From Actinomyces sp. oral taxon 414 (GTDB taxonomy: Bacteria; Actinomycetota; Actinomycetes; Actinomycetales; Actinomycetaceae), in the NCBI RefSeq assembly GCF_001278845.1, contig NZ_CP012590.1:186001-250000 (forward strand): DNA of 64,000 nt, given 5' to 3'. The translations under genes were made by a program, and so were the position numbers. The notes under the pieces are model-generated. The model saw only the letters and a program-made list of their open reading frames with translations, ran no database searches and was not told where the DNA came from. Every line of letters starts with the position of its first letter. Positions within the stretch are counted from its first letter, which is position 1. Below, piece after piece: positions 1 to 64,000 of this stretch.

Positions 1-2754
1 ACGGACCGGAATTACGTGTGGTCCGTGCCGGTGGCCGCCGATAATCCGGGCATGCCCGCCGCCCGGCTGCGCGAGCTCGTCTCCGACATGGAGGAGTTCC
101 ACCGCGCCCGGGGCGGCTCCATGCGCGCCGTTCACGCCGTCCGCCACCACGTGGCCCGCATGCTGGGCCTGGAGGAGGAGGCGCGGGCCGAGCTGGCCGC
201 CTGGCGCGCCGCCCCCCGCGACCCCGCCTCCGAGTGCGAGGACTGCGAGTCGATGCGTCAGGCGGTCTGGGCGAGCCTGCACGAGGACTGGCCGACGGCG
301 GTCGCCGCCGCGGTGCCGGCGCTCCGGGGCGATATCGACGACTCCGCCTGGCCCCGCCGGCTGTGCGGCGCCGTGCTCGTCGCGCTGCTCGCCTCCGGCC
401 GCCCCCGCGCCGCCTGGCGGGCCCACATGAGCTCCTACCGGAGCCTGCGCACCGACGCCCGGGTCCTGGAGTACCTGCCCGACCACCTGGAATACCTGGC
501 CCTGTCCGGGCGGGCGGGCCGCGGCCTGAAGATCCTGCGCGAGTTCGGCCACCGCATCGGCGGGGCCGAGTCCGCCCGCACCCTCCTGGGCCTGCTCCTC
601 GGCACGGCCCTCGTCCTGCGCGAGGCCGTGCGCGCCGGGCGGGGGGAGGAGACCCTGGGCTTCGCCGTGCCCGCCGACTCCGTGTGGTGCCCGGGCCCCG
701 GCATCTCCGCCTCCACGACCCTGCGCGAGGCCCGGGATCTGGCGGCGGGCTGGGCGCGCGCCGTCGCCGCCCGCTACGACTGTCGCAACGGCAACGCGGT
801 CGTCTCCGAGCGCCTGGAGCGGCGCCTGAACCGCGAACCGATCACCGGCGACGAGGAGATCGCCGCCCGCGGCGCCCTCGCCGACGCCGGCGTCGAGCTC
901 ATGGAGCCCGGCGAGGAGCTGCCCGAGGCCCTGAGGCTTGCCGCCCCCGATCCCGACGACGCCGGCGCCGGACCGGACGCCGCCGCCCCCGGGCCCGCCG
1001 GCGCCGGGTCCGCCGGGCCCGCGAGCGCGGCCGCGAACGCCCCCGACCCCGGCCGGACCGGGACGAGCCTGGACGACGAGCCCTGCCCCGCCGTCGACCT
1101 GCGCGCCGACCCCGCCCCCGCCGACTCCCGCGAGCTCCTGGCCCGCTTCGACGCCGACCTGCGCCGCCCCGGGCAGAGCCTGGAGCGCGGCCTGCTCGTG
1201 GCCCGGGCCGTGCGCCTGGGTTATGAGCCCGACCCGCGGTCCGTGGATCCGGCGCTGGCCGAGGCGGCCCGCATCCTGCGCTTCGTCGAGGCCGACCTCG
1301 GCTGGGACCACGAGCGCGCCGTCGAGGAGGTGGAGGGCCTGCGCGCCGGCATTGATGCCGGGGCCCGGCCCCTGGACGCCATTAGGGCGGACCTGGCCGT
1401 CATCCGGGTGCGGCGCCAGCTCGGCGAGCACGGCGGCCCGGAGTCCTCCGGGGATGGGGATCCGCTCCCGGAGCGCGCCCGCGGGCTGGCCCGGCGCCTG
1501 ATGGGGCTCGTCGAGCCGGTCCTGGCCGCGCCGCAGGGGCGGGAGGGGGACGAGGAGGACCTGGTGTGCGCCTACGAGGGCGCCACGGCCCTGGTGCGGC
1601 TCCTGTCGGAGCTGCGCGAGCACGACGTCGCCGACGAGGCCCTGGGGCTGGCCCGCCGGATCGCGCCCCGCATCGAGCACCTGGTCGATGCGCGCGACGG
1701 CGCCCTGTCCGACCAGCTCGACGCCGCCCGGGCCTTCATGCTCTTGGAGCGCGGGGACCTGTACGGGGCCTGCGCGCTGGCCGAGGGGGTCCTGCGCCGG
1801 CACGACCCCTGCCCCTTCGTCCTGGCCGACGACGCCCGCACCGTGCTCGCCCGGGCCTCCACGCGGGTCGGCGAGACCGAGGAGGCGGTGGTCCAGACCC
1901 GCCAGATGCTCGACAACCTCCTGGCGGCCGGCATGGATTCCCTGGCCGGCCCGCTCTTCGGCTCGCTGGCGGCCGCGCTCGGCTCCCTGGGGCGCCATCT
2001 GGAGGCCGCCGAGGTCCTGGAGGCGGGGCTCGACCTGCCGGTGCCCGCCATGATCGCCGAGGAGCTGCGCGGCGCCCTCATCACCGTCCTCGATCGGCTC
2101 GGCGAGGAGTCGGCGGTGCGCGACGTCTGCCTGGAGCTGGCCGAGGCCCGCCTGGAGCGCGGGCGGACCGAGTCGGGCCTGGAGAACCTCGTGCGCGGCG
2201 CCGAGGCCTGCCTGGAGCTCGGCGACAATTCGCGGGCCGCCCAGCTCCTGGAGCGGGCGGCCCGGCTCGTCGACGAGACGAGCCGGGCGGGCCGCGTGCG
2301 CCGTTCCAGGCTCCTGCGCCGTTCGGCGCGCGCCGTCGTCGATGCGAGCTCCGCCCGGCTGGCCCGCACGCGGCTGGACGAGGCCCGCGCCCTCATGGAC
2401 CGCGCCCGCGGGCTCATTGAGGCGGTGCCCGATTCGCGCCAGTACTCGGCGGCCTTCGAGATGGGCGACTGGCACAATGACATGGCCTGGGTCCTGTGGC
2501 GCGCCGGCGAGTGCGACCAGGCCCTGGAGCACTGCGAGCGGGCCTACGAGGACTGCATGTCCGCGCGGGACCGGTCCGCCGCCGCCCGGCCCCTGGTTCT
2601 GGCGGTCGTGGTGCACATGGAGCTGGGGGACGAGCCGGCGGCGCGCGCCGCCATTGCCCGGGCGCGCCGGCTGCTGGGCCATCGGCGCCGGGCGGGCCAC
2701 CCGATGCTGGCCAGGCTCGACCAGTTGGAGGCCGTGCTCGACGGGGCGCGGTGA
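1..2754 (+). CDS. helical-repeat (TPR-like) protein, 5' end cut off by the window edge
   Basis: The frame is open from base 1, so the true start probably lies outside the window; an in-frame GTG at 16 is the first candidate inside it. The ~915 residues are almost all helical and Leu/Ala/Arg/Glu-rich. Near the N-terminus is a short Cys pair (ECEDC, about residues 79-83), and around residues 310-370 a low-complexity Ala/Gly/Pro linker. The C-terminal half shows degenerate TPR-like pairs, for example a segment reading WHNDMAWVLWRAGECDQALE. No enzymatic motif was recognised. It probably acts as a cytoplasmic scaffold, but the function is unknown. The gene ends about 80 bp before the promoter of the ABC transporter. 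Confidence 0.75.
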   Translation, partial: TDRNYVWSVPVAADNPGMPAARLRELVSDMEEFHRARGGSMRAVHAVRHHVARMLGLEEEARAELAAWRAAPRDPASECEDCESMRQAVWASLHEDWPTAVAAAVPALRGDIDDSAWPRRLCGAVLVALLASGRPRAAWRAHMSSYRSLRTDARVLEYLPDHLEYLALSGRAGRGLKILREFGHRIGGAESARTLLGLLLGTALVLREAVRAGRGEETLGFAVPADSVWCPGPGISASTTLREARDLAAGWARAVAARYDCRNGNAVVSERLERRLNREPITGDEEIAARGALADAGVELMEPGEELPEALRLAAPDPDDAGAGPDAAAPGPAGAGSAGPASAAANAPDPGRTGTSLDDEPCPAVDLRADPAPADSRELLARFDADLRRPGQSLERGLLVARAVRLGYEPDPRSVDPALAEAARILRFVEADLGWDHERAVEEVEGLRAGIDAGARPLDAIRADLAVIRVRRQLGEHGGPESSGDGDPLPERARGLARRLMGLVEPVLAAPQGREGDEEDLVCAYEGATALVRLLSELREHDVADEALGLARRIAPRIEHLVDARDGALSDQLDAARAFMLLERGDLYGACALAEGVLRRHDPCPFVLADDARTVLARASTRVGETEEAVVQTRQMLDNLLAAGMDSLAGPLFGSLAAALGSLGRHLEAAEVLEAGLDLPVPAMIAEELRGALITVLDRLGEESAVRDVCLELAEARLERGRTESGLENLVRGAEACLELGDNSRAAQLLERAARLVDETSRAGRVRRSRLLRRSARAVVDASSARLARTRLDEARALMDRARGLIEAVPDSRQYSAAFEMGDWHNDMAWVLWRAGECDQALEHCERAYEDCMSARDRSAAARPLVLAVVVHMELGDEPAARAAIARARRLLGHRRRAGHPMLARLDQLEAVLDGAR

Positions 2755-2836
2755 GGCCGGCGCGGGCGCTCGGCGGGTCGGTTCGGCGCCCGTCTCAGAT
2801 CCCGGATGGGCCCGGGCGCCTCCGCGGGGCGGCTGC

Positions 2837-2842
2837 TAGGGT
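2837..2842 (+). promoter_or_regulatory. candidate -10 element for the leader ORF and ABC transporter
   Basis: TAGGGT lies in the only intergenic gap upstream of the transporter operon. It would start a transcript near 2849, about 50 nt before the leader ORF ATG at 2899. A purine-rich stretch just before that ATG (AGAAGAGG, about 2880-2887) could serve as its ribosome binding site. Confidence 0.4.
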
Positions 2843-2898
2843 CGTTGCCAGCGCCCTCGGAGGCGCTCCAGTCCACGGAAGAAGAGGTCCGGGTCCCG

Positions 2899-2934
2899 AT
2901 GACCAAGCGAATGCGCTGCCGCTGCTGTCGTTGA
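2899..2934 (+). CDS. polycysteine leader peptide (11 codons), probable attenuator uORF
   Basis: The tiny ORF reads MTKRMRCRCCR followed by TGA. Three of its eleven codons are Cys, clustered just before the stop, and it ends 64 nt before the GTG of the first permease gene. Short polycysteine ORFs of this kind act as cysteine-responsive attenuators of downstream genes in mycobacteria (published work on leaderless polycysteine sORFs). By analogy, ribosome stalling at the Cys codons when cysteine is scarce would raise transporter expression, so the transporter may import a sulfur source. The ORF itself is read directly from the sequence; the regulatory role is inferred. I did not resolve a convincing antiterminator/terminator pair between the stop and the permease start. 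Confidence 0.6.
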   Translation: MTKRMRCRCCR

Positions 2935-2998
2935 CGACGGCCCCGCAGACCCATTCGCCCGAGCGCCCTGCGCTCACCCGACCCCGTGAGGTGCCCCC

Positions 2999-3994
2999 GT
3001 GCCCCCGTCCTTCCGCACCACATCGCCAATTGTTTCGCTCCGGGCCTCCGGCCGGGCCGCCGCCGGCCGGGCCGCCGAGGGGGGCGGGAGTCGCGGCCGT
3101 CCGACCGGATGGCGCAGCGTTCTGCGCCGCCTGGCCGCCGACCGCGGCGCCGTGGCCGGGGCCGTCGTCGTCGTGCTCACCGCCCTCGTCGCCCTGACCG
3201 CCCCGCTCATCACACGGGCCCTCGGCGTGGACCCCTACACCTACCACCTCGAGGCCCTCGACCCGAGCGGCCTGCCCCGGGGGCGCTTCGGCGGGATCGG
3301 CGCCGACCACCCCTTCGGCGTCGAACCGCAGACGGGCCGCGACCTGCTGGCCGTCGTCGTCGAGGGCACCCGTACCTCCTTCTCCATAGGCATGGGCGCC
3401 ACCGTTCTGTCCATGGCCATCGCCATCGCCCTGGGGTTGAGCGCCGGCTACCTCGGCGGCTGGTGGGACGCCGTCGTCTCGCGCCTGACCGACATCACCC
3501 TCGGCTTCCCCCACCTGGTGTTCATGATCGCCGTCTCCGCGATCATCCCCGCCACCGCCCCGCGCGCAGCCGTCATGATCCTCATTATCGGGATCCTCGG
3601 CTGGCCCTCGACCGCCCGCGTCCTGCGCTCGCGGACCATGGCCGTGCGCCAGCGCACCTTCGTGAGCGCCTCGCGCGCCATGGGCGCCGGAGGCCTGCAC
3701 ATCATGACCACCCAGGTCCTGCCCAACCTCGTGGCCACCATTATTGTGCTCACCACCATCTCCATCCCCGGCAAGATCACCGCCGAGGCCGCCCTGTCCT
3801 TCCTCGGGGTGGGCGTGCCCCCGCCGACGCCGTCCTGGGGCCGCTCCATCGGCTCGGCCATCACCTGGGTCGCCACCGACCCCTGGTACCTCGTCTTCCC
3901 CGGCGCCGCCCTGTTCCTGGTGACCCTGGCCTTCAACCTCTTCGGCGACGGCCTGCGCGACGCCCTCGACCCCAGGACCGGTGAGAGGCGATGA
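2999..3994 (+). CDS. peptide-type ABC transporter permease (DppC/OppC family)
   Basis: Inner-membrane permease of 331 aa, the usual size for DppC. A ~45-residue Arg/Gly-rich cytoplasmic N-terminus is followed by a first membrane segment (about residues 50-72) and an extracytoplasmic loop. Further segments surround the EAA-type coupling loop, where ASRAMGAGGLHIMTTQVLPN contacts the ATPase. The LSFLGVGVPPPTPSWG stretch near the C-terminus is typical of this family. GTG was chosen as start because GAGGTG sits a few bases upstream. The stop overlaps the ATG of the next permease by four bases (ATGA), so the two are translationally coupled. Gene order here is DppC-DppB-binding protein-ATPase. The substrate is unknown; the Cys-rich leader ORF upstream hints at a sulfur compound. 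Confidence 0.93.
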   Translation: MPPSFRTTSPIVSLRASGRAAAGRAAEGGGSRGRPTGWRSVLRRLAADRGAVAGAVVVVLTALVALTAPLITRALGVDPYTYHLEALDPSGLPRGRFGGIGADHPFGVEPQTGRDLLAVVVEGTRTSFSIGMGATVLSMAIAIALGLSAGYLGGWWDAVVSRLTDITLGFPHLVFMIAVSAIIPATAPRAAVMILIIGILGWPSTARVLRSRTMAVRQRTFVSASRAMGAGGLHIMTTQVLPNLVATIIVLTTISIPGKITAEAALSFLGVGVPPPTPSWGRSIGSAITWVATDPWYLVFPGAALFLVTLAFNLFGDGLRDALDPRTGERR

Positions 3995-4977
3995 ACCGCC
4001 TGCGCTTCCTGGGCCTGCGCCTGGCCCGCACCCTGGCAACCCTCGTCATTATCGTCTTCATCACCTTCGCCATCTTCTCCCTGTGGCCCTCCGACCCGGC
4101 CGCCCTGGCCTGCGGCAAGCCCTGCACCCCGGAGAACCTCGAGCGCGCCCGCGCCTTCATGGGCTACGACCTGCCCTGGTACACCCAGTTCTGGCACTAC
4201 CTCCAGGGCATTGTCGCCGGGCGCGCCTTCGGTGAGGGCACGGGCGCCATCGCCTGCGCCGCCCCCTGCCTGGGCTACTCCTTCCGCCTGTCGACGCCGG
4301 TGAGCGAGCTGGTGACCACCCGGCTGCCGGTGACCGCCTCACTCGCCGTGGGCGCCGCCGTCCTGTGGCTGGCCATCGGCGTGGGCGCCGGCGTCGTCTC
4401 GGCCCTCAGGCGCGGCTCGCGCCTGGACCGGGTCATTATGACCGGCACGGTCCTGGGGGTCTCCGCCCCCGCCTACCTGGTGGGGCTGCTGGGCATCCTC
4501 CTATTCGGCTTCACCCTCGACATGGTGCCGGTGTCCGGCTACGTCCCCTTCGCCGACAGCCCCCTGGACTGGGCCTGGCACCTCGTCCTGCCCTGGTGCG
4601 TGCTCGCCCTCATCTCCGCGGCCGTCTACGCCCGCATGGTGCGCGGCGAGATGCTGGAGAACCTCGGCGAGGACTATGTGCGCACCGCCCGCGCCGTCGG
4701 CCTGCCCGAGCGGCGGGTCATCGGCCGTCACGTCATGCGCAATATCTGCCTGCCGGTGGTCACCTACTTCGCCCTGGACCTGGGCGGCCTGCTGGGCGGG
4801 GCGGTCATTACCGAGCGCGTCTTCTCCATGCAGGGGCTGGGCGCCCTGCTCATGGACGCCGTCGGCGCCTCCGACGTCCCCGTCGTCATGGGGGTCACGC
4901 TCGTGGCGGCCGCCTTCGTCGTCGTCGCGAACCTCCTGGCCGACGCCGCCGCCGTCCTCATCGACCCCCGCCTCTAG
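3991..4977 (+). CDS. peptide-type ABC transporter permease (DppB/OppB family)
   Basis: 328-aa integral membrane partner of the preceding permease. It has the family hallmarks: a first membrane helix at residues ~7-27, an extracytoplasmic loop of ~75 residues, then five more helices. The EAA loop carries YVRTARAVGLPERRVIGRH, the contact site for the ATPase. The segment GGLLGGAVITERVFSMQGLG is a strong DppB signature. It starts inside the previous stop codon and is followed by a ~100-bp gap before the binding-protein gene. Together with DppC it forms the translocation pore. Confidence 0.95.
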   Translation: MNRLRFLGLRLARTLATLVIIVFITFAIFSLWPSDPAALACGKPCTPENLERARAFMGYDLPWYTQFWHYLQGIVAGRAFGEGTGAIACAAPCLGYSFRLSTPVSELVTTRLPVTASLAVGAAVLWLAIGVGAGVVSALRRGSRLDRVIMTGTVLGVSAPAYLVGLLGILLFGFTLDMVPVSGYVPFADSPLDWAWHLVLPWCVLALISAAVYARMVRGEMLENLGEDYVRTARAVGLPERRVIGRHVMRNICLPVVTYFALDLGGLLGGAVITERVFSMQGLGALLMDAVGASDVPVVMGVTLVAAAFVVVANLLADAAAVLIDPRL

Positions 4978-5080
4978 CCGGCCGGCCGCCCTCTCTTCCA
5001 CACCTCCTCCGGCGCCGACGGCGTCGGGACCCCGACCCGGCGGCCCGCCACGGGCCGACCGCAGCACAGGAAGGACGCCC

Positions 5081-6757
5081 ATGTCTGACACCCACCGCAC
5101 CCTCATCGGCTCGCGCCGCGCCTTCCTGGCCGGCGCCGGCATGACCGCCCTGACTGCGCTGACCCTGGCCGCCTGCGGGGCCAACTCGCGCTCGTCGTCG
5201 GGCGCCTCGGCCAGCGCCGGGGCCGGCGGCGGCCTGACGGTCCTGACCTCCTCCTCGGACGTGGGCTGGGACCCCGCCAAGAGCCAGTCCATGCCCATGA
5301 CCTCCCTGGGCCTGGTCCACCGGCGCCTGACCACCTGGAGGCTGGCGCCGGGCAAGCCGGTCGAGCTCGCCCCCGACCTGGCCACCGACACCGGCAGGGT
5401 CTCCGACGACGGCCTGACCTGGACCTTCGCCCTCAAGGAGGGCCTGAAGCTCTCCGACGGCTCGGCCATCACCTCGACCCATATCAAGCACGGCGTCGAG
5501 CGCTCCTTCGCCCCGGCCCTGTCCGGCGGCCTGGGCTACCACAAGACCCTCCTGGCCGGCGCCGAGGGCTACCAGGGCCCCTACTCCGGCGCCCACCTGG
5601 ACTCCATCGAGACCCCCGACGAGTCCACCATCGTCTTCCACCTCGTGCGCGCCTTCGGCGACTGGCCCTGGATCGTCGCCCAACCGGCCTTCTCCCCGGT
5701 CCCCGAGGGCGACGACCCCGCCACCTACTCCCATGCGCCCATCGCCTCGGGGCCCTACCAGGTCGGCGAGTACAAGCAGGGCTCGTCCATTACGCTGACG
5801 CGCAACCCGAACTGGTCCAAGGACACCGACGACGTGCGCCTCGCCCTGCCCGACACCTTCGTCTTCTCCCTGGGCCAGGACGAGACCACCGCCTCCCAGC
5901 GGCTCATCGCCGACTCCGGGGACGATCGCCGGGCCTTCGGCGCCGACCGCGTCTCGGCCGCCCAGCTCGCCCAGGTCTCGGCCAATGAGAGCGCCAAGTC
6001 GCGCCTGGCCACCAGCCCCGAGGGCGGGCCGCTGTCCTTCCTGGCCATCAATGTCCAGCGCGTGAGCGACCTCGACGTGCGCAAGGCCATCGCCCACGCC
6101 GTCGACAAGGCCGCCGTCGTCGCCGCCCTGGGCGGGGAGCTGGGCGCCCAGGCCGCCACCACCTACATCACCCCGGGCATCCCCGGCCGCCAGGACTACG
6201 ACCTCTACCCCCACGACGCCGCCAAGGCCAAGGAGCTGCTGACCGGCAAGACCGTGCCGGGCCTGGTACTGCTCACCGACAACGGCGCCGCCTCCAAGGC
6301 GGTCGCCGAGGCCGTGGGCCAGTCCCTCAAGGAGGCCGGCCTGCAGGTGACCATCGAGGCGGTCGAACCCGACACCTTCACCGAGCGCGCCACCAAGGGC
6401 GACGGCTCCACCTACGACCTGGCCATCGGCAGCTGGAACCCGGACTACCCCTCGGCCAACGCCAATATCCAGCCCCTGTTCGCCTCCTCCGAGATCGGCT
6501 CCGGCGGCGTCAACTACGCCCGCTACTCCAACGCGGAGGTCGACGCCGACATCGCCCGGGCCCAGGCCGATCTCGACGCCACGGCGGCTCAGGCCCAGTG
6601 GGCGGCCCTGGACCGCAAGATCGCCCAGGACGTGCCCGCGGTGCCCCTGGCCTACCGGCGCAACTCCTTCCTGCACGGCTCGGGCGTGGCCGGGTTCTTC
6701 GTCGAGTCCTACCCCGCCTACCCCAGCTACCAGGTGATCGGAGTGAGCGCCTCATGA
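5081..6757 (+). CDS. ABC transporter substrate-binding lipoprotein, family 5 (SBP_bac_5)
   Basis: 558-aa extracellular solute-binding protein anchored by lipid. Residues 12-13 form a twin-arginine motif (SRRAFLAG) ahead of a hydrophobic stretch ending in the lipobox LAAC with Cys32, so export by Tat and lipidation are likely. A Ser/Gly/Ala linker leads into the binding fold, with the family pattern DGLTWTFALKEGLKLSDG and later VRKAIAHAVDKAAVV. The start is fixed by AGGAAGGA just before ATG 5081. The stop overlaps the ATPase start (ATGA). It delivers peptide-like substrates to the two permeases encoded upstream. The substrate cannot be read from sequence. Confidence 0.93.
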   Translation: MSDTHRTLIGSRRAFLAGAGMTALTALTLAACGANSRSSSGASASAGAGGGLTVLTSSSDVGWDPAKSQSMPMTSLGLVHRRLTTWRLAPGKPVELAPDLATDTGRVSDDGLTWTFALKEGLKLSDGSAITSTHIKHGVERSFAPALSGGLGYHKTLLAGAEGYQGPYSGAHLDSIETPDESTIVFHLVRAFGDWPWIVAQPAFSPVPEGDDPATYSHAPIASGPYQVGEYKQGSSITLTRNPNWSKDTDDVRLALPDTFVFSLGQDETTASQRLIADSGDDRRAFGADRVSAAQLAQVSANESAKSRLATSPEGGPLSFLAINVQRVSDLDVRKAIAHAVDKAAVVAALGGELGAQAATTYITPGIPGRQDYDLYPHDAAKAKELLTGKTVPGLVLLTDNGAASKAVAEAVGQSLKEAGLQVTIEAVEPDTFTERATKGDGSTYDLAIGSWNPDYPSANANIQPLFASSEIGSGGVNYARYSNAEVDADIARAQADLDATAAQAQWAALDRKIAQDVPAVPLAYRRNSFLHGSGVAGFFVESYPAYPSYQVIGVSAS

Positions 6758-8574
6758 GTGGGCGGACCCGGCCCGACGGCGTCGGCGGGGCGGCGCTGAG
6801 CCTGCGCGGCCTCGGCGTCGCCTTCGCCGGAGGCGGCGCGCCCGCCTCCACCGGGATCGACCTGGACCTGCGGCCCGGCCGTGTCCAGGCCCTCGTGGGC
6901 GAGTCCGGCTCCGGCAAGTCGGTGACCGCCCTGGGCGCCCTGGGGCTGCTGCCCGCCACCGCCACCGTCACCGGTTCGGCGCGCGTCGTCGACCCCGCCG
7001 GGGCCGGCAAGGCGGATGGGTCCGGCAAGACCGACGGGGAGGGCGCCGACGCCGTCTGCGCCGTCGAACTCGTGGGCGCCGCCCGCCCGGTGCTCGACGA
7101 CGTGCGCGGGCGGCTCGTCGGCACCGTCTTCCAGGAGCCGACCACGGCCCTGGACCCGCTGGAGACCATCGCCTTCCAGATCGGCGAGGCCGTGCGCGCC
7201 CACCCCGGCGCCTTCCGGCGGTCCGGCGGGCCCCGCAGGCCCGGCCGCGCCGAGGTAGGCGCCCGGGTGCGCGAGCTGCTGGCCCGTGTGGGCCTGGGCG
7301 GTGGAGGCGGCGAGGAGCTCGAGCGCATCGGCCGCTCCCACCCCCACCAGCTCTCCGGCGGCCAGCTCCAGCGCGTCTGCATCGCCCTGGCCATGGCCTG
7401 CGACCCGCCCGTCCTCATCGCCGACGAGCCCACCACCGCCCTCGACGTCACCGTCCAGGCCGGGATCCTGGACCTGCTGCGCTCCCTGACCCGGGACGAG
7501 GGCGTGGCGGTCCTGCTCATCACCCACGACATGGCGGTCGTCGCGGACGTGGCCGACGACGTCGCCGTCATGCGCGCCGGGCGCATCGTCGAGCGCGGCG
7601 CCGTGCACGAGATCTTCCAGGCGCCCGTCCACGAGTACACCCGCGAGCTGCTCGCCGCCGTGCCGCGCCTGGACCCCCTGCGCCAGGAGGACCCCTTCGC
7701 CGCGGTCGTGCGCGAGTCCGAGGCTTTGGGCGCGAAGGGGGCCGAGCCCGTCGTCGCCGTCGAGGACCTGAATGTCGTCTACCGCAGCGGGCGGCGCACG
7801 GTCCACGCCGTGCGCGGCGCCTCCCTGACCATTGCGCCGGGGGAGGTCCTGGGACTGGTGGGCGAGTCCGGCTCGGGCAAGTCCACGATCGCCGGGACCC
7901 TCACGGGGCTGGTGCCCATCGCCTCGGGCAGCGTGCGCGTCGACGGCGTCGAGGTGGCCGGGGCCGGGCGCCGCGACCTGCTGGGCGTGCGCCGCTCGAC
8001 CGGGGTCGTCTACCAGAATCCCGCCTCCTCCCTCAATCCGCGGCGCACCGTGGGGGCCTCGATCGCCGAGCCCATGGTCGTCCACGGCGGCTTCAGCCCC
8101 GCCCGGCGCCGGGCGCGGGTGGACGAGCTCCTGGAGGCGGTGCGTCTGCCGACCATTATGGCCGAGCGCTACCCCCACGAGATGAGCGGCGGGCAGCGCC
8201 AGCGCGTGGCCATCGCCCGCGCCCTCGCGCTGGACCCGCGCCTGATTATCGCCGACGAGCCCACCAGCGCCCTGGACGTGTCCGTGCAGGCGGTGGTCCT
8301 GGACCTGCTGCGCTCCCTCCAGGCCGAACTGGGCTTCGCCTGCCTGTTCGTCTCCCACGACCTGGCGGTGGTCGACGCCGTCGCCGCGCGCACCGTGGTG
8401 CTCAGCGGCGGCCGGGTCGTGGAGTCCGGGCCCACCGAGCAGGTGCTGGCCCGCCCGCGCCGGGACTACACCCGGCGCCTGGTGGCGGCCGTGCCCGTGC
8501 CCGACCCGGCCGTGCAGGCGGCCCGGCGCGAGCGCCGTCGGGCCCTCGCCGGGGAAGCGGGGACAGCCGCCTGA
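6754..8574 (+). CDS. fused double ATPase of a peptide-type ABC transporter (DppD-DppF)
   Basis: 606-aa protein with two complete nucleotide-binding domains in one chain. Domain 1 has Walker A GESGSGKS at about residue 49, the signature LSGGQLQR near 200 and Walker B VLIADEPTTALD. Domain 2 has Walker A GESGSGKS near 369, the signature MSGGQRQR near 477 and LIIADEPTSALD. Two separate proteins do this job in enteric Dpp/Opp systems; the fusion is common in actinobacteria. The ATG at 6754 overlaps the binding-protein stop. An acidic Gly/Lys-rich insert (around residues 88-100) in domain 1, between Walker A and the Q-loop, is unusual. It completes the transporter operon; no strong terminator was seen after it. 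Confidence 0.95.
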   Translation: MSGRTRPDGVGGAALSLRGLGVAFAGGGAPASTGIDLDLRPGRVQALVGESGSGKSVTALGALGLLPATATVTGSARVVDPAGAGKADGSGKTDGEGADAVCAVELVGAARPVLDDVRGRLVGTVFQEPTTALDPLETIAFQIGEAVRAHPGAFRRSGGPRRPGRAEVGARVRELLARVGLGGGGGEELERIGRSHPHQLSGGQLQRVCIALAMACDPPVLIADEPTTALDVTVQAGILDLLRSLTRDEGVAVLLITHDMAVVADVADDVAVMRAGRIVERGAVHEIFQAPVHEYTRELLAAVPRLDPLRQEDPFAAVVRESEALGAKGAEPVVAVEDLNVVYRSGRRTVHAVRGASLTIAPGEVLGLVGESGSGKSTIAGTLTGLVPIASGSVRVDGVEVAGAGRRDLLGVRRSTGVVYQNPASSLNPRRTVGASIAEPMVVHGGFSPARRRARVDELLEAVRLPTIMAERYPHEMSGGQRQRVAIARALALDPRLIIADEPTSALDVSVQAVVLDLLRSLQAELGFACLFVSHDLAVVDAVAARTVVLSGGRVVESGPTEQVLARPRRDYTRRLVAAVPVPDPAVQAARRERRRALAGEAGTAA

Positions 8575-8702
8575 TCCCCGGCCCGGCGCGGGTGCGTCCG
8601 GGCCCGGTTCGCCTGGGGTGAAGGGTCTGACGGGGCGGCGCCGCGAGGCCAGTATTGGGTGCCACGCCCCGCGTCCGATCTCGACCCCGCCGGGAGGCCT
8701 TC

Positions 8703-9566
8703 ATGTCCATCCCCATCTCGCACCGCTTCACCGACGACGATCTTCCCGTCGAGGCCGGCCGCTACCGGCTCGTCGCCTCGGGCTCGTGTCCATGGTGCCG
8801 CCGCGTTCTCATCGCCCGGCGCCTGCTCGGGCTGACCGAGGCGATCCCCGTGTCCTGGAGCTACGGGCGCGGCGCCGACGGCTTCTGGGAGCTGACCGAC
8901 GGCAGCGGCGAGCCCGGCGTCGACCCCGTCCTGGAGGCCAGTTCCCTGGCCGAGGTCTACGAGCGGACCCCCGGCTACGAGCCGCCGCCGACGGTGCCGG
9001 CCCTCGTGGACATGACGAGCGGGCAGGTCGTCTCCGACGACTCCGGCGACATGCTCTTCGACCTGGCCACCGCCTGGCGGCCGCTGCACCGCGAGGGCGC
9101 CCCCGACCTCTACCCGCTCAACCGGCGCAACTCCACCGACGCCTGGGACGCCTGGCTGACGGCGCACGTCAACGACCCCCACGGGACCGCCACCCACTCC
9201 AAGGACGAGGACCGGGCCTCCGAGGCCGCCAACACGGTCCTCATCGCCTTCGACGTCATTGACACCCTGCTGGCGCGCGCCACCCGCATGGAGGCCTCGC
9301 GCGAGGCGGCCCTCACGGTGCAGGCCGTCCCGCCGCTGTCCGCCGTCGTCTCCGTGGAGCAGTTCCTGTGCGGGGCCGCGCCCACCGGCAGCGACATCCG
9401 GCTGTTCACCACCGTCCAGGCCTACGAGTACGGCGGACGCAGCTACTACCCGGGCGGGGAGGCGCCGTCGATCGCCTTCTGGCCGGCGCTGGCCCGGTGG
9501 TTCCGGGCGCTGGAGGCCCGCAGCGGCTGGGTCGGCCCCGAGGAGCGCAGCGCCCTGGGCCTGTAG
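8703..9566 (+). CDS. glutathionyl-hydroquinone reductase-like, glutathione-transferase-fold protein
   Basis: 287 aa. The thioredoxin-like N-terminal part carries CPWC at residues 29-32, the catalytic motif of the YqjG/ECM4 (omega/xi) class of glutathione transferases, which reduce glutathionyl-hydroquinones. A helical GST C-terminal domain follows. In actinobacteria, which mostly make mycothiol, the true thiol partner is unclear. ATG 8703 is preceded by GGGAGG. The gene follows the transporter operon in the same direction after 128 bp and converges on the next gene across a strong hairpin. Being next to a transporter with a Cys-rich leader may reflect a shared link to thiol metabolism, but this is speculative. 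Confidence 0.8.
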   Translation: MSIPISHRFTDDDLPVEAGRYRLVASGSCPWCRRVLIARRLLGLTEAIPVSWSYGRGADGFWELTDGSGEPGVDPVLEASSLAEVYERTPGYEPPPTVPALVDMTSGQVVSDDSGDMLFDLATAWRPLHREGAPDLYPLNRRNSTDAWDAWLTAHVNDPHGTATHSKDEDRASEAANTVLIAFDVIDTLLARATRMEASREAALTVQAVPPLSAVVSVEQFLCGAAPTGSDIRLFTTVQAYEYGGRSYYPGGEAPSIAFWPALARWFRALEARSGWVGPEERSALGL

Positions 9567-9616
9567 GGCCGGGGACCGTGGGGCCGGGCGGCCGGCTCAA
9601 TGAGCCCGACGGCGGA

Positions 9617-9653
9617 GCCGGCCGGCGCGGCGAGCCCCGCCGCGCCGGCCGGC
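9617..9653. terminator. bidirectional hairpin terminator between convergent genes
   Basis: A perfect 16-bp GC stem (9617-9632 with 9638-9653) and a 5-nt loop lie in the 91-bp gap between the converging genes ending at 9566 and 9658. No T-tract is present, as is usual at this GC content. Confidence 0.7.
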
Positions 9654-9657
9654 CGCC

Positions 9658-11004
9658 TCACCGCCACAGCACGGGGTTGTACATGAGCCGGTTCGGCGTC
9701 GTCGGGCACTCCTCACCCACGGACATCGGCGCAATGAGGCGATCGGCCCGCAGGTCCTCCAGGCGCGACACCACCCGGTCGTGCAGGGTCCACGGGTCGA
9801 TGGTGTTGAGGTAGATCTTCGTGCCGCCCTCGAAGCCCGCCAGGGTGGAGACCCGCCACTTGAGGGTGATGTGCCACGGCATCGGCTGGTCGACGTCGAT
9901 CGGCTTGTGGTGCCACTCCTCGTTGCTGGGCACGTCCGCGCCCGTGGCCGCGTGCAGCGCGTGCACGACGTCGGACACGGCGTCGACCTCCTCGCGGCTC
10001 ATGAGCCACGGCTCGCAGACGGCCGACGTCGAGTACACCTCCAGCGTCGGGTAGCGGTGGCCGAACCCGGCGAAGGCCACCGCGTGCTCGTTGGAGGCCA
10101 CCAGCAGGCCGTTGTAGGCGGCGTAGTCCACGCCCATCTCGTTGTACAGGTTCGGGTTGGCACGCACCCGCTGGAGCTCCAGCTCGGAGGTCACCCCCCG
10201 CTCGTCGATGCCCACCAGCTGCTTGTGCAGGTGGTCGAAGGAGGCGCCCGCCGGCCGCAGCCAGTTCTGGAAGACGGCCACGTAGCGCACCCACCGGTTC
10301 GCCTCGTACAGGGACTGGGCCGACTCGACCGCCAGGCGCATGTAGGCCCGGTGCTCGGCCGGCGTCAGCGTGCCCGCCCCGGCCAGGGACGAGGAGTCCG
10401 TGGCGTCGTCGGTGAAGTGGCGGCGCCCCACGATGACGTCGTGCCCGCTGGCGAAGAAGGCCGCCAGGTAGCGCCGGTGCGCCTGGGGGTCCATCGACTC
10501 CCAGGAGTTGGGGTCCTGCCCGGAGGCGCGCAGCTTGCTCCGGGCCACGCGGGCGACGTGGGCGGCGCCGGCCGGGTCGGCCAGGTAGGCCTCCATGCGC
10601 TCGCGGGCGGCGTCGGGGATCTCGTAGCCGTGGTTGGCGTGCCAGTAGTCGAAGGAGAGGATCTCGAAGAGGTTGGGGATGCGGCGGAACTCGGCGACGG
10701 TGTCGAACAGCTCGGAGGCGGACACGGCGTCGATCCGCTCGAAGCCGCCGGACTCGGTGGCCACCACCCGGCTCTTCTCCGGCGGCGTCTCGGTGTAGTG
10801 GGCCGGGCAGAAGGCGCAGGCGCGGGTGCGCTCGGCGTCGGTGAGCGGGTGGACCTCGGCCACCGGGTGGGAGATGGGGCGGTTGCCGCGACCGGGCACG
10901 GTCCATACCTCGGTGCCGGTGAAGGGGTTGATCTGCTTGACGGTGCCATCGGTCAGACGGGTGAGGGGTGCGGGGCTGGGTGAGTAGGGCAGAAGTGTCG
11001 GCAT
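9658..11004 (-). CDS. DUF4921 family protein, GalT/HIT-like
   Basis: 448 aa. It resembles galactose-1-phosphate uridylyltransferase-type proteins of the HIT superfamily. A Cys pair (CAFC) in the N-terminal third is a likely metal site, and FDHLHKQLVG supplies the H-x-H motif used by HIT nucleotidyl-transferases and hydrolases. Members of this group in actinobacteria are annotated DUF4921 and have no assigned reaction. I chose ATG 11004 (MPTLLPY) over the in-frame ATG at 11013 because CACAAT lies 7 nt before 11004, matching the leaderless pattern seen elsewhere in the window. The GPP34 gene encoded on the same strand lies upstream of it. Confidence 0.8.
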   Translation of the reverse strand: MPTLLPYSPSPAPLTRLTDGTVKQINPFTGTEVWTVPGRGNRPISHPVAEVHPLTDAERTRACAFCPAHYTETPPEKSRVVATESGGFERIDAVSASELFDTVAEFRRIPNLFEILSFDYWHANHGYEIPDAARERMEAYLADPAGAAHVARVARSKLRASGQDPNSWESMDPQAHRRYLAAFFASGHDVIVGRRHFTDDATDSSSLAGAGTLTPAEHRAYMRLAVESAQSLYEANRWVRYVAVFQNWLRPAGASFDHLHKQLVGIDERGVTSELELQRVRANPNLYNEMGVDYAAYNGLLVASNEHAVAFAGFGHRYPTLEVYSTSAVCEPWLMSREEVDAVSDVVHALHAATGADVPSNEEWHHKPIDVDQPMPWHITLKWRVSTLAGFEGGTKIYLNTIDPWTLHDRVVSRLEDLRADRLIAPMSVGEECPTTPNRLMYNPVLWR

Positions 11005-11011
11005 GGGATCC

Positions 11012-11017
11012 ATTGTG
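11012..11017 (-). promoter_or_regulatory. -10 element, leaderless start of the DUF4921 gene
   Basis: On the minus strand CACAAT is followed by 7 nt and ATG 11004. This spacing puts the transcription start at or next to the start codon, and it overlaps the alternative ATG at 11013. Confidence 0.4.
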
Positions 11018-11057
11018 GCGCGTCCGGCGGCGCCGCGCTCGGTTACCGGGTCGCCGG

Positions 11058-11720
11058 TTACTGCGCGGCGGCGGCAGTGACGGTCGCCAGCACCACCGCG
11101 TTGATGCTGTCGAGGACGTTCTGGACGGTGCCGGCGACGGTGTCCTCGGGCCCGCCGGTCGCGCGCAGCCCCTTAATGGCGCGCTTGAGCTCCCCGCGCC
11201 CCAGGCCCGTCTGAGCCGGGGTGAGGACCTTGGCGGCCAGCCCCATGCCCTGGAGGATGCCCAGCAGGGCGATATCGGCGTGGGTCGCGGGGCGCTCGCC
11301 GTGCAGGACGGCGTACAGGCGCTCCCGGGTGGCGCGCTCGGGGCCGGCGTCCCGGGTCGGGAACCGGGTGGCCAGGCCGAACAGGCCCCCGCTGGTGCGC
11401 TCGATGACGCCGGCGGCCTGGAGCTGGGCGGCGACGGCGTCGCGGGGCTTGAGCCCGCCCCAGCCGATGAGCGAGGAGAGCTTCTTGCCGTTCTTGGCGG
11501 GCAGGACGGCGAGGGCCTCGTCGAGGGCGGCGTGGCCGGTGGGGGAGGTGTCGAGGACGGTCAGGTGCGGGCGCTTGTCCGGGCTCAGGGAGAGTCTGCC
11601 GGCCAGGATCAGGTCGAGCAGGACGGCCCCGCGCAGCCCGAACTGGTCGTTTCCGCCGTAGGACTCGAAGGCGCCGGAGTCTTTGGTCAGCAGCAGGAAC
11701 AGTTCTTCGCAGATCAGCAT
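11058..11720 (-). CDS. GPP34 (GOLPH3/VPS74-like) family protein
   Basis: 220 aa. The opening (ICEELFLLLTKDSGAF) and the FGLRGAVLLDLILAGRL segment match bacterial GPP34 proteins, the homologues of the Golgi phosphoinositide-binding protein GOLPH3. In actinobacteria these are soluble, of unknown role, and may bind membrane lipids. An all-helical fold is expected. The start at 11720 is fixed by TACCCT six bases upstream (leaderless). Nothing nearby suggests a pathway. Confidence 0.85.
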   Translation of the reverse strand: MLICEELFLLLTKDSGAFESYGGNDQFGLRGAVLLDLILAGRLSLSPDKRPHLTVLDTSPTGHAALDEALAVLPAKNGKKLSSLIGWGGLKPRDAVAAQLQAAGVIERTSGGLFGLATRFPTRDAGPERATRERLYAVLHGERPATHADIALLGILQGMGLAAKVLTPAQTGLGRGELKRAIKGLRATGGPEDTVAGTVQNVLDSINAVVLATVTAAAAQ

Positions 11721-11726
11721 GACTCC

Positions 11727-11732
11727 AGGGTA
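11727..11732 (-). promoter_or_regulatory. -10 element, leaderless start of the GPP34 gene
   Basis: TACCCT on the minus strand, then exactly 6 nt, then ATG 11720. No ribosome binding site is present, so a leaderless transcript is expected. Confidence 0.55.
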
Positions 11733-11840
11733 GGGCAGGGGGCCGCCGCGGGCTTCCTGCGCGGGGATGAGGCGGCCTCCGCCCGGCCCCGTCCGCGAGA
11801 CCGAGGGCCCGGGTCCTTGCGCGCGGGGCGCCGGGCCGCC

Positions 11841-12276
11841 GGCGGATGGACCGTCACGGATGACGGGTCGACCCTGTCCGGCCTGCGCACCAGGGGCGCC
11901 GCGACCGATGCCCCCGCGTTCCTGGAGGCGTGGGGCCGCCTGGCGCGCCCCGCGGGGGACTTCGTCCCCGGCCGGGACTCCGACGACGGCGAGATCACCG
12001 GCTGGGCGACCGACGAGACCCTCGGAAACGTTCTCAACCTCGTCGCCCTCGCCTCCGTCCGCGCCGAGGGGCTGGCCCTCATCCGTGACCGCGGGAGCGC
12101 GGAGCGCTTCCCCAACGGGTCGGCAGGCGCATCACCTCCCTCATGAGCGCCGCCGAGTGCACCGACAGGGGCCTGGTCCGCGGCAGCACGGTCGGACTGG
12201 TCTCGGGGCGCAGGACGCCTTCGACGCCAGGTTCGCCGAGATCGTCAGACGCCTGCCCGCGCCCGCTCCCGCGTGA
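11841..12276 (+). pseudogene. frameshifted remnant of an unrecognised protein
   Basis: Protein-like sequence runs through three frames in order. The first frame encodes AFLEAWGRLARPAGDFVPGR and continues to about 12112. The next frame then reads RVGRRITSLMSAAECTDRGL to about 12205. A third frame reads QDAFDARFAEIVRRLPAPAP to a TGA at 12274-12276. Joined, they give about 140 plausible residues with a coherent C-terminus. No one frame is intact, and no convincing start codon or binding site is visible. I do not recognise the family. The decay sits at the left edge of the accessory region that starts with the STAND gene. Confidence 0.5.
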
Positions 12277-12386
12277 CGGACCGCGACCGGGAGCGCGGGG
12301 CGGATCATCGCAGCGGTCCGCACGACGGCCGTCATCTCCCTCCGGCGCCGAGCGGGTGTCGGGTCCGATTTGCGGGGCCGGTCTTG

Positions 12387-12392
12387 TAGGCT
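12387..12392 (+). promoter_or_regulatory. -10 element, leaderless start of the STAND/TPR gene
   Basis: TAGGCT, then 6 nt, then ATG 12399, with no Shine-Dalgarno sequence in between. A clear -35 at the right distance was not found. Confidence 0.5.
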
Positions 12393-12398
12393 GCCGGT

Positions 12399-15300
12399 AT
12401 GGTCGGTTCTCTCTCCCTGGCCCGGCTCGGTGTCGGTCTGGCCGTGTTCCTGCTGCGGGCCTCGGATGCGGTCGTGGATCCGTCGTTCGGCGGTGCGGTC
12501 GAGCTGATCGGGGAGGTGCGCGCGGGCTGGCGCGGCATCGCCGCTCTCAGGGGGCGAAGGGGGGCGGTCGACTCCTTCGGCGAGCGGATCGCCTCGCGCC
12601 TGGAGGACAGGGTCGCGGAGGCTCGGCGCCGGTGCGAGGATCGGGGCGTTGACGCCGGTCTGCTGCGGGGCGCGGTGACCGAGGTCGAGGTCCTCCTCGA
12701 AGAGCTGGCGGGGGATGATGCCGTCGTCGTGGCCGCCGTGCGCGATCCCGACCGCTTCGGGGAGGTCATCCGCGGGCGGGTTCAGAGGCGTCGCCGGAAT
12801 GTGGAGGCGGCGGCCGAACCCTTCTTCGATGAGCTCGTGCGGGCCGTCACCGGGGAGTTCGTTCGCCTGGCGCCGGGATCGGCGAACTTCCAGATCGGCG
12901 CTCTCCGGCAGCTGCTCGACGGCGTCGATGCGATCCGGGTTGGGATTGAGATGATCAGGATCAGGCAGGCGGAGCAGACCGCTCATTTCGACGGTCGTTT
13001 CGATCTGCTCGAAGACGTGATGTCCGAACCTGTGCCGCGACGTCCCTCGCGTATTCGGTTCGGCAGTCGTCCCATGGAGGTGGTCGGGTTCGTCGAGAGA
13101 CGGGAGCAGGCGGGGCTGTTCGAGACGGTCATCTCCGGGGCTTCTGCGCGTACCGTGCTCACGGGCATGCGCGGCAGTGGGAAGTCGCAGCTGGCCACCG
13201 CCGTGGCGGCCCGCTGCGAGGCGCAGGACTGGCCGCTCGTGGCCTGGGTTCCCGCGGGTTCGCGCGAGGCGGTCCTCTCCGGGCTCGTCGAGCTGGGGCT
13301 GGAGCTCGGCGTCGACGTCGAGGACGGCCCCTCCCGCGAGGTGATCGCGCGGCGCTGCCTGACCTCGCTGGCCTCGGCGGAAGGGTCGGATCGTCTGATC
13401 GTGTTCGACGACGTCGACAGTCCCGATGACCTGAAATCCCTTATTCCCCGAGGGGAGGGGGTGCGGGTCCTGGTGACCACGACGAGGCTGGCGGACTGGG
13501 AGGGCGCAGGCTGGGTGCACGTGCCCGTAGGGGTCTTCGAGCGCGAGCAGTCGATCAGCATTCTGCTAGACCGCACGGGCGGCCGGTCCGGCCGCGGGGC
13601 GGCGGACGTCGGGGCGGCGGATGCCGTCGCCGGGGCCCTGGGCGATCTTCCGGTCGCGGTCGTGCAGGCCGCGGCGACGGCGAGACGCGGCCGATACGAC
13701 CTCGCGGACTATCTCGAAACGCTCAAGCGGACCACGCTGGAGGCTGGCGTCCGGCGCCGGGAGGGGGACGAGTACCCCGAGGCCGTCGGCGTCGCCCTGT
13801 GGCTGGCGTTTCAGAGCGCGCTCGAGCGGATCGAGGATAAGAGCCTCCGCCGGGGGGCGATCGCCCGCGCCCAGCTCGGGGTTCTCTCCGTGCTCGCGGC
13901 CACGGGCGTCCCCGCGCGTTGGCTGGAGAAGGCGTTGGACGGGGGGTCCGATGATGCCCGTGGGGCGCTGAGCGGACTCATCGAGTCCTCGGTCTGCCAG
14001 CTCTCAAAGGACCGCTCCAAAGTGATGATCCACGGGCTCCAGGGCCGGGCGATCCGGGAGGCGTGGAAGGACGAGCCCGAGAGTTGGGGGCGGGTCGAGG
14101 AGGAGGCCGTCGGGCTCTTGGAGGCGGTGGACGTCACCGCCATCCCGGTCTCGGACAGCACCAAGCGGCGGCGGGAGGCTCTCGATCTGGTGGAGCAGCT
14201 GCGCGTGGCGGCCGGGCAGGACCACTCCAAGGGCCTGTTCTCCCACTCCCGCACCGCGGACGCCCTCGCCCTCGCCCTGTGGCATGCGGCGGAGTTCGGG
14301 GACCCTCAGGCCGCCCTGTCCCTGTCCGACGCCGTGGACCTCCTCGATGAGGCCCTGGGGCCCGACCACCCCGGCACCCTGTTCTCGCGGGTCGGCCTCG
14401 CCTTCGCCTACCTGTCCGCGGGCAGGATCGATGATGCCATCGGCCTGTTCGAGCGGACCCTGGCCGACCGCCTGCGCGTCCTGGGAGACGACGACCACTA
14501 CACCCTGGTCTCGCGGGTCGGCCTCGCCGGCGCCTACCAGGCTGCGGGCAGGATCGATGATGCCGTCCCCCTGTTCGAGCGGACTCTGGCCGATTGCGAG
14601 CGCGTCCTGGGAGACGACGACCACTACACCCTGGTCTCGCGGGGCGGCCTCGCCGGCGCCTACCAGGCTGCGGGCAGGATCGATGAGGCCATCGGCCTGT
14701 TCGAGCGGACTCTGGCCGATTGCGAGCGCGTCCTGGGAGACGACGACCACTACACCCTGGTCTCGCGGGGCAATCTCGCCGCCGCCTACAAGTCCGCGGG
14801 CAGGATCGATGAGGCCATCGGCCTGTTCGAGCGGACTCTGGCCGATTGCGAGCGCGTCCTGGGGGCCGACCATCTCTACATCCTGGTCTCGCGGGTCGGC
14901 CTCGCCCACGCCTACCAGGCTGCGGGCAGGATCGATGAGGCCATCGGCCTGTTCGAGCGGAACCTGGCCGACCGCCTGCGCGTCCTGGGAGACGACGACC
15001 CCTACATCCTGGTCTTGCGGGGCGGCCTCGCCGGCGCCTACCAGGCTGCGGGCAGGATCGATGAGGCCATCGGCCTGTTCGAGCGGACTCTGGCCGATTG
15101 CGAGCGCGTCCTGGGGGCCGACCATCTCTACATCCTGGTCTTGCGGGGCGGCCTCGCCGGCGCCTACCAGGCTGCGGGCAGGATCGATGAGGCCATCGGC
15201 CTGTTCGAGCGGAACCTGGCCGAAGCCCTGCGCGTCCTGGGCCCCGACCACCACTACATCCTGTTCTCGCGGGGCAACCTCGCCCACGCCTACCGGTCCG

Positions 15301-16892
15301 CGGGCAGACTCAACCAGGCTATCGACCTGTACAAGAAGAACCTGGCCGACCGCGAGCGCGTCCTGGGCCCCGACCATCCCGACACCCTCACCTCGCGGGA
15401 CGACCTCGCCAGCGCCTACCAGGCTGCGGGCAGGATCGATGAGGCCATCGGCCTGTTCGAGCGGAACCTGGCCGACCGCGAGCGCGTCCTGGGCCCCGAC
15501 CACCCCGACACCCTCACCTCGCGCAATAACCTCGCCTTCGCCTACCAGGCTGCGGGCAGACCCGAGCAGGCCATCGACCTGCACAAGAAGAACCTGGCCG
15601 ACCGCCTGCGCGTCCTGGGCCCCGACCACCCCCACACCCTCACCTCACGGGACAACCTCGCCCACGCCTACCAGGCTGCGGGCAGACCCGAGCAGGCCAT
15701 CGACCTGCACAAGAAGAACCTGGCCGACCGCGAGCGCGTCCTGGGCCCCGACCACCCCCACACCCTCACCTCGCGCAACAACCTCGCCCACGCCTACCAG
15801 GCTGCGGGCAGACCCGAGCAGGCCATCGGCCTGCACAAGAAGAACCTGGCCGACCGCGAGCGCGTCCTGGGAGACGACCACCCCCACACCCTCACCTCGC
15901 GCAACAACCTCGCCCACGCCTACCGGTCCGCGGACAGGCTCGACGAGGCCGTCCCCCTGTTCGAGCAGAACCTGGCCGAGGCCCTGCGCATCCTGGGCCC
16001 CGACCACCCCAACACCCTCACCTTCCGCAACAACCTCGCCCACGCCTACCAGGCTGCGGGCAGACTCGACCGGGCCATCGGCCTGCACAAGAAGAACCTG
16101 GCCGACCGCGAGCGCCTCCTGGGGCCCGACCACCCCGACACCCTGTCTTCGCGGGACAACCTCGCCCACGCCTATCGGTCCGCGGACAGGGTCGACGAGG
16201 CCGTCCCCCTGTTCGAGCGGAACCTGGCCGACCGCGAGCGCATCCTGGGAGACGACCACCCCCGCACCCTCACCTCACGGGACAACCTCGCCGCCGCCTA
16301 CTGGTCCGCGGGCAGACTCGACCAGGCCGTCCCCCTGTTCGAGCAGATCCTGGCCGACCGCGAGCGCATCCTGGGAGACGACCACCCCCGCACCCTCACC
16401 TCGCGGGGCAACCTCGCCGCCGCCTACTGGTCCGCGGACAGACCCGATGAGGCCGTCCCCCTGTTCGAGCAGAACCTGGCCGAGGCCCTGCGCATCCTGG
16501 GCCTCGACCACCCCAACACCCTCACCTCACGGGACAACCTCGCCCACGCCTACCGGTCCGCGGACAGGCTCGACGAGGCCGTCCCCCTGTTCGAGCAGAA
16601 CCTGGCCGAGGCCCTGCGCATCCTGGGCCCCGACCACCCCAACACCCTCACCTTCCGCAACAACCTCGCCCACGCCTACCGGTCCGCGGACAGGCTCGAC
16701 GAGGCCATCCCACTGTTCGAGCAGAACCTGGCCGAGGCCCTGCGCATCCTGGGCCCTGACCACCCTCACACCAAAACCTTCAGAAAGAATCTCGCAGCCG
16801 CCTATCGCGCCGTCGGACGCGATGAGGAGGCCGCGGCCCTGCTCGACCCGCCGCCCGATCCCGACGACACGGACACCGAAGCCCCGGTCTGA
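12399..16892 (+). CDS. STAND-type NTPase (NB-ARC-like) with a C-terminal TPR array
   Basis: 1497 aa. Residues 1-220 are a helical region of unknown role that could hold an effector. An NB-ARC-like NTPase follows, with Walker A GMRGSGKS at 256-263, Walker B LIVFDDVD near 335 and a sensor strand VLVTTTRL. After a winged-helix-like region, 19 complete 42-aa TPR units (kinesin-light-chain type, consensus LGPDHPxTLTSRxNLAHAY) begin at residue 653, plus a partial twentieth. STAND proteins are signal-sensing switches: the repeat array binds a trigger and the NTPase oligomerises. Many bacterial ones are antiphage. The N-terminus has no recognisable nuclease or TIR motif. The immediate upstream neighbour is a decayed gene; downstream is the Ro60 locus. 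Confidence 0.88.
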   Translation: MVGSLSLARLGVGLAVFLLRASDAVVDPSFGGAVELIGEVRAGWRGIAALRGRRGAVDSFGERIASRLEDRVAEARRRCEDRGVDAGLLRGAVTEVEVLLEELAGDDAVVVAAVRDPDRFGEVIRGRVQRRRRNVEAAAEPFFDELVRAVTGEFVRLAPGSANFQIGALRQLLDGVDAIRVGIEMIRIRQAEQTAHFDGRFDLLEDVMSEPVPRRPSRIRFGSRPMEVVGFVERREQAGLFETVISGASARTVLTGMRGSGKSQLATAVAARCEAQDWPLVAWVPAGSREAVLSGLVELGLELGVDVEDGPSREVIARRCLTSLASAEGSDRLIVFDDVDSPDDLKSLIPRGEGVRVLVTTTRLADWEGAGWVHVPVGVFEREQSISILLDRTGGRSGRGAADVGAADAVAGALGDLPVAVVQAAATARRGRYDLADYLETLKRTTLEAGVRRREGDEYPEAVGVALWLAFQSALERIEDKSLRRGAIARAQLGVLSVLAATGVPARWLEKALDGGSDDARGALSGLIESSVCQLSKDRSKVMIHGLQGRAIREAWKDEPESWGRVEEEAVGLLEAVDVTAIPVSDSTKRRREALDLVEQLRVAAGQDHSKGLFSHSRTADALALALWHAAEFGDPQAALSLSDAVDLLDEALGPDHPGTLFSRVGLAFAYLSAGRIDDAIGLFERTLADRLRVLGDDDHYTLVSRVGLAGAYQAAGRIDDAVPLFERTLADCERVLGDDDHYTLVSRGGLAGAYQAAGRIDEAIGLFERTLADCERVLGDDDHYTLVSRGNLAAAYKSAGRIDEAIGLFERTLADCERVLGADHLYILVSRVGLAHAYQAAGRIDEAIGLFERNLADRLRVLGDDDPYILVLRGGLAGAYQAAGRIDEAIGLFERTLADCERVLGADHLYILVLRGGLAGAYQAAGRIDEAIGLFERNLAEALRVLGPDHHYILFSRGNLAHAYRSAGRLNQAIDLYKKNLADRERVLGPDHPDTLTSRDDLASAYQAAGRIDEAIGLFERNLADRERVLGPDHPDTLTSRNNLAFAYQAAGRPEQAIDLHKKNLADRLRVLGPDHPHTLTSRDNLAHAYQAAGRPEQAIDLHKKNLADRERVLGPDHPHTLTSRNNLAHAYQAAGRPEQAIGLHKKNLADRERVLGDDHPHTLTSRNNLAHAYRSADRLDEAVPLFEQNLAEALRILGPDHPNTLTFRNNLAHAYQAAGRLDRAIGLHKKNLADRERLLGPDHPDTLSSRDNLAHAYRSADRVDEAVPLFERNLADRERILGDDHPRTLTSRDNLAAAYWSAGRLDQAVPLFEQILADRERILGDDHPRTLTSRGNLAAAYWSADRPDEAVPLFEQNLAEALRILGLDHPNTLTSRDNLAHAYRSADRLDEAVPLFEQNLAEALRILGPDHPNTLTFRNNLAHAYRSADRLDEAIPLFEQNLAEALRILGPDHPHTKTFRKNLAAAYRAVGRDEEAAALLDPPPDPDDTDTEAPV
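14355..16850 (+). repeat. tandem 126-bp TPR-coding repeat, 19 full units plus a partial one
   Basis: The period is exactly 42 codons: the CTG-GGN opening of unit 1 at 14355 and that of unit 20 at 16749 are 19 x 126 bp apart with no indel. Neighbouring units are often nearly identical in DNA (for example several share a 50-base stretch ending in the same IDEAIGLFER codons), while units differ in blocks. That pattern suggests unequal exchange or gene conversion. Confidence 0.9.
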
Positions 16893-16964
16893 CCGGCTCG
16901 GGCCCAGGGTCTCGCCGGACCGACACTGTGACCGGCGACACTCCACTCGTTCCTCCCGGGCGCC

Positions 16965-16994
16965 TTGCGCCGCGGGTGTGTAGGGGTCTACACT
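16965..16994 (+). promoter_or_regulatory. promoter of the candidate Y RNA
   Basis: TTGCGC (16965-16970) and TACACT (16989-16994) are separated by 18 bp, a good sigma-70-type arrangement. Transcription would start at about 17001-17003, exactly at the first hairpin of the structured RNA. Confidence 0.6.
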
Positions 16995-17000
16995 CCTGGG

Positions 17001-17133
17001 TGTCGGCGCGAGCCGACCTGCGCGGATGCCGCGAACGGGCCGGAGGCTCTTCGGTTACCCTGATTCTGGTTCAGAAACCCTCCTTCACCGGAGGTCCGGA
17101 GGCCATAACACGCCCGCTCCGGCATCCGCGCAG
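17001..17133 (+). ncRNA. candidate bacterial Y RNA (YrlA-like) partner of Ro60
   Basis: The ~130-nt segment upstream of the TROVE gene folds by eye into nested helices. First is a 6-bp hairpin with a GCGA (GNRA) tetraloop (17002-17017). It is followed at once by a perfect 14-bp long-range stem (17018-17031 with 17120-17133). Inside that, after a small internal loop, come 5 bp (17036-17040 with 17112-17116) and 4 bp (17041-17044 with 17095-17098). The interior holds two small arms: a 4-bp stem with a 7-nt loop (17060-17074), like an anticodon arm, and a 5-bp stem with a 6-nt loop (17079-17094). Y RNAs have paired ends that bind Ro60, and YrlA RNAs carry a tRNA-like module. Position, promoter and fold all fit, but the identity is inferred. 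Confidence 0.65.
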
Positions 17134-17196
17134 ACATCTCGCCGCCCGCGCCCGCCGACCGCCAGTCGTAGGCGGAAGACGCCCGAAGGGAGAGGC

Positions 17197-18783
17197 ATGG
17201 ACATCTTGCGCAGCATCGGCACCCGGGAGACGCCGCAGCACCGGCGGGCCAGCGCCGGCCAGGTGCCCAACTCCGCCGGCGGCTACGTCTTCGCCCTCGA
17301 CGACGCCGCGCGCCTGCGCCGCTTCCTCATCCTGGGCGCGGACGGCGGCACCTACTACACGAAGGCGCAGACGCTGGCCATTGACAACGCCAAGGTCCTG
17401 GAGCGGATGGCCGCCGCCGACCCCCGCACCCTGGTGGACACGATCGTCGAGGTCTCGACCAGCGGCGCGGCGCCCAAGCAGAACCCCGCCCTGTTCGCCC
17501 TGGCCCACGCCGCCTCGGTGCCGCAGACCCGCGAAGCCGCCCTGGGGGCGCTGCCCAAGGTCGCCCGCACCGGGTCGCACCTGCTGACCTTCGCCGACTA
17601 CGTCGAGCAGTTCCGCGGCTGGGGACGGGGCCTGCGCCGCGCCGTCGGCTCCTGGTACACCGCCCGCCCGGTCGATCGGCTCGCCTACCAGGCGGTCAAG
17701 TACCGCCAGCGCGGAGGCTGGACGCACCGCGACCTGCTGCGCCTGGCGCACCCGCGCACCGACGACGCCGCCGTGCGCGCCACCTTCGACTGGATCGCCC
17801 ACGGCGTGGTCGGTGAGGCCGTCCCCTCCCTCATCGAGGGCTTCATCAAGGCCCAGGAGGCCGACGGCGCCCGCGCCTGGGCGCGGCTCGTGCGCGACTA
17901 CCGCCTGACCTGGGAGATGCTGCCCGACGCCGCCCTGAGCGAGCCGGCCGTGTGGGAGGCCCTGCTCGACGTCGGCGTGCCCATGACCGCGCTCATGCGT
18001 CAGCTGCCGCGCCTGACCCGCCTGGGCCTGCTGCCCGCCATGGGCGGGCGCACCGACGAGGTCTGCGCGCAGCTGACCGACTCGGGCCGCCTGCGGGCCG
18101 CGCGCGTCCACCCCGTCAACGTGCTGGTCGCCCAGCGCACCTACGCCTCGGGCGCCTCCTACCGCGGCACCGCGAGCTGGGAGCCGACGGCGCGGGTCGC
18201 CGACGCCCTGGACGCGGCCTTCTATGCGGCCTTCGGCGCCGTCGAGCCCGCGGGCAAGCGCCTCATGCTGGCCGTGGACATCTCCGGGTCCATGAGGTTC
18301 CCGGTCTCGGGCATGGCGATCACCGCCCGCGAGGCGTCGGCGGCCCTGACCCTGGTGCAGCTGGCCACCGAGCCGGGCGCGGCGGCCTACGCCTTCTCCC
18401 GGGAGGGTCGATCCATCTACGGCGTCAAGCCCCTGGGCATCTCGCCGCGCCGCCGCCTCGACGACGCCCTGGCCGCCGTGGACGCCATGCCCGTGGGCGG
18501 CACGGACTGCGCCCTGCCCATGCTCTACGCCGCCGAGCAGGGCCTGGAGGTCGACGCCTTCGTGATCTACACCGACAACGAGACCTGGGCCGGCAGGATC
18601 CACCCGCACCAGGCGCTGCGCCGTTACCGGGAGCGCAGCGGCATCGACGCCCGGCTCATCGTGGTGGCCATGACGTCGACGGGCTTCTCCATCGCCGACC
18701 CGGACGATGCGGGCATGCTCGACGTCGTCGGCTTCGACGCCGCGGTGCCCGGCCTCATCGCGGGGTTCACGCGTGGCCTCTGA
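17197..18783 (+). CDS. rsr: TROVE-domain protein, bacterial Ro60 orthologue (Rsr)
   Basis: 528 aa, the usual size for Ro60. The N-terminal TROVE (HEAT-like ring) region carries SAGGYVFALDDAARLRRFL and the later YRQRGGWTHRDLLRLAHP, both strong family signatures. The C-terminal von Willebrand A-like domain has an intact MIDAS motif DISGSM at 361-366. Ro60 is a ring-shaped protein that binds misfolded RNAs and Y RNA; in bacteria it works with PNPase and other nucleases in RNA decay, rRNA maturation and stress survival. ATG 17197 has a purine-rich GAAGGGAGAGG upstream. The candidate Y RNA lies directly upstream on the same strand, and a small HTH gene overlaps its 3' end. Confidence 0.93.
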   Translation: MDILRSIGTRETPQHRRASAGQVPNSAGGYVFALDDAARLRRFLILGADGGTYYTKAQTLAIDNAKVLERMAAADPRTLVDTIVEVSTSGAAPKQNPALFALAHAASVPQTREAALGALPKVARTGSHLLTFADYVEQFRGWGRGLRRAVGSWYTARPVDRLAYQAVKYRQRGGWTHRDLLRLAHPRTDDAAVRATFDWIAHGVVGEAVPSLIEGFIKAQEADGARAWARLVRDYRLTWEMLPDAALSEPAVWEALLDVGVPMTALMRQLPRLTRLGLLPAMGGRTDEVCAQLTDSGRLRAARVHPVNVLVAQRTYASGASYRGTASWEPTARVADALDAAFYAAFGAVEPAGKRLMLAVDISGSMRFPVSGMAITAREASAALTLVQLATEPGAAAYAFSREGRSIYGVKPLGISPRRRLDDALAAVDAMPVGGTDCALPMLYAAEQGLEVDAFVIYTDNETWAGRIHPHQALRRYRERSGIDARLIVVAMTSTGFSIADPDDAGMLDVVGFDAAVPGLIAGFTRGL

Positions 18784-19138
18784 CCCGCTGCGCCGGGTGC
18801 GCACGAGGGGGGCGGGCGCCCGGGGAAGGGGCGCCCACCCCCCTCGCGCCGCTCGCGCGGCCGGCGGGGACGACGGGACTGATCCCGCCAGTGCCGCCGG
18901 CCCGGCCCGACCCATCCGCGCCTCGGGCTCGTCCGACCCCCTGGCGGCGCGCGCCGCCGAACTGCACGCCAAGGCCCTGGCGGCCGACGCCGAGGCCGCG
19001 CGCTACCGGGCCGAGCGCGACGAGATCATCGACAGGCTCCGGCAAGCCGAGCCGGAGCGCTGGTCCTACACCGCGCTGGCCCGGGCCCTGGGGTGCAGCC
19101 GTGAGCTCATCGCCCAGATCGTGCGCCGACGCCGGTGA
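18773..19138 (+). CDS. small helix-turn-helix protein downstream of rsr
   Basis: About 121 aa if GTG 18773 is the start, which overlaps the rsr stop by 11 bp; the start is uncertain. The first ~50 residues are Arg/Gly/Pro-rich and probably disordered. The rest is a helix (ARAAELHAKALAADAEAARY) followed by a C-terminal HTH-like segment YTALARALGCSRELIAQIV. It resembles short actinobacterial proteins that pair a coiled coil with a sigma-like HTH. Function unknown. Overlap with rsr suggests co-expression, perhaps as a regulator of the Ro60 locus. Confidence 0.6.
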   Translation: MASDPLRRVRTRGAGARGRGAHPPRAARAAGGDDGTDPASAAGPARPIRASGSSDPLAARAAELHAKALAADAEAARYRAERDEIIDRLRQAEPERWSYTALARALGCSRELIAQIVRRRR

Positions 19139-19392
19139 GCGGCAGCCGGCAGCCGTCGTGGCGCGCCCGCCGGGCGGGGGCTGCCGCCCAGATCGCCGCC
19201 GCCCTCGTGCCCGGCATATTCATTCTCTGAATGATCTTCCGTGAATAGGAGTTCACAGGGCCTCGCTTCGGGTGTGGGCGTCGGGTGATGCGCCCAAGAC
19301 GCATGCCCCCGCTCTCGCCGGAGGGGTTACCGGGGCGGGTCCCGCTTCCGGTGAGAAAGGTTCGCTGCGCCATCTGACTCGCCGCCGCGTGG

Positions 19393-19398
19393 TAGAGT
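19393..19398 (+). promoter_or_regulatory. -10 element, leaderless start of the short TPR gene
   Basis: TAGAGT, then 6 nt, then ATG 19405. The 266 bp between this gene and the HTH gene hold no other ORF I can support. Confidence 0.5.
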
Positions 19399-19404
19399 GA
19401 ACTC

Positions 19405-20115
19405 ATGGGAATCTCTATCCAGGGCTCAAGCGGTTCGGACGCACACGCAGGCTCTTCAACATCCGCCGATCCGGCCAAGGTCAGCCGTCTCGTTAACTAC
19501 GCCTGGTTCCTGGAGGATGCGCGTCGTGATTACGACCGGGCGGAGGAAATGTACAGGCGGGCCATCAAAGCCGACCCCGACCACGCCGACGGCCTCGGCA
19601 ACTACGCCCGTTTTCTTCATGTTGTGCGTGGCGATTCTGATCGGGCGGAGGCGATGTACGAGCGGGCCATCAAGGCCGACCCCGACCAGGGTCTCAATCT
19701 CAGCAACTACGCTTGGTTCCTAGAGAATGTGCGTCATGACTATGATCGGGCAGAGGAAATGTACAGGCGGGCCATCAAGGCCGACCCCAACTACGCCCAC
19801 GGCCTCGGCAACTACGCCCGTTTTCTTCATGTTGTGCGTGGCGATTCTGATCGGGCGGAGGCGATGTACGAGCGGGCCATCGAAGCCGACCCCAACTACG
19901 CCTACAACCTCGGCAACTACGCCAACTTCCTCAAGAACGTGCGTCATGACTATGATCGGGCGGAGGAGATGTACGAACGGGCCGTCGAAGCCGACCCCAA
20001 CTACGCCTACAACCTCGGCAACTACGCCAACTTCCTCAAGGATGTGCGTCATGACTATGATCGGGCGGAGGAGATGTACGAACGGGCCGTCGAAGCCGAC
20101 CTCAATCACGGGTAG
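19405..20115 (+). CDS. short TPR-repeat protein
   Basis: 236 aa. After a 30-residue Ser/Gly-rich N-terminus the protein is five complete 35-aa TPR-like units plus a sixth partial one. The units alternate between two subtypes, for example NYAWFLENVRHDYDRAEEMY and NYARFLHVVRGDSDRAEAMY. The DNA of same-type units is nearly identical (19495-20112). There is no enzymatic domain and no signal peptide. Such proteins mediate protein-protein contacts; the partner is unknown. Base composition is less GC-biased than in neighbouring housekeeping genes, consistent with acquisition. It stops abruptly after ADLNHG and is followed by non-coding, partly decayed sequence, so it may be truncated at the 3' end. 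Confidence 0.75.
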   Translation: MGISIQGSSGSDAHAGSSTSADPAKVSRLVNYAWFLEDARRDYDRAEEMYRRAIKADPDHADGLGNYARFLHVVRGDSDRAEAMYERAIKADPDQGLNLSNYAWFLENVRHDYDRAEEMYRRAIKADPNYAHGLGNYARFLHVVRGDSDRAEAMYERAIEADPNYAYNLGNYANFLKNVRHDYDRAEEMYERAVEADPNYAYNLGNYANFLKDVRHDYDRAEEMYERAVEADLNHG

Positions 20116-20179
20116 TAACCAGTCGGGGCAGTCGGACACCGCCAGAGGGTCAGGGCTAGAGGGCTCGCTTCGCCCGGCC

Positions 20180-20301
20180 CTATATGCCGGACTCGCTGTC
20201 GGTCATCCGCTCCAGCCGGGCCGTCAGCATGCGCGCGAATTCCAGAGCCTCCTACACCAGTAGTGGACCGCCAGCGGGCTCACCGTCGCGCAGGGATCCA
20301 T
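20180..20301 (-). pseudogene. frameshifted short coding remnant downstream of the ABC-3C component
   Basis: On the minus strand an ATG at 20301 opens a frame reading MDPCATVSPLAVHYW. A second frame then reads EALEFARMLTARLERMTDSE to a TAG at 20180. The two halves look like one reading frame broken by an indel near 20256. It starts about 90 bp after the ABC-3C component stop, on the same strand, so both may be relics of one operon. The family is not recognised. Confidence 0.35.
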
Positions 20302-20391
20302 AAAGGCTTATTCTGAGGGAATCTGGGACGCATTTCTCGAGTGCGATATAATGATGGCCCACCCCCGCGGAGTATCCCTGACGAATAATTT

Positions 20392-20646
20392 TCATGCAGG
20401 AACATGGCAGCGCTCCAGCTCCTGATTATCATTCCACCGGATGGCCTGGAGGGTGAACAGCATGGACAGGGCCAGCGCGAACCAGTCGAAGGCGACCCGC
20501 GAGTGACGACCTGTGCGCCGGGCGTGTTGACGGAACCGCTCCCACAGGTCCGAGACCGTCGCTGGCGTCTCGAGCAGCGAGATGAGAGTGCCGCCTACGC
20601 TCAGCAGGGCCTGATCGGCGTCGATTTCCTTGGTCGGCAGCAGCAT
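20392..20646 (-). CDS. orphan ABC-3C (three-component) system middle component 6-like protein
   Basis: 84 aa starting MLLPTKEIDADQALLSVGG. This matches the short ABC-3C middle component 6 type as I recall it (start M-L-P-K-I, then a helix pair, and an FxxFxLALxxLFxLxAI segment here read as FDWFALALSMLFTLQAI). I chose ATG 20646 for this homology and because CAGGAG precedes it; the frame extends to 20709. ABC-3C systems are predicted defence or conflict modules with an ATPase and a C-terminal effector. Neither partner is present here. The system may therefore be a remnant, or the gene may act alone. No close alternative family came to mind. Confidence 0.55.
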   Translation of the reverse strand: MLLPTKEIDADQALLSVGGTLISLLETPATVSDLWERFRQHARRTGRHSRVAFDWFALALSMLFTLQAIRWNDNQELERCHVPA

Positions 20647-20780
20647 GAGTCTCGTCTCCTGGAGCATCGGCGAGTGTGCCTCGAATATTCTGAGTTCGGC
20701 GGCGGGCACGCCCGAACTCCCTGGCTGGGCTTTCTCGCCCGCGCCGGGTCCTTCCGTAGCACTGGCCCTCGGGGGGGCGA

Positions 20781-20808
20781 TTCGGTGATGTCACCTCAGT
20801 CCACATCG
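20781..20808 (-). promoter_or_regulatory. operator-like 28-bp motif upstream of the ABC-3C component
   Basis: Read on the minus strand it contains GAGGTGACATCACCGAA. The core GGTGA-N2-TCACC is a pseudo-palindrome. The same 28-mer with 3 mismatches lies at 21737-21764 in the opposite orientation, upstream of the helicase gene. A TGAGGT that could be a -10 overlaps the core. Confidence 0.45.
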
Positions 20809-20958
20809 AGCCTTTCTCACCAGAAATATCCCCGGACTGGCCAGGATCGTCATGATGGCGCGGGTGGGGCGCCGCGCGGGCAGGGCCCCATTGTACGCGG
20901 CCTGACTCGCCCGGGGTGGTGCGGGTGGGGCTTCTGGGGCGATCCGGGGCGGGAGCGT

Positions 20959-21076
20959 GTCCAAATCTGCCACAAAGGCGCCCCGGACCGGGAACGGCGG
21001 CGAGAAGAAGCGCGGAATATCAACGATTCTCCTCCAGCGCTCCGGCGCGATCGGGGCCTTTGTGGCAGATTTGGAC
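20959..21076. repeat. inverted repeat family A, copy 1
   Basis: Perfect 21-bp arms (20959-20979 and 21056-21076; the left begins GTCCAAATCTGCCAC) enclose a 76-bp centre containing GCGGAATATCAACG. About 45 bp to the left is also shared with copy 2. No ORF. See copies at 44735 and 52143. Confidence 0.85.
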
Positions 21077-21145
21077 AACCTGCGTCGCCATGGACCCCGG
21101 GATGGGCGGCACGGGCCGCGGCGACGGCCCCCTGGCGCCCCCCGG

Positions 21146-21220
21146 CGCCGAGAGGTGCACTTCGCACTCGAACGTGCAGTTCCAACCATCATTCTCGAGT
21201 GCGAAGTGCACCTCTCGGCG
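21146..21220. repeat. inverted repeat family B, copy 1
   Basis: Perfect 26-bp arms (21146-21171 and 21195-21220; the inner part reads GTGCACTTCGCACTCGA) with a 23-nt loop. The loop, read on the minus strand, contains GGTTGGAACTGCACG, shared with copy 2 at 51796, where it is in the opposite orientation. Confidence 0.85.
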
Positions 21221-21380
21221 AGGAGCGGGCCGGTCGCGGTCGTCGCGGACCGCGGCGCCGCCAGCCCATCCGGCCCATCCGGCCCACTCGGCCCACTCGG
21301 CCCACAGGGATTCCCCTGGTAAGAGCCCCGAGACCCTTCCGGTGAGAAAGGCTCCATGAGGGACGCGCCCCGCCTCTTCC

Positions 21381-21467
21381 CCTCTGCTACGCTCTTTTCT
21401 CTTCACTACGCCTCTTCACCCTCTGCTGTACGGGAAAAAGGAGCGTAGCGGAGGGAAAGAGGCGTAG
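21381..21467. repeat. hairpin with two mutually exclusive pairings
   Basis: CCTCTGCTACGCTCTTTT (21381-21398) can pair with 21435-21453. Alternatively CTACGCCTCTT-containing 21406-21427 can pair with 21447-21467. The right arms overlap, so only one fold can form at a time. No ORF is present. Confidence 0.6.
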
Positions 21468-21736
21468 CAGACGGCTCGGCGCGCCCCCGCGAACCCCGGA
21501 GCCGCTGAACAGGAGCCCCAGGGCGCCACCACGCTAAGGGACACACCCACGGGGCGGGGACCGGTACCGGATCCGTGACGACCCCCGGGGCGGTGCGGCC
21601 GCCTCCAGGCCGGCGCGGACCCGGCCCCGGCTTGCGTAATGCGAGCTCAGCGCAACACAATCCACCCCACCTCGCGCCGTGCGAGCTCAGCGCGACGAAA
21701 TCCGCCTGCGCTCGATTCGCGCCAGCCCACCTGGCA

Positions 21737-21764
21737 CGATGTGAGCTAAGGTGACATCACCGAA
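21737..21764 (+). promoter_or_regulatory. operator-like 28-bp motif upstream of the first giant helicase gene
   Basis: It contains TAAGGTGACATCACCGAA, with a possible -10 TAAGGT overlapping the pseudo-palindrome. It is an inverted near-copy of 20781-20808 and lies 300 bp before the ATG at 22067. Confidence 0.45.
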
Positions 21765-21942
21765 ACAACTCCCCCGGGGGCGGAGCTCGGGCGGACGACA
21801 CGCCAGATCCCGGCCCGCCGCCCAGCCCCTGGCCCGCCCGACCCGGCCCCTGGCCCGCCGCGCTGGCCCGGGCCCGCCCCGCCCCGGCCCGCCCGGGACG
21901 CGGACGGCGGCGCATTCTGGCAACGCCGTCGCGTGGAGGCTG

Positions 21943-21948
21943 TACCCT
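21943..21948 (+). promoter_or_regulatory. candidate -10 for the first giant helicase gene
   Basis: TACCCT would start a transcript near 21955 with a ~110-nt 5' leader. A GTG 6 nt downstream of the hexamer is out of frame with the helicase, so a leaderless start there would not make this protein. Confidence 0.35.
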
Positions 21949-22066
21949 GGTCTGGTGGCCGCGTCCGCCCCACTACGGCCGTCCTCCGACGTCGCGCCGG
22001 CCCCCACCGGCGCCCCCGAGGAGCGGGGCACCCCCACGCATCCCGCATCCCGCACCCGATGGCCTC

Positions 22067-25000
22067 ATGAAGCTCGACAACCGCAACCTCGTCCTGAAAG
22101 GGCTCCTCGGGGTACTGCCGCCCCGGCTGGAGCGCTACACCCGCTCCGCCCTGGGAGGCCGCACCTCCCCCGAGGCGCTGCGCCGCCTCCTGGCCGCCGA
22201 CGGCCCGGCGCTGAAGGACCCCAACCTGGCCGACCTGTCCACCCAGATCCGCATTCTGACCGCCCGCGGCGACGACGGGCGCCTCCCGCCCCAGCCCCCG
22301 GGCCTGGCGGCCGCACTCGAGGAGGTGCGGCTCTTCCGCGACGAGGCGCTCCACTCCCGCTCCCTGTCCACCGACCGGGCCCTGGCCGCCCTCGGCGCCG
22401 CCGACGAGACCCTCCGGATCATCGGCGCCGAGTCCGGCCACGACGAGTTGCGCGGGCTCATCCGCGCCGTCGACGGCGGCCGGGGCCCCCGCCGCAGCCC
22501 GCTGGACGCCGTCCGCGTCGAGGTCTACGGCGAGTTCGAGCGCATTGGCGTCGTCGGCTACGCCCACGCCGTCGCGGGCGTCCGGCCCGCCGTGTCCATC
22601 CGCCTGTCCTGGGACCGGACCTCCCCCGACCCGCGCCCCGTCGAGGTGGTCCTGACCATTATCGAGGACGACGGCGTACACGAGATCACCGAGCCCTGGC
22701 GCCTGACCTGGCGGGCCTCCGCCCCGGAGCTGAACGGGACCCGCGCCCTCGTCCTGGACCGCGCCGCCCTGCTCCAGGTGGCCCGGCCCGGCTCCACCCA
22801 CGTGCGCATCGAGCTGCACGGCGCCGACGGGGCGACGACGGTGCGCCGGTTCCCGGGACCCACCGTGCTGCCCCCGCGCCAGTGGCGGCTCATCGGGGGC
22901 GGGCAGTGGGCGGGGCCGGCGCTGGCCACCTTCGTCCAGCCCGGCCAGGACGCCGTCGAGGCCCTCGTCTCCGAGGCCCTCGGGTTCGTGGGCGAGGACA
23001 CGGGCGCGGGCCGGGGCGGAGACACCGGTGCGGACGGGGACGCGTCCGCCGCCTGGTGGGACGCCCTCGTCGCGGCGGCGTGCACCGCCCTGCGACGGCG
23101 CCGCCCGCAGATCGAGGAGGTCGGCAGCGCCTGGGACCGCGGACCGCACCTGGTGCGCACCGGCGCCGAACTCCTCAGCGCGCGCACCGGCACCTCCCTC
23201 GATGTCGCCGTGCTCCTGGCCGGCGCCCTGGAGCGCCTGGGCGTGCCCGCCGTCCTCCTGCTCACCCCTGCGGCCGCCCTCCTGGGCTACTGGCGCAACG
23301 AGGAGGACGCCGAGCGGATCCCGGCCTCGCCGCAGGAGGCCGCCGAGCTCGCCCGCAACGGGACCCTGGGACTGGTCTATCCCGAACTCGCGGTGCGCAG
23401 GTCGGCCGCGGCCCTCCACGAACTGACCGGCCGGGTGCGCGCCCTGGCCCTGAAGGAACTGTCCGATCTGGTCCTGGCGGTGCCGATCCGCGCCGCCAGG
23501 GGCCGGGGCGCGTCCCCCCAGCCCCTGCTGGAGCTCGACGAGGACGGCGACGTCGTCGAACTGCCCGCCCCAGACGCCGACGCCTACCGCCCGATCACCG
23601 CGGCCCCGCCCTCCGGCCCCCAGTGGCCGGACGCCGCGGCGCCGGCCGCCGGGGCTTCCGACACCCAGGTGCACCCGCGCATTGAGGAGTGGAAGCGGAG
23701 CCTGCTGGACCTGTCCCTGCGCAACCCGCTCATCGACTGCACCTCGCGCCACGCCGTCGAGCTGCTCGTCCCGTCCACGCTCATCGGCAGGTTCGAGGAC
23801 ATTGTCAACTCCCGCGAGCTGGTGACCCTGGTCTCGCGCGGCGCCGGCTCCCGCACGCCCGGCGGCTCCAAGTCCCGGACCGCGCTGCTGACCGAGGAGC
23901 GGATCGTCGGCGTCGACCTTCCCGCCTCGGACTGCCGACGGCGCCTGCAGGCCCTGGCCGCCTCCGCCCGCACGACCCTGGAGGAGACGGGGGCCAACAA
24001 CCTCTACCTGGCCGTGGGCTCCCTGGTCTGGCGCACCGACGGGCGCCGCCTGCACTCCCCGCTCATCCTCATCCCCGTCACGCTCACGCCGACGCGGGAG
24101 GGGGACGCCTACGTGGTCGGGCTGGACGAGGCCGGCGCCTCCACCCCCAACCGCTCCCTGCTGGCCCGCTACGAGGCGGACACCGGCATTGACCTGGTCG
24201 AGCTGCGCGAGCCCGTGCGCGACGAGCACGGCATTGACATCGAGGCCACGCTCAGGCGCGTGCGCGCCAGGCTGAGGAACCACAGGCGCGACGACGCCGT
24301 CGAGGCGAGCGTGCAGCTGGGCCTGTTCCGCTTCTCCACCTACCGCATGTGGCGGGACCTGGAGGACGACTGGCGCACCATTACCGCCAACCCGCTGGTC
24401 ACCCACCTCCTGGGTGATCCGAACGCCCCCTTCGCCGACCCGGCGGGCGGGGCCTCGTCCGCCCCGGCGGCCATTGACGAGGTCGTCGAGGACCTGCCGT
24501 TGAAGGCCGACGCCGCCCAGGCGCGGGTGGTGGCCGACGCGGTGGAGGGCCGCACCCTGGTGGTGGAGGGCCCTCCCGGGACGGGCAAATCCCAGACCGT
24601 GGCCAACCTCATCTTCCGGGCCCTGGCCACGGGGCGCACGGTCATGTTCGTGGCGGAGAAGGCCTCGGCGCTCGACGTGGTGGCCCGGCGTCTGCGCGAG
24701 GAGGCGGGCATCGGGGACCTGCTGCTCAACCTCCACGACAACGGCATGAAGCCCTCCGAGGTCCGCCGGGCGCTGCGCCGCGCGCTCGAACTGCGCGCGC
24801 CGGGCCAGGATGCCGCCGCGGCGGCCGGGCTGCGCGAGCGCCTGACCGGGCTGCGCGAGCGCCTGGCCGGGCTGCGCGAGCGCCTGGGAGCCTACCGGGA
24901 GGGCCTGCACGCGCCGGGAGCCGAGGGCCCGTCCTACTACGAGGCCCGCCAGGCGCTGGTCGGGGCCCGCGAGGGCGACCCGGCCGAGCTGGAGCGGGCG

Positions 25001-27403
25001 CGCAGGGTCTTCGAGGCCCGGGCCCGCGACACCGGGCTGGACGCCTTCGGCCCGTCCCTCCACGCCGGGCTGCTGCGCGACTACCGCGACGCCCTGGGAC
25101 GCCTGCGCACGGAACTGACCGGAGAGTTGCTCGACGTCGTCCTCGCCCGGCGCGACCGGGTCCTGGACGAGGCCGGGGGGCGCGCCGAGAAGCTGCGCCA
25201 CGAGCTCGACCGCCGCAAGGGCAGCGACATCCGCAAGATTATGGACGACTACGGGGACCTGGTGACCGCCATCACCCCCTGTATTCTGGTCTCGCCCGAC
25301 TCCGTGGCCCGCTTCTTCCCGGCCCACCGCCGCTACGTCGACATTGTCGTATTCGACGAGGCCTCCCAGATCACGGTGCCCGACGCCGTGGGGGCCATGG
25401 GGCGGGGCCGCTCCACCGTCGTCGTCGGCGACCCCCAGCAGATGCCGCCGGCCGTCCCGTCCGGCGCCGGCGGGGACCTGGAGGGCGCGCGCGGCGGCGA
25501 GCGGGACTCGATCCTGGACCGGTGCCTGGACGCCGGCGTGACCCGCCACCTCCTGACCTGGCACTACCGCAGCCGGGTGGAGTCCCTCATCGCCTTCTCC
25601 AACAAGCACTACTACCACGGCGCCCTGCTGTCCTTCCCCAGTCCCCTCGCGCTGACCGGGCCCGACGACGGCCCGGGCGGCCACGGCATCTCCCTGCGGC
25701 GCGTGAACGGCAGGTACTACGGGGCGAGAGCGCGCACCAGGCACCCGGGGATCCAGACCAACACCAACCCGGTCGAGGCCCGCCAGATCGTCAACGAGGT
25801 GCTGCGGCGCTTCGAGGTCTCGCCGGATTCGGTGCCCTCCATCGGCGTGGTCACCTTCAACGCCCGCCAGCGCGACCTCATTGAGACCGAACTGCGCGAG
25901 ACGGGCTCAAAGCGGATCCTGGAGGCGCTGGAGACCCGCGACGGCCTGTTCGTGAGGAACCTGGAGAACGTCCAGGGCGAGGAGCGCGACACCATCCTGT
26001 TCTCCCTCACCTTCTCCGTCAATGAGCGCGGCGATATGCCCCTGAGCTTCGGGTCCCTGGGCCACGCCGGCGGCCACCACCGGTTCAATGTGGCCATTAC
26101 CCGGGCGCGGCGCCAGATCGTGGTGTTCTCCAGCTTCGACCCGGAGGACCTGCACGCCGAGCGCACGTCCCACCGGGGGCTGAAGGACCTGCGCGCCTAC
26201 CTGGAGCAGGCGCGCGCCCGGCGCTCGCCCCGGGCGCTGCCGGCCTCCCGCAGCCCCGTGGACCTGCACCGCAACGAGATCGCCGAGGCCCTGCGCGACG
26301 CCGGACTGGAGGTCAAGGTCGGCGTGGGCCGCTCCGCCTTCGAGATCGACCTCGTGCTCACCGCCCCGGAGCGGCCGGACCGCGCCGACCGGGAGGACGG
26401 GGAGGACCGGGAGGACCGGCCCGGGGAGCGCGCCGTCGCCGTCCTGCTGGACGGGCCCGGCTGGAACCGGCGCCGCAGCGTAATGGACCGGGACCTGCTG
26501 CCGGTCGACGTCCTGGCCACCATGGGCTGGCGGCACGTGGAGCGGGTGTGGATGCCCGAGTGGGTGGCCGCCCCCGACGCCGTCGTCGCCCGGCTGGTGG
26601 CGGCCGCCGGCGGGGAGTCCGGGCGGCTTCGCCCCGCCCCGTCCGCCCCGGCCGCTCCGCCCGCCCCGACCGGGGCGGCGGCCGAGCAGGCGACCCGGGC
26701 CGCCGCGCCCGAGGCGGCGGCCGAGACGCCCGAGGCGGCGGCGAGCGGGACGAGCCGGGCGTCCGACGCCGATGCCGGCCCCGGTTCCGCCTCCGCCGTC
26801 CGGCCCGCCGCGGAGCCCGCAGGGTCCGCAGAGTCCGCGCCGACCGCGGAACGGGACGCGCCGGACGGCCCGGCCGACTACCGCTCGTGGTCCCCCGAGG
26901 GCGTGCGCCCGCGCGACATCCTCGACCGCGCCGAGACCGACCCCGGGGCCAGGGCCCAGGTGATCGAGATGGCCCGGGCCATCTGCGACGTCGAGGCCCC
27001 GTTGACCTGTCACCGGCTCATCGTCAAGATCTGCCGCGCCTTCGACCTGTCGCGCACCGCCGCCTCGCGGGAGAAGCGGATCCGCGGGGTTCTGGGAGAT
27101 TCCTTCGCCTACATCGACGAGCACGACTTCGTGTGGCGCACGTGGGACGCCTCGCTGTTGCCGGTGTCCTACCGGCGCGGCGCCCTGGACCACGTGGACT
27201 CCATCGAGGAGATCCACCCGCGCGAGCTGGTCGCGCTCATGGCCGAGGTCCGCGCCACCAGCCCCGAGTGGTCCTCCGTCGAGGAGCTGTGCACCCAGGC
27301 CCTGCGGCGCCTGAGTGCGCGCAGGCGCAAGCTGAGCGCCCACGGCGTCCTGCCGGCGCTCACCGCCGCCCTGAAGGAGGCCGAGGCCGAGGACGAGGCA
27401 TAA
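22067..27403 (+). CDS. giant multidomain helicase-nuclease (HEPN-like, DUF4011, SF1 helicase, MTES_1575-type REase, DUF3320), copy 1
   Basis: 1778 aa. The N-terminal helical domain carries RDEALH (R91, H96), an R-x4-H motif as in HEPN RNases. A beta-rich domain follows, then a transglutaminase-like segment in which the expected Cys and His are replaced (GTSLDVAVLLAGALERLGVP and TPAAALLGYW). DUF4011 is marked by WKRSLLDLSLRNPLID. The SF1 helicase has motif I EGPPGTGKSQ near 834, motif II VVFDEASQ near 1095, VVVGDPQQMPP, WHYRSR and QGEERDTI near 1303. Next come a Vsr/MTES_1575-type nuclease (FEIDLVL near 1425, then VLLDGPGW), an Ala-rich linker and a C-terminal DUF3320. Similar helicase-nuclease chains are predicted antiphage proteins. 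A paralogue follows directly. Confidence 0.88.
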   Translation: MKLDNRNLVLKGLLGVLPPRLERYTRSALGGRTSPEALRRLLAADGPALKDPNLADLSTQIRILTARGDDGRLPPQPPGLAAALEEVRLFRDEALHSRSLSTDRALAALGAADETLRIIGAESGHDELRGLIRAVDGGRGPRRSPLDAVRVEVYGEFERIGVVGYAHAVAGVRPAVSIRLSWDRTSPDPRPVEVVLTIIEDDGVHEITEPWRLTWRASAPELNGTRALVLDRAALLQVARPGSTHVRIELHGADGATTVRRFPGPTVLPPRQWRLIGGGQWAGPALATFVQPGQDAVEALVSEALGFVGEDTGAGRGGDTGADGDASAAWWDALVAAACTALRRRRPQIEEVGSAWDRGPHLVRTGAELLSARTGTSLDVAVLLAGALERLGVPAVLLLTPAAALLGYWRNEEDAERIPASPQEAAELARNGTLGLVYPELAVRRSAAALHELTGRVRALALKELSDLVLAVPIRAARGRGASPQPLLELDEDGDVVELPAPDADAYRPITAAPPSGPQWPDAAAPAAGASDTQVHPRIEEWKRSLLDLSLRNPLIDCTSRHAVELLVPSTLIGRFEDIVNSRELVTLVSRGAGSRTPGGSKSRTALLTEERIVGVDLPASDCRRRLQALAASARTTLEETGANNLYLAVGSLVWRTDGRRLHSPLILIPVTLTPTREGDAYVVGLDEAGASTPNRSLLARYEADTGIDLVELREPVRDEHGIDIEATLRRVRARLRNHRRDDAVEASVQLGLFRFSTYRMWRDLEDDWRTITANPLVTHLLGDPNAPFADPAGGASSAPAAIDEVVEDLPLKADAAQARVVADAVEGRTLVVEGPPGTGKSQTVANLIFRALATGRTVMFVAEKASALDVVARRLREEAGIGDLLLNLHDNGMKPSEVRRALRRALELRAPGQDAAAAAGLRERLTGLRERLAGLRERLGAYREGLHAPGAEGPSYYEARQALVGAREGDPAELERARRVFEARARDTGLDAFGPSLHAGLLRDYRDALGRLRTELTGELLDVVLARRDRVLDEAGGRAEKLRHELDRRKGSDIRKIMDDYGDLVTAITPCILVSPDSVARFFPAHRRYVDIVVFDEASQITVPDAVGAMGRGRSTVVVGDPQQMPPAVPSGAGGDLEGARGGERDSILDRCLDAGVTRHLLTWHYRSRVESLIAFSNKHYYHGALLSFPSPLALTGPDDGPGGHGISLRRVNGRYYGARARTRHPGIQTNTNPVEARQIVNEVLRRFEVSPDSVPSIGVVTFNARQRDLIETELRETGSKRILEALETRDGLFVRNLENVQGEERDTILFSLTFSVNERGDMPLSFGSLGHAGGHHRFNVAITRARRQIVVFSSFDPEDLHAERTSHRGLKDLRAYLEQARARRSPRALPASRSPVDLHRNEIAEALRDAGLEVKVGVGRSAFEIDLVLTAPERPDRADREDGEDREDRPGERAVAVLLDGPGWNRRRSVMDRDLLPVDVLATMGWRHVERVWMPEWVAAPDAVVARLVAAAGGESGRLRPAPSAPAAPPAPTGAAAEQATRAAAPEAAAETPEAAASGTSRASDADAGPGSASAVRPAAEPAGSAESAPTAERDAPDGPADYRSWSPEGVRPRDILDRAETDPGARAQVIEMARAICDVEAPLTCHRLIVKICRAFDLSRTAASREKRIRGVLGDSFAYIDEHDFVWRTWDASLLPVSYRRGALDHVDSIEEIHPRELVALMAEVRATSPEWSSVEELCTQALRRLSARRRKLSAHGVLPALTAALKEAEAEDEA

Positions 27404-27434
27404 GCCCGAGCCCGGGTCGAAGGCCGGATCCCGG

Positions 27435-27469
27435 CCCCGCTCCGGGCCCCGGTCCGGCCCGGAGCGGGG
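27435..27469. terminator. hairpin between the two giant helicase genes
   Basis: A 14-bp perfect GC stem (27435-27448 with 27456-27469) and a 7-nt loop lie 31 bp after the first helicase stop. No T-tract. It would separate transcription of the two paralogues. Confidence 0.55.
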
Positions 27470-27645
27470 CGAGCGTGACCGGGGCCTCCGTGTATCTGTG
27501 AGCCGCCTCCACGACTTGGGGGAGATCGGGTTGTAATCTTCGAGCATCGGTCCGCTGCACCCAGCCGCGGCCGTCCTCAGGACCGCGTCCGCCCCGGTCT
27601 AGGCTTGAGGTAAGTGCCGCCCCCGACCCCCCATTTAGTGCCACT

Positions 27646-30600
27646 ATGAAGCTTGACAATCGCGACCTCGTCCTGCGAGGTCTCCTCGGCATCCTGCCCG
27701 CTCAGCTGGAGCGCTATCTGCGTTCCGCTCTCGGCGATCACTGCACCCCTGAGACCCTGCGCGCACTCCTGGACGGCAATGAGCCCGCCCCGGAGGTCCC
27801 CGACCTGGCCGACCTGTCCACCCAGATCCGCATCCTGGCCGCCCACGGCGCCGGCGAGGGCGGCCTCCTCGACCCGCCCGAGGGGCTGCAGGCCGCGCTG
27901 CTGCAGGTGCGCCGCTTCCGCGACGACGCGCTCGCCGGCCGGCCCTTCGACGCGCGCCGCACGCGGGCGGCCCTGCAGACCGTCGGCGAGATCCTGCGCC
28001 TGATCCAGGCCGAGGAGGGCCAGGAGGAGCTGGCCGAGCTCGCCGGCTCCGTCGACGGCGGCCGCGCCCCCGCCTCGGACCCCTTCGACGCCGTCGGCGT
28101 CGAGGTCAGGTACGTCCCCGTGTTCGGCTACGCCCACGCCGTCACCGGGGCCAGGCCCACCGCCTCCATGCGCCTGACCCTGGCGGCCGGCGTCGCCGAG
28201 CCCGGCCTGGGCACCGTCGACGTGACCCTCACCGTCGTCGAGGACGGCGGCGGGCGCGAGGTCGTCGAGCCCTGGAACCTCAGCTGGGACACCTCGCGCA
28301 CCGAGATGAGCGTCAGCCGGAAGCTGACCCTCAACCGCACCAACCTCGCGCAGGTGGTCCAGTCCGGCTCCGCCCACGTGCGCGTCGAGCTGCGCGCCGC
28401 CGACGGCCGCACGACGGTGCGCCGGTTCCTGGGGCTGACCGTGCTCTCCCCGCGGCAGTGGAAGTTCGTGGGCGGCGAGCGCTGGGCCGGCGCCGCCCTG
28501 GCGACCTTCGTCCAGCCCGAGCAGCCCGCCGTCGAGGCTCTGGCCGCCGAGGCGCTGGGACTGTCCGGCCCCGCCGACGACTCCCAGGAGGGCGCTCCCG
28601 GCGCCGAGCGGGCCGACGCCCTGGTGGGCGCCGCGGCCTCCGCGCTGCGCCGCCGCTCCCTGCGCGTCAACCCCACCGTGGGGGCGTGGCGGGCCGTGCC
28701 CCACCTCGTGCGCACCGCCGAGGACCTCCTGGAGGCGGGCGAGGGCACCACCCTCGAGGTCGCCGTGCTCCTGGCCGGCGTGCTGGAGCGCCTGGGCGTG
28801 CCCGCCACCCTCATGCTCACCCCCGACACGGCCCTCATCGCCTACGGCCGCGACGGCTCCGACGTCCACCCCACCTCCCCGCAGGAGGCCGTCGACCTCA
28901 TCGGGGGCGGCCGGATGGGCCTGGTCGACCCGGCCCGGGCGGCGAGCAGCGACGTCGTCCGCCTGGACGAGCTCGACGACGAGGCGCGCGGCCGGGCCCT
29001 GGAGGCGGTGCGCGGCGTCGTCCTCATCGTCCCCCTGGGCACCGCCCGGACCGCGGGCGTGAGCCCGCAGCCCGAGCTGAGCCGCGACGAGGACGGGCTC
29101 GTCGTCGAGCTCGACGCCGGCCCGACCGGCCCCCTCGAGGCGGCCTCGGCCCCGCTCGCGGCCGAAGCCCCGCAGCGGGCCGAGGCCGACGGGGACTCCG
29201 CGGCGCCCGCGCGCGTGGAGGTCTGGAAGCGCAGCCTGCTGGACCTGTCCCTGCGCAACCCGCTCATCGACCGCGGCTGCGCCCACGCCGTGGAGATGGA
29301 GGTGGCCCCCGAGCTGGTCCCCGGTTTCGAGGACATGGTCGGCTCCGGCGACGTCATCACCCTCCTGCCCGCCGACGACGCCGCCACCCCCGAGGAGCGG
29401 GCCGCCCTGCTGAACGAGCAGCGGCGGGTCCGCCTGGCCGTGGGCGAGGCGGAGTTCGTGCGGCGCCTGCAGCTGATGACCGTCACGGCCCGCACCATTA
29501 TCGAGGAGACGGGGGCCAACAACCTCTACCTGGCCGTGGGCACCCTGACGTGGAGCTCGGACGGGCGGCGCCTGCACTCCCCGCTCATCCTCATCCCCGT
29601 CACGCTCGACCGCGACGGCGACTCCTTCGCCATCGCGGTGGACAAGGACGGGGCTCCCACCCCGAACTTCTCCCTGCTGACCCGCTACGGGGCGGACACC
29701 GGCATCGACCTGGTCGAGCTGCGCGAGCCCGTGCGCGACGAGCACGGCGTGGACGTCGAGGCCACCCTGGCCGCCCTGCGCGCCCGGATCGAGTCCAGCG
29801 GCCGGGACGACGCCGTCGAGGCGAGCGTCCACCTGGGCCTGTTCCGCTTCTCCACCTACCGCATGTGGCGGGACCTGGCGGACGACTGGCGCACCATTAC
29901 CGACAACCCGCTGGTCGCCCACCTCCTGGACGAGTCGGGCGCCCCCTTCGCCGACCCGGCCGGCCCCCTCGACGCCGACTCCGACATCGACGCCATCGCC
30001 CAGAACCTGCCGCTGATGGCCGACGCCGCCCAGGCGCGAGTGGTGGCCGACGCGGTGGAGGGCCGCAGCCTGGTGGTGGAGGGCCCTCCCGGGACGGGCA
30101 AGTCGCAGACGGTGGCCAATATCATCTTCCGGACCCTGGCCACGGGGCGCACGGTCATGTTCGTAGCGGAGAAGGCCTCGGCGCTCGACGTGGTGGCCCG
30201 GCGGCTGCGCGAGGAGGCGGGCATCGGGGACTTGCTGCTCAACCTCCACGACAACGGCGTCAGCCCCCTGGAGGTCCGTCAGGCCCTCAGCCGGGCCCTG
30301 GGACTGCGCGTGCCGGGCTTCGACGCCGCCGAGGCGGCCGGGCTGCGCGCCCGCCTGGGCGAGCTGCGCGGGCACCTGGAGCGCTACCGCGAGGGCCTGC
30401 ACAACCAGGACGGCGACGCCCCCTCCTACTACCGGGCCCGCCAGGCGCTGGTCGGGGCCCGCGAGGGCGACCCGGCCGAGCTGGAGCGGGCGCGCGAGGT
30501 CTTCGAGGCCCGGGCCCGCGACACCGGGCTGGCCTCCTTCGACGTCGCCTGGTACAACGACCTGCTGCGCGACTACCGCGACGTCCTGGGACGCCTGCGC

Positions 30601-32679
30601 ACGGCGCTGACCGGCGAGCTGTTCGACGTCGTCATCGCCCGGCGCGACCACGTCCTGGACGAGGCCGGGGCGAGGGCCGAGGAGCTGCGCGAGGTTATCA
30701 GCCGCCGCAAGGGGAGCCTGAGCATCCGGGACCTCATGGGGACCTACGGGGACCTGGTGACCGCCATCACCCCCTGCATTCTGGTCTCGCCCGACTCCGT
30801 GGCCCGCTTCCTGCCCGTCAGGAGCCGCTACGTCGACATCGTCGTATTCGACGAGGCCTCCCAGATCACCGTGCCCGACGCCGTGGGGCCCATGGGGCGG
30901 GGGCAGACCGTGGTCGTCGTCGGCGACCCCCAGCAGATGCCCCCCGTGCCCAGGGCCGGGGGCGGGGAGCCGGCGGTCACGGCCACCCAGGATCGGGACT
31001 CGATCCTGGACCGGTGCCTGGACGCCGGGGTCGCCCGGCGCTGCCTGACCTGGCACTACCGCAGCCGGGTGGAGTCCCTCATCGCCTTCGCCAACAAGCA
31101 CTACTACGACGGCGCCCTGCTGTCCTTCCCCAGCCCCATCGCGCTCGCCGCCGGGCCCGACGACGGCCCGGGCGGCCACGGTATCTCCCTGCGGCGCGTG
31201 GACGGCAGGTACTACGGGGCGGACCTGCGCGAGGAGCACCCGGAGGTCGTGCCCAACACCAACCCGGTCGAGGCCGACGCGATCGTCGCCGAGGTGCTGC
31301 GGCGCTTCGAGGCCTCGCCGGATGCGCTGCCGTCCATCGGCGTGGTCACCTTCAACACCCGCCAGCGCGACCTCATTGAGGACCGCCTGCGCGAGACGGG
31401 CTCGGAGCGGATCCTGGAGGCGCTGGAGACCCGCGACGGCCTGTTCGTGCGGGACCTGGAGAACGTCCAGGGCGAGGAGCGCGACACCATCTTGTTCTCG
31501 GTGACCTTCTCCGCCAACGAGCGCGGCGACCTGCCGCTGAACTTCGGCTCCCTGAGCGAGGAGGGCGGGGAGCGCTGGCTCAATGTGGCCATCACCCGGG
31601 CGCGGCGCCAGATTGTGGTGTTCTCCAGCTTCGACCCGGAGGACCTGCACGCCGAGCGCTCGGCCCACCGGGGCCTGCGGGACCTGCGCGCCTACCTGGA
31701 GCAGGCCCGCGACCGCCGCTCGCCCCGGGCCCTGCCGGCCTCCCGCAGCGCGACCGACCTGCACCGCAACGAGATCGCCGAGGCCCTGCGCGACGCCGGA
31801 CTGGAGGTCAGGGTCGGCGTGGGCCACTCCGCCTTCGAGATCGACCTCGTGCTCGCCGCCCAGGGGGACCCGGAGCGCCCCGAGGTCCCCGCCGTCGCCG
31901 TCCTGCTGGACGGGCCCGGCTGGAACCGGCGCGGCGGCGTGACCGAGCGCGACCTCATGCCGGCCGACGTCCTGGCCACCATGGGCTGGCGGCGCGTGGA
32001 GCGGGTGTGGATGCCCGAGTGGGTGGCCGACCCCGGCGCCGTCGTCTCCCGGCTCGTCGACGCCGTCCGCGCCCAGCCGCCCTCGCAGGAGGCCGCGGCG
32101 GGCGGGCCCGTCACTCCGGCGGCGGACACCGAGGGCACGCCGACCAGGTCCAGCGACTACCGCGTGTGGCAGCCGGAGGGGGCGCTGGACGCGGGGCTGC
32201 TCGAGCGCGCCGAGACCGACCCCGGGGCCAGGGCCCAGGTGATCGAGATCGCCCGGGCCATCTGCGACGTCGAGTCCCCGCTGACCCGCCACCGGCTCGT
32301 GACCACCATGAGCCGCGCCCTCGGGGACGGCGACGACCCGTCGCGCGAGGAGCGGATCCGCCGGATCCTGGGCGACGACTTCGCCTACATCGACGAGCGC
32401 GACTTCGTGTGGCGTACGCGGGACGCCTCGCTGGTGCCCGCTTCCTACCGGCGCGGCGCCCTGGACCACGTGGACTCCATTGAGGAGATCCACCCGCGCG
32501 AGCTGACCGCGCTCATGGCCGAGGTCCGCGCCACCAGCCCCGAGTGGTCCTCCGTCGAGGAGCTGTGCACCGAGGCGCTGACGCGCCTGAGCACCTCCAA
32601 GCGCCCGCTGAGCACGCCCGGCGTCCTGCCGGCGCTCACCGCCGCCCTGGAGGAGGCCGAGCGCCGCCGGAGGCGGTGA
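27646..32679 (+). CDS. giant multidomain helicase-nuclease, copy 2 (tandem paralogue)
   Basis: 1677 aa with the same architecture and high similarity to copy 1 from the first residue (both begin MKLDN-R). Helicase motif I EGPPGTGKSQ is near 812, VVFDEASQ near 1068, the nuclease FEIDLVL near 1398, and DUF3320 is C-terminal. Differences: the HEPN-like R-x4-H motif is lost (RDDALA, no His), the transglutaminase-like segment is again degenerate (GTTLEVAVLLAGVL), and the linker before DUF3320 is shorter. The long identical DNA blocks in the helicase core indicate tandem duplication followed by conversion or selection. A TAGGCT at 27600-27605 is a possible -10. Whether the two proteins act together or have different specificities is unknown. 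Confidence 0.88.
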   Translation: MKLDNRDLVLRGLLGILPAQLERYLRSALGDHCTPETLRALLDGNEPAPEVPDLADLSTQIRILAAHGAGEGGLLDPPEGLQAALLQVRRFRDDALAGRPFDARRTRAALQTVGEILRLIQAEEGQEELAELAGSVDGGRAPASDPFDAVGVEVRYVPVFGYAHAVTGARPTASMRLTLAAGVAEPGLGTVDVTLTVVEDGGGREVVEPWNLSWDTSRTEMSVSRKLTLNRTNLAQVVQSGSAHVRVELRAADGRTTVRRFLGLTVLSPRQWKFVGGERWAGAALATFVQPEQPAVEALAAEALGLSGPADDSQEGAPGAERADALVGAAASALRRRSLRVNPTVGAWRAVPHLVRTAEDLLEAGEGTTLEVAVLLAGVLERLGVPATLMLTPDTALIAYGRDGSDVHPTSPQEAVDLIGGGRMGLVDPARAASSDVVRLDELDDEARGRALEAVRGVVLIVPLGTARTAGVSPQPELSRDEDGLVVELDAGPTGPLEAASAPLAAEAPQRAEADGDSAAPARVEVWKRSLLDLSLRNPLIDRGCAHAVEMEVAPELVPGFEDMVGSGDVITLLPADDAATPEERAALLNEQRRVRLAVGEAEFVRRLQLMTVTARTIIEETGANNLYLAVGTLTWSSDGRRLHSPLILIPVTLDRDGDSFAIAVDKDGAPTPNFSLLTRYGADTGIDLVELREPVRDEHGVDVEATLAALRARIESSGRDDAVEASVHLGLFRFSTYRMWRDLADDWRTITDNPLVAHLLDESGAPFADPAGPLDADSDIDAIAQNLPLMADAAQARVVADAVEGRSLVVEGPPGTGKSQTVANIIFRTLATGRTVMFVAEKASALDVVARRLREEAGIGDLLLNLHDNGVSPLEVRQALSRALGLRVPGFDAAEAAGLRARLGELRGHLERYREGLHNQDGDAPSYYRARQALVGAREGDPAELERAREVFEARARDTGLASFDVAWYNDLLRDYRDVLGRLRTALTGELFDVVIARRDHVLDEAGARAEELREVISRRKGSLSIRDLMGTYGDLVTAITPCILVSPDSVARFLPVRSRYVDIVVFDEASQITVPDAVGPMGRGQTVVVVGDPQQMPPVPRAGGGEPAVTATQDRDSILDRCLDAGVARRCLTWHYRSRVESLIAFANKHYYDGALLSFPSPIALAAGPDDGPGGHGISLRRVDGRYYGADLREEHPEVVPNTNPVEADAIVAEVLRRFEASPDALPSIGVVTFNTRQRDLIEDRLRETGSERILEALETRDGLFVRDLENVQGEERDTILFSVTFSANERGDLPLNFGSLSEEGGERWLNVAITRARRQIVVFSSFDPEDLHAERSAHRGLRDLRAYLEQARDRRSPRALPASRSATDLHRNEIAEALRDAGLEVRVGVGHSAFEIDLVLAAQGDPERPEVPAVAVLLDGPGWNRRGGVTERDLMPADVLATMGWRRVERVWMPEWVADPGAVVSRLVDAVRAQPPSQEAAAGGPVTPAADTEGTPTRSSDYRVWQPEGALDAGLLERAETDPGARAQVIEIARAICDVESPLTRHRLVTTMSRALGDGDDPSREERIRRILGDDFAYIDERDFVWRTRDASLVPASYRRGALDHVDSIEEIHPRELTALMAEVRATSPEWSSVEELCTEALTRLSTSKRPLSTPGVLPALTAALEEAERRRRR

Positions 32680-32729
32680 GCGGCGCGGCCCTGCGGGTCG
32701 AGGCGCGGCCCCCGGCCGCCGCGGGGCGT

Positions 32730-32735
32730 TATCCT
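32730..32735 (+). promoter_or_regulatory. -10 element, leaderless start of the SMI1/KNR4 gene
   Basis: TATCCT, then 6 nt, then ATG 32742, with no ribosome binding site. Confidence 0.55.
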
Positions 32736-32741
32736 GGGACG

Positions 32742-33368
32742 ATGAGCCTGGATGACGACCTGCGGCGGGTGAGGGAGAAGATGGCGGCCCTCCCGCCGCG
32801 CCTCGACCCGCAGGGCCGCCCCTCGTCCGAACCCGTTGCGTGGCGGCCGCCCTGCCGGGAGGCGGAGGCGGCGGCCTGGGAGGCCGAGCACGGGGTCGCC
32901 CTGCCCGCGGACTACCGCGCCTTCATCACCCGGGTGGCGGGCTCGGGCGACTGGCCGCACTGCGGGCTGATCGGGCTGGATGCGGCGGACTGGGACAAGA
33001 TCGACACCCCCGACCCCGCCGTCCCCTTCCCCTTCAGCCCGGCCAGCCCGCTGACACCCGCGGACGAGACGGCCTACCGGGGGGCCCTCAGACGCGGCGA
33101 GGCCGACCGCGGCTGGATACCCCTGTGCACGGAGGGCTGCGGCATGGACACGGTCCTGGTGGTCACCGCCGTCGACCCCGGGACGGCCGGCACCGTGTGG
33201 TACGTCGACGTGGCCCATGACTGCGGCGTCCTGCCCATGGTCCACCCCGCCACCGGTGCGCCCCTGCGCTTCCTGGAGTGGTTCGAACTGTGCCTGGACG
33301 CGCAAGCCGCCGGAGAAGAGGAGCCCTGCGGGAGCGATCTGGTGCCCCCCGGGTTCCTCCCGTGGTGA
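32742..33368 (+). CDS. SMI1/KNR4 (SUKH-type) family protein
   Basis: 208 aa. The pattern EAEAAAWEAEHGVALPADYR followed by FITRVAGSGDWPHCGLIGL is the typical SMI1/KNR4 core, and LRFLEWFELCLD is the usual C-terminal helix. SUKH proteins are immunity proteins for polymorphic toxins or general interaction modules. No toxin gene is adjacent, so the role is open. The leaderless start at 32742 is well placed. The gene lies between the helicase pair and the coiled-coil unknown, in the same direction as both. Confidence 0.82.
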   Translation: MSLDDDLRRVREKMAALPPRLDPQGRPSSEPVAWRPPCREAEAAAWEAEHGVALPADYRAFITRVAGSGDWPHCGLIGLDAADWDKIDTPDPAVPFPFSPASPLTPADETAYRGALRRGEADRGWIPLCTEGCGMDTVLVVTAVDPGTAGTVWYVDVAHDCGVLPMVHPATGAPLRFLEWFELCLDAQAAGEEEPCGSDLVPPGFLPW

Positions 33369-33441
33369 CGCGGATGGCGGCGGGTCGTACCGTATGAGTC
33401 GAGCGGGGCCTCTCCGTCCGAGACCGAGGAGATGAGTGACG

Positions 33442-35307
33442 ATGCGCGCTTACCAAAGCACCTTCAGTGTTGACGGGCCCGTCGATGAGGTGGCGCCCGC
33501 CGTGCGCGACGTCATGGTCGCCTGGGCGGAGAAGAAACACCGCCGCAAACTCGGCCCCGACGGCCTGGGGGCGCTCGCCCCGGGGATGCGGCTGCAGCCC
33601 CACCCCGGGCTCGAGCTCCTCATGACCGACACCCGCGAGGAGCTGGAGGACCGGGTCTTCGGCTTCGTCGTCGTCGAGCGCCACGGGGTGAACTCCTGGG
33701 CCAGCCAGGTCATGGTCGTCGGCGGCCCCCGGCTGGGGGACCGCAGCCTCATCGCCGTCGAGACCGACTCCCCGCCCTCCCCCAAGGACCCGCTGCGCCC
33801 CAAGACCGCGAGCGTGCCCAGGTTCGTGCGCACCATGCTGGAGCGCTTCGAATGCGACGACGCCGGCATCCACCTGAGCAACAGCCCGCAGGTCCTGGGC
33901 GTCGAGGATGTTCCCGGGCTCCTGAAGGAACTGGGGGAGACCGACCATCACGGGCTCGTGCTGGTGGCGGGGGCCCCCGAGGACCGCCCCCTGCCGGCAT
34001 GGACGAAATTCATAGGCAATATCACCAAGGGGACGGTCGGCCAGGCGGCGACCTACATACTCGACGCGGAGGCGACGGCCGCCTTCAATGAGAGCGTCTC
34101 CCCGCAGCACGCCGTGCTCGGCGGCTCCCTGCGCTCCTTCGCGCCGGGGGCCCTCTTCGAGGAGCCCGACGACGGCGCCCGCCACCGCCTCATGAGCGCC
34201 CAGACCCTCGCCGACGACAGGCTCCGCAAGAAGGCCGGGCAGGTCCTGGAGCGGCGCACCCGCGCCTTCACCAACGACCGGGAGCTGGAGCGGCGCATCC
34301 GGCGCTACCTGTGGATACTGGGCCAGCACTTCGACGAGATCGTCTTCCGCACGCCCCAGCAGCGCGAGATCGGGGCGGCCGCCCCCGCGGACGGGGCCCT
34401 CCCGACGACGGCGCCCGCCGAGGACACCGCCCAGCTGCACGCGCGGGCGGAGGAGCTGGCGACCCTCCTCGCCGACCGGAATAAGGACCTGGACGAGGCG
34501 AAGAAGGAACTGGCGCGGGCCCGGGACACGATCGGCCTCCTCGAACAGCGCAACAGCAAACGCGAGCAAGACGACGAGGCCCTGCGCGAGGAGCTGCGGC
34601 TGCGCACCGACGAGCGCGACGAGCTCAACGTCGACTACGCCGTCGCCCTGGACGACAAGGACCGCGCCCTGGGCCGCGCGGAGAAGGCCGAACGGGAGGT
34701 GCAGCGCCTGCGCACCGTGCTCTCGCGCATAGGCCACGCCGAAGAGGCGTGGGACACACCCGAGGAGGACGAACCCGACCTGGCCCAGCCCTCGGACTGG
34801 CTCGAACTGGCGACCTGGGCCGGCAACGGGGAGCTCGCCCGGGCCCTGCCCCGGGTCGACTTCACCTGCGACTGGGACCGGGCCCTGGACCTGGACGACC
34901 AGAACAACCTGACCTGGATCGCCACGACCTGGGACATTCTGCGGGCCCTCAACGACTACGGGCGCGCCCGGGCGGACGAGAGCGTGACGGTGCGCAACCT
35001 CCACGAGTACCTCAGCGCGCCGCCGGACGGCTTCCGCACGGTGCCGCGCGGCCGCTACAAGCCCACCGAGTCGGAGACGGTCGAGAACCGGCAGCGCTAC
35101 CGCAAGGAGAGGACCTTCCCGGTGCCCGAGCAGGTGCCCGGCCGCGACGACAACGGGCGCCTGTACATGGACAGGCACTTCGTCATCGCCACCGCGGGCA
35201 TAGTCTCGCCCCGCCTCTACTTCCACGACGCCACCGACGTCCCCGGCTACGGCAAGGTGGTCGTGGGCTACATCGGCCGTCACCTCACCAACGGCCAGAC
35301 CAACTAG
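33442..35307 (+). CDS. unrecognised protein with a central coiled coil
   Basis: 621 aa from ATG 33442; GTG 33436 in the same frame is possible, but GAGGAG is better spaced for the ATG. Residues 1-310 are a mixed alpha/beta region without a motif I know. Residues ~331-433 are a strong coiled coil (ARAEELATLLADRNKDLDEA and onwards). The last ~170 residues form a separate domain with W-rich and Asp-rich stretches and a C-terminus reading GYGKVVVGYIGRHLTN, reminiscent of small RelE-like or defence-associated C-terminal domains. The position after helicase-nuclease genes suggests a defence role, but none is shown. No signal peptide or membrane segment. Confidence 0.75.
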   Translation: MRAYQSTFSVDGPVDEVAPAVRDVMVAWAEKKHRRKLGPDGLGALAPGMRLQPHPGLELLMTDTREELEDRVFGFVVVERHGVNSWASQVMVVGGPRLGDRSLIAVETDSPPSPKDPLRPKTASVPRFVRTMLERFECDDAGIHLSNSPQVLGVEDVPGLLKELGETDHHGLVLVAGAPEDRPLPAWTKFIGNITKGTVGQAATYILDAEATAAFNESVSPQHAVLGGSLRSFAPGALFEEPDDGARHRLMSAQTLADDRLRKKAGQVLERRTRAFTNDRELERRIRRYLWILGQHFDEIVFRTPQQREIGAAAPADGALPTTAPAEDTAQLHARAEELATLLADRNKDLDEAKKELARARDTIGLLEQRNSKREQDDEALREELRLRTDERDELNVDYAVALDDKDRALGRAEKAEREVQRLRTVLSRIGHAEEAWDTPEEDEPDLAQPSDWLELATWAGNGELARALPRVDFTCDWDRALDLDDQNNLTWIATTWDILRALNDYGRARADESVTVRNLHEYLSAPPDGFRTVPRGRYKPTESETVENRQRYRKERTFPVPEQVPGRDDNGRLYMDRHFVIATAGIVSPRLYFHDATDVPGYGKVVVGYIGRHLTNGQTN

Positions 35308-35462
35308 AGGCCCCGCCCCGCCCCGTCCGGGCGGCGGGCGGCGGCACCGCGCCGGACCGGCGCCGGGGCCGCGCTCCCCATCACATCTCATGGGCGCGGG
35401 GCCCGCGGTCGTATAGCCTTCCCGTGTCACCGCCCGCCCGGGCGGGCCCGTCGAGGAGAAGC

Positions 35463-36686
35463 ATGAGCACCAACTCTGAGCCGTCCTGGGCCGCACCCGA
35501 CGCCCCCGCGGCCTACCCGCCCGCGTCGGGCGCGTCCCCGGACGCCGTGCCCAAGGGCCGTCGCTCCCGGGCCCGCCACGAGCCCGGGTACGCCCAGGCC
35601 CCCGAGGCGGCGTCGGGATCCTCCTACCCGGGCACCGGCCCCCTGCCCTCCTCCTCCGAGCTGCGCCGCGAGGCCCAGCGCACCGCCCGGATAGCCGCGC
35701 GCACCACCAGCCCCGAGGAGGACGTCGAACGCGCCCGCGCCCTCCTCAAGCGCGTCACCACCACCTTCTCCGAGCGCGTCGTCGGCCAGCAGCGGCTGCG
35801 AGTGGCCCTCGTCTCCTGCCTCATCGCCGGCGGGCACGTCCTGCTCGAATCGGTCCCCGGCCTGGCCAAGACCACCGCCGCCCAGACGCTGGCCGCCGCC
35901 GTCTCCGGCTCCTTCCGCCGCATCCAGTGCACGCCCGACCTCATGCCCAACGACATTGTGGGCACGCAGATCCTCAACTACGCCACGGGCGAGATGACCA
36001 CCCAGCTGGGCCCCGTCCACGCCAATATCGTCCTGCTCGACGAGATCAACCGCTCCTCCGCCAAAACCCAGTCGGCCATGCTCGAGGCCATGCAGGAGCG
36101 CCAGACCTCCATCGGCGGCGTCGTCTACCCCCTGCCCCACCCCTTCATGGTCCTGGCCACGCAGAACCCCATCGAGGAGGAGGGCACCTACGTCCTGCCC
36201 GAGGCCCAGATGGACCGCTTCCTCATGAAGGAGGTCCTCAGCTACCCCAAGCCGGCCGAGGAGGTCGACGTCCTGGACCGCATCTCCTCGGGCTCCTTCG
36301 ACCGGCCTATCACCACCCGCCCCATCTCCACCGACGACGTCGAATGGCTCCAGGGCGCCGTCGAGCGCGTCTACGTCGACCCGGTCATCAAGCAGTACAT
36401 CGTCGCCCTGATCAACACCTCCCGCGGCGGCGGCCCCCGCCCCGTGACGGGCATCGACCGGCACGTGCGCGTGGGCGCCTCCCCGCGCGGCGGCATCGCC
36501 CTGATGAAAGTCGCCCAGGCCGTCGCCCTCCAGGCCGGCCGCACCTACGTCACGCCCGACGACGTGAGCATCCTGCGCCACTCCGTCCTGCGCCACCGCC
36601 TCGTGCTCACCTACGACGCCCTGGCCGACGGCGTCGCCCCCGAGACCATTATCGACGCCGTCTTCTCCGCCGTCCCCACCCCCTGA
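35463..36686 (+). CDS. MoxR-family AAA+ ATPase
   Basis: 407 aa, longer than usual because of a ~95-residue Pro/Ala/Ser-rich N-terminal tail. The AAA+ core has VVGQQRLRVALVSCLIAGGH, Walker A SVPGLAKT near 130, Walker B VLLDEINR near 191 and the sensor MVLATQNPIEEEGTY. MoxR ATPases act as chaperones that load metals or remodel complexes together with VWA proteins. ATG 35463 is preceded by GAGGAGAAGC. It heads a six-gene operon (MoxR, DUF58, a small membrane protein, two VWA proteins, a TPR protein) with 3-bp gaps or overlaps, equivalent to the Bat-type operons of other phyla. Confidence 0.93.
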   Translation: MSTNSEPSWAAPDAPAAYPPASGASPDAVPKGRRSRARHEPGYAQAPEAASGSSYPGTGPLPSSSELRREAQRTARIAARTTSPEEDVERARALLKRVTTTFSERVVGQQRLRVALVSCLIAGGHVLLESVPGLAKTTAAQTLAAAVSGSFRRIQCTPDLMPNDIVGTQILNYATGEMTTQLGPVHANIVLLDEINRSSAKTQSAMLEAMQERQTSIGGVVYPLPHPFMVLATQNPIEEEGTYVLPEAQMDRFLMKEVLSYPKPAEEVDVLDRISSGSFDRPITTRPISTDDVEWLQGAVERVYVDPVIKQYIVALINTSRGGGPRPVTGIDRHVRVGASPRGGIALMKVAQAVALQAGRTYVTPDDVSILRHSVLRHRLVLTYDALADGVAPETIIDAVFSAVPTP

Positions 36687-36689
36687 GCC

Positions 36690-37709
36690 ATGGCCACGGA
36701 CACGGACACCTCCACCGGCGACCCGGGGGCCGCCTGGGCCCCGGGGACGACCGGGACCGCCCGGGGCGCCTCCCGCCTGGCCCGCGTGCGCGGCCGCCTG
36801 GAACTGCCTACCCTGCGGCGGGCCACCGGCCTGCTCGACGGGCGGCACCGCTCCGTGTTCATCGGCCACGGTCAGGACTTCGACGACCTGTCCCCCTACC
36901 GCCCCGGCGACGACGTGACCGACATCGACTGGAAGTCCTCCGCCCGCGCCGGCCAGCCCGTCATTAAGCGCTACCAGCGCGAATCCAACCTCCCCCTCAT
37001 CCTGGCGGTGGACACCGGCCGCACCATGGCCGCCCAGGCGCCCGACGGCGACGACAAGCGCGCCCTGGCCCTGGCGGTCGCCGAGATCTTCGGCTACCTG
37101 GCGCGCATGCGCGGGGACCCGGTCTCCCTCGTCGCCGGCGACGCCGAGCGCGTCGTCGACCGCCCCGCCCGCGCGGGCGCCGAGCACGCCGAAATGATCC
37201 TGGCCCTCCTGGCCCGCCGGTTGGACGCGCTGACCACCGGCGGGACGGGCCAGGAACGGCTCGCCGCCGGGGCGCCGGCCTCCCGGCTGTCCGCGGTCCT
37301 GGAGCGGGTCTCCACCTGGCACCGGCGCCGCAGCCTCGTCGTCCTCATCACCGACACCTCCCACCCCGACGCGCGCACCGACCCGGCGGTCGTCGACTGG
37401 CTGCGGCGCCTGTCCGCCCAACACGAACTCATTGCCATCCAGGTGGCCGACGACGTCGCCCTCGCCCCCGGACGCGGGCGGCGCCGCGACGTCGAACTGG
37501 CCGGGGAGGTGCCCGCCTTCCTGCGCGAGGACAAGGCCCTGGCCGCCCGGCTCGACGCCCAGGAGAGGGCCCGGCGCGCACAGGTCGCCTCCCTGCTCGA
37601 CTCCCGGCGCATCGAGCACGTCACCGTCACCTCCGAGGCCGTCATGATGGACCAGATCGCCGAGCTGCTGGCCCGCCAGCGCCTGGTCCTGAACCGGAGG
37701 CGCAGATGA
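36690..37709 (+). CDS. DUF58 domain protein of the MoxR/VWA operon
   Basis: 339 aa. The DUF58 signature is clear: GHGQDFDDLSPYRPGDDVTD, then IDWKSSARAGQPVIKRYQRE. A degenerate VWA-like segment follows (LILAVDTGRTMAAQAP), where the MIDAS pattern is only partly kept. It starts 3 bp after the MoxR stop, and its own stop overlaps the next ATG (ATGA). In other bacteria the MoxR-DUF58 pair always travels with VWA proteins; it probably bridges the ATPase and its membrane partners. No membrane segment was seen, so it is likely cytoplasmic. Confidence 0.9.
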   Translation: MATDTDTSTGDPGAAWAPGTTGTARGASRLARVRGRLELPTLRRATGLLDGRHRSVFIGHGQDFDDLSPYRPGDDVTDIDWKSSARAGQPVIKRYQRESNLPLILAVDTGRTMAAQAPDGDDKRALALAVAEIFGYLARMRGDPVSLVAGDAERVVDRPARAGAEHAEMILALLARRLDALTTGGTGQERLAAGAPASRLSAVLERVSTWHRRRSLVVLITDTSHPDARTDPAVVDWLRRLSAQHELIAIQVADDVALAPGRGRRRDVELAGEVPAFLREDKALAARLDAQERARRAQVASLLDSRRIEHVTVTSEAVMMDQIAELLARQRLVLNRRRR

Positions 37710-38314
37710 GGCCCATGACCGCCGGCCCGGGCGCCGGCCGCGGCGCGCTCGCGGCGCCGGCCCTCCTGCCACTCGTTCTGCCCGCCGTCGCGGCGCCCGT
37801 GGCGCGCCCCGTCCTCATGCCCCTGTGGATGATCGTGGCGGCCGTCATCGCCCTGCTCATCGCGATCGCCTGGTTCGTGGGCGCCCTCATGACCACCCGC
37901 CGCGACACCTCGCGGGCCGTGGCCGACATCCCCATGGCGCCGGCGGACCGGCGCGAGTGGATCGCACGCGTGGAGGCCTGCTCCACCCGCTTCCACGACG
38001 GCGAAATCGACCTGCGCGCCCTTCACCTCGAGCTCGCCGAGATCCTGCGCGGCTTCGCCGCCGCGCGCACCGGCGAGCCCACCGAGTCGGCCACGGCCCA
38101 GGAGATCCTCCAAATGGCGGGGGTGCGCATCCGCCCCTTCGAGGACCTGTGGCGGCGCCGTCGGTCCCGCCCGGAGCAGGAACTGGAGGACAACCCGCTC
38201 GGCCACGTCGGCCGGCTCCTGGAGGAGTGGGAGCAGCCCTCCTTCGACCGGGACCCGCGGGCCGCGGCCCAGACCGCTCTCGATCAGGCGCGGAAGGTGG
38301 TGCGCCAATGGTGA
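37706..38314 (+). CDS. membrane-anchored protein of the MoxR/VWA operon
   Basis: 202 aa. Hydrophobic stretches at ~16-34 and ~38-62 (the latter WMIVAAVIALLIAIAWFVGA) anchor the N-terminus. The remainder is a soluble helical domain with many acidic and basic residues (for example IDLRALHLELAEILRGFAAA). It resembles the small DUF4381/DUF4129-like proteins found at this position in Bat-type operons, though I cannot name the family with certainty. Its start overlaps the DUF58 stop and its end overlaps the next ATG by 7 bp, so it is translated as part of the operon. Confidence 0.8.
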   Translation: MRPMTAGPGAGRGALAAPALLPLVLPAVAAPVARPVLMPLWMIVAAVIALLIAIAWFVGALMTTRRDTSRAVADIPMAPADRREWIARVEACSTRFHDGEIDLRALHLELAEILRGFAAARTGEPTESATAQEILQMAGVRIRPFEDLWRRRRSRPEQELEDNPLGHVGRLLEEWEQPSFDRDPRAAAQTALDQARKVVRQW

Positions 38315-39369
38315 TGCCCTGGCTGCCGTGGCTGCTCGCGGCCGCGGCGCTCCTCGCGATCATCCTCGAACTGGCGCTGGGGTCCCGCTTCCGTTCGCGC
38401 CCGGAGGGCCGGCGCCGCGGGCGCCCCGCCCCGGTGCGCCTGGCCAATTCCTCATCCCTGCTGTCCAGCGCCCCGGTGCGCTCGCGCATCCGCTGGCGCC
38501 GCCTGCTGCTGGGCGCGGTGGCGCTTCTGGGTGTGGGCGTCCTGACCGCTTCCGCCCTCATCGCCGGGCGGCCCGTGAAAGTCACCCAGCGCAACAACGC
38601 CCTGGCCAACCGCGACATTATCCTGTGCCTGGACGTGTCCACCTCCATGGTCACCACCGACTCGCAGATCCTCGACACCTTCTCCGAGCTGCTGGACACC
38701 TTCGACGGCGAGCGGGTCGGGCTGGTCGTGTGGAACTCCACCGCCCAGACCATGGTCCCCCTGACCGACGACTACGAGCTGCTGCGCGACCAGCTCAAGG
38801 AGATCGCCGACGTCCTCGACTTCACCCCCTCCCGCGGCAACCCGGCCCTGGGCAAGTACTACGAGACCTTCGCCGGGACCTTCGGGGACGTCCGCGGCTC
38901 CTCCCTGGTCGGCGACGGCCTGGCCTCGTGCACCCTCGCCTTCGACGCCCGGGGACAGGACCGCTCCCGCTCCATCATCCTGGCCACCGACAACCAGGTC
39001 TACAACGACTACGGCGACCAGATCTACTCCCTGAGCCAGGCGGCCGACCTCGCCCGGCAGGAGGGCATCCGGCTCTTCTCCCTCTACGGAGCCGACCCCG
39101 ACATGCTGGACCCCGATAAGAGCAAGGCGGACATGGACCAGGCGCGCAACGAGCTCAAACGGGTCACCCTCGACCACGACGGCTGGTTCTACGAGGTCGA
39201 CGACGCCGAGGCGGCCTCCGGGATCATTAACGAGTTGGAGGCCGACCAGGTCAAGGAGGTCGGCGGGAACACCGAGGTGCGCGTGACCGACATGCCCCAG
39301 GCCGCCGCCGTCGGCCTCCTGGCCGCCGTGCTGGTGCTTCTCGGCCTGACCGCCTGGAGGCGAGTATGA
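38308..39369 (+). CDS. membrane-anchored VWA-domain protein 1 (BatA-like)
   Basis: 353 aa. Two membrane segments at the N-terminus (~3-26 and ~67-90) and one at the C-terminus flank an extracytoplasmic or cytoplasmic von Willebrand A domain with an intact MIDAS motif DVSTSM. The ATG at 38308 lies just before the previous stop. The DVSTSM-x-SLVGDGL pattern is typical of BatA. It probably binds metal-dependent ligands and is acted on by the MoxR ATPase. Confidence 0.88.
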   Translation: MVMPWLPWLLAAAALLAIILELALGSRFRSRPEGRRRGRPAPVRLANSSSLLSSAPVRSRIRWRRLLLGAVALLGVGVLTASALIAGRPVKVTQRNNALANRDIILCLDVSTSMVTTDSQILDTFSELLDTFDGERVGLVVWNSTAQTMVPLTDDYELLRDQLKEIADVLDFTPSRGNPALGKYYETFAGTFGDVRGSSLVGDGLASCTLAFDARGQDRSRSIILATDNQVYNDYGDQIYSLSQAADLARQEGIRLFSLYGADPDMLDPDKSKADMDQARNELKRVTLDHDGWFYEVDDAEAASGIINELEADQVKEVGGNTEVRVTDMPQAAAVGLLAAVLVLLGLTAWRRV

Positions 39370-40442
39370 GATTCGAGCCCCTCCTGCCCGGATCCTGGCC
39401 GCTGGTGATCGCCGTCGCGCTCGTCATGGCGGTCCTGCTGTGGTGGTCGGCCCGCTGGGCCTTCTGCGCCCTCGCCGACCCCGGCGCCCGGGCCTCCTGG
39501 TGGCGCCGGGCCTGCCTGGCCCTCGTCACAGTTCTCGTCCTGGCCGGACCCGCCGCCGCCATCACCGAGTCCTCGCCCGTGTCGAACGTGGAGATCTACC
39601 TCGTCGTCGACCGGACCGGGTCAATGGCGGCCGAGGACTGGGCGGGCGGTCCCGACGCCGGGGGCGGGACGCGCCTGGACGGCGTCAAATCGGACCTGAC
39701 CGCCATACGCGACGCGTGGCCACAGGCCCGCTTCTGCATTCTGGCGCTGGACGGGGCCGCCGCCCGCGAGCTGCCGCTGACCAGCGACCTGGGCGCCGTC
39801 ACCGCCTGGATCGGCTCCCTCCAGCAGGAGATCACGCAGCGCTCGCAAGGCTCCTCCCTGGAGCGGATACTGCCGCTGCTCGTCCAGACCCTCGACCGGG
39901 CCAAGGAGAAGAACCCCGAAGACGCGCGACTGGTCTACATCCTCTCCGACGGCGAGGCCACCGACGACGGCCAGGGCGCCGCCGAGGCCAGCGCCGCCGG
40001 GGCGACGTGGGCCAAGGCGGGCCAGCTCACCGACGGCGGGGCCGTCCTGGGTTACGGGACGACCTCCGGCGGCATGATGCGCTCCTTCGACGGCTCGTCC
40101 AGCACCCCCGGCTCCCAGGACAAGTACATCCTCGACCCCGACACCGGCAGGCCCGCCGTCTCCGTGCCCGACACCCAGGCCCTCTCCACCATCGCCAAGG
40201 CCCTGGGCGTGCCCTACTTCCAGCGCACCGGCGGGTCCGACGACGCCCCCACCGGCGATTTCACGAGCCAGGACGTCAGCGCGGTTCTCACCGACGGCCG
40301 TGCGAAGAAGAACCGCATCCGCTACTTCACCTGGCCGCTGGGGGTTGCGGCGTCGGTCCTGGCGAGCTGGGAGATCGTGGCGCTGATCCGGGCCGATCGC
40401 GCGCTCCGCCGCCTGACCGCCCGCGGGGAGGAAGTCCGATGA
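39366..40442 (+). CDS. membrane-anchored VWA-domain protein 2 (BatB-like)
   Basis: 358 aa. Two N-terminal membrane segments (~13-33 and ~50-67), a VWA domain with MIDAS DRTGSM, and a C-terminal membrane segment near 320-340. It overlaps the previous gene by four bases (ATGA) and the next one by four (ATGA). It is only distantly similar to VWA protein 1, so the pair is probably an old duplication that works as a heteromeric complex. Confidence 0.88.
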   Translation: MRFEPLLPGSWPLVIAVALVMAVLLWWSARWAFCALADPGARASWWRRACLALVTVLVLAGPAAAITESSPVSNVEIYLVVDRTGSMAAEDWAGGPDAGGGTRLDGVKSDLTAIRDAWPQARFCILALDGAAARELPLTSDLGAVTAWIGSLQQEITQRSQGSSLERILPLLVQTLDRAKEKNPEDARLVYILSDGEATDDGQGAAEASAAGATWAKAGQLTDGGAVLGYGTTSGGMMRSFDGSSSTPGSQDKYILDPDTGRPAVSVPDTQALSTIAKALGVPYFQRTGGSDDAPTGDFTSQDVSAVLTDGRAKKNRIRYFTWPLGVAASVLASWEIVALIRADRALRRLTARGEEVR

Positions 40443-41503
40443 GCAACAGTGCATCGAGCACGCCGGACGCCTCCGCTGGGGCCGGTTCCCCCGGGCGCGC
40501 CCCCGCCTCCGCCGGGGCTCGCTCCTCCGCCATCGAGCGCTTCCGCCCCGGGGGCATGAGTGAGGAGGAGGCGCGCCGTTACGCCAGCGCCGTCGGAATG
40601 GACACGGGCGAGAACGAAGACGGGGACGAGGACCCGGGACGCAGGAGCGACCGGCTGCGCCGTCGGCGCCGAATGCTGCTCGTGGGCGGGCCCCCGGCGG
40701 CGATCGTCATCCTCCTGGCCATCTGGCTCGCCTTCCTCAGCCTCATGACAATGGCGGCGAACAACGCCGTCATCCATAAGAACTACAAGACCGCCGTCAG
40801 CCGCTACGAGATCGTGGCGAGAGTCGATCCGTGGCTGGAGAGGTGGCGGGTGCACTACAACCTCGGCACCGCCCAGCTCCTGGACGGCCGGCTCGACCAG
40901 GCGCAGACCAGCCTGGAGACGGCGCTCAAGACGGCGCCGAAGGCGGACATGGTCACTGTCACGCGCCAGGACGGCACCACCGACCGGATCCGCAACCCCT
41001 TAGCGCCCGAGTGCCTCGTGCGCACCAATCTCTACGCCGTCCACGTGACCGCCTGGCGGAACGCCGTCTCGGCCGGGAATACGGCCGAGGCCCAGACGCG
41101 CCGCGCCGCCATGACCGAGGCGGCGGGGGAGTGCGAGGTGACTCCGCCGCCCGAGGAGCCCGACCCCACCCCCTCGCCGAGCCCCTCGCCCACTCCGGAG
41201 CCCAGTCCGGAGCCCAGTCCGTCTCCCACGCCCACGGCGTCGTCGCAGCCCTCGCCCGATCCGTCGTCGAGCCCCTCGCCCGCGCCCTCGACCGGCTCCT
41301 CGTCGACTCCCACGCCCGGTTCGTCGTCGAGCCCCACGCCCGGTTCGTCGTCGAGCCCCACGCCCGGCTCGTCGTCGAGCCCCGTGCCCACGCCCTCGAA
41401 GTCGCCGGGCGACTCCAAGCGCGACAAGCTGCGGGAGCGCAACGAGGACGCCAACCCCACCAGGGGCCCGGGTCCGGGTGGCGGCGGCGGACGCCGCTGG
41501 TAG
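40439..41503 (+). CDS. membrane TPR-like protein with a Pro/Ser-rich tail, last gene of the MoxR operon
   Basis: 354 aa. A disordered ~75-residue N-terminus with an Arg cluster precedes a single membrane segment (~80-103). A TPR-like domain follows (WRVHYNLGTAQLLDGRLDQA). From about residue 238 a long tail is almost only Pro, Ser, Thr and Glu, including repeats of PTPGSSSS encoded by tandem 24-bp units. BatC/BatE proteins at this operon position also have TPRs. The tail may span or contact the cell wall. No terminator hairpin was resolved in the 154 bp before the converging TetR gene. Confidence 0.85.
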   Translation: MSNSASSTPDASAGAGSPGRAPASAGARSSAIERFRPGGMSEEEARRYASAVGMDTGENEDGDEDPGRRSDRLRRRRRMLLVGGPPAAIVILLAIWLAFLSLMTMAANNAVIHKNYKTAVSRYEIVARVDPWLERWRVHYNLGTAQLLDGRLDQAQTSLETALKTAPKADMVTVTRQDGTTDRIRNPLAPECLVRTNLYAVHVTAWRNAVSAGNTAEAQTRRAAMTEAAGECEVTPPPEEPDPTPSPSPSPTPEPSPEPSPSPTPTASSQPSPDPSSSPSPAPSTGSSSTPTPGSSSSPTPGSSSSPTPGSSSSPVPTPSKSPGDSKRDKLRERNEDANPTRGPGPGGGGGRRW

Positions 41504-41657
41504 CCCGCCCGGTCCGCGAGGACGTCGCCGGAAGAGACCCCGCCGTGTCGGGCCTCTGCGGATCTCTGCGAACCTGTCGCCGCCCGGGAGGCTCCACGAG
41601 CGCCCGCGGCACGACCAGCCGCGTCCAGCGCGCTGCTCCGGCCGAGCGGCCGGGGAG

Positions 41658-42350
41658 TCAGCCCGCTGCGGCGATGCTCTCGTGATCGTGCTCCCGCTCG
41701 CCGTGCACGGGATCGGAGGCCCGGGTGGGCGGGATCGCCGGGACCTCGTGGCGCGGATCCGGCGCCCCGACGGCGCGCAGCACGAAGGTGTCGAGCGCGG
41801 CCAGGTATTGGGCGCGGGCGCGGGGCTCCGGCGGCGTCGGCCGGCCCCCCATGACGCAGGCGTGCACCAGCGGGATCATCTGCGCGGGGTCCTGGCGGGG
41901 GATCGCCCCGCAGTTCATGGCGTCGGTGAGGATCTGGGCGAGCATCTGGGTCATGTGTCCGGCGTGCGCGCGCAGCCGGCTCGCCGTGCCGCGGGAGACC
42001 GAGTTGGCCAGCGGGCCTGTGGAGGGGAAGTGGTAATGGCGTTTGATGAGCGCCTGCTGGCGCACGTAGACGCGCAGGCGGTCGATCGGGTCCTCCATGC
42101 CCGCCAGGGCGCGCGAGAGCTCCTCGGCGTAGCGCGCGGTCTCGTGCTCCATGAAGGCCAGGAGCAGGTCCTCCTTGTTGGCGAAGTGGTTGTAGACCGC
42201 GGTGCGGCCGACCCCGGCGTGGGCGGCGACGTCGGACAGGGTGATCTTGTCGAAGGGCCGATGGCTCATGAGTGCGGACAGGGCCTCGAACAGGGCGTTG
42301 CGAGTCCGCTCACGATGCTCGGCCAGTGAGTTCCCTATAATCTTCGGCAT
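41658..42350 (-). CDS. TetR/AcrR-family transcriptional regulator
   Basis: 230 aa. The N-terminal HTH is typical: KITLSDVAAHAGVGRTAVYN followed by HFANKEDLLLAFMEHE. The C-terminal ligand domain is not assignable. The start at 42350 is supported by TAGGGT six bases upstream (leaderless). That hexamer overlaps the perfect palindrome AGGGTACCCT, a candidate operator for autorepression. It lies 15 bp downstream of the Nudix gene on the same strand but seems to have its own promoter. Its target genes are not evident. Confidence 0.9.
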   Translation of the reverse strand: MPKIIGNSLAEHRERTRNALFEALSALMSHRPFDKITLSDVAAHAGVGRTAVYNHFANKEDLLLAFMEHETARYAEELSRALAGMEDPIDRLRVYVRQQALIKRHYHFPSTGPLANSVSRGTASRLRAHAGHMTQMLAQILTDAMNCGAIPRQDPAQMIPLVHACVMGGRPTPPEPRARAQYLAALDTFVLRAVGAPDPRHEVPAIPPTRASDPVHGEREHDHESIAAAG

Positions 42351-42351
42351 G

Positions 42352-42362
42352 AGGGTACCCTA
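42352..42362 (-). promoter_or_regulatory. -10 and palindromic operator of the TetR gene
   Basis: On the minus strand TAGGGT (42357-42362) is followed by 6 nt and ATG 42350. It overlaps the 10-bp perfect palindrome AGGGTACCCT (42352-42361), a likely site for the regulator to block its own transcription. Confidence 0.5.
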
Positions 42363-42364
42363 AC

Positions 42365-42916
42365 CTATGAGGTGACGAAAGAGCGATCCGCGTCATGAAA
42401 GTGGTGCACGGCGCGGATCGAGGCGAGGATCGGCAGGTCGGCGCTCAACCAGGGCAGCGCCTCGGCCTCCGCCAGACCCACCCAGCGCAGCCGCTCGTGC
42501 GAGGCCCCCCGCTGCGGCCCGTGCGCCGGGTCGGCGGGCTCGGCCAGCCACACGCGCATGCGGTAGCCGTGCAGGGCGGGCCAGGCGGGCGCGTCGTCGC
42601 CCGGGAAGGGGCGGGCGACGGCGGGGGCGGGCGCCGCCACCGCGAGTTCGGCGGGCGGGGCGATCTCGGCGCCCAGGCGCACGGACAGGCTGATCTCTTC
42701 GCGCAGCTCGCGCTCCAGGGCCTGCACGGGACTCTCGCCCGGCTCCACCTTCCCGCCGGGCAGCTCGTACCGCCCCGCGTGCTCGGCCGGGTAGGAGCGG
42801 GCGGCGCACAGCATCGCCGTGGGCCGGGTCAGTGAATCGAGGACGGCGGCGGCCACGACGAGCCGCGAGTCGGCCGGTGGGGCCGCCGCGTCGCCGGGGG
42901 CGGGGGAGCGGGTCAT
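42365..42916 (-). CDS. Nudix hydrolase (MutT-like)
   Basis: 183 aa. The Nudix box is complete: GGKVEPGESPVQALERELRE followed by EISL, the G-x5-E-x7-R-E-x2-E-E pattern. The ending (LPWLSADLPILASIRA) resembles actinobacterial 8-oxo-dGTP diphosphatases, so nucleotide-pool cleansing is likely, but substrates of Nudix enzymes vary. The start at 42916 is fixed by TAGGGT six bases before it. Expression may continue into TetR only weakly because TetR has its own -10. Confidence 0.88.
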   Translation of the reverse strand: MTRSPAPGDAAAPPADSRLVVAAAVLDSLTRPTAMLCAARSYPAEHAGRYELPGGKVEPGESPVQALERELREEISLSVRLGAEIAPPAELAVAAPAPAVARPFPGDDAPAWPALHGYRMRVWLAEPADPAHGPQRGASHERLRWVGLAEAEALPWLSADLPILASIRAVHHFHDADRSFVTS

Positions 42917-42922
42917 GGACCG

Positions 42923-42928
42923 ACCCTA
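42923..42928 (-). promoter_or_regulatory. -10 element, leaderless start of the Nudix gene
   Basis: TAGGGT on the minus strand, then 6 nt, then ATG 42916. Confidence 0.5.
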
Positions 42929-42947
42929 TCGAGCGCCCCCCTTCACC

Positions 42948-43013
42948 GAAACCGGCGGAAACGACACGCGAAACCGGCGGAAACGACACGCGAGACCGGC
43001 GGAAAACGCACAT
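42948..43013. repeat. three tandem 22-bp repeats
   Basis: Units at 42948-42969 and 42970-42991 are identical (GAAACCGGCGGAAACGACAC plus GC); the third is imperfect. A perfect DnaA-box 9-mer (TTATCCACA on the minus strand) lies at 43016-43024, three bases after the array, in the 292-bp gap between divergent genes. Confidence 0.7.
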
Positions 43014-43208
43014 CCTGTGGATAACTCGGCGGGGGGGGCACGCCCGGGACGATGCGGAGAGGGTCGGATCCGGGGCCGGGACCGCCGCCGACCCCGTCGC
43101 CCGGTGCACGGCCTTGCGCTCGCGGACCCGACCCGTGCGCTCGCGGACCCGGACCGGCACAGACGCCGGCGCCCGCGTCCACAGCCCGACCTGGCACACT
43201 TGCGGTCC

Positions 43209-43925
43209 ATGAGCATCGACTGGTCCGATTTGTGGAACGACACCCTGATCCGCATTCTTCCGGATGGCGCGGCCGCGCCGAGGGTGCTGTGGGTGGCCCT
43301 GGCCCTGGTGGCCGTCGTCGTGGCGTGGCCGGCGGCGAGACGCACCTCGCGCACCCTGGTGACCATCGTCCACGAGGCCGGGCACGCGGGCGTCGGCGTG
43401 CTGGTGGGGCGGCGCTTCCAGGGCTTCGTCGTCGAGAAGGACCTGTCCGGTCACGCCGTGACCGCCGGACGGAGCCGCGGCCCGGGGAGGATCGCCACCA
43501 CCTGGGCCGGCTACCCCGCGCCCGCCGTCCTGGGGGCGCTGGTGGTCGTCGCCGCGTTGGGCGGCCTGGCCGGGCCGGTCCTCGTAGTGAGCCTGATCGC
43601 GCTGGTGGTCCTGCTGGTCATGTCGCGGTCGGTGCGGACGGTGGCGCTGGTGGTGCTCACGATCGCCGTGACCGGCGCCGTGTGGTGGTTCGGCGGGCAG
43701 TGGCGCGCGGGCGTTGTCGGCGGCGTCGGGCTGGCCCTCCTGCTGGGCGCCTGGGACTCCCTGGGCGACGTCGCCCGCTCGCGCGGGCCCGGCCAGGACC
43801 ACCGCACCCTCGCCGAGCTCACGCCGCTGCCCGCGGGTTTCTGGCTCTTCACCTGGTTCCTGGCCGACGCCGCCGCCACCGCCCTGGCGCTGCTGGCCGT
43901 CTGGGACGCCTGGCAGGCGGCCTGA
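43209..43925 (+). CDS. M50-family membrane metalloprotease
   Basis: 238 aa. The zinc motif HEAGH is at residues 55-59, inside or beside the second membrane segment. Several further hydrophobic segments follow (LGALVVVAALGGLAGPVLVV and others), as expected for an M50B-type integral membrane protease. The family includes site-2 and sporulation proteases; the substrate is unknown. I chose ATG 43209 because the region upstream is non-coding in character; CACACT lies 8 nt before it. Some M50B-like proteins of this size are not proven to be proteases. Confidence 0.85.
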   Translation: MSIDWSDLWNDTLIRILPDGAAAPRVLWVALALVAVVVAWPAARRTSRTLVTIVHEAGHAGVGVLVGRRFQGFVVEKDLSGHAVTAGRSRGPGRIATTWAGYPAPAVLGALVVVAALGGLAGPVLVVSLIALVVLLVMSRSVRTVALVVLTIAVTGAVWWFGGQWRAGVVGGVGLALLLGAWDSLGDVARSRGPGQDHRTLAELTPLPAGFWLFTWFLADAAATALALLAVWDAWQAA

Positions 43926-43956
43926 GCCGAGGCGCCCGGCCGACCCGCCCCGGCGA

Positions 43957-44057
43957 CCGTCCGCCCCGGCCGACCCGCCGTCCGCCCCGGCCGACCCGCC
44001 GTCCGCCCCGGCCGACCCGCCGTCCGCCCCGGCCGACCCGCCGTCCGCCCCGGCCGA
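43957..44057. repeat. 21-bp tandem repeat, about 4.8 units
   Basis: The unit CCGTCCGCCCCGGCCGACCC-G repeats with no mismatch from 43957 to 44057 in the gap between the M50 gene and the DoxX gene. The period is a multiple of three but the repeat is not inside a gene I can support. Confidence 0.8.
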
Positions 44058-44176
44058 ATGCGGCCCGGTGCCGCCGGACGGAGGGCCGTACGGCTTCGAG
44101 CACTGTGGAGACGACGTCGACGCCGATAGGCTGGGGCCGCGGCCACAGCGCCGCCACAGCGAGAGAAGGAGTTCTC

Positions 44177-44569
44177 ATGTCCCGACTGGTCGGAGCCGTC
44201 GCCCGAGCCCTCATGGCCCCCGTCTTCATCAGAGGCGGGATCAACCAGGTCAAGAAAGCGCACCGGCTCGCCCCCTCGGTCGACGCCGCCCTGGAGGAGT
44301 ACGGCATCGAGGCCTCCGTCAGCGGCGAGGAGCTGGTCAAGCTCAACGGCATCGGCATGACGGTCGCCGGCGGCGCCCTGGCACTGGGGGTCTTCCCGCG
44401 CACCTCCGCCCTGGCGCTGGCCGGTCTGCTCGTCCCGACGACGCTCGTGGGCCAGGCCTTCTGGAAGACGCAGGACGAGCGCAAGCGGGCCACTAGGCTC
44501 TCCGGGGCGTTGTCCAACGCGGCGATCATCGGCGGTCTGCTGCTCGTGGCGACCCGACGGCGCCGCTGA
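44177..44569 (+). CDS. DoxX family membrane protein
   Basis: 130 aa with the DoxX pattern: a short N-terminal helix with RGGINQVKKAHRLAPSVDAA, then membrane helices (GMTVAGGALALGVF, ALALAGLLVPTTLVGQAFW, a C-terminal helix). ATG 44177 follows AAGGAG. DoxX/SURF4-like proteins are small integral membrane proteins, sometimes linked to thiol or oxidative stress; the role here is not known. The gene is followed by an 800-bp repeat island. Confidence 0.82.
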   Translation: MSRLVGAVARALMAPVFIRGGINQVKKAHRLAPSVDAALEEYGIEASVSGEELVKLNGIGMTVAGGALALGVFPRTSALALAGLLVPTTLVGQAFWKTQDERKRATRLSGALSNAAIIGGLLLVATRRRR

Positions 44570-44734
44570 GCCCCGACCGCCGGAGGGTCGGGGCTCAGCG
44601 GGCCACCGGGCCACCGGGTCCCGCGGGGCCCTGATCCCGCGGTCGGCGGCGAACCGATGAAGACCCTGGAAGGTTATTCTGGGGCGTCTGTGTGGTGCTG
44701 GTGGGGCTCCTGGGGCGACCCGGGGCGGGGGCGT

Positions 44735-44852
44735 GTCCAAATCTGCCACAAAGGCGCTCCGGGCCGGGATAGGTCGCGGAGGAAACCGCGGAATATCAAC
44801 GTTTCTTCTCGCGCGCTCCGGCGCGATCGGGGCCTTTGTGGCAGATTTGGAC
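44735..44852. repeat. inverted repeat family A, copy 2
   Basis: Perfect 21-bp arms (44735-44755 and 44832-44852), extendable to 23 bp. They have the same arm sequence as copy 1 and the same orientation of the central GCGGAATATCAACG. Confidence 0.85.
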
Positions 44853-44950
44853 ACGGATCGGGTCCGGACCGGGTCCGACTGGTCCCACGCGACCCGCGCG
44901 CCCCATCTGTCTCAGGTTCCGCTTCTCGCCGCCCCTCCCGGGGCCGAACA

Positions 44951-45072
44951 TGGCGCCCCGGGAGGATCGTTCCGGGGCGCACCCGACTGCGAGGCCGTCA
45001 GAACCGCGCAATCATGCGGAAACCGACGGACACACCCGGGGCGGGGGCCCGAACGATCCTCCCAGGGCGCCA
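44951..45072. repeat. inverted repeat family C, copy 1
   Basis: 22-bp arms with one mismatch (44951-44972 and 45051-45072; GGGAGGATCGTTC at the inner end). The 78-bp centre contains ACCGCGCAATCATGCGGAAA, similar to the copy at 52379. Confidence 0.85.
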
Positions 45073-45371
45073 GAATCGGGTCCGGGCCCCGGGCCCCGCT
45101 CGCCCCCGACCTCACCGCGGAGCGCCCGTGCAACAGATTCGGACACACCCCGCCCCACAAGCCCCATACGCCCCACTCAGACACACCCAGAATAACCTTC
45201 CTGGAACCTCATGGTTCTGGGTACCCTTTCCCATGACCATGGGCGATGGGAGCCGCGATCCAGCGAGTCGGAGTCCTACCATGTGCATGCGCCCATATCC
45301 GTCTCGAATGAGACGCGGGCGGCGGCAGGTAGCGCGGCGGTCCCGTATGAAACGTCTGAGAGGAACGCATT

Positions 45372-46178
45372 ATGACGTTCGATCCCCCCTCATACCCATA
45401 CTCGGGACCGAACCCGGACGACGCCCGACCCCACGACCCCGCGGCTCGGGGAGGCGGCTCGGGGGGCGCTCAGTCGCAGGCCCGTAGGGATCCGGTCGCG
45501 TGGGCTTACGACCCTTCCGCTCAAACGGAGCACGATCACCACTCGCGAGTCGACAGCCCCCGGGCCGCCGACCGCGCCGCGACCCCGTACGCCGGGGATC
45601 AGGACTCTTACGGCTACGGCCTGGCCCCCCGGGTCAAGGGCCTCTACGAATACGACCCCGACTCCTTCCACCGCGAACCGCGCCGGGCTCGTCATCATCG
45701 GGATCCGGGGACCATGACCAAGATGCTCCGCATGCTCATGTACGCCCGGCGGCTCGAGGCGTCCTACTACGGCTCTGACCCCTATGGCCCGGACCCCTAC
45801 GGCCCGGATCCCTACGGCTACGGCCCGGGCCCCGTGCCGCGGGATCCCCGTTACGGCCCAGACTCCTACCGGTACCCGCCGCAACCCCTGTACCAGTACC
45901 CCCCGCAGTACGTTCCGTACCGGTACCTCCCTCGTCGGAAGTCGAGGATCGCGGCCGGCCTGCTCGGCATCTTCCTGGGATGTCTGGGAGCTCACAATTT
46001 CTACCTGGGCAACAGTGGCAAGGCGGTCGCCCAGCTGCTGATCACCCTGCTCAGCATTGGCGCCCTCGCCCCCTTCTCGGCCCTGTGGGGCTTCATCGAG
46101 GGCATCCTCATCCTGTCCGCCCAGCCCGGCGCGCGGCCCTGGGGCGTCGACGCCCACGGCGTTCCGCTGACCTCCTGA
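45372..46178 (+). CDS. TM2-domain membrane protein 1
   Basis: 268 aa. The N-terminal ~190 residues are Pro/Tyr/Asp-rich and probably disordered, with repeats of YGPDPYG. The C-terminal ~70 residues are a TM2 domain: [20 protein letters not shown], then [14 protein letters not shown] and a second membrane helix, ending in a short tail. ATG 45372 follows AGAGGAA. TM2 proteins are small membrane proteins of unknown function. A paralogue with a nearly identical C-terminus lies 417 bp downstream across a tRNA gene. Confidence 0.88.
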   Translation: MTFDPPSYPYSGPNPDDARPHDPAARGGGSGGAQSQARRDPVAWAYDPSAQTEHDHHSRVDSPRAADRAATPYAGDQDSYGYGLAPRVKGLYEYDPDSFHREPRRARHHRDPGTMTKMLRMLMYARRLEASYYGSDPYGPDPYGPDPYGYGPGPVPRDPRYGPDSYRYPPQPLYQYPPQYVPYRYLPRRKSRIAAGLLGIFLGCLGAHNFYLGNSGKAVAQLLITLLSIGALAPFSALWGFIEGILILSAQPGARPWGVDAHGVPLTS

Positions 46179-46442
46179 TCCCGGCCCGCGTGGAACCCGG
46201 GCCGAGGTCTGTGACGGGGAACTCGATCGCATGCCGGGCCCGTCCGGCCGCCCGGGCCCGTCCCGGCGGCCGTTCGAGCCGGGCCCGATGGCCGGCCGGT
46301 CGCTCTCGGCGACCGTGCGGAGCGGTCCCCACGGGGCGGTGCCTGGGCGCGCCGGTCTGCGGCGGAGGCGGACCCCGAGCCCGGGCAGTTTGTGATGAAA
46401 CTGACGAAAAGCCCGGAACCGTGCGGATCCGGGCCTTCCCCG

Positions 46443-46516
46443 TGGAGCGGGTGACGGGAATCGAACCCGCGCTGTCAGCTTGGGAAGCTGAAGTTCTACC
46501 ATTGAACTACACCCGC
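46443..46516 (-). tRNA. tRNA-Gly (CCC)
   Basis: The minus-strand sequence folds as a standard cloverleaf. The acceptor GCGGGTG (5', 46516-46510) pairs with CACCCGC, followed by discriminator T and an encoded CCA (46445-46443). The anticodon stem TCAGC/GCTGA encloses loop TTCCCAA with anticodon CCC, and the T arm has GGTTCGATTCC. It reads GGG glycine codons, which are common at this GC content. Confidence 0.95.
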
Positions 46517-46594
46517 GCCCACCTCGGATGAGGTGCAGGTGCAGCATACAGCACGACGACCCCAGGCGGAAACGCCCGAGAGGAACTCACCACT

Positions 46595-47161
46595 ATGACG
46601 AGCATCCCCGATCCCTCCATGTACTCCTACCCGGGATCGAGCCCGAGCGGGGTTCCGCCCTACGACCCTCTCGCGCAGGGCGGCTACCAGGATCCAGTTG
46701 CCCAGGCGGGATACGCCCAGCCCGGCTACGACGTGGGCGCCGCTTACCCCGCCGCGGGCGCCTACCCCGATCCCGTCGCCGGCGCTTACCCCGCCGCGGG
46801 CGCCTACCCTGCTCCCGCCGTCGCCGCTTACCCCGCCGCGGGCGCCTACCCTGCTCCCGCCGTCGGCGCTTACCCCGCCGTCGGCGCCTACCCCGCCGTG
46901 GGCCCTTACGCCGCCGACCAGAAGTCGAAGGTCGCGGCCGGCCTGCTCGGCATCTTCCTGGGATGCTTCGGCGCTCATAATTTCTACCTGGGCAACAGCG
47001 GCAAGGCGGTCGCCCAGCTGCTGATCACCCTGCTCAGCTTCGGTTTCCTCTTCCTCATCTCGGCCCTGTGGGGCTTCATCGAGGGCATCCTCATCCTGTC
47101 CGCCCAGCCCGGCGCGCGGCCCTGGGGCGTCGACGCCTACGGCGTCCCGCTGTCCAGCTGA
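46595..47161 (+). CDS. TM2-domain membrane protein 2
   Basis: 188 aa. The disordered N-terminus carries tandem [12 protein letters not shown] repeats (about 46740-46915), and the C-terminal TM2 domain reads [20 protein letters not shown] onwards. From KVAAGLLGI to the end the DNA is almost identical to the upstream paralogue. ATG 46595 follows AGAGGAA at a slightly long spacing. The pair probably arose by tandem duplication around the tRNA gene, with the N-terminal tails diverging by repeat expansion. Confidence 0.88.
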
Positions 47162-47217
47162 CTGATCCGCGCCAGGACCCGACGGCGCTCTCCACGGCGT
47201 CGGGCCCCGGGCGCAGT

Positions 47218-47223
47218 CACAAT
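47218..47223 (+). promoter_or_regulatory. -10 element, leaderless start of dcd
   Basis: CACAAT, then 6 nt, then GTG 47230. It supports a leaderless transcript and the choice of GTG over upstream in-frame codons. Confidence 0.4.
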
Positions 47224-47229
47224 CGGACC

Positions 47230-47874
47230 GTGCTCCTCTCCGACCGCGACATCCGTTCCGAACTCGACTCCGGTCGTGTGCGTCTGGATCCCTACGACCC
47301 GCAGATGGTCCAGCCGGCGTCCATCGATGTACGGCTGGACCGCTGGTTCCGCCTGTTCGACAACCACCGCTACCCGGTCATCGACCCCGCAGTCGAGCAG
47401 TCCGAGCTCACCCATCTGGTGGACGTCGGCCCCGACGACCCCTTCATCCTCCACCCCGGCGAGTTCGTCCTGGGCGCCACCTATGAGCGCATCACCCTGC
47501 CCGACGACGTCGCCGCGCGTCTGGAGGGCAAGTCGAGCCTGGGCCGCCTGGGCCTGCTCACCCACTCCACGGCCGGTTTCATCGATCCCGGCTTCACCGG
47601 TCACGTCACCCTGGAGCTGAGTAATACGGCGACCATGCCCATCAAGCTGTGGCCGGGGATGAGGGTCGGCCAGCTGTGCTTCTTCCGCCTGTCCAGTCCG
47701 GCACAGGCCCCCTACGGCTCGGGCGCGACGGGCTCGCACTACCAGGGCCAGCGCGGCCCGACGGCGTCGCGCTCGCACCGCTCCTTCCGCCGCATCCGCA
47801 TCGAGGACCCCGGACCGCCGGTCGGGGGCGCCGACATCCTCACACCCACCGATACTCAGGAGGAGCCCGCATGA
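47230..47874 (+). CDS. dcd: dCTP deaminase
   Basis: 214 aa, about 20 longer than most because of an acidic/Pro C-terminal extension. The family core is intact: [11 protein letters not shown] at the start, [10 protein letters not shown], and [20 protein letters not shown] with the catalytic Ser/Arg/Glu region, then VTLELSN and [14 protein letters not shown]. It deaminates dCTP as the route to dUMP/dTTP; actinobacterial enzymes are often the bifunctional dUMP-forming type. Its stop overlaps the next ATG, so the next gene is co-translated. Confidence 0.95.
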
Positions 47875-49004
47875 GCGAGCAGGATCTTGCCATCTCCCTA
47901 CCCACCGACACCTCGACCTTCTCCGCCGTCGGCATGCTGCCGGTGGGCAGGCTCGACGACTGCCACGCCCTCGTCCTGGCCGACGATGTCGCCCCCGAGG
48001 AGGTCGAGGCGCTGGCCATGTCCCAGGACGCGCAAGCGGGCTGGGTGGGGGCCTCGCGCCTCCAGCTGTCCCCGGGGGTCGAGCTCCAGGGGCCCTGGCC
48101 GGTCGACGCCGATCTGCGGCGCCTCATGGATCTGCCCGAGTGGGCGAGCCAGATCATGATCCTGGAGTGCGAGCCGCAGCGTGGCGGGCCTCTGCCGCCC
48201 GAGCTGACCGGCATAGACCCCATGGCGGACGCCTTCCCGCAGGCCCAGCCGGAGGGCGCGGAGCTGCTCGCCCTCATGCGGCTGCGGGCGATCGCCCGGC
48301 GCCTGGCCGGTGCGCTCCTGCTGCGCGGCGACCCGGCCCACCCCAATGGCGCGACCCGGGTGAGCCGGCGCCGTCGCAGCATCCTGGTCCAGCCGGACCC
48401 GGGCTCGAGCGTGAATCTCGACGTCTACGCGCCGGTCTGGTTGACGCCCGACGCCACCCAGACGCTGCTCGCCCGGGCGCTTCCGGGGGCGACCCAGAGG
48501 CTCGAGCCGATGGCCGGCAGCGGCGCGGCCGGTCTGAGCGAAATGGACCAGGCCCAGCTGGAGCGCCTGACCGAGCTCATTGGCGCCGACGCCCTGGACC
48601 GGGCGTGGCGCGAGGCCGAGGAGCGCCGGCGCAAGCGGGAGGCGGAGATCGCCCGGGCGGCCGCGGCCGGGAAGGTCTTCGAAGAGATCCGGGACGGGTA
48701 CGCGATCACCGGGCCCGTGGACGCCTCGCGCCGGGACTGGGGCTTCGTGGAGGTCCGCGTCGGCGGCGCCGAGCTGCTGCCGCTGGCGGTCAAGGGTGCT
48801 AAGTGGGCCGGCGACGGCGCAGCCGTCTACTCCGCCATCTGGCAGCCGGTCAACGCCGCGGATCGCGACCCCAAGCGCATGACGCCGGATCGCCGCCAGG
48901 AGCGCGAGAGGGCGACCGGTCTCATTGAGCGCATCGCGGTGCTGCTGGCCCAGGCCAGCGGCGGCGTCCCCGTCGACGAGGACGGCTTCCTGGTCGCCCT
49001 CTGA
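47871..49004 (+). CDS. unrecognised protein co-translated with dcd
   Basis: 377 aa. No motif I recognise. The N-terminal half is mixed alpha/beta with an acidic face ([20 protein letters not shown]). The C-terminal half has a basic helix ([18 protein letters not shown]) and ends with a predicted alpha/beta region. ATG 47871 overlaps the dcd stop codon and AGGAGG-like bases precede it (CAGGAGGAG). It appears to be a cytoplasmic protein; whether it has a role in nucleotide metabolism is unknown. It converges on the exonuclease gene. Confidence 0.75.
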
Positions 49005-49046
49005 CGACGGCGGGTCCCGCCCGGGTCCCGCCCGGGCGGCCTCGTC

Positions 49047-49925
49047 TCAGCGGTTCGTACCGGCCCGCGGCACCCCCGGCCCGCTGCGCGGCACGAGCCG
49101 CCCCTCCTGCGCGTCGGCCGCCTCCTCGTCCCAGCTCCAGCCGCCGAAGCCCTCGGCGTCGGACAGGGACCGGGCCCAGGCCACCGGCTCCTCGCCGCGC
49201 AGCCGCCCCACCGACATGTAGTGGCGCAGCAGTCCGGCCGCGGCCTCGGCGTCGTCGAGCGCGCTGTGGTGCTGCCCGATGCTCACGCCCGCCGCCTCGC
49301 AGCAGGCGACCAGCCGGCGCGAGGGCGTGGCCATGAAGTGGCGCGCCCACTCCATGGTGCACATCCGCGGCACCCGCGCCCCGCGCACGAGATGCCCGGA
49401 GCGGCCCAGCGCCCGGGTGAGGAAACCGACGTCGAACCGGGCGTTGTGGGCGACGACGACGCGCCCGGCCAGGTCCCGCGCGAGCAGGTCGGCCACGTCG
49501 TCGAAGCGCGGCGCCCCCGCCAGGTCCGCGGCGACGAGTCCGTGGACGAAGGTCGGCCCCACCTCGATATCGCCGTCGGGACCGGGCCCGGGGTTGACGA
49601 GTGTGGACCAGCGGCGCTGCGCGACGCCGTCGGGCCCGGCGAGCACGAGTCCGATCTCAATAATGGAGTCGGTGGCGGGGGACAGGCCGGTGGTCTCCAG
49701 GTCGACGACGGCGTAGCCGACCCGGCCGGCCGTCCGGTTGCCGCGGGCCCCGGAGCCGACGGCGGGGCCGGAACCGCGCGCGTCGAGGCCCGGGGATGCG
49801 GTCGCGGCGGGGCCGGGAGCGCCGGCGCCGGAACCGCGGGCCCCGGGCCCGCCGCCGGCCGCGAGCGCGGCCGGACGGACAAGCGGCGCGAGGCGGTCGC
49901 GGGCGGGGCGTCGATAGAAGGGCAT
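49047..49925 (-). CDS. DnaQ-type (DEDDh) 3'-5' exonuclease family protein
   Basis: 292 aa. The RNase T/DnaQ core is clear: AVVDLETTGLSPATDSIIEI (motif ExoI, D-x-E), AHNARFDVGFLTRAL (ExoII) and HSALDDAEA (ExoIII, H and D). The first ~75 residues are a Pro/Ala/Gly-rich linker with basic residues at the very start. It could trim DNA or RNA; the replicative epsilon function is not certain because several actinobacterial paralogues exist. The start at ATG 49925 is chosen because TAGCAT lies 7 nt upstream, overlapping an alternative ATG at 49934. Confidence 0.85.
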   Translation of the reverse strand: MPFYRRPARDRLAPLVRPAALAAGGGPGARGSGAGAPGPAATASPGLDARGSGPAVGSGARGNRTAGRVGYAVVDLETTGLSPATDSIIEIGLVLAGPDGVAQRRWSTLVNPGPGPDGDIEVGPTFVHGLVAADLAGAPRFDDVADLLARDLAGRVVVAHNARFDVGFLTRALGRSGHLVRGARVPRMCTMEWARHFMATPSRRLVACCEAAGVSIGQHHSALDDAEAAAGLLRHYMSVGRLRGEEPVAWARSLSDAEGFGGWSWDEEAADAQEGRLVPRSGPGVPRAGTNR

Positions 49926-49932
49926 CCCCGCC

Positions 49933-49938
49933 ATGCTA
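49933..49938 (-). promoter_or_regulatory. -10 element, leaderless start of the exonuclease gene
   Basis: TAGCAT on the minus strand, then 7 nt, then ATG 49925. Confidence 0.45.
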
Positions 49939-50046
49939 GACGAGCGGCCCCGGGGCGCCGTCGCCCGCCGCCCGCGCGCCGTCGCCCGCGAACTGCCGGG
50001 GCGTCGTCGCCCGCGCCCGTGAGCCGTCCGCGCGCCGCCGGGCCGA

Positions 50047-50052
50047 TAGGCT
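50047..50052 (+). promoter_or_regulatory. -10 element, leaderless start of the nitroreductase gene
   Basis: TAGGCT, then 6 nt, then ATG 50059. The same hexamer and spacing occur at the STAND gene. Confidence 0.55.
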
Positions 50053-50058
50053 CGGACC

Positions 50059-50859
50059 ATGAGCGACGCCCCCACCACCGCCTTGACCACACCCGCCACC
50101 GCGCCCGTCCTCAACGACACGATCCGCGCCCAGCTCGCCCACCGCACCATCCGCGCCTACGCCGACGACAGACTCGACGAGGACACCGTCACCACGCTCC
50201 TCGACGTCGCCCGCCACGGCGCGACCGCCTCCTACCAGCAGCAGGTCACCATTATCCGCGTCCTTGACCCGGCCGTGCGCGAGCAGCTCCACCTCGCCTC
50301 CGGCCAGCCCTACGTGGGCGGGGACCGCGGCGAGCTGTTCGTCTTCGTCGTCGACCTGCACCGCAACGCCGTCCTGCGCGAGCGCGCCGGGGCGGACCTG
50401 GAGCCACTGGAGCGCACCAACCTCTTCCTCCAGGGCGCGGAGGACACGATCATCGCCGCGCAGAACGTCGTCGTGGCCGCCGAGTCGCTGGGGCTGGGCA
50501 CCACCTACCTCGGCTCCATCCTGGCCGACCCCCGCCGGGTCATCGCCGCCCTGCGCCTGCCCGAGCGCACCTTCCCGCTGCTGGGCCTGCTCGTCGGCCG
50601 CCCCGCGCAGGCCCCCCAGTACAAGCCGCGCCTGCCGCGCGAGATCACCACCGCCGTCGACGCCTACCCGGAGCCGGCCGAGCACCTGCAGGCCCTGGCC
50701 GACTACGACGCCACGGTCCGCGAGTACTACGACCTGCGGGACGCCAACACGCGCGTCGACTCCTTCTCCGAGCAGATCGCCCGGGCGCTGGGCACGGGCG
50801 GGGCGAGCACCTCGCCCGTCCTGGAGGTCCTGCACGCCCAGCGGCTGTGCCTGCGGTGA
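50059..50859 (+). CDS. nitroreductase family protein (NfsA/Frp-like)
   Basis: 266 aa. FMN-binding features are in place: the N-terminal HRTIRAYADDRLDE, then ATASYQQQVTIIRV and the family's AAQNVVVAAESLGLGTTYLG with LLVGRPAQAPQYKPRLPRE near the end. It should reduce nitro-aromatics or quinones, or act as a flavin reductase, using NADPH. The stop overlaps the start of the serine-hydrolase gene (GTGA), so the two form an operon. Confidence 0.9.
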   Translation: MSDAPTTALTTPATAPVLNDTIRAQLAHRTIRAYADDRLDEDTVTTLLDVARHGATASYQQQVTIIRVLDPAVREQLHLASGQPYVGGDRGELFVFVVDLHRNAVLRERAGADLEPLERTNLFLQGAEDTIIAAQNVVVAAESLGLGTTYLGSILADPRRVIAALRLPERTFPLLGLLVGRPAQAPQYKPRLPREITTAVDAYPEPAEHLQALADYDATVREYYDLRDANTRVDSFSEQIARALGTGGASTSPVLEVLHAQRLCLR

Positions 50860-51722
50860 GACCGCCCGCGCCGGGTCGCCCGGGCCCCGCCCCGCTGGAG
50901 GGGGACGCGGCCGCCCGGGCCCTGCCGGCGCTGGAGGGCTTCGGCTTCCCCACGGCCGTGGTCGTCACGGAGGGCGGCCGGGTGTTGGCCCAGGCCGGCG
51001 CCGTCAACGAGGTCTTCCCCTTCGCCTCGGTGACCAAGCCGATCGTAGCGTGGAGCGCCCTGATCGCCGTCGAGCGCGGCCTGCTGGGCCTGGACGACGC
51101 CGCCGCGCCGGATCTCCTGCCCGGGGCGACGATCCGCCACCTGCTGGCCCACGCCGGCGGGATCGCCTTCGATTCCGATGCCGTGCTGGCCCCGCCCGGG
51201 ACCCGGCGCATCTACTCCAACCGGGGGATCGAGATCCTGGGGCGGCGGCTGGCCGAGGCGACGGGGACGGGCCTGGAGGAGTGGGTCGAGGCCGCCGTCC
51301 TGGAGCCGCTGGGGATGGCGAGCGTCCTCGTGCCGGGTTCGCCCGCGCACTCGGGGGAGGGCAGTGCGGCCGACCTGTCGGTCTTCGCCCGCGAACTGGC
51401 CGCGCCGAGGCTGGTGTCCGCCGGGCTGGCGGAGCGGGCCCGCACGGTCGCCTTCCCCGGGCTCGACGGCGTCCTGCCCGGGTACGGGCGCCAGCGGCCC
51501 AACGACTTCGGACTGGGGGTCGAGATCCGCGGGCGCAAGGCGCCGCACTGGACGGGGTCGGCCAACAGCCCGGCGACCTTCGGGCACTTCGGGCAGTCGG
51601 GGTCGTTCATCTGGGTGGATCCGGTGGCCGGGCGGCAGGCGGTGTTCCTGGGCGCCGAGCCCTTCGGCCGGGCGCACGCCGCGGCCTGGCCCGCCCTGAA
51701 CGACCAGATCCTCGCCCTTTGA
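50856..51722 (+). CDS. serine hydrolase of the beta-lactamase / DD-peptidase fold
   Basis: 288 aa from GTG 50856, which overlaps the nitroreductase stop; GTG 50847 is also in frame. Catalytic motifs: S-x-x-K as SVTK in the segment FASVTKPIVAWSALIAVERG, Y-x-N as YSN (IYSNRGIEILGRR), and a third motif HFGQSGSF. No signal peptide was seen, so it is probably a cytoplasmic class C-like esterase rather than a secreted beta-lactamase. The substrate is unknown. Confidence 0.85.
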   Translation: MRPPAPGRPGPAPLEGDAAARALPALEGFGFPTAVVVTEGGRVLAQAGAVNEVFPFASVTKPIVAWSALIAVERGLLGLDDAAAPDLLPGATIRHLLAHAGGIAFDSDAVLAPPGTRRIYSNRGIEILGRRLAEATGTGLEEWVEAAVLEPLGMASVLVPGSPAHSGEGSAADLSVFARELAAPRLVSAGLAERARTVAFPGLDGVLPGYGRQRPNDFGLGVEIRGRKAPHWTGSANSPATFGHFGQSGSFIWVDPVAGRQAVFLGAEPFGRAHAAAWPALNDQILAL

Positions 51723-51795
51723 CGTCCCGCCCGACCTCCCCGACGCCGGGATTGATCGAATCCCCCGCAGGGTCGGCCCGCTTCTTCGCCCTCTT

Positions 51796-51870
51796 CGCCG
51801 AGACGTGCATTCTGCTTTCGAGAACAACGGTTGGAACTGCACGCTCGAGTGCGAAGTGCACGTCTCGGCG
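51796..51870. repeat. inverted repeat family B, copy 2
   Basis: 26-nt arms (51796-51821 and 51845-51870) paired with 5 mismatches. The loop GGTTGGAACTGCACG is the reverse of copy 1. The outer stem changes GAGGTGCAC of copy 1 to GACGTGCAC, with the matching change on the other arm. Confidence 0.8.
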
Positions 51871-51902
51871 TCGGCGGTGCCCGGGGAGGCCGACGCTGCG
51901 AT

Positions 51903-52027
51903 CCGCGAGCACGTCGGGTAACCCGCGAGCACGTCGGGTAACCCGCGAGCACGTCGGGTAACCCGCGAGATCGCCACTTAACCCGCGAGCACGTCTGCTA
52001 GAGGTACGTGCTCGCGGGTTAAGTGAC
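51903..52027. repeat. 20-bp tandem repeat merging into a 22-bp inverted repeat
   Basis: Three exact units of CCGCGAGCACGTCGGGTAAC and two variants run from 51903 to 52002. The last units also form the left arm (51973-51994) of an inverted repeat with 52006-52027 (one mismatch, 11-nt spacer containing CTGCTAGAGGT). Confidence 0.8.
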
Positions 52028-52142
52028 GTGCTCGCGCGTGGGGGCGCGTTCCCGCGGGCCTCGTCCGGTCGTCGGGGTGCCCGTCATGGTCGCCATCGGA
52101 CCCGCAGCCGCCCTCCCCGGAGGGGCCGCGGCGGCGCTGTTT

Positions 52143-52260
52143 GTCCAAATCTGTTGCAAAGGCCCCGAGCGCACCGGGAAGCGCGAAGAGGATCGTTGAT
52201 ATTCCGCGCTTCTGCCCGCCGTCGATCCCGGCCCGGGGCGCCTTTGCAACAGATTCGGAC
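52143..52260. repeat. inverted repeat family A, copy 3 (reverse orientation)
   Basis: Arms 52143-52163 and 52240-52260 pair with one G-T-type mismatch. The arm reads GTCCAAATCTGTTGCAAAGG, where copies 1 and 2 have CCAC in place of TTGC; the opposite arm has the compensating change. The central motif is present as CGTTGATATTCCGCG, the reverse of copies 1 and 2. Confidence 0.85.
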
Positions 52261-52378
52261 ACGCCTCCGCCCCGGACCGCCCCGATCGAGTCCCACACAT
52301 CCCACACGCCTCAGTATTCCCGTTCTTCCGTGCGGCGAGGGGCCGCCCTGCGCCGCGGCGGCCGATAGGAGCGGAAAA

Positions 52379-52500
52379 TGGCGCCCTGGGAGGATCGTTC
52401 CGGAGCGCACCTCGCATCGGTCTCATAAAAACCGCGGAATCGTGCGGAAGCCGCCGAGCACATCCGGTGTGCTCGCGCGAACGATCCTCCCAGAGCGCCA
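52379..52500. repeat. inverted repeat family C, copy 2
   Basis: 22-bp arms (52379-52400 and 52479-52500) with one mismatch, in the same orientation as copy 1. The centre contains ACCGCGGAATCGTGCGGAAG. Total length is 122 bp, identical to copy 1. Confidence 0.85.
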
Positions 52501-52719
52501 GAACCGGGCCCGGGAGCCGGATGAGACCGGATGGGGCCGTCGGCCGGGGGCTATCGGGCGAGGTCGCGGGCCGACAATGACGGGCGGGGCCGACAACCGA
52601 GGCCGTCGGGCGGGACCATGGAGCCGGCCGAAGTTGCCGGGGGCCGGATGGGGCCGACAACCGAGGCCGTCGGGCGGGGCCATGGGGAGCCGGGCGAGGT
52701 CGCCGAAGCCGGGCGGGGG

Positions 52720-53619
52720 TCAGGCGAGATCGACAATGACGGGGACGTGGTCGGAGGCCCCCTTGCCCTTGCGCTCGTCGCGGTCGATCGCCGCGCCGGT
52801 CACCCGCGCGGCCAGTGCGGCCGAGCCGTAGACGAAGTCGATCCGCATCCCCTCGTTCCTGGGGAAGCGCAGCCTCTGGTAGTCCCAGTAGGTGTAGTTG
52901 GTGACGCGCTCGCGGGTCACCTCGGTCAGCCCCGCCTCCGCGAGGGCGGCCAGGGCGGCGCGCTCGGGTGCCGAGACGTGCGTGGCCCCCTCGAAGACGC
53001 TCATGTCCCACACGTCCTCGTCCCGCGGCGCCACGTTCCAGTCGCCCGCGAGCGCCAGCACCCGGTCCGGGTCAGCCGCGAGCCAGTTGATGACGCAGTG
53101 CCGCAGCGCCTCCAGCCAGGCGAGCTTGTACTCGTAGTGGGGGTGGGTGAGCTCCCGCCCGTTGGGCACGTACAGGCTCCACAGCCGCACCGGTTCCGAC
53201 GCCGCCGCTGGCCCCGGCCCCACTGCCGACCCCGCGGCCCCGGCCGCCCCGGCCTTCGGCGGCATGACGCGGTCCGTTGACGACCCCGCCCCCGCCGTCC
53301 CGCCCACGGTGGCCCCCAGCGCCCGCGCCTCGACCACCGCATCCGCCCCCTCCTTGGCGGCCCAGGCCGGCTGCCCGGGGAAGGAGGTGGCGACGTCGGC
53401 CAGCCCCACCCGGGAGGCGATCGCCACGCCGTTCCACTGGTTCAGCCCGTGGACGGCCACCTCGTAGCCGGCGGCCGCGAAGGCCTCGAGCGGGAACTGT
53501 TCCGGCTTGCACTTGGTCTCCTGCATCGCCAGGGCGTCGATGTTCTCGCGCTCGAGGAAGGCGATAATGCGGTCGACGCGGGTGCGCACGGAGTTGACGT
53601 TCCAGGTGGCCAGTCGCAT
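52720..53619 (-). CDS. xthA: exodeoxyribonuclease III / AP endonuclease
   Basis: 299 aa. Family motifs are in order: ATWNVNSVRTRVDRIIAFLE, ALAMQETKCKPEQFPLEAFA, YVPNGRELTHPHYEYKLAWL, LALAGDWNVAPRDEDVWD, RNEGMRIDFVYGSAALAARV and the catalytic SDHVPVIVDL at the end. It is a Mg-dependent enzyme for base-excision repair. Unusual is an insert of ~45 Ala/Gly/Pro-rich residues between the GVAIASRVGLADV region and SLYVPNG. The leaderless start at 53619 has TACCCT 6 nt upstream. Confidence 0.93.
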   Translation of the reverse strand: MRLATWNVNSVRTRVDRIIAFLERENIDALAMQETKCKPEQFPLEAFAAAGYEVAVHGLNQWNGVAIASRVGLADVATSFPGQPAWAAKEGADAVVEARALGATVGGTAGAGSSTDRVMPPKAGAAGAAGSAVGPGPAAASEPVRLWSLYVPNGRELTHPHYEYKLAWLEALRHCVINWLAADPDRVLALAGDWNVAPRDEDVWDMSVFEGATHVSAPERAALAALAEAGLTEVTRERVTNYTYWDYQRLRFPRNEGMRIDFVYGSAALAARVTGAAIDRDERKGKGASDHVPVIVDLA

Positions 53620-53625
53620 GGGGGC

Positions 53626-53631
53626 AGGGTA
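53626..53631 (-). promoter_or_regulatory. -10 element, leaderless start of xthA
   Basis: TACCCT on the minus strand, then 6 nt, then ATG 53619. Confidence 0.55.
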
Positions 53632-53877
53632 CCGGGCCGACGGCGCCCGCCGGTCGTCCGCCGCGATGGGGCCGGGGCGCCGGCGTCGCGAAAAAGGTGG
53701 CTCCCGCGCGCTTTTAGGCCGCCTGCCCCGTGCGGGCCGAAGGTCGGCATCATTGCGCCGATTTACGGTGGACGGTTGTGAGACCGGGGGCGCCGAAAAG
53801 TGCGCGGGAGCCGCTTTTCTGGATCGCCGGAGCCTGTGGAATGGTGCTTTGGGGGAGCCGATCCGCCCCGCTGGCGC

Positions 53878-53883
53878 TACCCT
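53878..53883 (+). promoter_or_regulatory. -10 element, leaderless start of the SDR gene
   Basis: TACCCT, then 7 nt, then ATG 53891. With the xthA -10 this makes a divergent promoter pair in the 271-bp gap. Confidence 0.5.
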
Positions 53884-53890
53884 GATCTTT

Positions 53891-54856
53891 ATGGGAACCG
53901 CACTTATTACCGGGGCCACTGCCGGCATCGGCCTGGAACTGGCCTGGCAGCTGGCGCAGGCCCACCATGATCTGGTCCTCGTCGCCCGCGACCGGGCGCG
54001 CCTGGAGACCGTCGCCGAGGAGCTGCGGCAGTTCGCCGGCGTGGGGGTGCAGGTCCTCGCCGCGGATCTGTCCGAGCCCGGTGATCTCGCCCGCGTCGCC
54101 GAGCGGGTGAGGGTAAGCCAGCCCGACGCCGACCTCCCGATCGCCGTCCCGTCCGCCTCCGCCGAGGCCGCCGCCGGCCCCGCCGAGGCCGACGCTGCTG
54201 CCGTTTCGTCCGCCGGCCCCGCCACCGACACCACCGCCCTTCCCGCCGACCACCTGCACACCACCGCCGAGGTCGAGGCCCGCCCCATCGACCTGCTCGT
54301 CAATAACGCGGGCTTCGCCGTCGGCCAGGACTTCGTCTCGGGGTCGATCGAGCAGGAGCGGCGCGCACTGGCGGTCATGGTGGGGGCCGTTATGGAGCTG
54401 ACCCACGCCGCCGTACCGGGAATGGTGGCGCGCGGCCACGGCGCCGTCCTCAATGTCGCCAGCGTGACGGCGCTGACGGCCATGGGCACCTACGCGGCGC
54501 ACAAGGCCTGGGTGCGGACCTTCACCGAGGGCCTGGCCAGCGAGCTGCGCGGCACCGGCGTGACCGCCACCGTCCTCAACCCGGGGCTCACGCACACCGA
54601 GTTCCACGCCCGGGCGGCCATGGACGAGTCCGCCTGGCCCGCCTTCGTGTGGTTGCAGGCCGACGACGTCGCCCGGCAGGCCCTGGACGCCGTCCGCCGC
54701 GGGCAGGTGATCTGTACGCCCTCGCTGCGCTACCAGATCGCGAACGCGGCGTTGCGGGCCAGTCCGCGCTGGCTGGTGCGCAGGGTGACCGGTCGCGCGA
54801 GCTCGGGGACTCGGACGGGGCCGGTCGCGGAGCCCTCGGACGCTCTCGCCGGGTGA
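53891..54856 (+). CDS. short-chain dehydrogenase/reductase (SDR)
   Basis: 321 aa. Rossmann motif TGATAGIG at the N-terminus; [11 protein letters not shown]; catalytic Ser in [14 protein letters not shown] with Tyr-x3-Lys as YAAHK; and NPGLTHTEF. It is closest in pattern to classical SDRs of the YqjQ/DltE type that act on lipids or alcohols. An Ala/Ser/Pro-rich insert of about 50 residues separates the strand before NNAG from the N-terminal half, a feature also seen in xthA here. The start is fixed by the leaderless -10. Confidence 0.9.
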
Positions 54857-54969
54857 GGCCCGTCCGCCGCTCTCGCCGCCGGGCGGGGTCGGAGGCGCAA
54901 CCGGGTGAGGATCGCCTCTCGCCGGTCGGGATCCTTGGCGGACCCCGACCCCTATGGGACCATGGGCCC

Positions 54970-55470
54970 ATGGCTTCCATTTTCTTCCACGGTTCCCCCG
55001 TCACCACGGTCGGCGAGCTGCCCGCCGTCGGCTCGCCCGCTCCCGCCTTCGAGCTCGTCGGGGCGGACCTGGCCCCTCTGCTCAGCGAGTCCCTCGCCGG
55101 CCGGCGCGTCGTCCTGTCGATCTTCCCCTCCGTGGACACCGGCGTGTGCGCCCGGTCCGTGCGCGAGTTCAACCGGCGCGCCGCCTCCCTGAGGAACACG
55201 ACCGTCCTGTGCGTCTCCAAGGACCTGCCCTTCGCCCAGGCGCGCTTCTGCGGCGCCGAGGGCCTGGACGACGTCGTCACCGCCTCCGCCTTCCGTTCGG
55301 ACTTCGGCGAGGACTACGGCGTGACCATGGCCGACGGCCCGCTGGCCGGACTGCTGGCGCGCGCCGTGGTGGTCGTCAACGAGAAGGGGTCGGTCCTGTA
55401 CACCGAGCTGGTCGCGGAGGTCACCGACGAGCCCGACTACGACGCCGCCCTCGCCGCCCTGGGCGACTGA
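54970..55470 (+). CDS. tpx: thiol peroxidase
   Basis: 166 aa, the normal size. The atypical 2-Cys Tpx motifs are intact: peroxidatic Cys60 in [16 protein letters not shown] and resolving Cys94 in [16 protein letters not shown]. It reduces alkyl hydroperoxides and H2O2 with thioredoxin. ATG 54970 was chosen from homology ([18 protein letters not shown]); no clear ribosome binding site is present. It stands alone between the SDR and pyrE. Confidence 0.95.
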
Positions 55471-55585
55471 GGGGAGGGAAGGCGACGATCGGGCGTCCGC
55501 CCGGGCGGGGAGCGGCCGATCGGCCGGGCCGGGGACGACGATCGGGCGGCCGGCCGGGCGGGGCGCGCCCCGGCGTCCCGGCCGC

Positions 55586-55591
55586 TAATCT
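55586..55591 (+). promoter_or_regulatory. -10 element, leaderless start of pyrE
   Basis: TAATCT, then 6 nt, then GTG 55598. Confidence 0.55.
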
Positions 55592-55597
55592 GACGCC

Positions 55598-56164
55598 GTG
55601 ACCAACGACTCCCAGCGCTCCCGCCTCGCCCAGCTCGTCTCCGACCTCGCCGTCGTCCACGGCAAGGTCACCCTCGCCTCCGGGCTGGAGTCCGACTTCT
55701 ACGTCGATATGCGCCGCGCCACCCTCCACCACGAGGCCGCCCCGCTCATCGGCCACGTCATGCTCGACATGCTGGAGGAGGCGGGGCTGAGCACCGAGGA
55801 CGTCGACGCCGTCGGCGGGCTGACTATGGGCGCCGACCCCGTGGCCACGGCCATGCTGCACGCCGCGGCCTCGCGCGGCCTGGAGCTCGACGCCTTCGTC
55901 GTGCGCAAGGCCGCCAAGGACCACGGCATGAGGCGCCGTGTCGAGGGGCCCGACGTCGCCGGGCGCAGCGTCGTCGTCCTGGAGGACACCTCCACCACCG
56001 GCGGCTCCCCGCTGGAGGCCGTCGAGGCCCTGCGGGAGGCCGGGGCCCGGGTGCTCGCCGTCGCCGTCATCGTCGACCGCGACACCGGTGCCCGCGAGCG
56101 CATCGAGGCCGCCGGCCTGCCCTACTACGCGGCCCTGGGGCTGGCCGACCTCGGCCTGGAGTAG
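55598..56164 (+). CDS. pyrE: orotate phosphoribosyltransferase
   Basis: 188 aa. The PRPP-binding loop VVVLEDTSTTGGSPLEAVEA and the segment GLESDFYVDMRRATLH are diagnostic. It converts orotate and PRPP to OMP in pyrimidine synthesis. The leaderless GTG start at 55598 is supported. Two near-identical 25-bp blocks (55485 and 55540 regions, GACGATCGGGCG...) lie upstream. Downstream an XRE-ImmA-PIN module separates it from the SpoU gene. Confidence 0.95.
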   Translation: MTNDSQRSRLAQLVSDLAVVHGKVTLASGLESDFYVDMRRATLHHEAAPLIGHVMLDMLEEAGLSTEDVDAVGGLTMGADPVATAMLHAAASRGLELDAFVVRKAAKDHGMRRRVEGPDVAGRSVVVLEDTSTTGGSPLEAVEALREAGARVLAVAVIVDRDTGARERIEAAGLPYYAALGLADLGLE

Positions 56165-56284
56165 CACATGCTCTCCGCGGGCTCCTGCCCATGGTGGTGC
56201 TTGCGTCGCCCTGTTCGAGCGGCCTGTGTCCGGGGTGAGGAGGCGGACAGCGCCGAGGATCTTTCGATTATCGAAACCTGCTCG

Positions 56285-56290
56285 TACACT
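56285..56290 (+). promoter_or_regulatory. -10 element, leaderless start of the XRE-ImmA-PIN module
   Basis: TACACT, then 7 nt, then ATG 56298. Confidence 0.5.
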
Positions 56291-56297
56291 GAGGGGC

Positions 56298-56633
56298 ATG
56301 GGAACCATTGGCGAGCGCATTAAAGCGGCATTGGCCGACCGCCACCAAACGCAGGCGGCACTCGCTCAGGCCGTCGGCCTGAGCGAGTCGGCGATGTCCA
56401 AGGCTGTCGCAGGATCGCGCTCCCTGTCCTCCATCGAGGCGGCCCTCATCGCTAAGCACCTCGACGTGACGATGCACTGGCTCGTCACCGGTGAGGCGGA
56501 TCCCTTCGAGGTGCGCCTGGCGGCGAGGCACGGCTATGACCGCCCTACGGGAACGTACTCCTGCGACCCCAGTGCCGATATGCAGGTGCTTGAGGACATC
56601 GCCCTTGTCTACCGGCAGGCGCAGCCGGCGTGA
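56298..56633 (+). CDS. XRE-family HTH regulator
   Basis: 111 aa. The HTH is typical: QTQAALAQAVGLSESAMSKA followed by VAGSRSLSSIEAALIAKHL. The C-terminal tail (DPSADMQVLEDIALVYRQA) may contact the ImmA-like protease encoded next; the stop and the next start overlap (GTGA). Such XRE/ImmA pairs control mobile elements or toxin modules, with the protease cleaving the repressor. Less GC-rich codon choice than in pyrE suggests acquisition. Confidence 0.88.
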   Translation: MGTIGERIKAALADRHQTQAALAQAVGLSESAMSKAVAGSRSLSSIEAALIAKHLDVTMHWLVTGEADPFEVRLAARHGYDRPTGTYSCDPSADMQVLEDIALVYRQAQPA

Positions 56634-57364
56634 CGGACGAGCGTGTCCAGCGGGCGGCGGCGCGGGCTCGCGCCGCCATGGGGGAGGGCTTCATCTCGCG
56701 CTTCTACGAGCAGGCTGAGGACGCCCTCGGCGTCGAGGTCGTCGTCGTCCCGCTGAGGGGGAACGGGTACTCGCTGACGCTCGGCGGCCACAAGGTCATC
56801 GTGCTGGCCGCGACAGAGCGTTGGTTCCGCAGCAACTTCACCCTCGCCCACGAGCTCGGGCACCTGCTGGTCGGGGGTACCCCGCCACAGGACGGCAAGG
56901 CGGCGGAGAACATGGCGAACGCCTTCGCCGCCGATCTGCTCATGCCCGTGGAGCACATCCGCTCGATCGACTGGGCGCAGGCGAAGGCCGCGACCGTTGC
57001 CCGGGTCTCCTGGGAGCTCGGAGTGTCCGCCCGAGCCCTGGAGGTCAGGCTGAGGTGCCTGGGTGTGACGCCGAGCGAAGAAGCGTGCTCGGCCTTGGCC
57101 GGACCGACGGACGCACTGATGCGAACGTCGCTCGCATCGTCGGTTGCGGCACCTGCCGATGTGTCTGCGCGGGTGCAGTACTCCGCTCGTCGTCGATTCC
57201 CTGAACGGGTGGTCACAGGACTTCGCCGTGCGGTCGCGGACGGTGACGCTCCCCGGGCCTCGCTCTCCTGGGTGCTCGGCCTGCCCGCACCGGAAGAGAA
57301 CGACGACGATGTGACGCCCGAGTCCCATGAGCTCGACGTCGACCTGCTGGACGGGCTGGTTTGA
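56630..57364 (+). CDS. ImmA/IrrE-family metallopeptidase
   Basis: 244 aa. The zinc motif HELGH is at residues 74-78, followed by GTPPQDGKAAENMANAFAAD and LLMPVEHIRSIDWAQAK, as in COG2856 proteins. It should cleave or remove the partner XRE repressor upon a signal. GTG 56630 overlaps the XRE stop. The C-terminal ~90 residues form an extension of unknown role. Confidence 0.9.
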   Translation: MTDERVQRAAARARAAMGEGFISRFYEQAEDALGVEVVVVPLRGNGYSLTLGGHKVIVLAATERWFRSNFTLAHELGHLLVGGTPPQDGKAAENMANAFAADLLMPVEHIRSIDWAQAKAATVARVSWELGVSARALEVRLRCLGVTPSEEACSALAGPTDALMRTSLASSVAAPADVSARVQYSARRRFPERVVTGLRRAVADGDAPRASLSWVLGLPAPEENDDDVTPESHELDVDLLDGLV

Positions 57365-57367
57365 TCC

Positions 57368-57754
57368 GTGCCGCAGAGCCCGTTCTTCTTTCCTGACACC
57401 ACAGTCCTCATCAACATGGCACTGCTGGGGTACGTCGACCACCTTCGGGCCTTCGTTCAGGGACGAGGTCGTTGGTGCTCAACCATCGCGTGGGAGTGGC
57501 GCCGGAGCCGGGACGAGCTCTCGCTCCACAGTGCCGACGCGGCGGTGCGCGCAACTTGTGGCGAGGTGCTCTACCCGCAAGACCATGAGCACGTCGATAT
57601 CGAGGCGCTGCTGACCAGCATGCGCGAACCTGGGGATCCGCCGAACAAGCACCGCGGTGAGGCTGAGACGCTGGTCATCATCTCCAACCGCGCCGATCTC
57701 TTCGGGAGGCTGCGGGACAAAACGAGGCATCGCGGGACGGGGCGTCGTGGCTGA
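57368..57754 (+). CDS. PIN-like protein, third gene of the XRE-ImmA module, C-terminus possibly frameshifted
   Basis: 128 aa. The PIN-type start FFPDTTVLINMALLGYVDHL gives the first Asp (D10). A later GEAETLVIIS supplies the next acid. The expected T-D-D-type ending is missing: the frame ends RLRDKTRHRGTGRRG, while the alternative frame from about 57715 reads QNEASRDGASWLRFVGRLAT, more like a PIN C-terminus. It may therefore be an inactivated toxin-like nuclease, or the family may be divergent. It starts 3 bp after the ImmA stop and overlaps the SpoU start by 8 bp. Confidence 0.7.
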   Translation: MPQSPFFFPDTTVLINMALLGYVDHLRAFVQGRGRWCSTIAWEWRRSRDELSLHSADAAVRATCGEVLYPQDHEHVDIEALLTSMREPGDPPNKHRGEAETLVIISNRADLFGRLRDKTRHRGTGRRG

Positions 57755-58436
57755 GGTTCGTCGGAAGACTCGCGACCGGGCTGTCCCGCCCCTGGAGGAG
57801 GACCGGCCGGCGGACGTGCGCGAGGTGGGGGTCGGGCCCTGGCCCGGGGGCCAGGGCGCCTGGCCCGACGACCCCCGTTACGATCCCGCGCTGCTGGAGG
57901 CCGGGGACCGGCGCAATGTCGTCGACCGCTTCCGCTACTGGCGCGTGGAGGCGGTGCGCGCTGAGCTCGCCTCCCGCGCCCACGCCCTGCACGTGGCCAT
58001 TGAGAATGTGAGCCAGGACCTCAATATCGGCTCGATCGTGCGCACCGCCAACGCCTTCAACGTCGCCGCCGTCCATGTGGTGGGCCGACGGCGCTGGAAC
58101 CGGCGCGGCGCCATGGTGACCGACCGCTACCTGGACGTGCGCCACCACGAGGGCCCCGCCGCGCTCCTGCAGTGGGCGGCCGGGGCCGGCTACGAGGCGG
58201 TGGTGCTGGACAACGGGCCGGGTTCGGCGCTCCTGGAGGGGGCGGCGCTGCCCGAGCGCTGCCTCATGGTCTTCGGCTCGGAGGGGGCGGGGGTGAGCGA
58301 TGAGTTGCGGGCCGCCTGCTCGCGCGTGCTGCGCATTGGCCAGTACGGCTCGACCCGCTCCATCAATGTGGCCGCGGCGGCGGCGATCGCCATGCACGCC
58401 TGGATACTCCAGCACGGCGGCCCCGCCCCGGACTGA
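57747..58436 (+). CDS. SpoU/TrmH-family RNA 2'-O-methyltransferase
   Basis: 229 aa. The SPOUT knot motifs are clear: NIGSIVRTANAFNVAAVHVV, LMVFGSEGAGVSDELRAACS and IGQYGSTRSINVAAAAAIAM. It methylates ribose in tRNA or rRNA using S-adenosylmethionine. The start at GTG 57747 is uncertain; the first ~50 residues are a basic, disordered tail. It probably followed pyrE directly before the XRE-ImmA-PIN module was inserted between them. A terminator hairpin separates it from the converging hsp20. Confidence 0.9.
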   Translation: MAEVRRKTRDRAVPPLEEDRPADVREVGVGPWPGGQGAWPDDPRYDPALLEAGDRRNVVDRFRYWRVEAVRAELASRAHALHVAIENVSQDLNIGSIVRTANAFNVAAVHVVGRRRWNRRGAMVTDRYLDVRHHEGPAALLQWAAGAGYEAVVLDNGPGSALLEGAALPERCLMVFGSEGAGVSDELRAACSRVLRIGQYGSTRSINVAAAAAIAMHAWILQHGGPAPD

Positions 58437-58482
58437 GGCCCGACGGCGCCGGCCCGGACTGCCGGGCTCGGCCCGTCGGGCC
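58437..58482. terminator. bidirectional terminator between SpoU and hsp20 genes
   Basis: The outer stem GGCCCGACGG (58437-58446) pairs with CCGTCGGGCC (58473-58482), with a smaller inner hairpin. It starts right after the SpoU stop, 12 bp before the Hsp20 stop. Confidence 0.65.
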
Positions 58483-58493
58483 CCGAGCGGGTC

Positions 58494-58943
58494 TCAGGCC
58501 TTGCCGCCCTCGCCTTCGATGACCTCGTGGGCGGAGGAGGAGTGCGTGACCGTGATCTTGCGCGGCTTGGCCTCCTCGGCCACGGGGATGGTGAGCGTGA
58601 GGACGCCGTCGGTGTACTGGGCGGAGATCCGGTCCAGGGCCAGGCCGTAGCCGAGCGTGAGCTGGCGGGCGAAGGTGCCCGACGGGCGCTCGTGGGCGAG
58701 CCACTGGACGTCCTCGGCCTCGCGGGCCGGCCGCTCGGCGCGGACGGTGAGGGTGCGGTCCTCGACGTCGACGTCGATTGTGGCGGGGTCGACGCCGGGC
58801 AGGTCGATGCGGGCGATGAAGGTCTCGCCGTCGCGGTACAGGTCCAGGGGCATGCCCACGGACGCGGGTGTGCGCACCATGTTGCCGGCGAGCCAGCGGT
58901 CCAGGTCGCGCAGTGAGTCGAAGGGTGTTGCGGCCATTGTCAA
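58494..58943 (-). CDS. small heat-shock protein (Hsp20 / alpha-crystallin family)
   Basis: 149 aa. The alpha-crystallin domain has the end signature LALDRISAQYTDGVLTLTIP and a strand DRTLTVRAERPAREAEDV. It prevents aggregation of unfolded proteins. ATG 58943 follows a strong GGAGGTGG. A CIRCE operator lies ~85 bp upstream, so HrcA control in place of HspR is likely. The short C-terminal extension (VIEGEGGKA) is normal. Confidence 0.93.
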   Translation of the reverse strand: MTMAATPFDSLRDLDRWLAGNMVRTPASVGMPLDLYRDGETFIARIDLPGVDPATIDVDVEDRTLTVRAERPAREAEDVQWLAHERPSGTFARQLTLGYGLALDRISAQYTDGVLTLTIPVAEEAKPRKITVTHSSSAHEVIEGEGGKA

Positions 58944-59027
58944 CCACCTCCACGTGGTTCCCGGGCCGGACGTTCCGGGCCGGAAGCGGGAAGGGCGCTC
59001 CTGTCGGCCCTCCCGGACACCACGATT

Positions 59028-59054
59028 CTGGCACTCTCGGGGGGAGAGTGCTAA
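59028..59054 (-). promoter_or_regulatory. CIRCE operator of hsp20
   Basis: On the minus strand TTAGCACTC, N9, then GAGTGCCAG: the first arm matches the CIRCE consensus (TTAGCACTC-N9-GAGTGCTAA) exactly, the second at 7 of 9 bases. It is the binding site of the repressor HrcA and implies heat-shock induction. Confidence 0.8.
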
Positions 59055-59249
59055 GCGTCATCGCTCAGGGTGAATCGGCGCCCGCGTCCCCCGCCGCGGG
59101 CGCCAGCGCGGCCATCCGCACCGCCGCGGGGCCCCGCCGGGCCGGTCCCGAAGACAAACCGGGACCATGAAACGGTTCCGGCCGCGTCGGTTCCGTGTAA
59201 CAATCAATCTCACACCACTGCACATCCAACGTCCTCAAGGAGGCACCCA

Positions 59250-60299
59250 GTGGCCATTGCAACCCCCGAGTCCTACGCCGACATGATCGATCGCGCGAAG
59301 GCCGGCGGCTACGCCATCCCCGCGATCAACGTCACCTCATCGCAGACGCTCTCCGCCGCCCTCCAGGGCTTCACCGAGGCCGAGTCCGACGGCATCGTCC
59401 AGGTCTCCAACGGGGGCGCCGCCTACTGGTCCGGCTCCTCCCGCGCCGACAGGGTCAAGGGCTCCCTGGCCATGTCCGCCTACGCCTACACCATCGCCGA
59501 CCTGTACCCGATCACCTTCGCGCTGCACACGGACCACTGCCCGCGCAAGCTGGTCGACACCTGGCTCAGGCCGCTGCTCGAGATCGAGATCGAGCAGGCC
59601 AAGCGCGGCGAGCCCACCGCCTTCCAGTCCCACATGTGGGACGGCTCCGCCGAGACCCTCGACGACAACATCAAGCTCGCCGTCGAGCTGCTGGCCATGA
59701 GCAAGAAGGCCGACACCATCCTCGAGATCGAGATCGGCGCCGTCGGCGGCGAGGAGGACGGCATCAAGGGCGAGGAGAACGCCAGCCTCTACACCACGGC
59801 CGACGACGCCTGGGCCGCCGTCGAGGCCCTCGGCCTGGGCGAGAACGGCCGCTACACCACGGCGCTGACCTTCGGCAACGTGCACGGCGCCTACAAGCCC
59901 GGCCACGTCAAGCTCCGTCCCGAGCTCCTGGGCGAGATCCAGGCCGAGGTCGCCAAGCGCCTGGGCGACCGCCTGGCCACCAAGGTCGGGGACAAGAAGA
60001 CGCCCTTCGACCTGGTCATGCACGGCGGCTCCGGCTCCACCGCCGAGGAGATCGCCACGGCCGTGCGCAACGGCGTCATCAAGATGAACGTGGACACCGA
60101 CACCCAGTACGCCTTCACGCGCCCGGTGGCGGACCACATGTTCAAGAACTACGACGGCGTGCTCAAGATCGACGGCGAGGTCGGCTCCAAGAAGGCCTAC
60201 GACCCGCGCGCCTGGGGCAAGGCCGCCGAGAAGGGCATGGCCGCCCGCGTCGTCGAGGCCTGCGAGCGCCTCGGCTCCGTGGGTTCGGCCAAGCGCTGA
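59250..60299 (+). CDS. fba: class II fructose-bisphosphate aldolase
   Basis: 349 aa, the usual length. Zinc-binding and catalytic motifs: FALHTDHCPRKL, EIEIGAVGGEEDGIKGEENA, NVHGAYKPGHVKL and LVMHGGSGSTAEEIATAV. It splits fructose 1,6-bisphosphate in glycolysis. The start is GTG 59250, preceded by AAGGAGG at 59237-59243. TAACAAT just upstream of that leader (about 59198-59204) is the likely -10. A strong terminator follows, so the gene is monocistronic. Confidence 0.96.
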   Translation: MAIATPESYADMIDRAKAGGYAIPAINVTSSQTLSAALQGFTEAESDGIVQVSNGGAAYWSGSSRADRVKGSLAMSAYAYTIADLYPITFALHTDHCPRKLVDTWLRPLLEIEIEQAKRGEPTAFQSHMWDGSAETLDDNIKLAVELLAMSKKADTILEIEIGAVGGEEDGIKGEENASLYTTADDAWAAVEALGLGENGRYTTALTFGNVHGAYKPGHVKLRPELLGEIQAEVAKRLGDRLATKVGDKKTPFDLVMHGGSGSTAEEIATAVRNGVIKMNVDTDTQYAFTRPVADHMFKNYDGVLKIDGEVGSKKAYDPRAWGKAAEKGMAARVVEACERLGSVGSAKR

Positions 60300-60357
60300 G
60301 CCCGATCGGGGGAGGCCGCCCGGCCCCGCGCAGAGCGCGGCCGGCCCCCTGACGACG

Positions 60358-60404
60358 CGTCCGGTCCCGGCACCCGCCCGTGCGGCGGGCGCCGGGACCG
60401 GACG
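60358..60404 (+). terminator. fba terminator hairpin
   Basis: A 21-bp stem with a single mismatch (60358-60378 with 60384-60404) and a 5-nt loop. No T-run follows, but the stem is very stable. Confidence 0.7.
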
Positions 60405-60486
60405 TTGCGCGGGCGCGACGCGACCCGGGTGCTGCACGGGCGCGCAGTGCCTGATCTGGCGTGACGAAGCGGACCCGACGTCGTTA

Positions 60487-60525
60487 TGCAAGAATTGCAG
60501 CAAACCTTGTGAAATCATGTAAAGT
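60487..60525 (+). promoter_or_regulatory. promoter and operator of the sugar ABC operon
   Basis: TGCAAGAATTGCA (60487-60499) is a palindrome (TGCAA-N3-TTGCA) of the LacI/ROK operator type. Its right half overlaps a possible -35 (TTGCAG, 60495-60500). TAAAGT at 60520-60525 is the best -10, at a rather long 19-bp spacing. It is a notable AT-rich pocket about 115 bp before the binding-protein ATG. Confidence 0.5.
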
Positions 60526-60639
60526 ACCGAGGCGTCACCTCCCCGCACCGGACGGCGGGAGCCCGACGGCCGGCGGAGGTCATTGCCCGCGGCGCGGGCG
60601 GTCCGCGCCCATTCCCATGTCCAAAGGAGGACACGCCCT

Positions 60640-61974
60640 ATGCGACCCATCTCCCGCCGTCTGCTGCTCGGCGGCTCCGCCGCCCTCGCGGTCGCCGCCA
60701 CGCTGGCCGCCTGCTCGAACGGCTCGTCTTCGTCGTCGGGCTCCGACAACGGCGTCTACCTGCTCAACTTCAAGCCGGAGGCGGAGGAGGCGCTCAAGAC
60801 CATCGCCTCGGCCTACAAGGACAAGACGGGCGTCGAGGTCAAGGTCGTCACCGCCGCCTCGGGCACCTACCAGCAGACGCTTCAGACCGAGGTCGCCAAG
60901 TCCAACCCGCCGACCATCTTCAACATCAACGGCCCGGTCGGCCTGGTCACCTGGAAGGACTACGCGCTCGACCTGTCCGGCACCGAGTTCGTCAAGGCCC
61001 TCACCGACTCCTCGATGGCGCTGACCGACGAGAACGGCGTCGTCTACGGCTCCCCGCTGGGGATCGAGGGCTACGGCCTCATCTACAACGCCGCCATCCT
61101 CAACAAGTACTTCGCCATGGAGGGCGCCAAGGCCACGTCCGTCGACGAGATCAAGGGCTTCGCCAAGCTCAAGGAGGTCGTCGAGGACATGCAGGCCAGG
61201 AAGGCCGACCTGGGCATCGAGGGGGCCTTCGCCTGCACCTCCCTGGCCTCCGGCGAGGACTGGCGGTGGCAGACCCACCTGGCCAACTACCCCGTCTTCT
61301 ACGAGTTCAGGGACAAGGGCGTGACCGACGCCAAGGAGATCGCCCTGACCTACTCGGACAACTACAAGCAGATCTTCGACCTCTACCTCAACAACTCCAC
61401 GGTCGCCCCCTCCGCGGCGGCCGCCAAGACCGTCACCGACTCCATGGCGGACTTCGCCCTGGGCAAGTGCGCCTTCGTGCAGAACGGCAACTGGGCCTGG
61501 TCCCAGATCTCCGAGGTCGAGGGCAACACGGTCGCCGAGGGCGACATCCACTTCATGCCGATCTACATCGGCGTCAGCGGCGAGGAGAAGTCCGGCATCG
61601 CGCTGGGCACCGAGAACTACCTGGCCGTCAACTCCCAGGTGTCCGAGACGGCGCAGAAGGCGTCGATCGACTTCCTCACCTGGCTGCTCACCGGCGAGGG
61701 CGCCAAGATGCTCGTCGACAACTCCGTCGTCTCCGTGAGCCCCTACCCGGCCTTCTCCGAGCTCACGCCCGCCGACCCGCTGGGCAAGGAGACCGCGCAG
61801 TTCCTCGCCAACAAGGAGCTCTACCCGATCAACTGGGTCTTCCAGACCTTCCCGAGCCAGGAGTTCAAGAACCAGCTCGGCTCCCACCTCGCCCAGTACG
61901 CCTCCGGCCAGGAGGACTGGAGCGCGGTCAAGGACTACTTCGTCAGCGCCTGGAAGTCCGAGAAGTCGGCCTGA
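60640..61974 (+). CDS. sugar ABC transporter substrate-binding lipoprotein (family 1)
   Basis: 444 aa. RRLLLGG at residues 6-12 and a lipobox ending LAAC with Cys25 mark an exported lipoprotein, possibly Tat-exported. Family-1 features: YLLNFKPEAEEALKTIASAY, ANTTFNING-like strands, and the later AKMLVDNSVVSVSPYPAF. ATG 60640 follows AAAGGAGG. It is the first gene of a three-gene transporter operon. The sugar cannot be deduced; oligosaccharides or galactosides are common for this group. No ATPase gene is in view, so a shared MsiK-type ATPase is expected. Confidence 0.92.
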   Translation: MRPISRRLLLGGSAALAVAATLAACSNGSSSSSGSDNGVYLLNFKPEAEEALKTIASAYKDKTGVEVKVVTAASGTYQQTLQTEVAKSNPPTIFNINGPVGLVTWKDYALDLSGTEFVKALTDSSMALTDENGVVYGSPLGIEGYGLIYNAAILNKYFAMEGAKATSVDEIKGFAKLKEVVEDMQARKADLGIEGAFACTSLASGEDWRWQTHLANYPVFYEFRDKGVTDAKEIALTYSDNYKQIFDLYLNNSTVAPSAAAAKTVTDSMADFALGKCAFVQNGNWAWSQISEVEGNTVAEGDIHFMPIYIGVSGEEKSGIALGTENYLAVNSQVSETAQKASIDFLTWLLTGEGAKMLVDNSVVSVSPYPAFSELTPADPLGKETAQFLANKELYPINWVFQTFPSQEFKNQLGSHLAQYASGQEDWSAVKDYFVSAWKSEKSA

Positions 61975-62077
61975 TCCCGTTCAGGGGCTCCGCCCTGCTC
62001 CCGGACGGGGCGCCCGGCACCGATCGTGCCGGACGCCCTGTCCGGGCGGCATCGCCCGGAGTCGAGCAGGGGAACCA

Positions 62078-62923
62078 ATGGAAAAGTCTCTCAAGAAGTA
62101 CTTCCCGATTTTCGCCGGCCCCACGCTGATCGCCTTCCTCATCGCGTTCATCGTGCCGTTCTTCGTGGGCCTCTACCTGTCCCTCACCAAATTCACGACG
62201 CTCACCAACGCCAAGTGGGTCGGCGTCGACAACTACGTCAGGGCCTTCACGGGCACCTCCGGATTCGTGCGCGCCCTCGGCTTCACGACCCTCGTCTCGG
62301 CGATCTCGATCGTCACCGTCAACCTGGGGGCCTTCTGCCTCGCCTACCTGCTGACCCGCAAGCTGCGCGGCACGAACATCTTCCGCTCGGTGTTCTTCAT
62401 GCCCAACCTCATTGGCGGCATCGTCCTGGGCTACACCTGGCAGGTCATGCTCAACGAGTTCCTCCAGCGCTGGGACAAGACGATCACCTATGACTGGCAC
62501 CTGGGTCTGGCCGGCCTCGTCATGCTCGTCAACTGGCAGCTCATGGGCTACATGATGATCATCTACATCGCGGGCCTGCAGAATGTGCCGCCCGAACTCA
62601 TTGAGGCCGCGCAGATCGACGGCGCGGGCAAGTGGCAGACGCTGCGCAGCGTCACGATCCCCATGGTCATGCCCTCGATCACGATCTGCCTGTTCCTCAC
62701 CCTGGCCAATACCTTCAAGATGTACGACCAGAACCTGGCGCTGACCAACGGCGACCCGCTCAAGCAGACGCAGATGGCGGCCCTGAATATTGTGGACCTC
62801 ATGTACAACCAGCCCGGCAAGCAGGGCATCGCCCAGGCCGAGGCCGTCGTCTTCTTCGTCATCGTGTCCGTCATCGCCGTGCTGCAGCTGCGCGCGACCC
62901 GTTCCAAGGAGGTCGACGCGTGA
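62078..62923 (+). CDS. sugar ABC transporter permease (MalF/UgpA-like)
   Basis: 281 aa with six predicted membrane segments, the first at ~12-32 (AFLIAFIVPFFVGLYLSL). The EAA coupling loop reads NVPPELIEAAQIDGAGKWQT with LRSVTIPMVMPS. SD AGGGGA precedes ATG 62078. It overlaps the next gene by four bases (GTGA). Partner of the downstream permease in forming the pore. Confidence 0.95.
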   Translation: MEKSLKKYFPIFAGPTLIAFLIAFIVPFFVGLYLSLTKFTTLTNAKWVGVDNYVRAFTGTSGFVRALGFTTLVSAISIVTVNLGAFCLAYLLTRKLRGTNIFRSVFFMPNLIGGIVLGYTWQVMLNEFLQRWDKTITYDWHLGLAGLVMLVNWQLMGYMMIIYIAGLQNVPPELIEAAQIDGAGKWQTLRSVTIPMVMPSITICLFLTLANTFKMYDQNLALTNGDPLKQTQMAALNIVDLMYNQPGKQGIAQAEAVVFFVIVSVIAVLQLRATRSKEVDA

Positions 62924-63819
62924 GCACCACGACCGCATCGCAGATCAAGCCCGCGCCGTCGGGCGGGACGACGGCGCCGCGCCCGCGGCAGGGTCTGGGC
63001 GGGAACCTCCTGGTGGCGGTTCTCACCGTCCTGTCCCTCATCTGGGTCATTCCGCTGATCTTCATCCTCGTCAACTCGTTCAAGGGCAGGTTCTACATCT
63101 CGGACGCCCCCTTCTCCCTGCCGACCCGGGAGACCTTCGTCGGCTTCGACAACTACGCCACCGGTCTGGCGCTGTCGGGCTTCGCCCGCGCCATCGGCTG
63201 GTCGCTGTTCGTCACCGTGGGGTCGGTGGCGCTCATTGTCCTGCTCACGGCGATGACGGCCTACTTCATCACCCGCGTCAAGACGTGGTGGACGAGCCTG
63301 ATCTACTACCTGTTCGCCTTCTCCATGATCGCGCCCTTCCAGCTGGTCATGTTCCCCACCGTCAAGATCGCCGACCTGCTGGGCCTGGCCACGCCGTGGG
63401 GCATGATCGTGCTCTACCTCGGCTTCGGCGGGGGCCTGTCGGTGTTCCTCTTCGCGGGCTTCGTCCGCTCCATTCCGCTGGAGATCGAGGAGGCCGCCTA
63501 TATGGACGGCTGCTCGCCGCTGCAGAGCTACTTCCGGGTGGTCATGCCGCTGCTCAGGCCGACGGCGGTGACGGTGGCTATCCTCAACGCCATGTGGGTG
63601 TGGAACGACTTCCTGCTGCCCAACCTCGTCATCGGCCAGGACGAGCGCTACAGGACCATCCCGATCGTCATCCAGTCCCTCATCGGTTCCAACGGCAACC
63701 GCGATATGGGCGCCCAGATGGCCATGCTCGTGCTGGCCATTATCCCGATCGTCGTCTTCTACCTCTTCGGGCAGAAGCACATTATCGAGGGCGTCGCCGC
63801 CGGCGCCGTCAAGGGCTGA
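62920..63819 (+). CDS. sugar ABC transporter permease (MalG/UgpE-like)
   Basis: 299 aa, starting at a GTG that overlaps the previous stop. Six membrane segments; EAA loop SIPLEIEEAAYMDGCSPLQS followed by YFRVVMPLLRPTAVTVAILN. The N-terminal ~30 residues are basic and disordered. It completes the transporter. A predicted gene begins about 110 bp later in the same direction. Confidence 0.95.
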   Translation: MSTTTASQIKPAPSGGTTAPRPRQGLGGNLLVAVLTVLSLIWVIPLIFILVNSFKGRFYISDAPFSLPTRETFVGFDNYATGLALSGFARAIGWSLFVTVGSVALIVLLTAMTAYFITRVKTWWTSLIYYLFAFSMIAPFQLVMFPTVKIADLLGLATPWGMIVLYLGFGGGLSVFLFAGFVRSIPLEIEEAAYMDGCSPLQSYFRVVMPLLRPTAVTVAILNAMWVWNDFLLPNLVIGQDERYRTIPIVIQSLIGSNGNRDMGAQMAMLVLAIIPIVVFYLFGQKHIIEGVAAGAVKG

Positions 63820-63926
63820 GCGCACCCGCCCGCCGGGCCCTCTTCGCCGGGGGCGGGGCGTCGGGGCGACCACGGCCGCTCCTCGTCCGGCCCCCGGCCG
63901 GCCCGGCGAGCCCCGCCGGCCGGCCG

Positions 63927-64000
63927 ATGGCCGATGCCGACAAGCAAGCCGACAAGGAGCCGCACGTGCCCGGGTTACTCCGGCTGGACTCGCCCCTCTA
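63927..64000 (+). CDS. start of a gene cut off by the window edge
   Basis: AAGGAG at 63954-63959 lies 6 nt before GTG 63966, opening an in-frame sequence that reads VPGLLRLDSPL to the window end. The upstream in-frame ATG at 63927 is an alternative start (MADADKQADKEP). Its place after a sugar transporter suggests a glycosidase or a regulator, but too little is visible to tell. Confidence 0.4.
   Translation, partial: MADADKQADKEPHVPGLLRLDSPL

Follow-up and report, generated by a model that had tools for sequence, protein, structure and literature searches.

A probable bacterial Y RNA with a reduced effector module and a candidate self-regulating operon at the Ro60 locus of Actinomyces sp. 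oral taxon 414

Which RNA, if any, accompanies the Ro60 protein of Actinomyces sp. oral taxon 414, and how might the two be controlled together? The question is raised by a stretch of 64,000 nucleotides, referred to below as the window (positions 186,001 to 250,000 of contig NZ_CP012590.1, forward strand), which belongs to a genome of 3.84 Mb in one contig. An earlier note on this DNA, made from the letters alone, had proposed a Y RNA 5' of Ro60, and we revisited that proposal from a comparative and structural perspective.

The Ro60 locus and its relatives

The gene around which the locus is organised is the following.

17197..18783, + strand: Ro60 (TROVE and vWA), 528 aa; PF05731 E 1.7e-45, PF25045 E 6.2e-62

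Its product aligns over nearly its entire length with the Rsr structure in PDB entry 2nvo (E 6.4e-121), and also matches the Ro60 entries 9nen and 1yvp (E 3.5e-106 and 4.8e-105); the frame is open in the window, and Ro60 is 95-96% identical to that of A. dentalis. Ro60 matches are found in 10 of the 49 genomes of the genus, one of which (G034) holds fragments only, one of them with a stop, while in another (G029) the whole query is spanned, but by two overlapping frames. Since the window's genome encodes PNPase and a search of it for RtcB gave no match, the locus appears to be a stand-alone Ro60 unit rather than an RNA repair operon of the Salmonella type. Directly 5' of the Y RNA promoter, 12399-16892 encodes a protein of 1497 aa that is rich in similar TPR repeats and matches NACHT-N-terminal weakly, and a second TPR protein lies at 19405-20115. 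Comparisons across genera are based on Ro60 loci from a search of genome contigs, limited to the best 80 out of 119.

A long closed stem in the window RNA

On the Ro60 strand, ending 64 nt before the start of Ro60, the sequence holds the following elements.

17002..17017, + strand: 5' hairpin of the RNA, 6 bp, GTCGGC-GCGA-GCCGAC, 7 nt after the -10 box (sequence and fold)
17018..17133, + strand: body of the probable Y RNA, enclosed by its 14-bp stem, 17018-17031/17120-17133 (folds, covariation, models R1 and R2)
17036..17040, + strand: 5' side of the Ro-side helix, CGGGC (partner 17112-17116), then a conserved CG (alignment A3)
17045..17104, + strand: inner stem GGC(U)CUUCGG 17045-17054 / CCGGAGGCC 17096-17104 (fold)
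17107..17116, + strand: 3' side of the Ro-side helix, AACACGCCCG (conserved CACGCCC)

The promoter sequence, the 5' hairpin and the perfect 14-bp stem described in the earlier note are all present, the last formed by CTGCGCGGATGCCG (17018-17031), which is perfectly complementary to CGGCATCCGCGCAG (17120-17133). Inward of this stem the fold continues with GA/UC and then pairs CGGGC (17036-17040) with GCCCG (17112-17116); the conserved GGUUACC occupies 17053-17059, and two small hairpins are predicted at 17060-17074 and 17079-17094. The helix of the 5' hairpin is kept in seven loci with wobble changes and one mismatch, in L006. Its loop, which had been taken for a GNRA loop, is not conserved, reading GCGA, GCA, ACAG, GCAA, CACG, CACG and CGTG in seven loci, the window among them.

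The segment 17014-17137 folds at -66.3 kcal/mol (z -6.5), which none of 200 shuffles equals, and the wider segment 16998-17140 gives a z of -5.5. The nested stems that had been proposed inside the 14-bp stem are predicted by the fold, but 17040-17118 folded alone is no better than chance (z -0.15), and the good z of 17014-17137 is due to the long stem. In shuffled sequence a perfect 14-bp arm arises on average 0.4 times per 64 kb (any in 11 of 50 shuffles), and about a dozen other 14-bp arms are found in the real window, so that the stem alone is weak proof and the case for a Y RNA is made by conservation and covariation. A terminator scan found no U-run terminator between the RNA and Ro60, so that a separate, released RNA is a presumption.

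Conservation and covariation across Ro60 loci

A core of the form GGGCCG...UCGGUUAYC...ACACGCCC recurs 5' of Ro60, on the Ro60 strand, in 69 of the 80 loci, and all 19 copies in alignment A3 have the same first six letters, GGGCCG. Written as a motif (GG[GA][CT]CG-N5-11-GGTTAYC, then CACGCCC on the 3' side), it occurs as tandem copies 5' of Ro60 in many loci. In its strict form, which we used for counts, it has 142 matches on the Ro60 strand within the 78,320 bases lying up to 1 kb 5' of Ro60 (69 of 80 loci), against 12 in the 358,941 bases of Ro60 and its downstream sequence; over all 576,034 bases of the 80 loci, every one of the 156 matches falls on the Ro60 strand. A looser form, in which the 3' end is chosen by pairing and which served for copy numbers only, is present in 74 of the 80 loci as well as in the window and three further genomes, with two to four copies in 49 of 78. 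Arrays of four Y-type motifs are seen in L021, L024, L028, L029, L032 and L034-L036. In the Sorangium and Minicystis loci L080, L081 and L090, Y-type motifs lie 3' as well as 5' of Ro60. In two further loci, L071 (a record named as a Bathyarchaeota MAG) and L074 (a Brocadia MAG), Y-type motifs lie 5' of a Ro60 that shares about 50% identity with that of the window; transfer or wrong binning is possible in these cases.

A covariance model trained on 19 copies, the window copy included (R1), yields 170 matches at E <=0.1, which come from 82 sources and lie without exception on the Ro60 strand. Because the window copy was part of that training set, we built a second model, R2, from 20 copies of other genera, leaving out Actinomyces altogether. 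Over nine Actinomyces-type sources R2 gives 26 matches at E <=1, and the window copy is one of them (17035-17118, 46.4 bits, E 7e-8); another match elsewhere in the window, on the minus strand (E 0.1), is chance-like.

Pairing of the stem was examined in 109 copies from 58 loci, with the 3' side picked by sequence and not by pairing. Positions 1 to 6 outward of the GGGC/GNCC core pair in 95, 93, 93, 91, 78 and 77% of copies, compared with 89, 69, 62, 54, 36 and 40% when the partners are permuted. For pairs 2 to 6 this corresponds to z values of 8.6-10.9 against permutation, uncorrected for relatedness, with an excess that becomes smaller further out; position 5 uses all four Watson-Crick types (GC 28, CG 24, AT 17, TA 12). 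For the window's own 14-bp stem, the compensatory changes that the earlier note had looked to are there, as two-sided changes at 6 of 11 columns. In this table of 9 Actinomyces-type loci by 11 outer columns, where one stem sequence is common to three loci and a second one to two, 89 of the 99 cells pair, and five of the 10 that do not are in the outermost column. Because the MAFFT alignment of the Actinomyces-type copies was wrong in the outer stem, we picked the strands for this table manually and located them in each locus; L017 was left out for its stem indels, and L006 is out of register in the last two columns. The inner stem likewise shows compensatory changes across Actinomyces-type copies.

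Of the 49 genomes of the genus, R1 detects the RNA in 9. These are precisely the genomes in which Ro60 matches cover the full query (Fisher p 5e-10, uncorrected for relatedness); the other 40, among them G034 with its Ro60 fragments, give no match. Since R1 was trained on sequences from 7 of the 9, the informative part of this result is the 0 of 40. A plain pattern finds the RNA in 8 of the 49 genomes, all 8 with Ro60. In G034, the region C1:705888-706292 holds fragments of Ro60 and of the small HTH protein treated below, of which one contains a stop; the Y RNA is unmatched there, as if the entire unit were decaying together.

The conserved motif, the covariation of the outer stem, the match to a model from which the genus had been left out and the co-occurrence with Ro60 in the genus thus bear out the proposal of a Y RNA 5' of Ro60. 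The RNA has the properties by which a Y RNA is recognised, in that it adjoins a Ro60 orthologue, has paired ends with a Ro-side motif and co-occurs with Ro60, and we consider it very probable that 17002-17133 is a bacterial Y RNA.

Relation to YrlA and other Y RNAs

A search with the Rfam YrlA model (RF02553), suggested in the earlier note as a check, gave no match to the window copy, either at the gathering threshold or up to E 10. RF00019, the vertebrate Y RNA family, was not among the window matches up to E 10 either, and the matches to SNORD112 and livK that did appear were rejected as chance. The two small arms that had been likened to a tRNA-like module do stand at the positions of the T arm and the next hairpin of the sister RNAs, but they have no T-loop consensus, and a D arm is missing: under both a stricter and a looser rule, the window copy has no T loop TTCRANN on a stem and no D-arm motif, and ARAGORN predicts no tRNA at the window RNA.

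The related loci place these arms in context. In L018, L019 and L069 there are three paralogues, of which the distal one has T and D arms, the middle one a T arm and the proximal one neither, and the sets vary among other Actinomyces-type loci. The window copy corresponds to the middle paralogue, having its promoter block and 5' hairpin in common with those copies. Where L018 carries the T arm GTTGG-TTCGACC-CCAAC, the window and A. dentalis have sequence without the T-loop consensus. A. dentalis retains, by eye, a remnant of the proximal copy that R1 does not match; the window has none. In 7 of 8 related loci the Rfam YrlA model does pick up copies, eight in total, with scores short of its cut-off (best E 5.5e-9).

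Copies without recognisable arms are found well beyond this group. When the top 111 of the 170 R1 matches (E <=2.7e-5) are sorted by a simple motif rule, its looser version gives 49 with T and D arms, 36 with T only, 24 with neither and 2 with D only, and its stricter version 46, 37, 27 and 1, respectively. The stricter version missed some arms, and under the looser one L033 2690 still looks tRNA-like by eye. Several of the four-motif arrays mix copies bearing T and D arms with armless ones, which suggests a division of labour inside one locus.

Similarities to more distant RNAs are slight. Copies in L034, L016, L027 and L018 match the nematode stem-bulge RNA family RF01656 (ceN72-3_ceN74-2) at 24.8-32.7 of 38 bits, below the cut-off, but the window copy itself is unmatched, and the likeness probably reflects the shared Ro-side motif only. 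The GUUAYC loop also calls to mind vertebrate Y1/Y4.

YrlA is described as an RNA of 90-150 nt in which a large end-to-end stem tethers Rsr and a tRNA-like domain carries D, T and acceptor arms (PMC8394870), and yrlA is listed among the predicted RNAs of some mycobacteria (PMC9569102). The window RNA resembles YrlA in ending in a long paired stem and in having its gene beside Ro60; it differs in its arms and in being unmatched by RF02553. Its predicted length, with ends placed by structure, is 116 nt, or 132 nt with the 5' hairpin, which would fall in the range given for YrlA. By the definition of PMC8394870 it should work as a Y RNA, yet it is not a canonical YrlA, and we regard it as a new bacterial Y RNA with a reduced effector module.

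Promoter and palindrome

The sequence preceding the RNA holds two overlapping features.

16965..16994, + strand: promoter, TTGCGC (16965-16970), N18, TACACT (16989-16994) (sequence and aligned upstream flanks)
16978..16993, unstranded: palindrome GTGTAG-GGGT-CTACAC, proposed operator, overlapping the spacer and the -10 box

The TTGCGC-N18-TACACT promoter of the earlier note is present and conserved, but falls below the threshold of a simple sigma-70 scan, so that its assignment rests on conservation: TTG and TACACT occur at equal spacing in all 10 Actinomyces-type loci compared, and TGTAGGGGTCTACACT is identical in all 10, one of which is an Actinomycetaceae MAG and some of which are near copies of each other.

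Two elements that do not figure in the earlier note emerged here, namely the palindrome in the promoter and an HTH gene behind Ro60. The right arm of the palindrome contains most of the -10 box. In the 3.84-Mb genome the palindrome occurs once exactly, not at all with one mismatch and 22 times with two (56 for the reversed control). Across the 80 loci, allowing up to two mismatches, there are 26 occurrences in the 100,408 bases 5' of Ro60 and 5 in the 358,941 bases from Ro60 onwards. It precedes Y RNA arrays in several genera, with centres such as GGGT, ACCC, CCCC and TGCA; in L033 and L066 both arms have changed symmetrically, to GTGTAA/TTACAC, while the arms are asymmetric in L034-L036 and L040. 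Six loci of other genera have TTGACA or TTGACT before the palindrome, and several others are without a clear -35 box. Within the genus, the exact palindrome is found in 9 of 49 genomes, namely 8 of the 9 that bear Ro60 and the Ro60-less G002; that of A. dentalis is one base off. One could also imagine the palindrome as a transcribed hairpin, but this seems unlikely, since its right arm and the -10 box fall together and, in the loci with both, a Y motif follows 24-71 nt after its start.

A small HTH protein encoded behind Ro60

The gene behind Ro60 starts with a GTG that overlaps the Ro60 stop.

18773..19138, + strand: small HTH protein, 121 aa, proposed regulator (profile, AlphaFold2, weak Pfam HTH)

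AlphaFold2 predicts a helix at residues 56-92 and a helix-turn-helix at 99-120, mostly with pLDDT >90, whereas the first ~50 residues are of low confidence, and 14 aligned members have invariant W-S-Y, G-C-S and E-L in their shared core. Among curated families, Pfam HTH matches stay below the cut-off and NCBIfam has nothing for the window protein; the best Pfam match is a marginal one to the mitoribosomal MRP-L20, above the cut-off in one of the five members scanned. A Foldseek search of the PDB gave no significant match, the nearest being Lrp/AsnC-type HTH domains with a best E of 0.6.

A profile built from 11 seeds, the window's included, finds the protein in 23 of the 80 Ro60 loci. Set against the palindrome (up to two mismatches), 22 loci have both, 1 the HTH protein only, 4 the palindrome only and 53 neither. 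In two of the palindrome-only loci, L017 and L035, the contig ends within ~60 bases after Ro60, and in the other two, L068 and L085, the palindrome is chance-like; the HTH-only locus, L042, offers at best, by eye, a candidate palindrome with three mismatches. Within the genus, the HTH protein is present in the same 9 genomes as Ro60 and the RNA, with a remnant in G034. A search of 394 genomes of the class gave one strong match and five weak ones for the HTH protein, and adds little since the sole strong match is the window's own; in the corresponding TROVE search (54 of 394 genomes) most matches extended over little of the model, and we kept it out of the co-occurrence analysis.

The association can also be followed on a Ro60 tree of 47 rows, the window and 46 of the 80 loci, without L069, L039, many Nocardia, mycobacterial and distant loci, and with L017 and L035 unscored. 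This tree implies 6 changes for the HTH protein and 5 for the palindrome, and offers 4 independent pairs, none opposed and on average 3.5 pointing the same way (median p 0.125), a number of pairs too small for significance.

Discussion

The conserved element could be a cis-acting leader of the Ro60 mRNA only, for instance a site of Ro60 autoregulation, and give rise to no free RNA. Its position on the same strand, 64 nt before the Ro60 start and with no terminator-like site between, would suit such a role. A leader, however, would hardly be expected in the 2-4 tandem copies seen with the looser motif in 49 of 78 loci, nor 3' of Ro60, where some myxobacterial copies lie (L080, L081, L090), and sister copies in related arrays match the Rfam YrlA model, if below threshold (best E 5.5e-9); we consider this explanation unlikely. 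Still less probable, in our judgement, is that we are looking at a decaying copy, in a lineage that lost the T loop together with A. dentalis, and in the window also the distal and proximal copies. The T arm is indeed kept in the other Actinomyces-type orthologues and lacking from these two, a proximal remnant is visible by eye in A. dentalis and absent from the window, and G034 has Ro60 and HTH fragments and no RNA; against this, the stem, the Ro-side motif, the promoter and the palindrome are intact, Ro60 has an open frame with 96% identity to its A. dentalis counterpart, and a fair number of copies (24 of 111 model matches) do without recognisable T and D arms. That the stem is a chance GC-rich inverted repeat or a terminator, as the dozen or so other 14-bp arms of the window might suggest, is rendered exceedingly improbable by the covariation, the conservation of the motif and the match of the leave-genus-out model.

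For the control elements, the alternative is that the palindrome and the HTH protein have nothing to do with each other, the former being the site of another factor and the latter acting elsewhere, perhaps on RNA, to which HTH proteins can bind. The ribosomal family MRP-L20 as best Pfam match, below the cut-off in four of the five members scanned, is compatible with this, as is the small number of independent pairs, just 4, on the Ro60 tree. Yet the two go together over the 80 loci (22/1/4/53), both are missing from L020, L025 and L037/L038 amid relatives that have both, and the arms of the palindrome have changed symmetrically in L033 and L066, so that we regard a lack of connection as rather unlikely, though clearly less so than the alternatives for the RNA itself. 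Our preferred reading is that the HTH protein autoregulates the operon through the promoter palindrome, which, going by sequence comparison, we judge to be somewhat the likelier case.

The structure, conservation and covariation of the RNA, its co-occurrence with Ro60, and the palindrome, the HTH gene and their association are consistent with the following course of events. A housekeeping-type promoter would start the transcript at about 17001, transcription would probably continue through Ro60 and the HTH gene, and the Y RNA would be freed by processing. The RNA would form a long closed stem with the Ro60-docking motif at its inner end, topped by the GUUAYC loop and two small hairpins as the putative effector end; going by kinship, Ro60 most likely binds the stem, and the other end would gate or tether, as in the Deinococcus machine of Ro60, Y RNA and PNPase, with PNPase as the presumed tethered partner. 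The HTH protein, probably as a dimer, would bind the palindrome over the -10 box and block RNA polymerase.

Two known systems invite comparison. The Y RNA of Deinococcus serves as a tether between Rsr and PNPase (PMC4726728, PMC8394870). The predicted Ro60-binding stem and effector end of the window RNA recall the Y RNA of this Ro60 (Rsr)-PNPase complex of D. radiodurans (RYPER), as do the PNPase gene in the window's genome and the alignment of its Ro60 with Rsr 2nvo. In Salmonella, the rsr-yrlBA-rtcBA RNA repair operon, as described in PMC7790460, is controlled by RtcR, and likewise holds Ro60 and Y RNA genes within one regulated unit; the Actinomyces genome differs in having no RtcB match, and in place of RtcR and sigma-54 it has a small HTH protein together with a palindrome that lies across a -10 box of sigma-70 type. 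In the literature searched, by titles and abstract openings and with the main Y RNA papers outside it, we found no description of an operator-HTH circuit of this kind.

The palindrome and the HTH gene may bear on the question of how bacteria that lack the RtcR/RtcB operon turn on their Ro60-Y RNA particles. It could be that many actinobacterial Ro60 particles constitute a self-contained, self-regulated unit, each genome having a single operator, which sits at the promoter of the Y RNA. With a dedicated HTH repressor whose translation follows that of Ro60, the levels of Y RNAs, Ro60 and repressor would move in step, possibly upon release by the damaged or misfolded RNA that Ro60 handles; over this wider proposal we are evenly divided. 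The tRNA-like YrlA model, for its part, misses a share of Y RNAs, as 24 of the 111 strongest R1 matches show no recognisable T or D arm, R1 having been trained in part on such copies. Finally, Actinomyces is a genus with human commensals. A role of commensal Ro60 orthologues, such as that of Bacteroides thetaiotaomicron, in triggering anti-Ro60 autoimmunity in lupus has been under discussion (PMC8319742), and for this reason the RNA partner of the Actinomyces Ro60 and the circuit that may control it would be useful to know.
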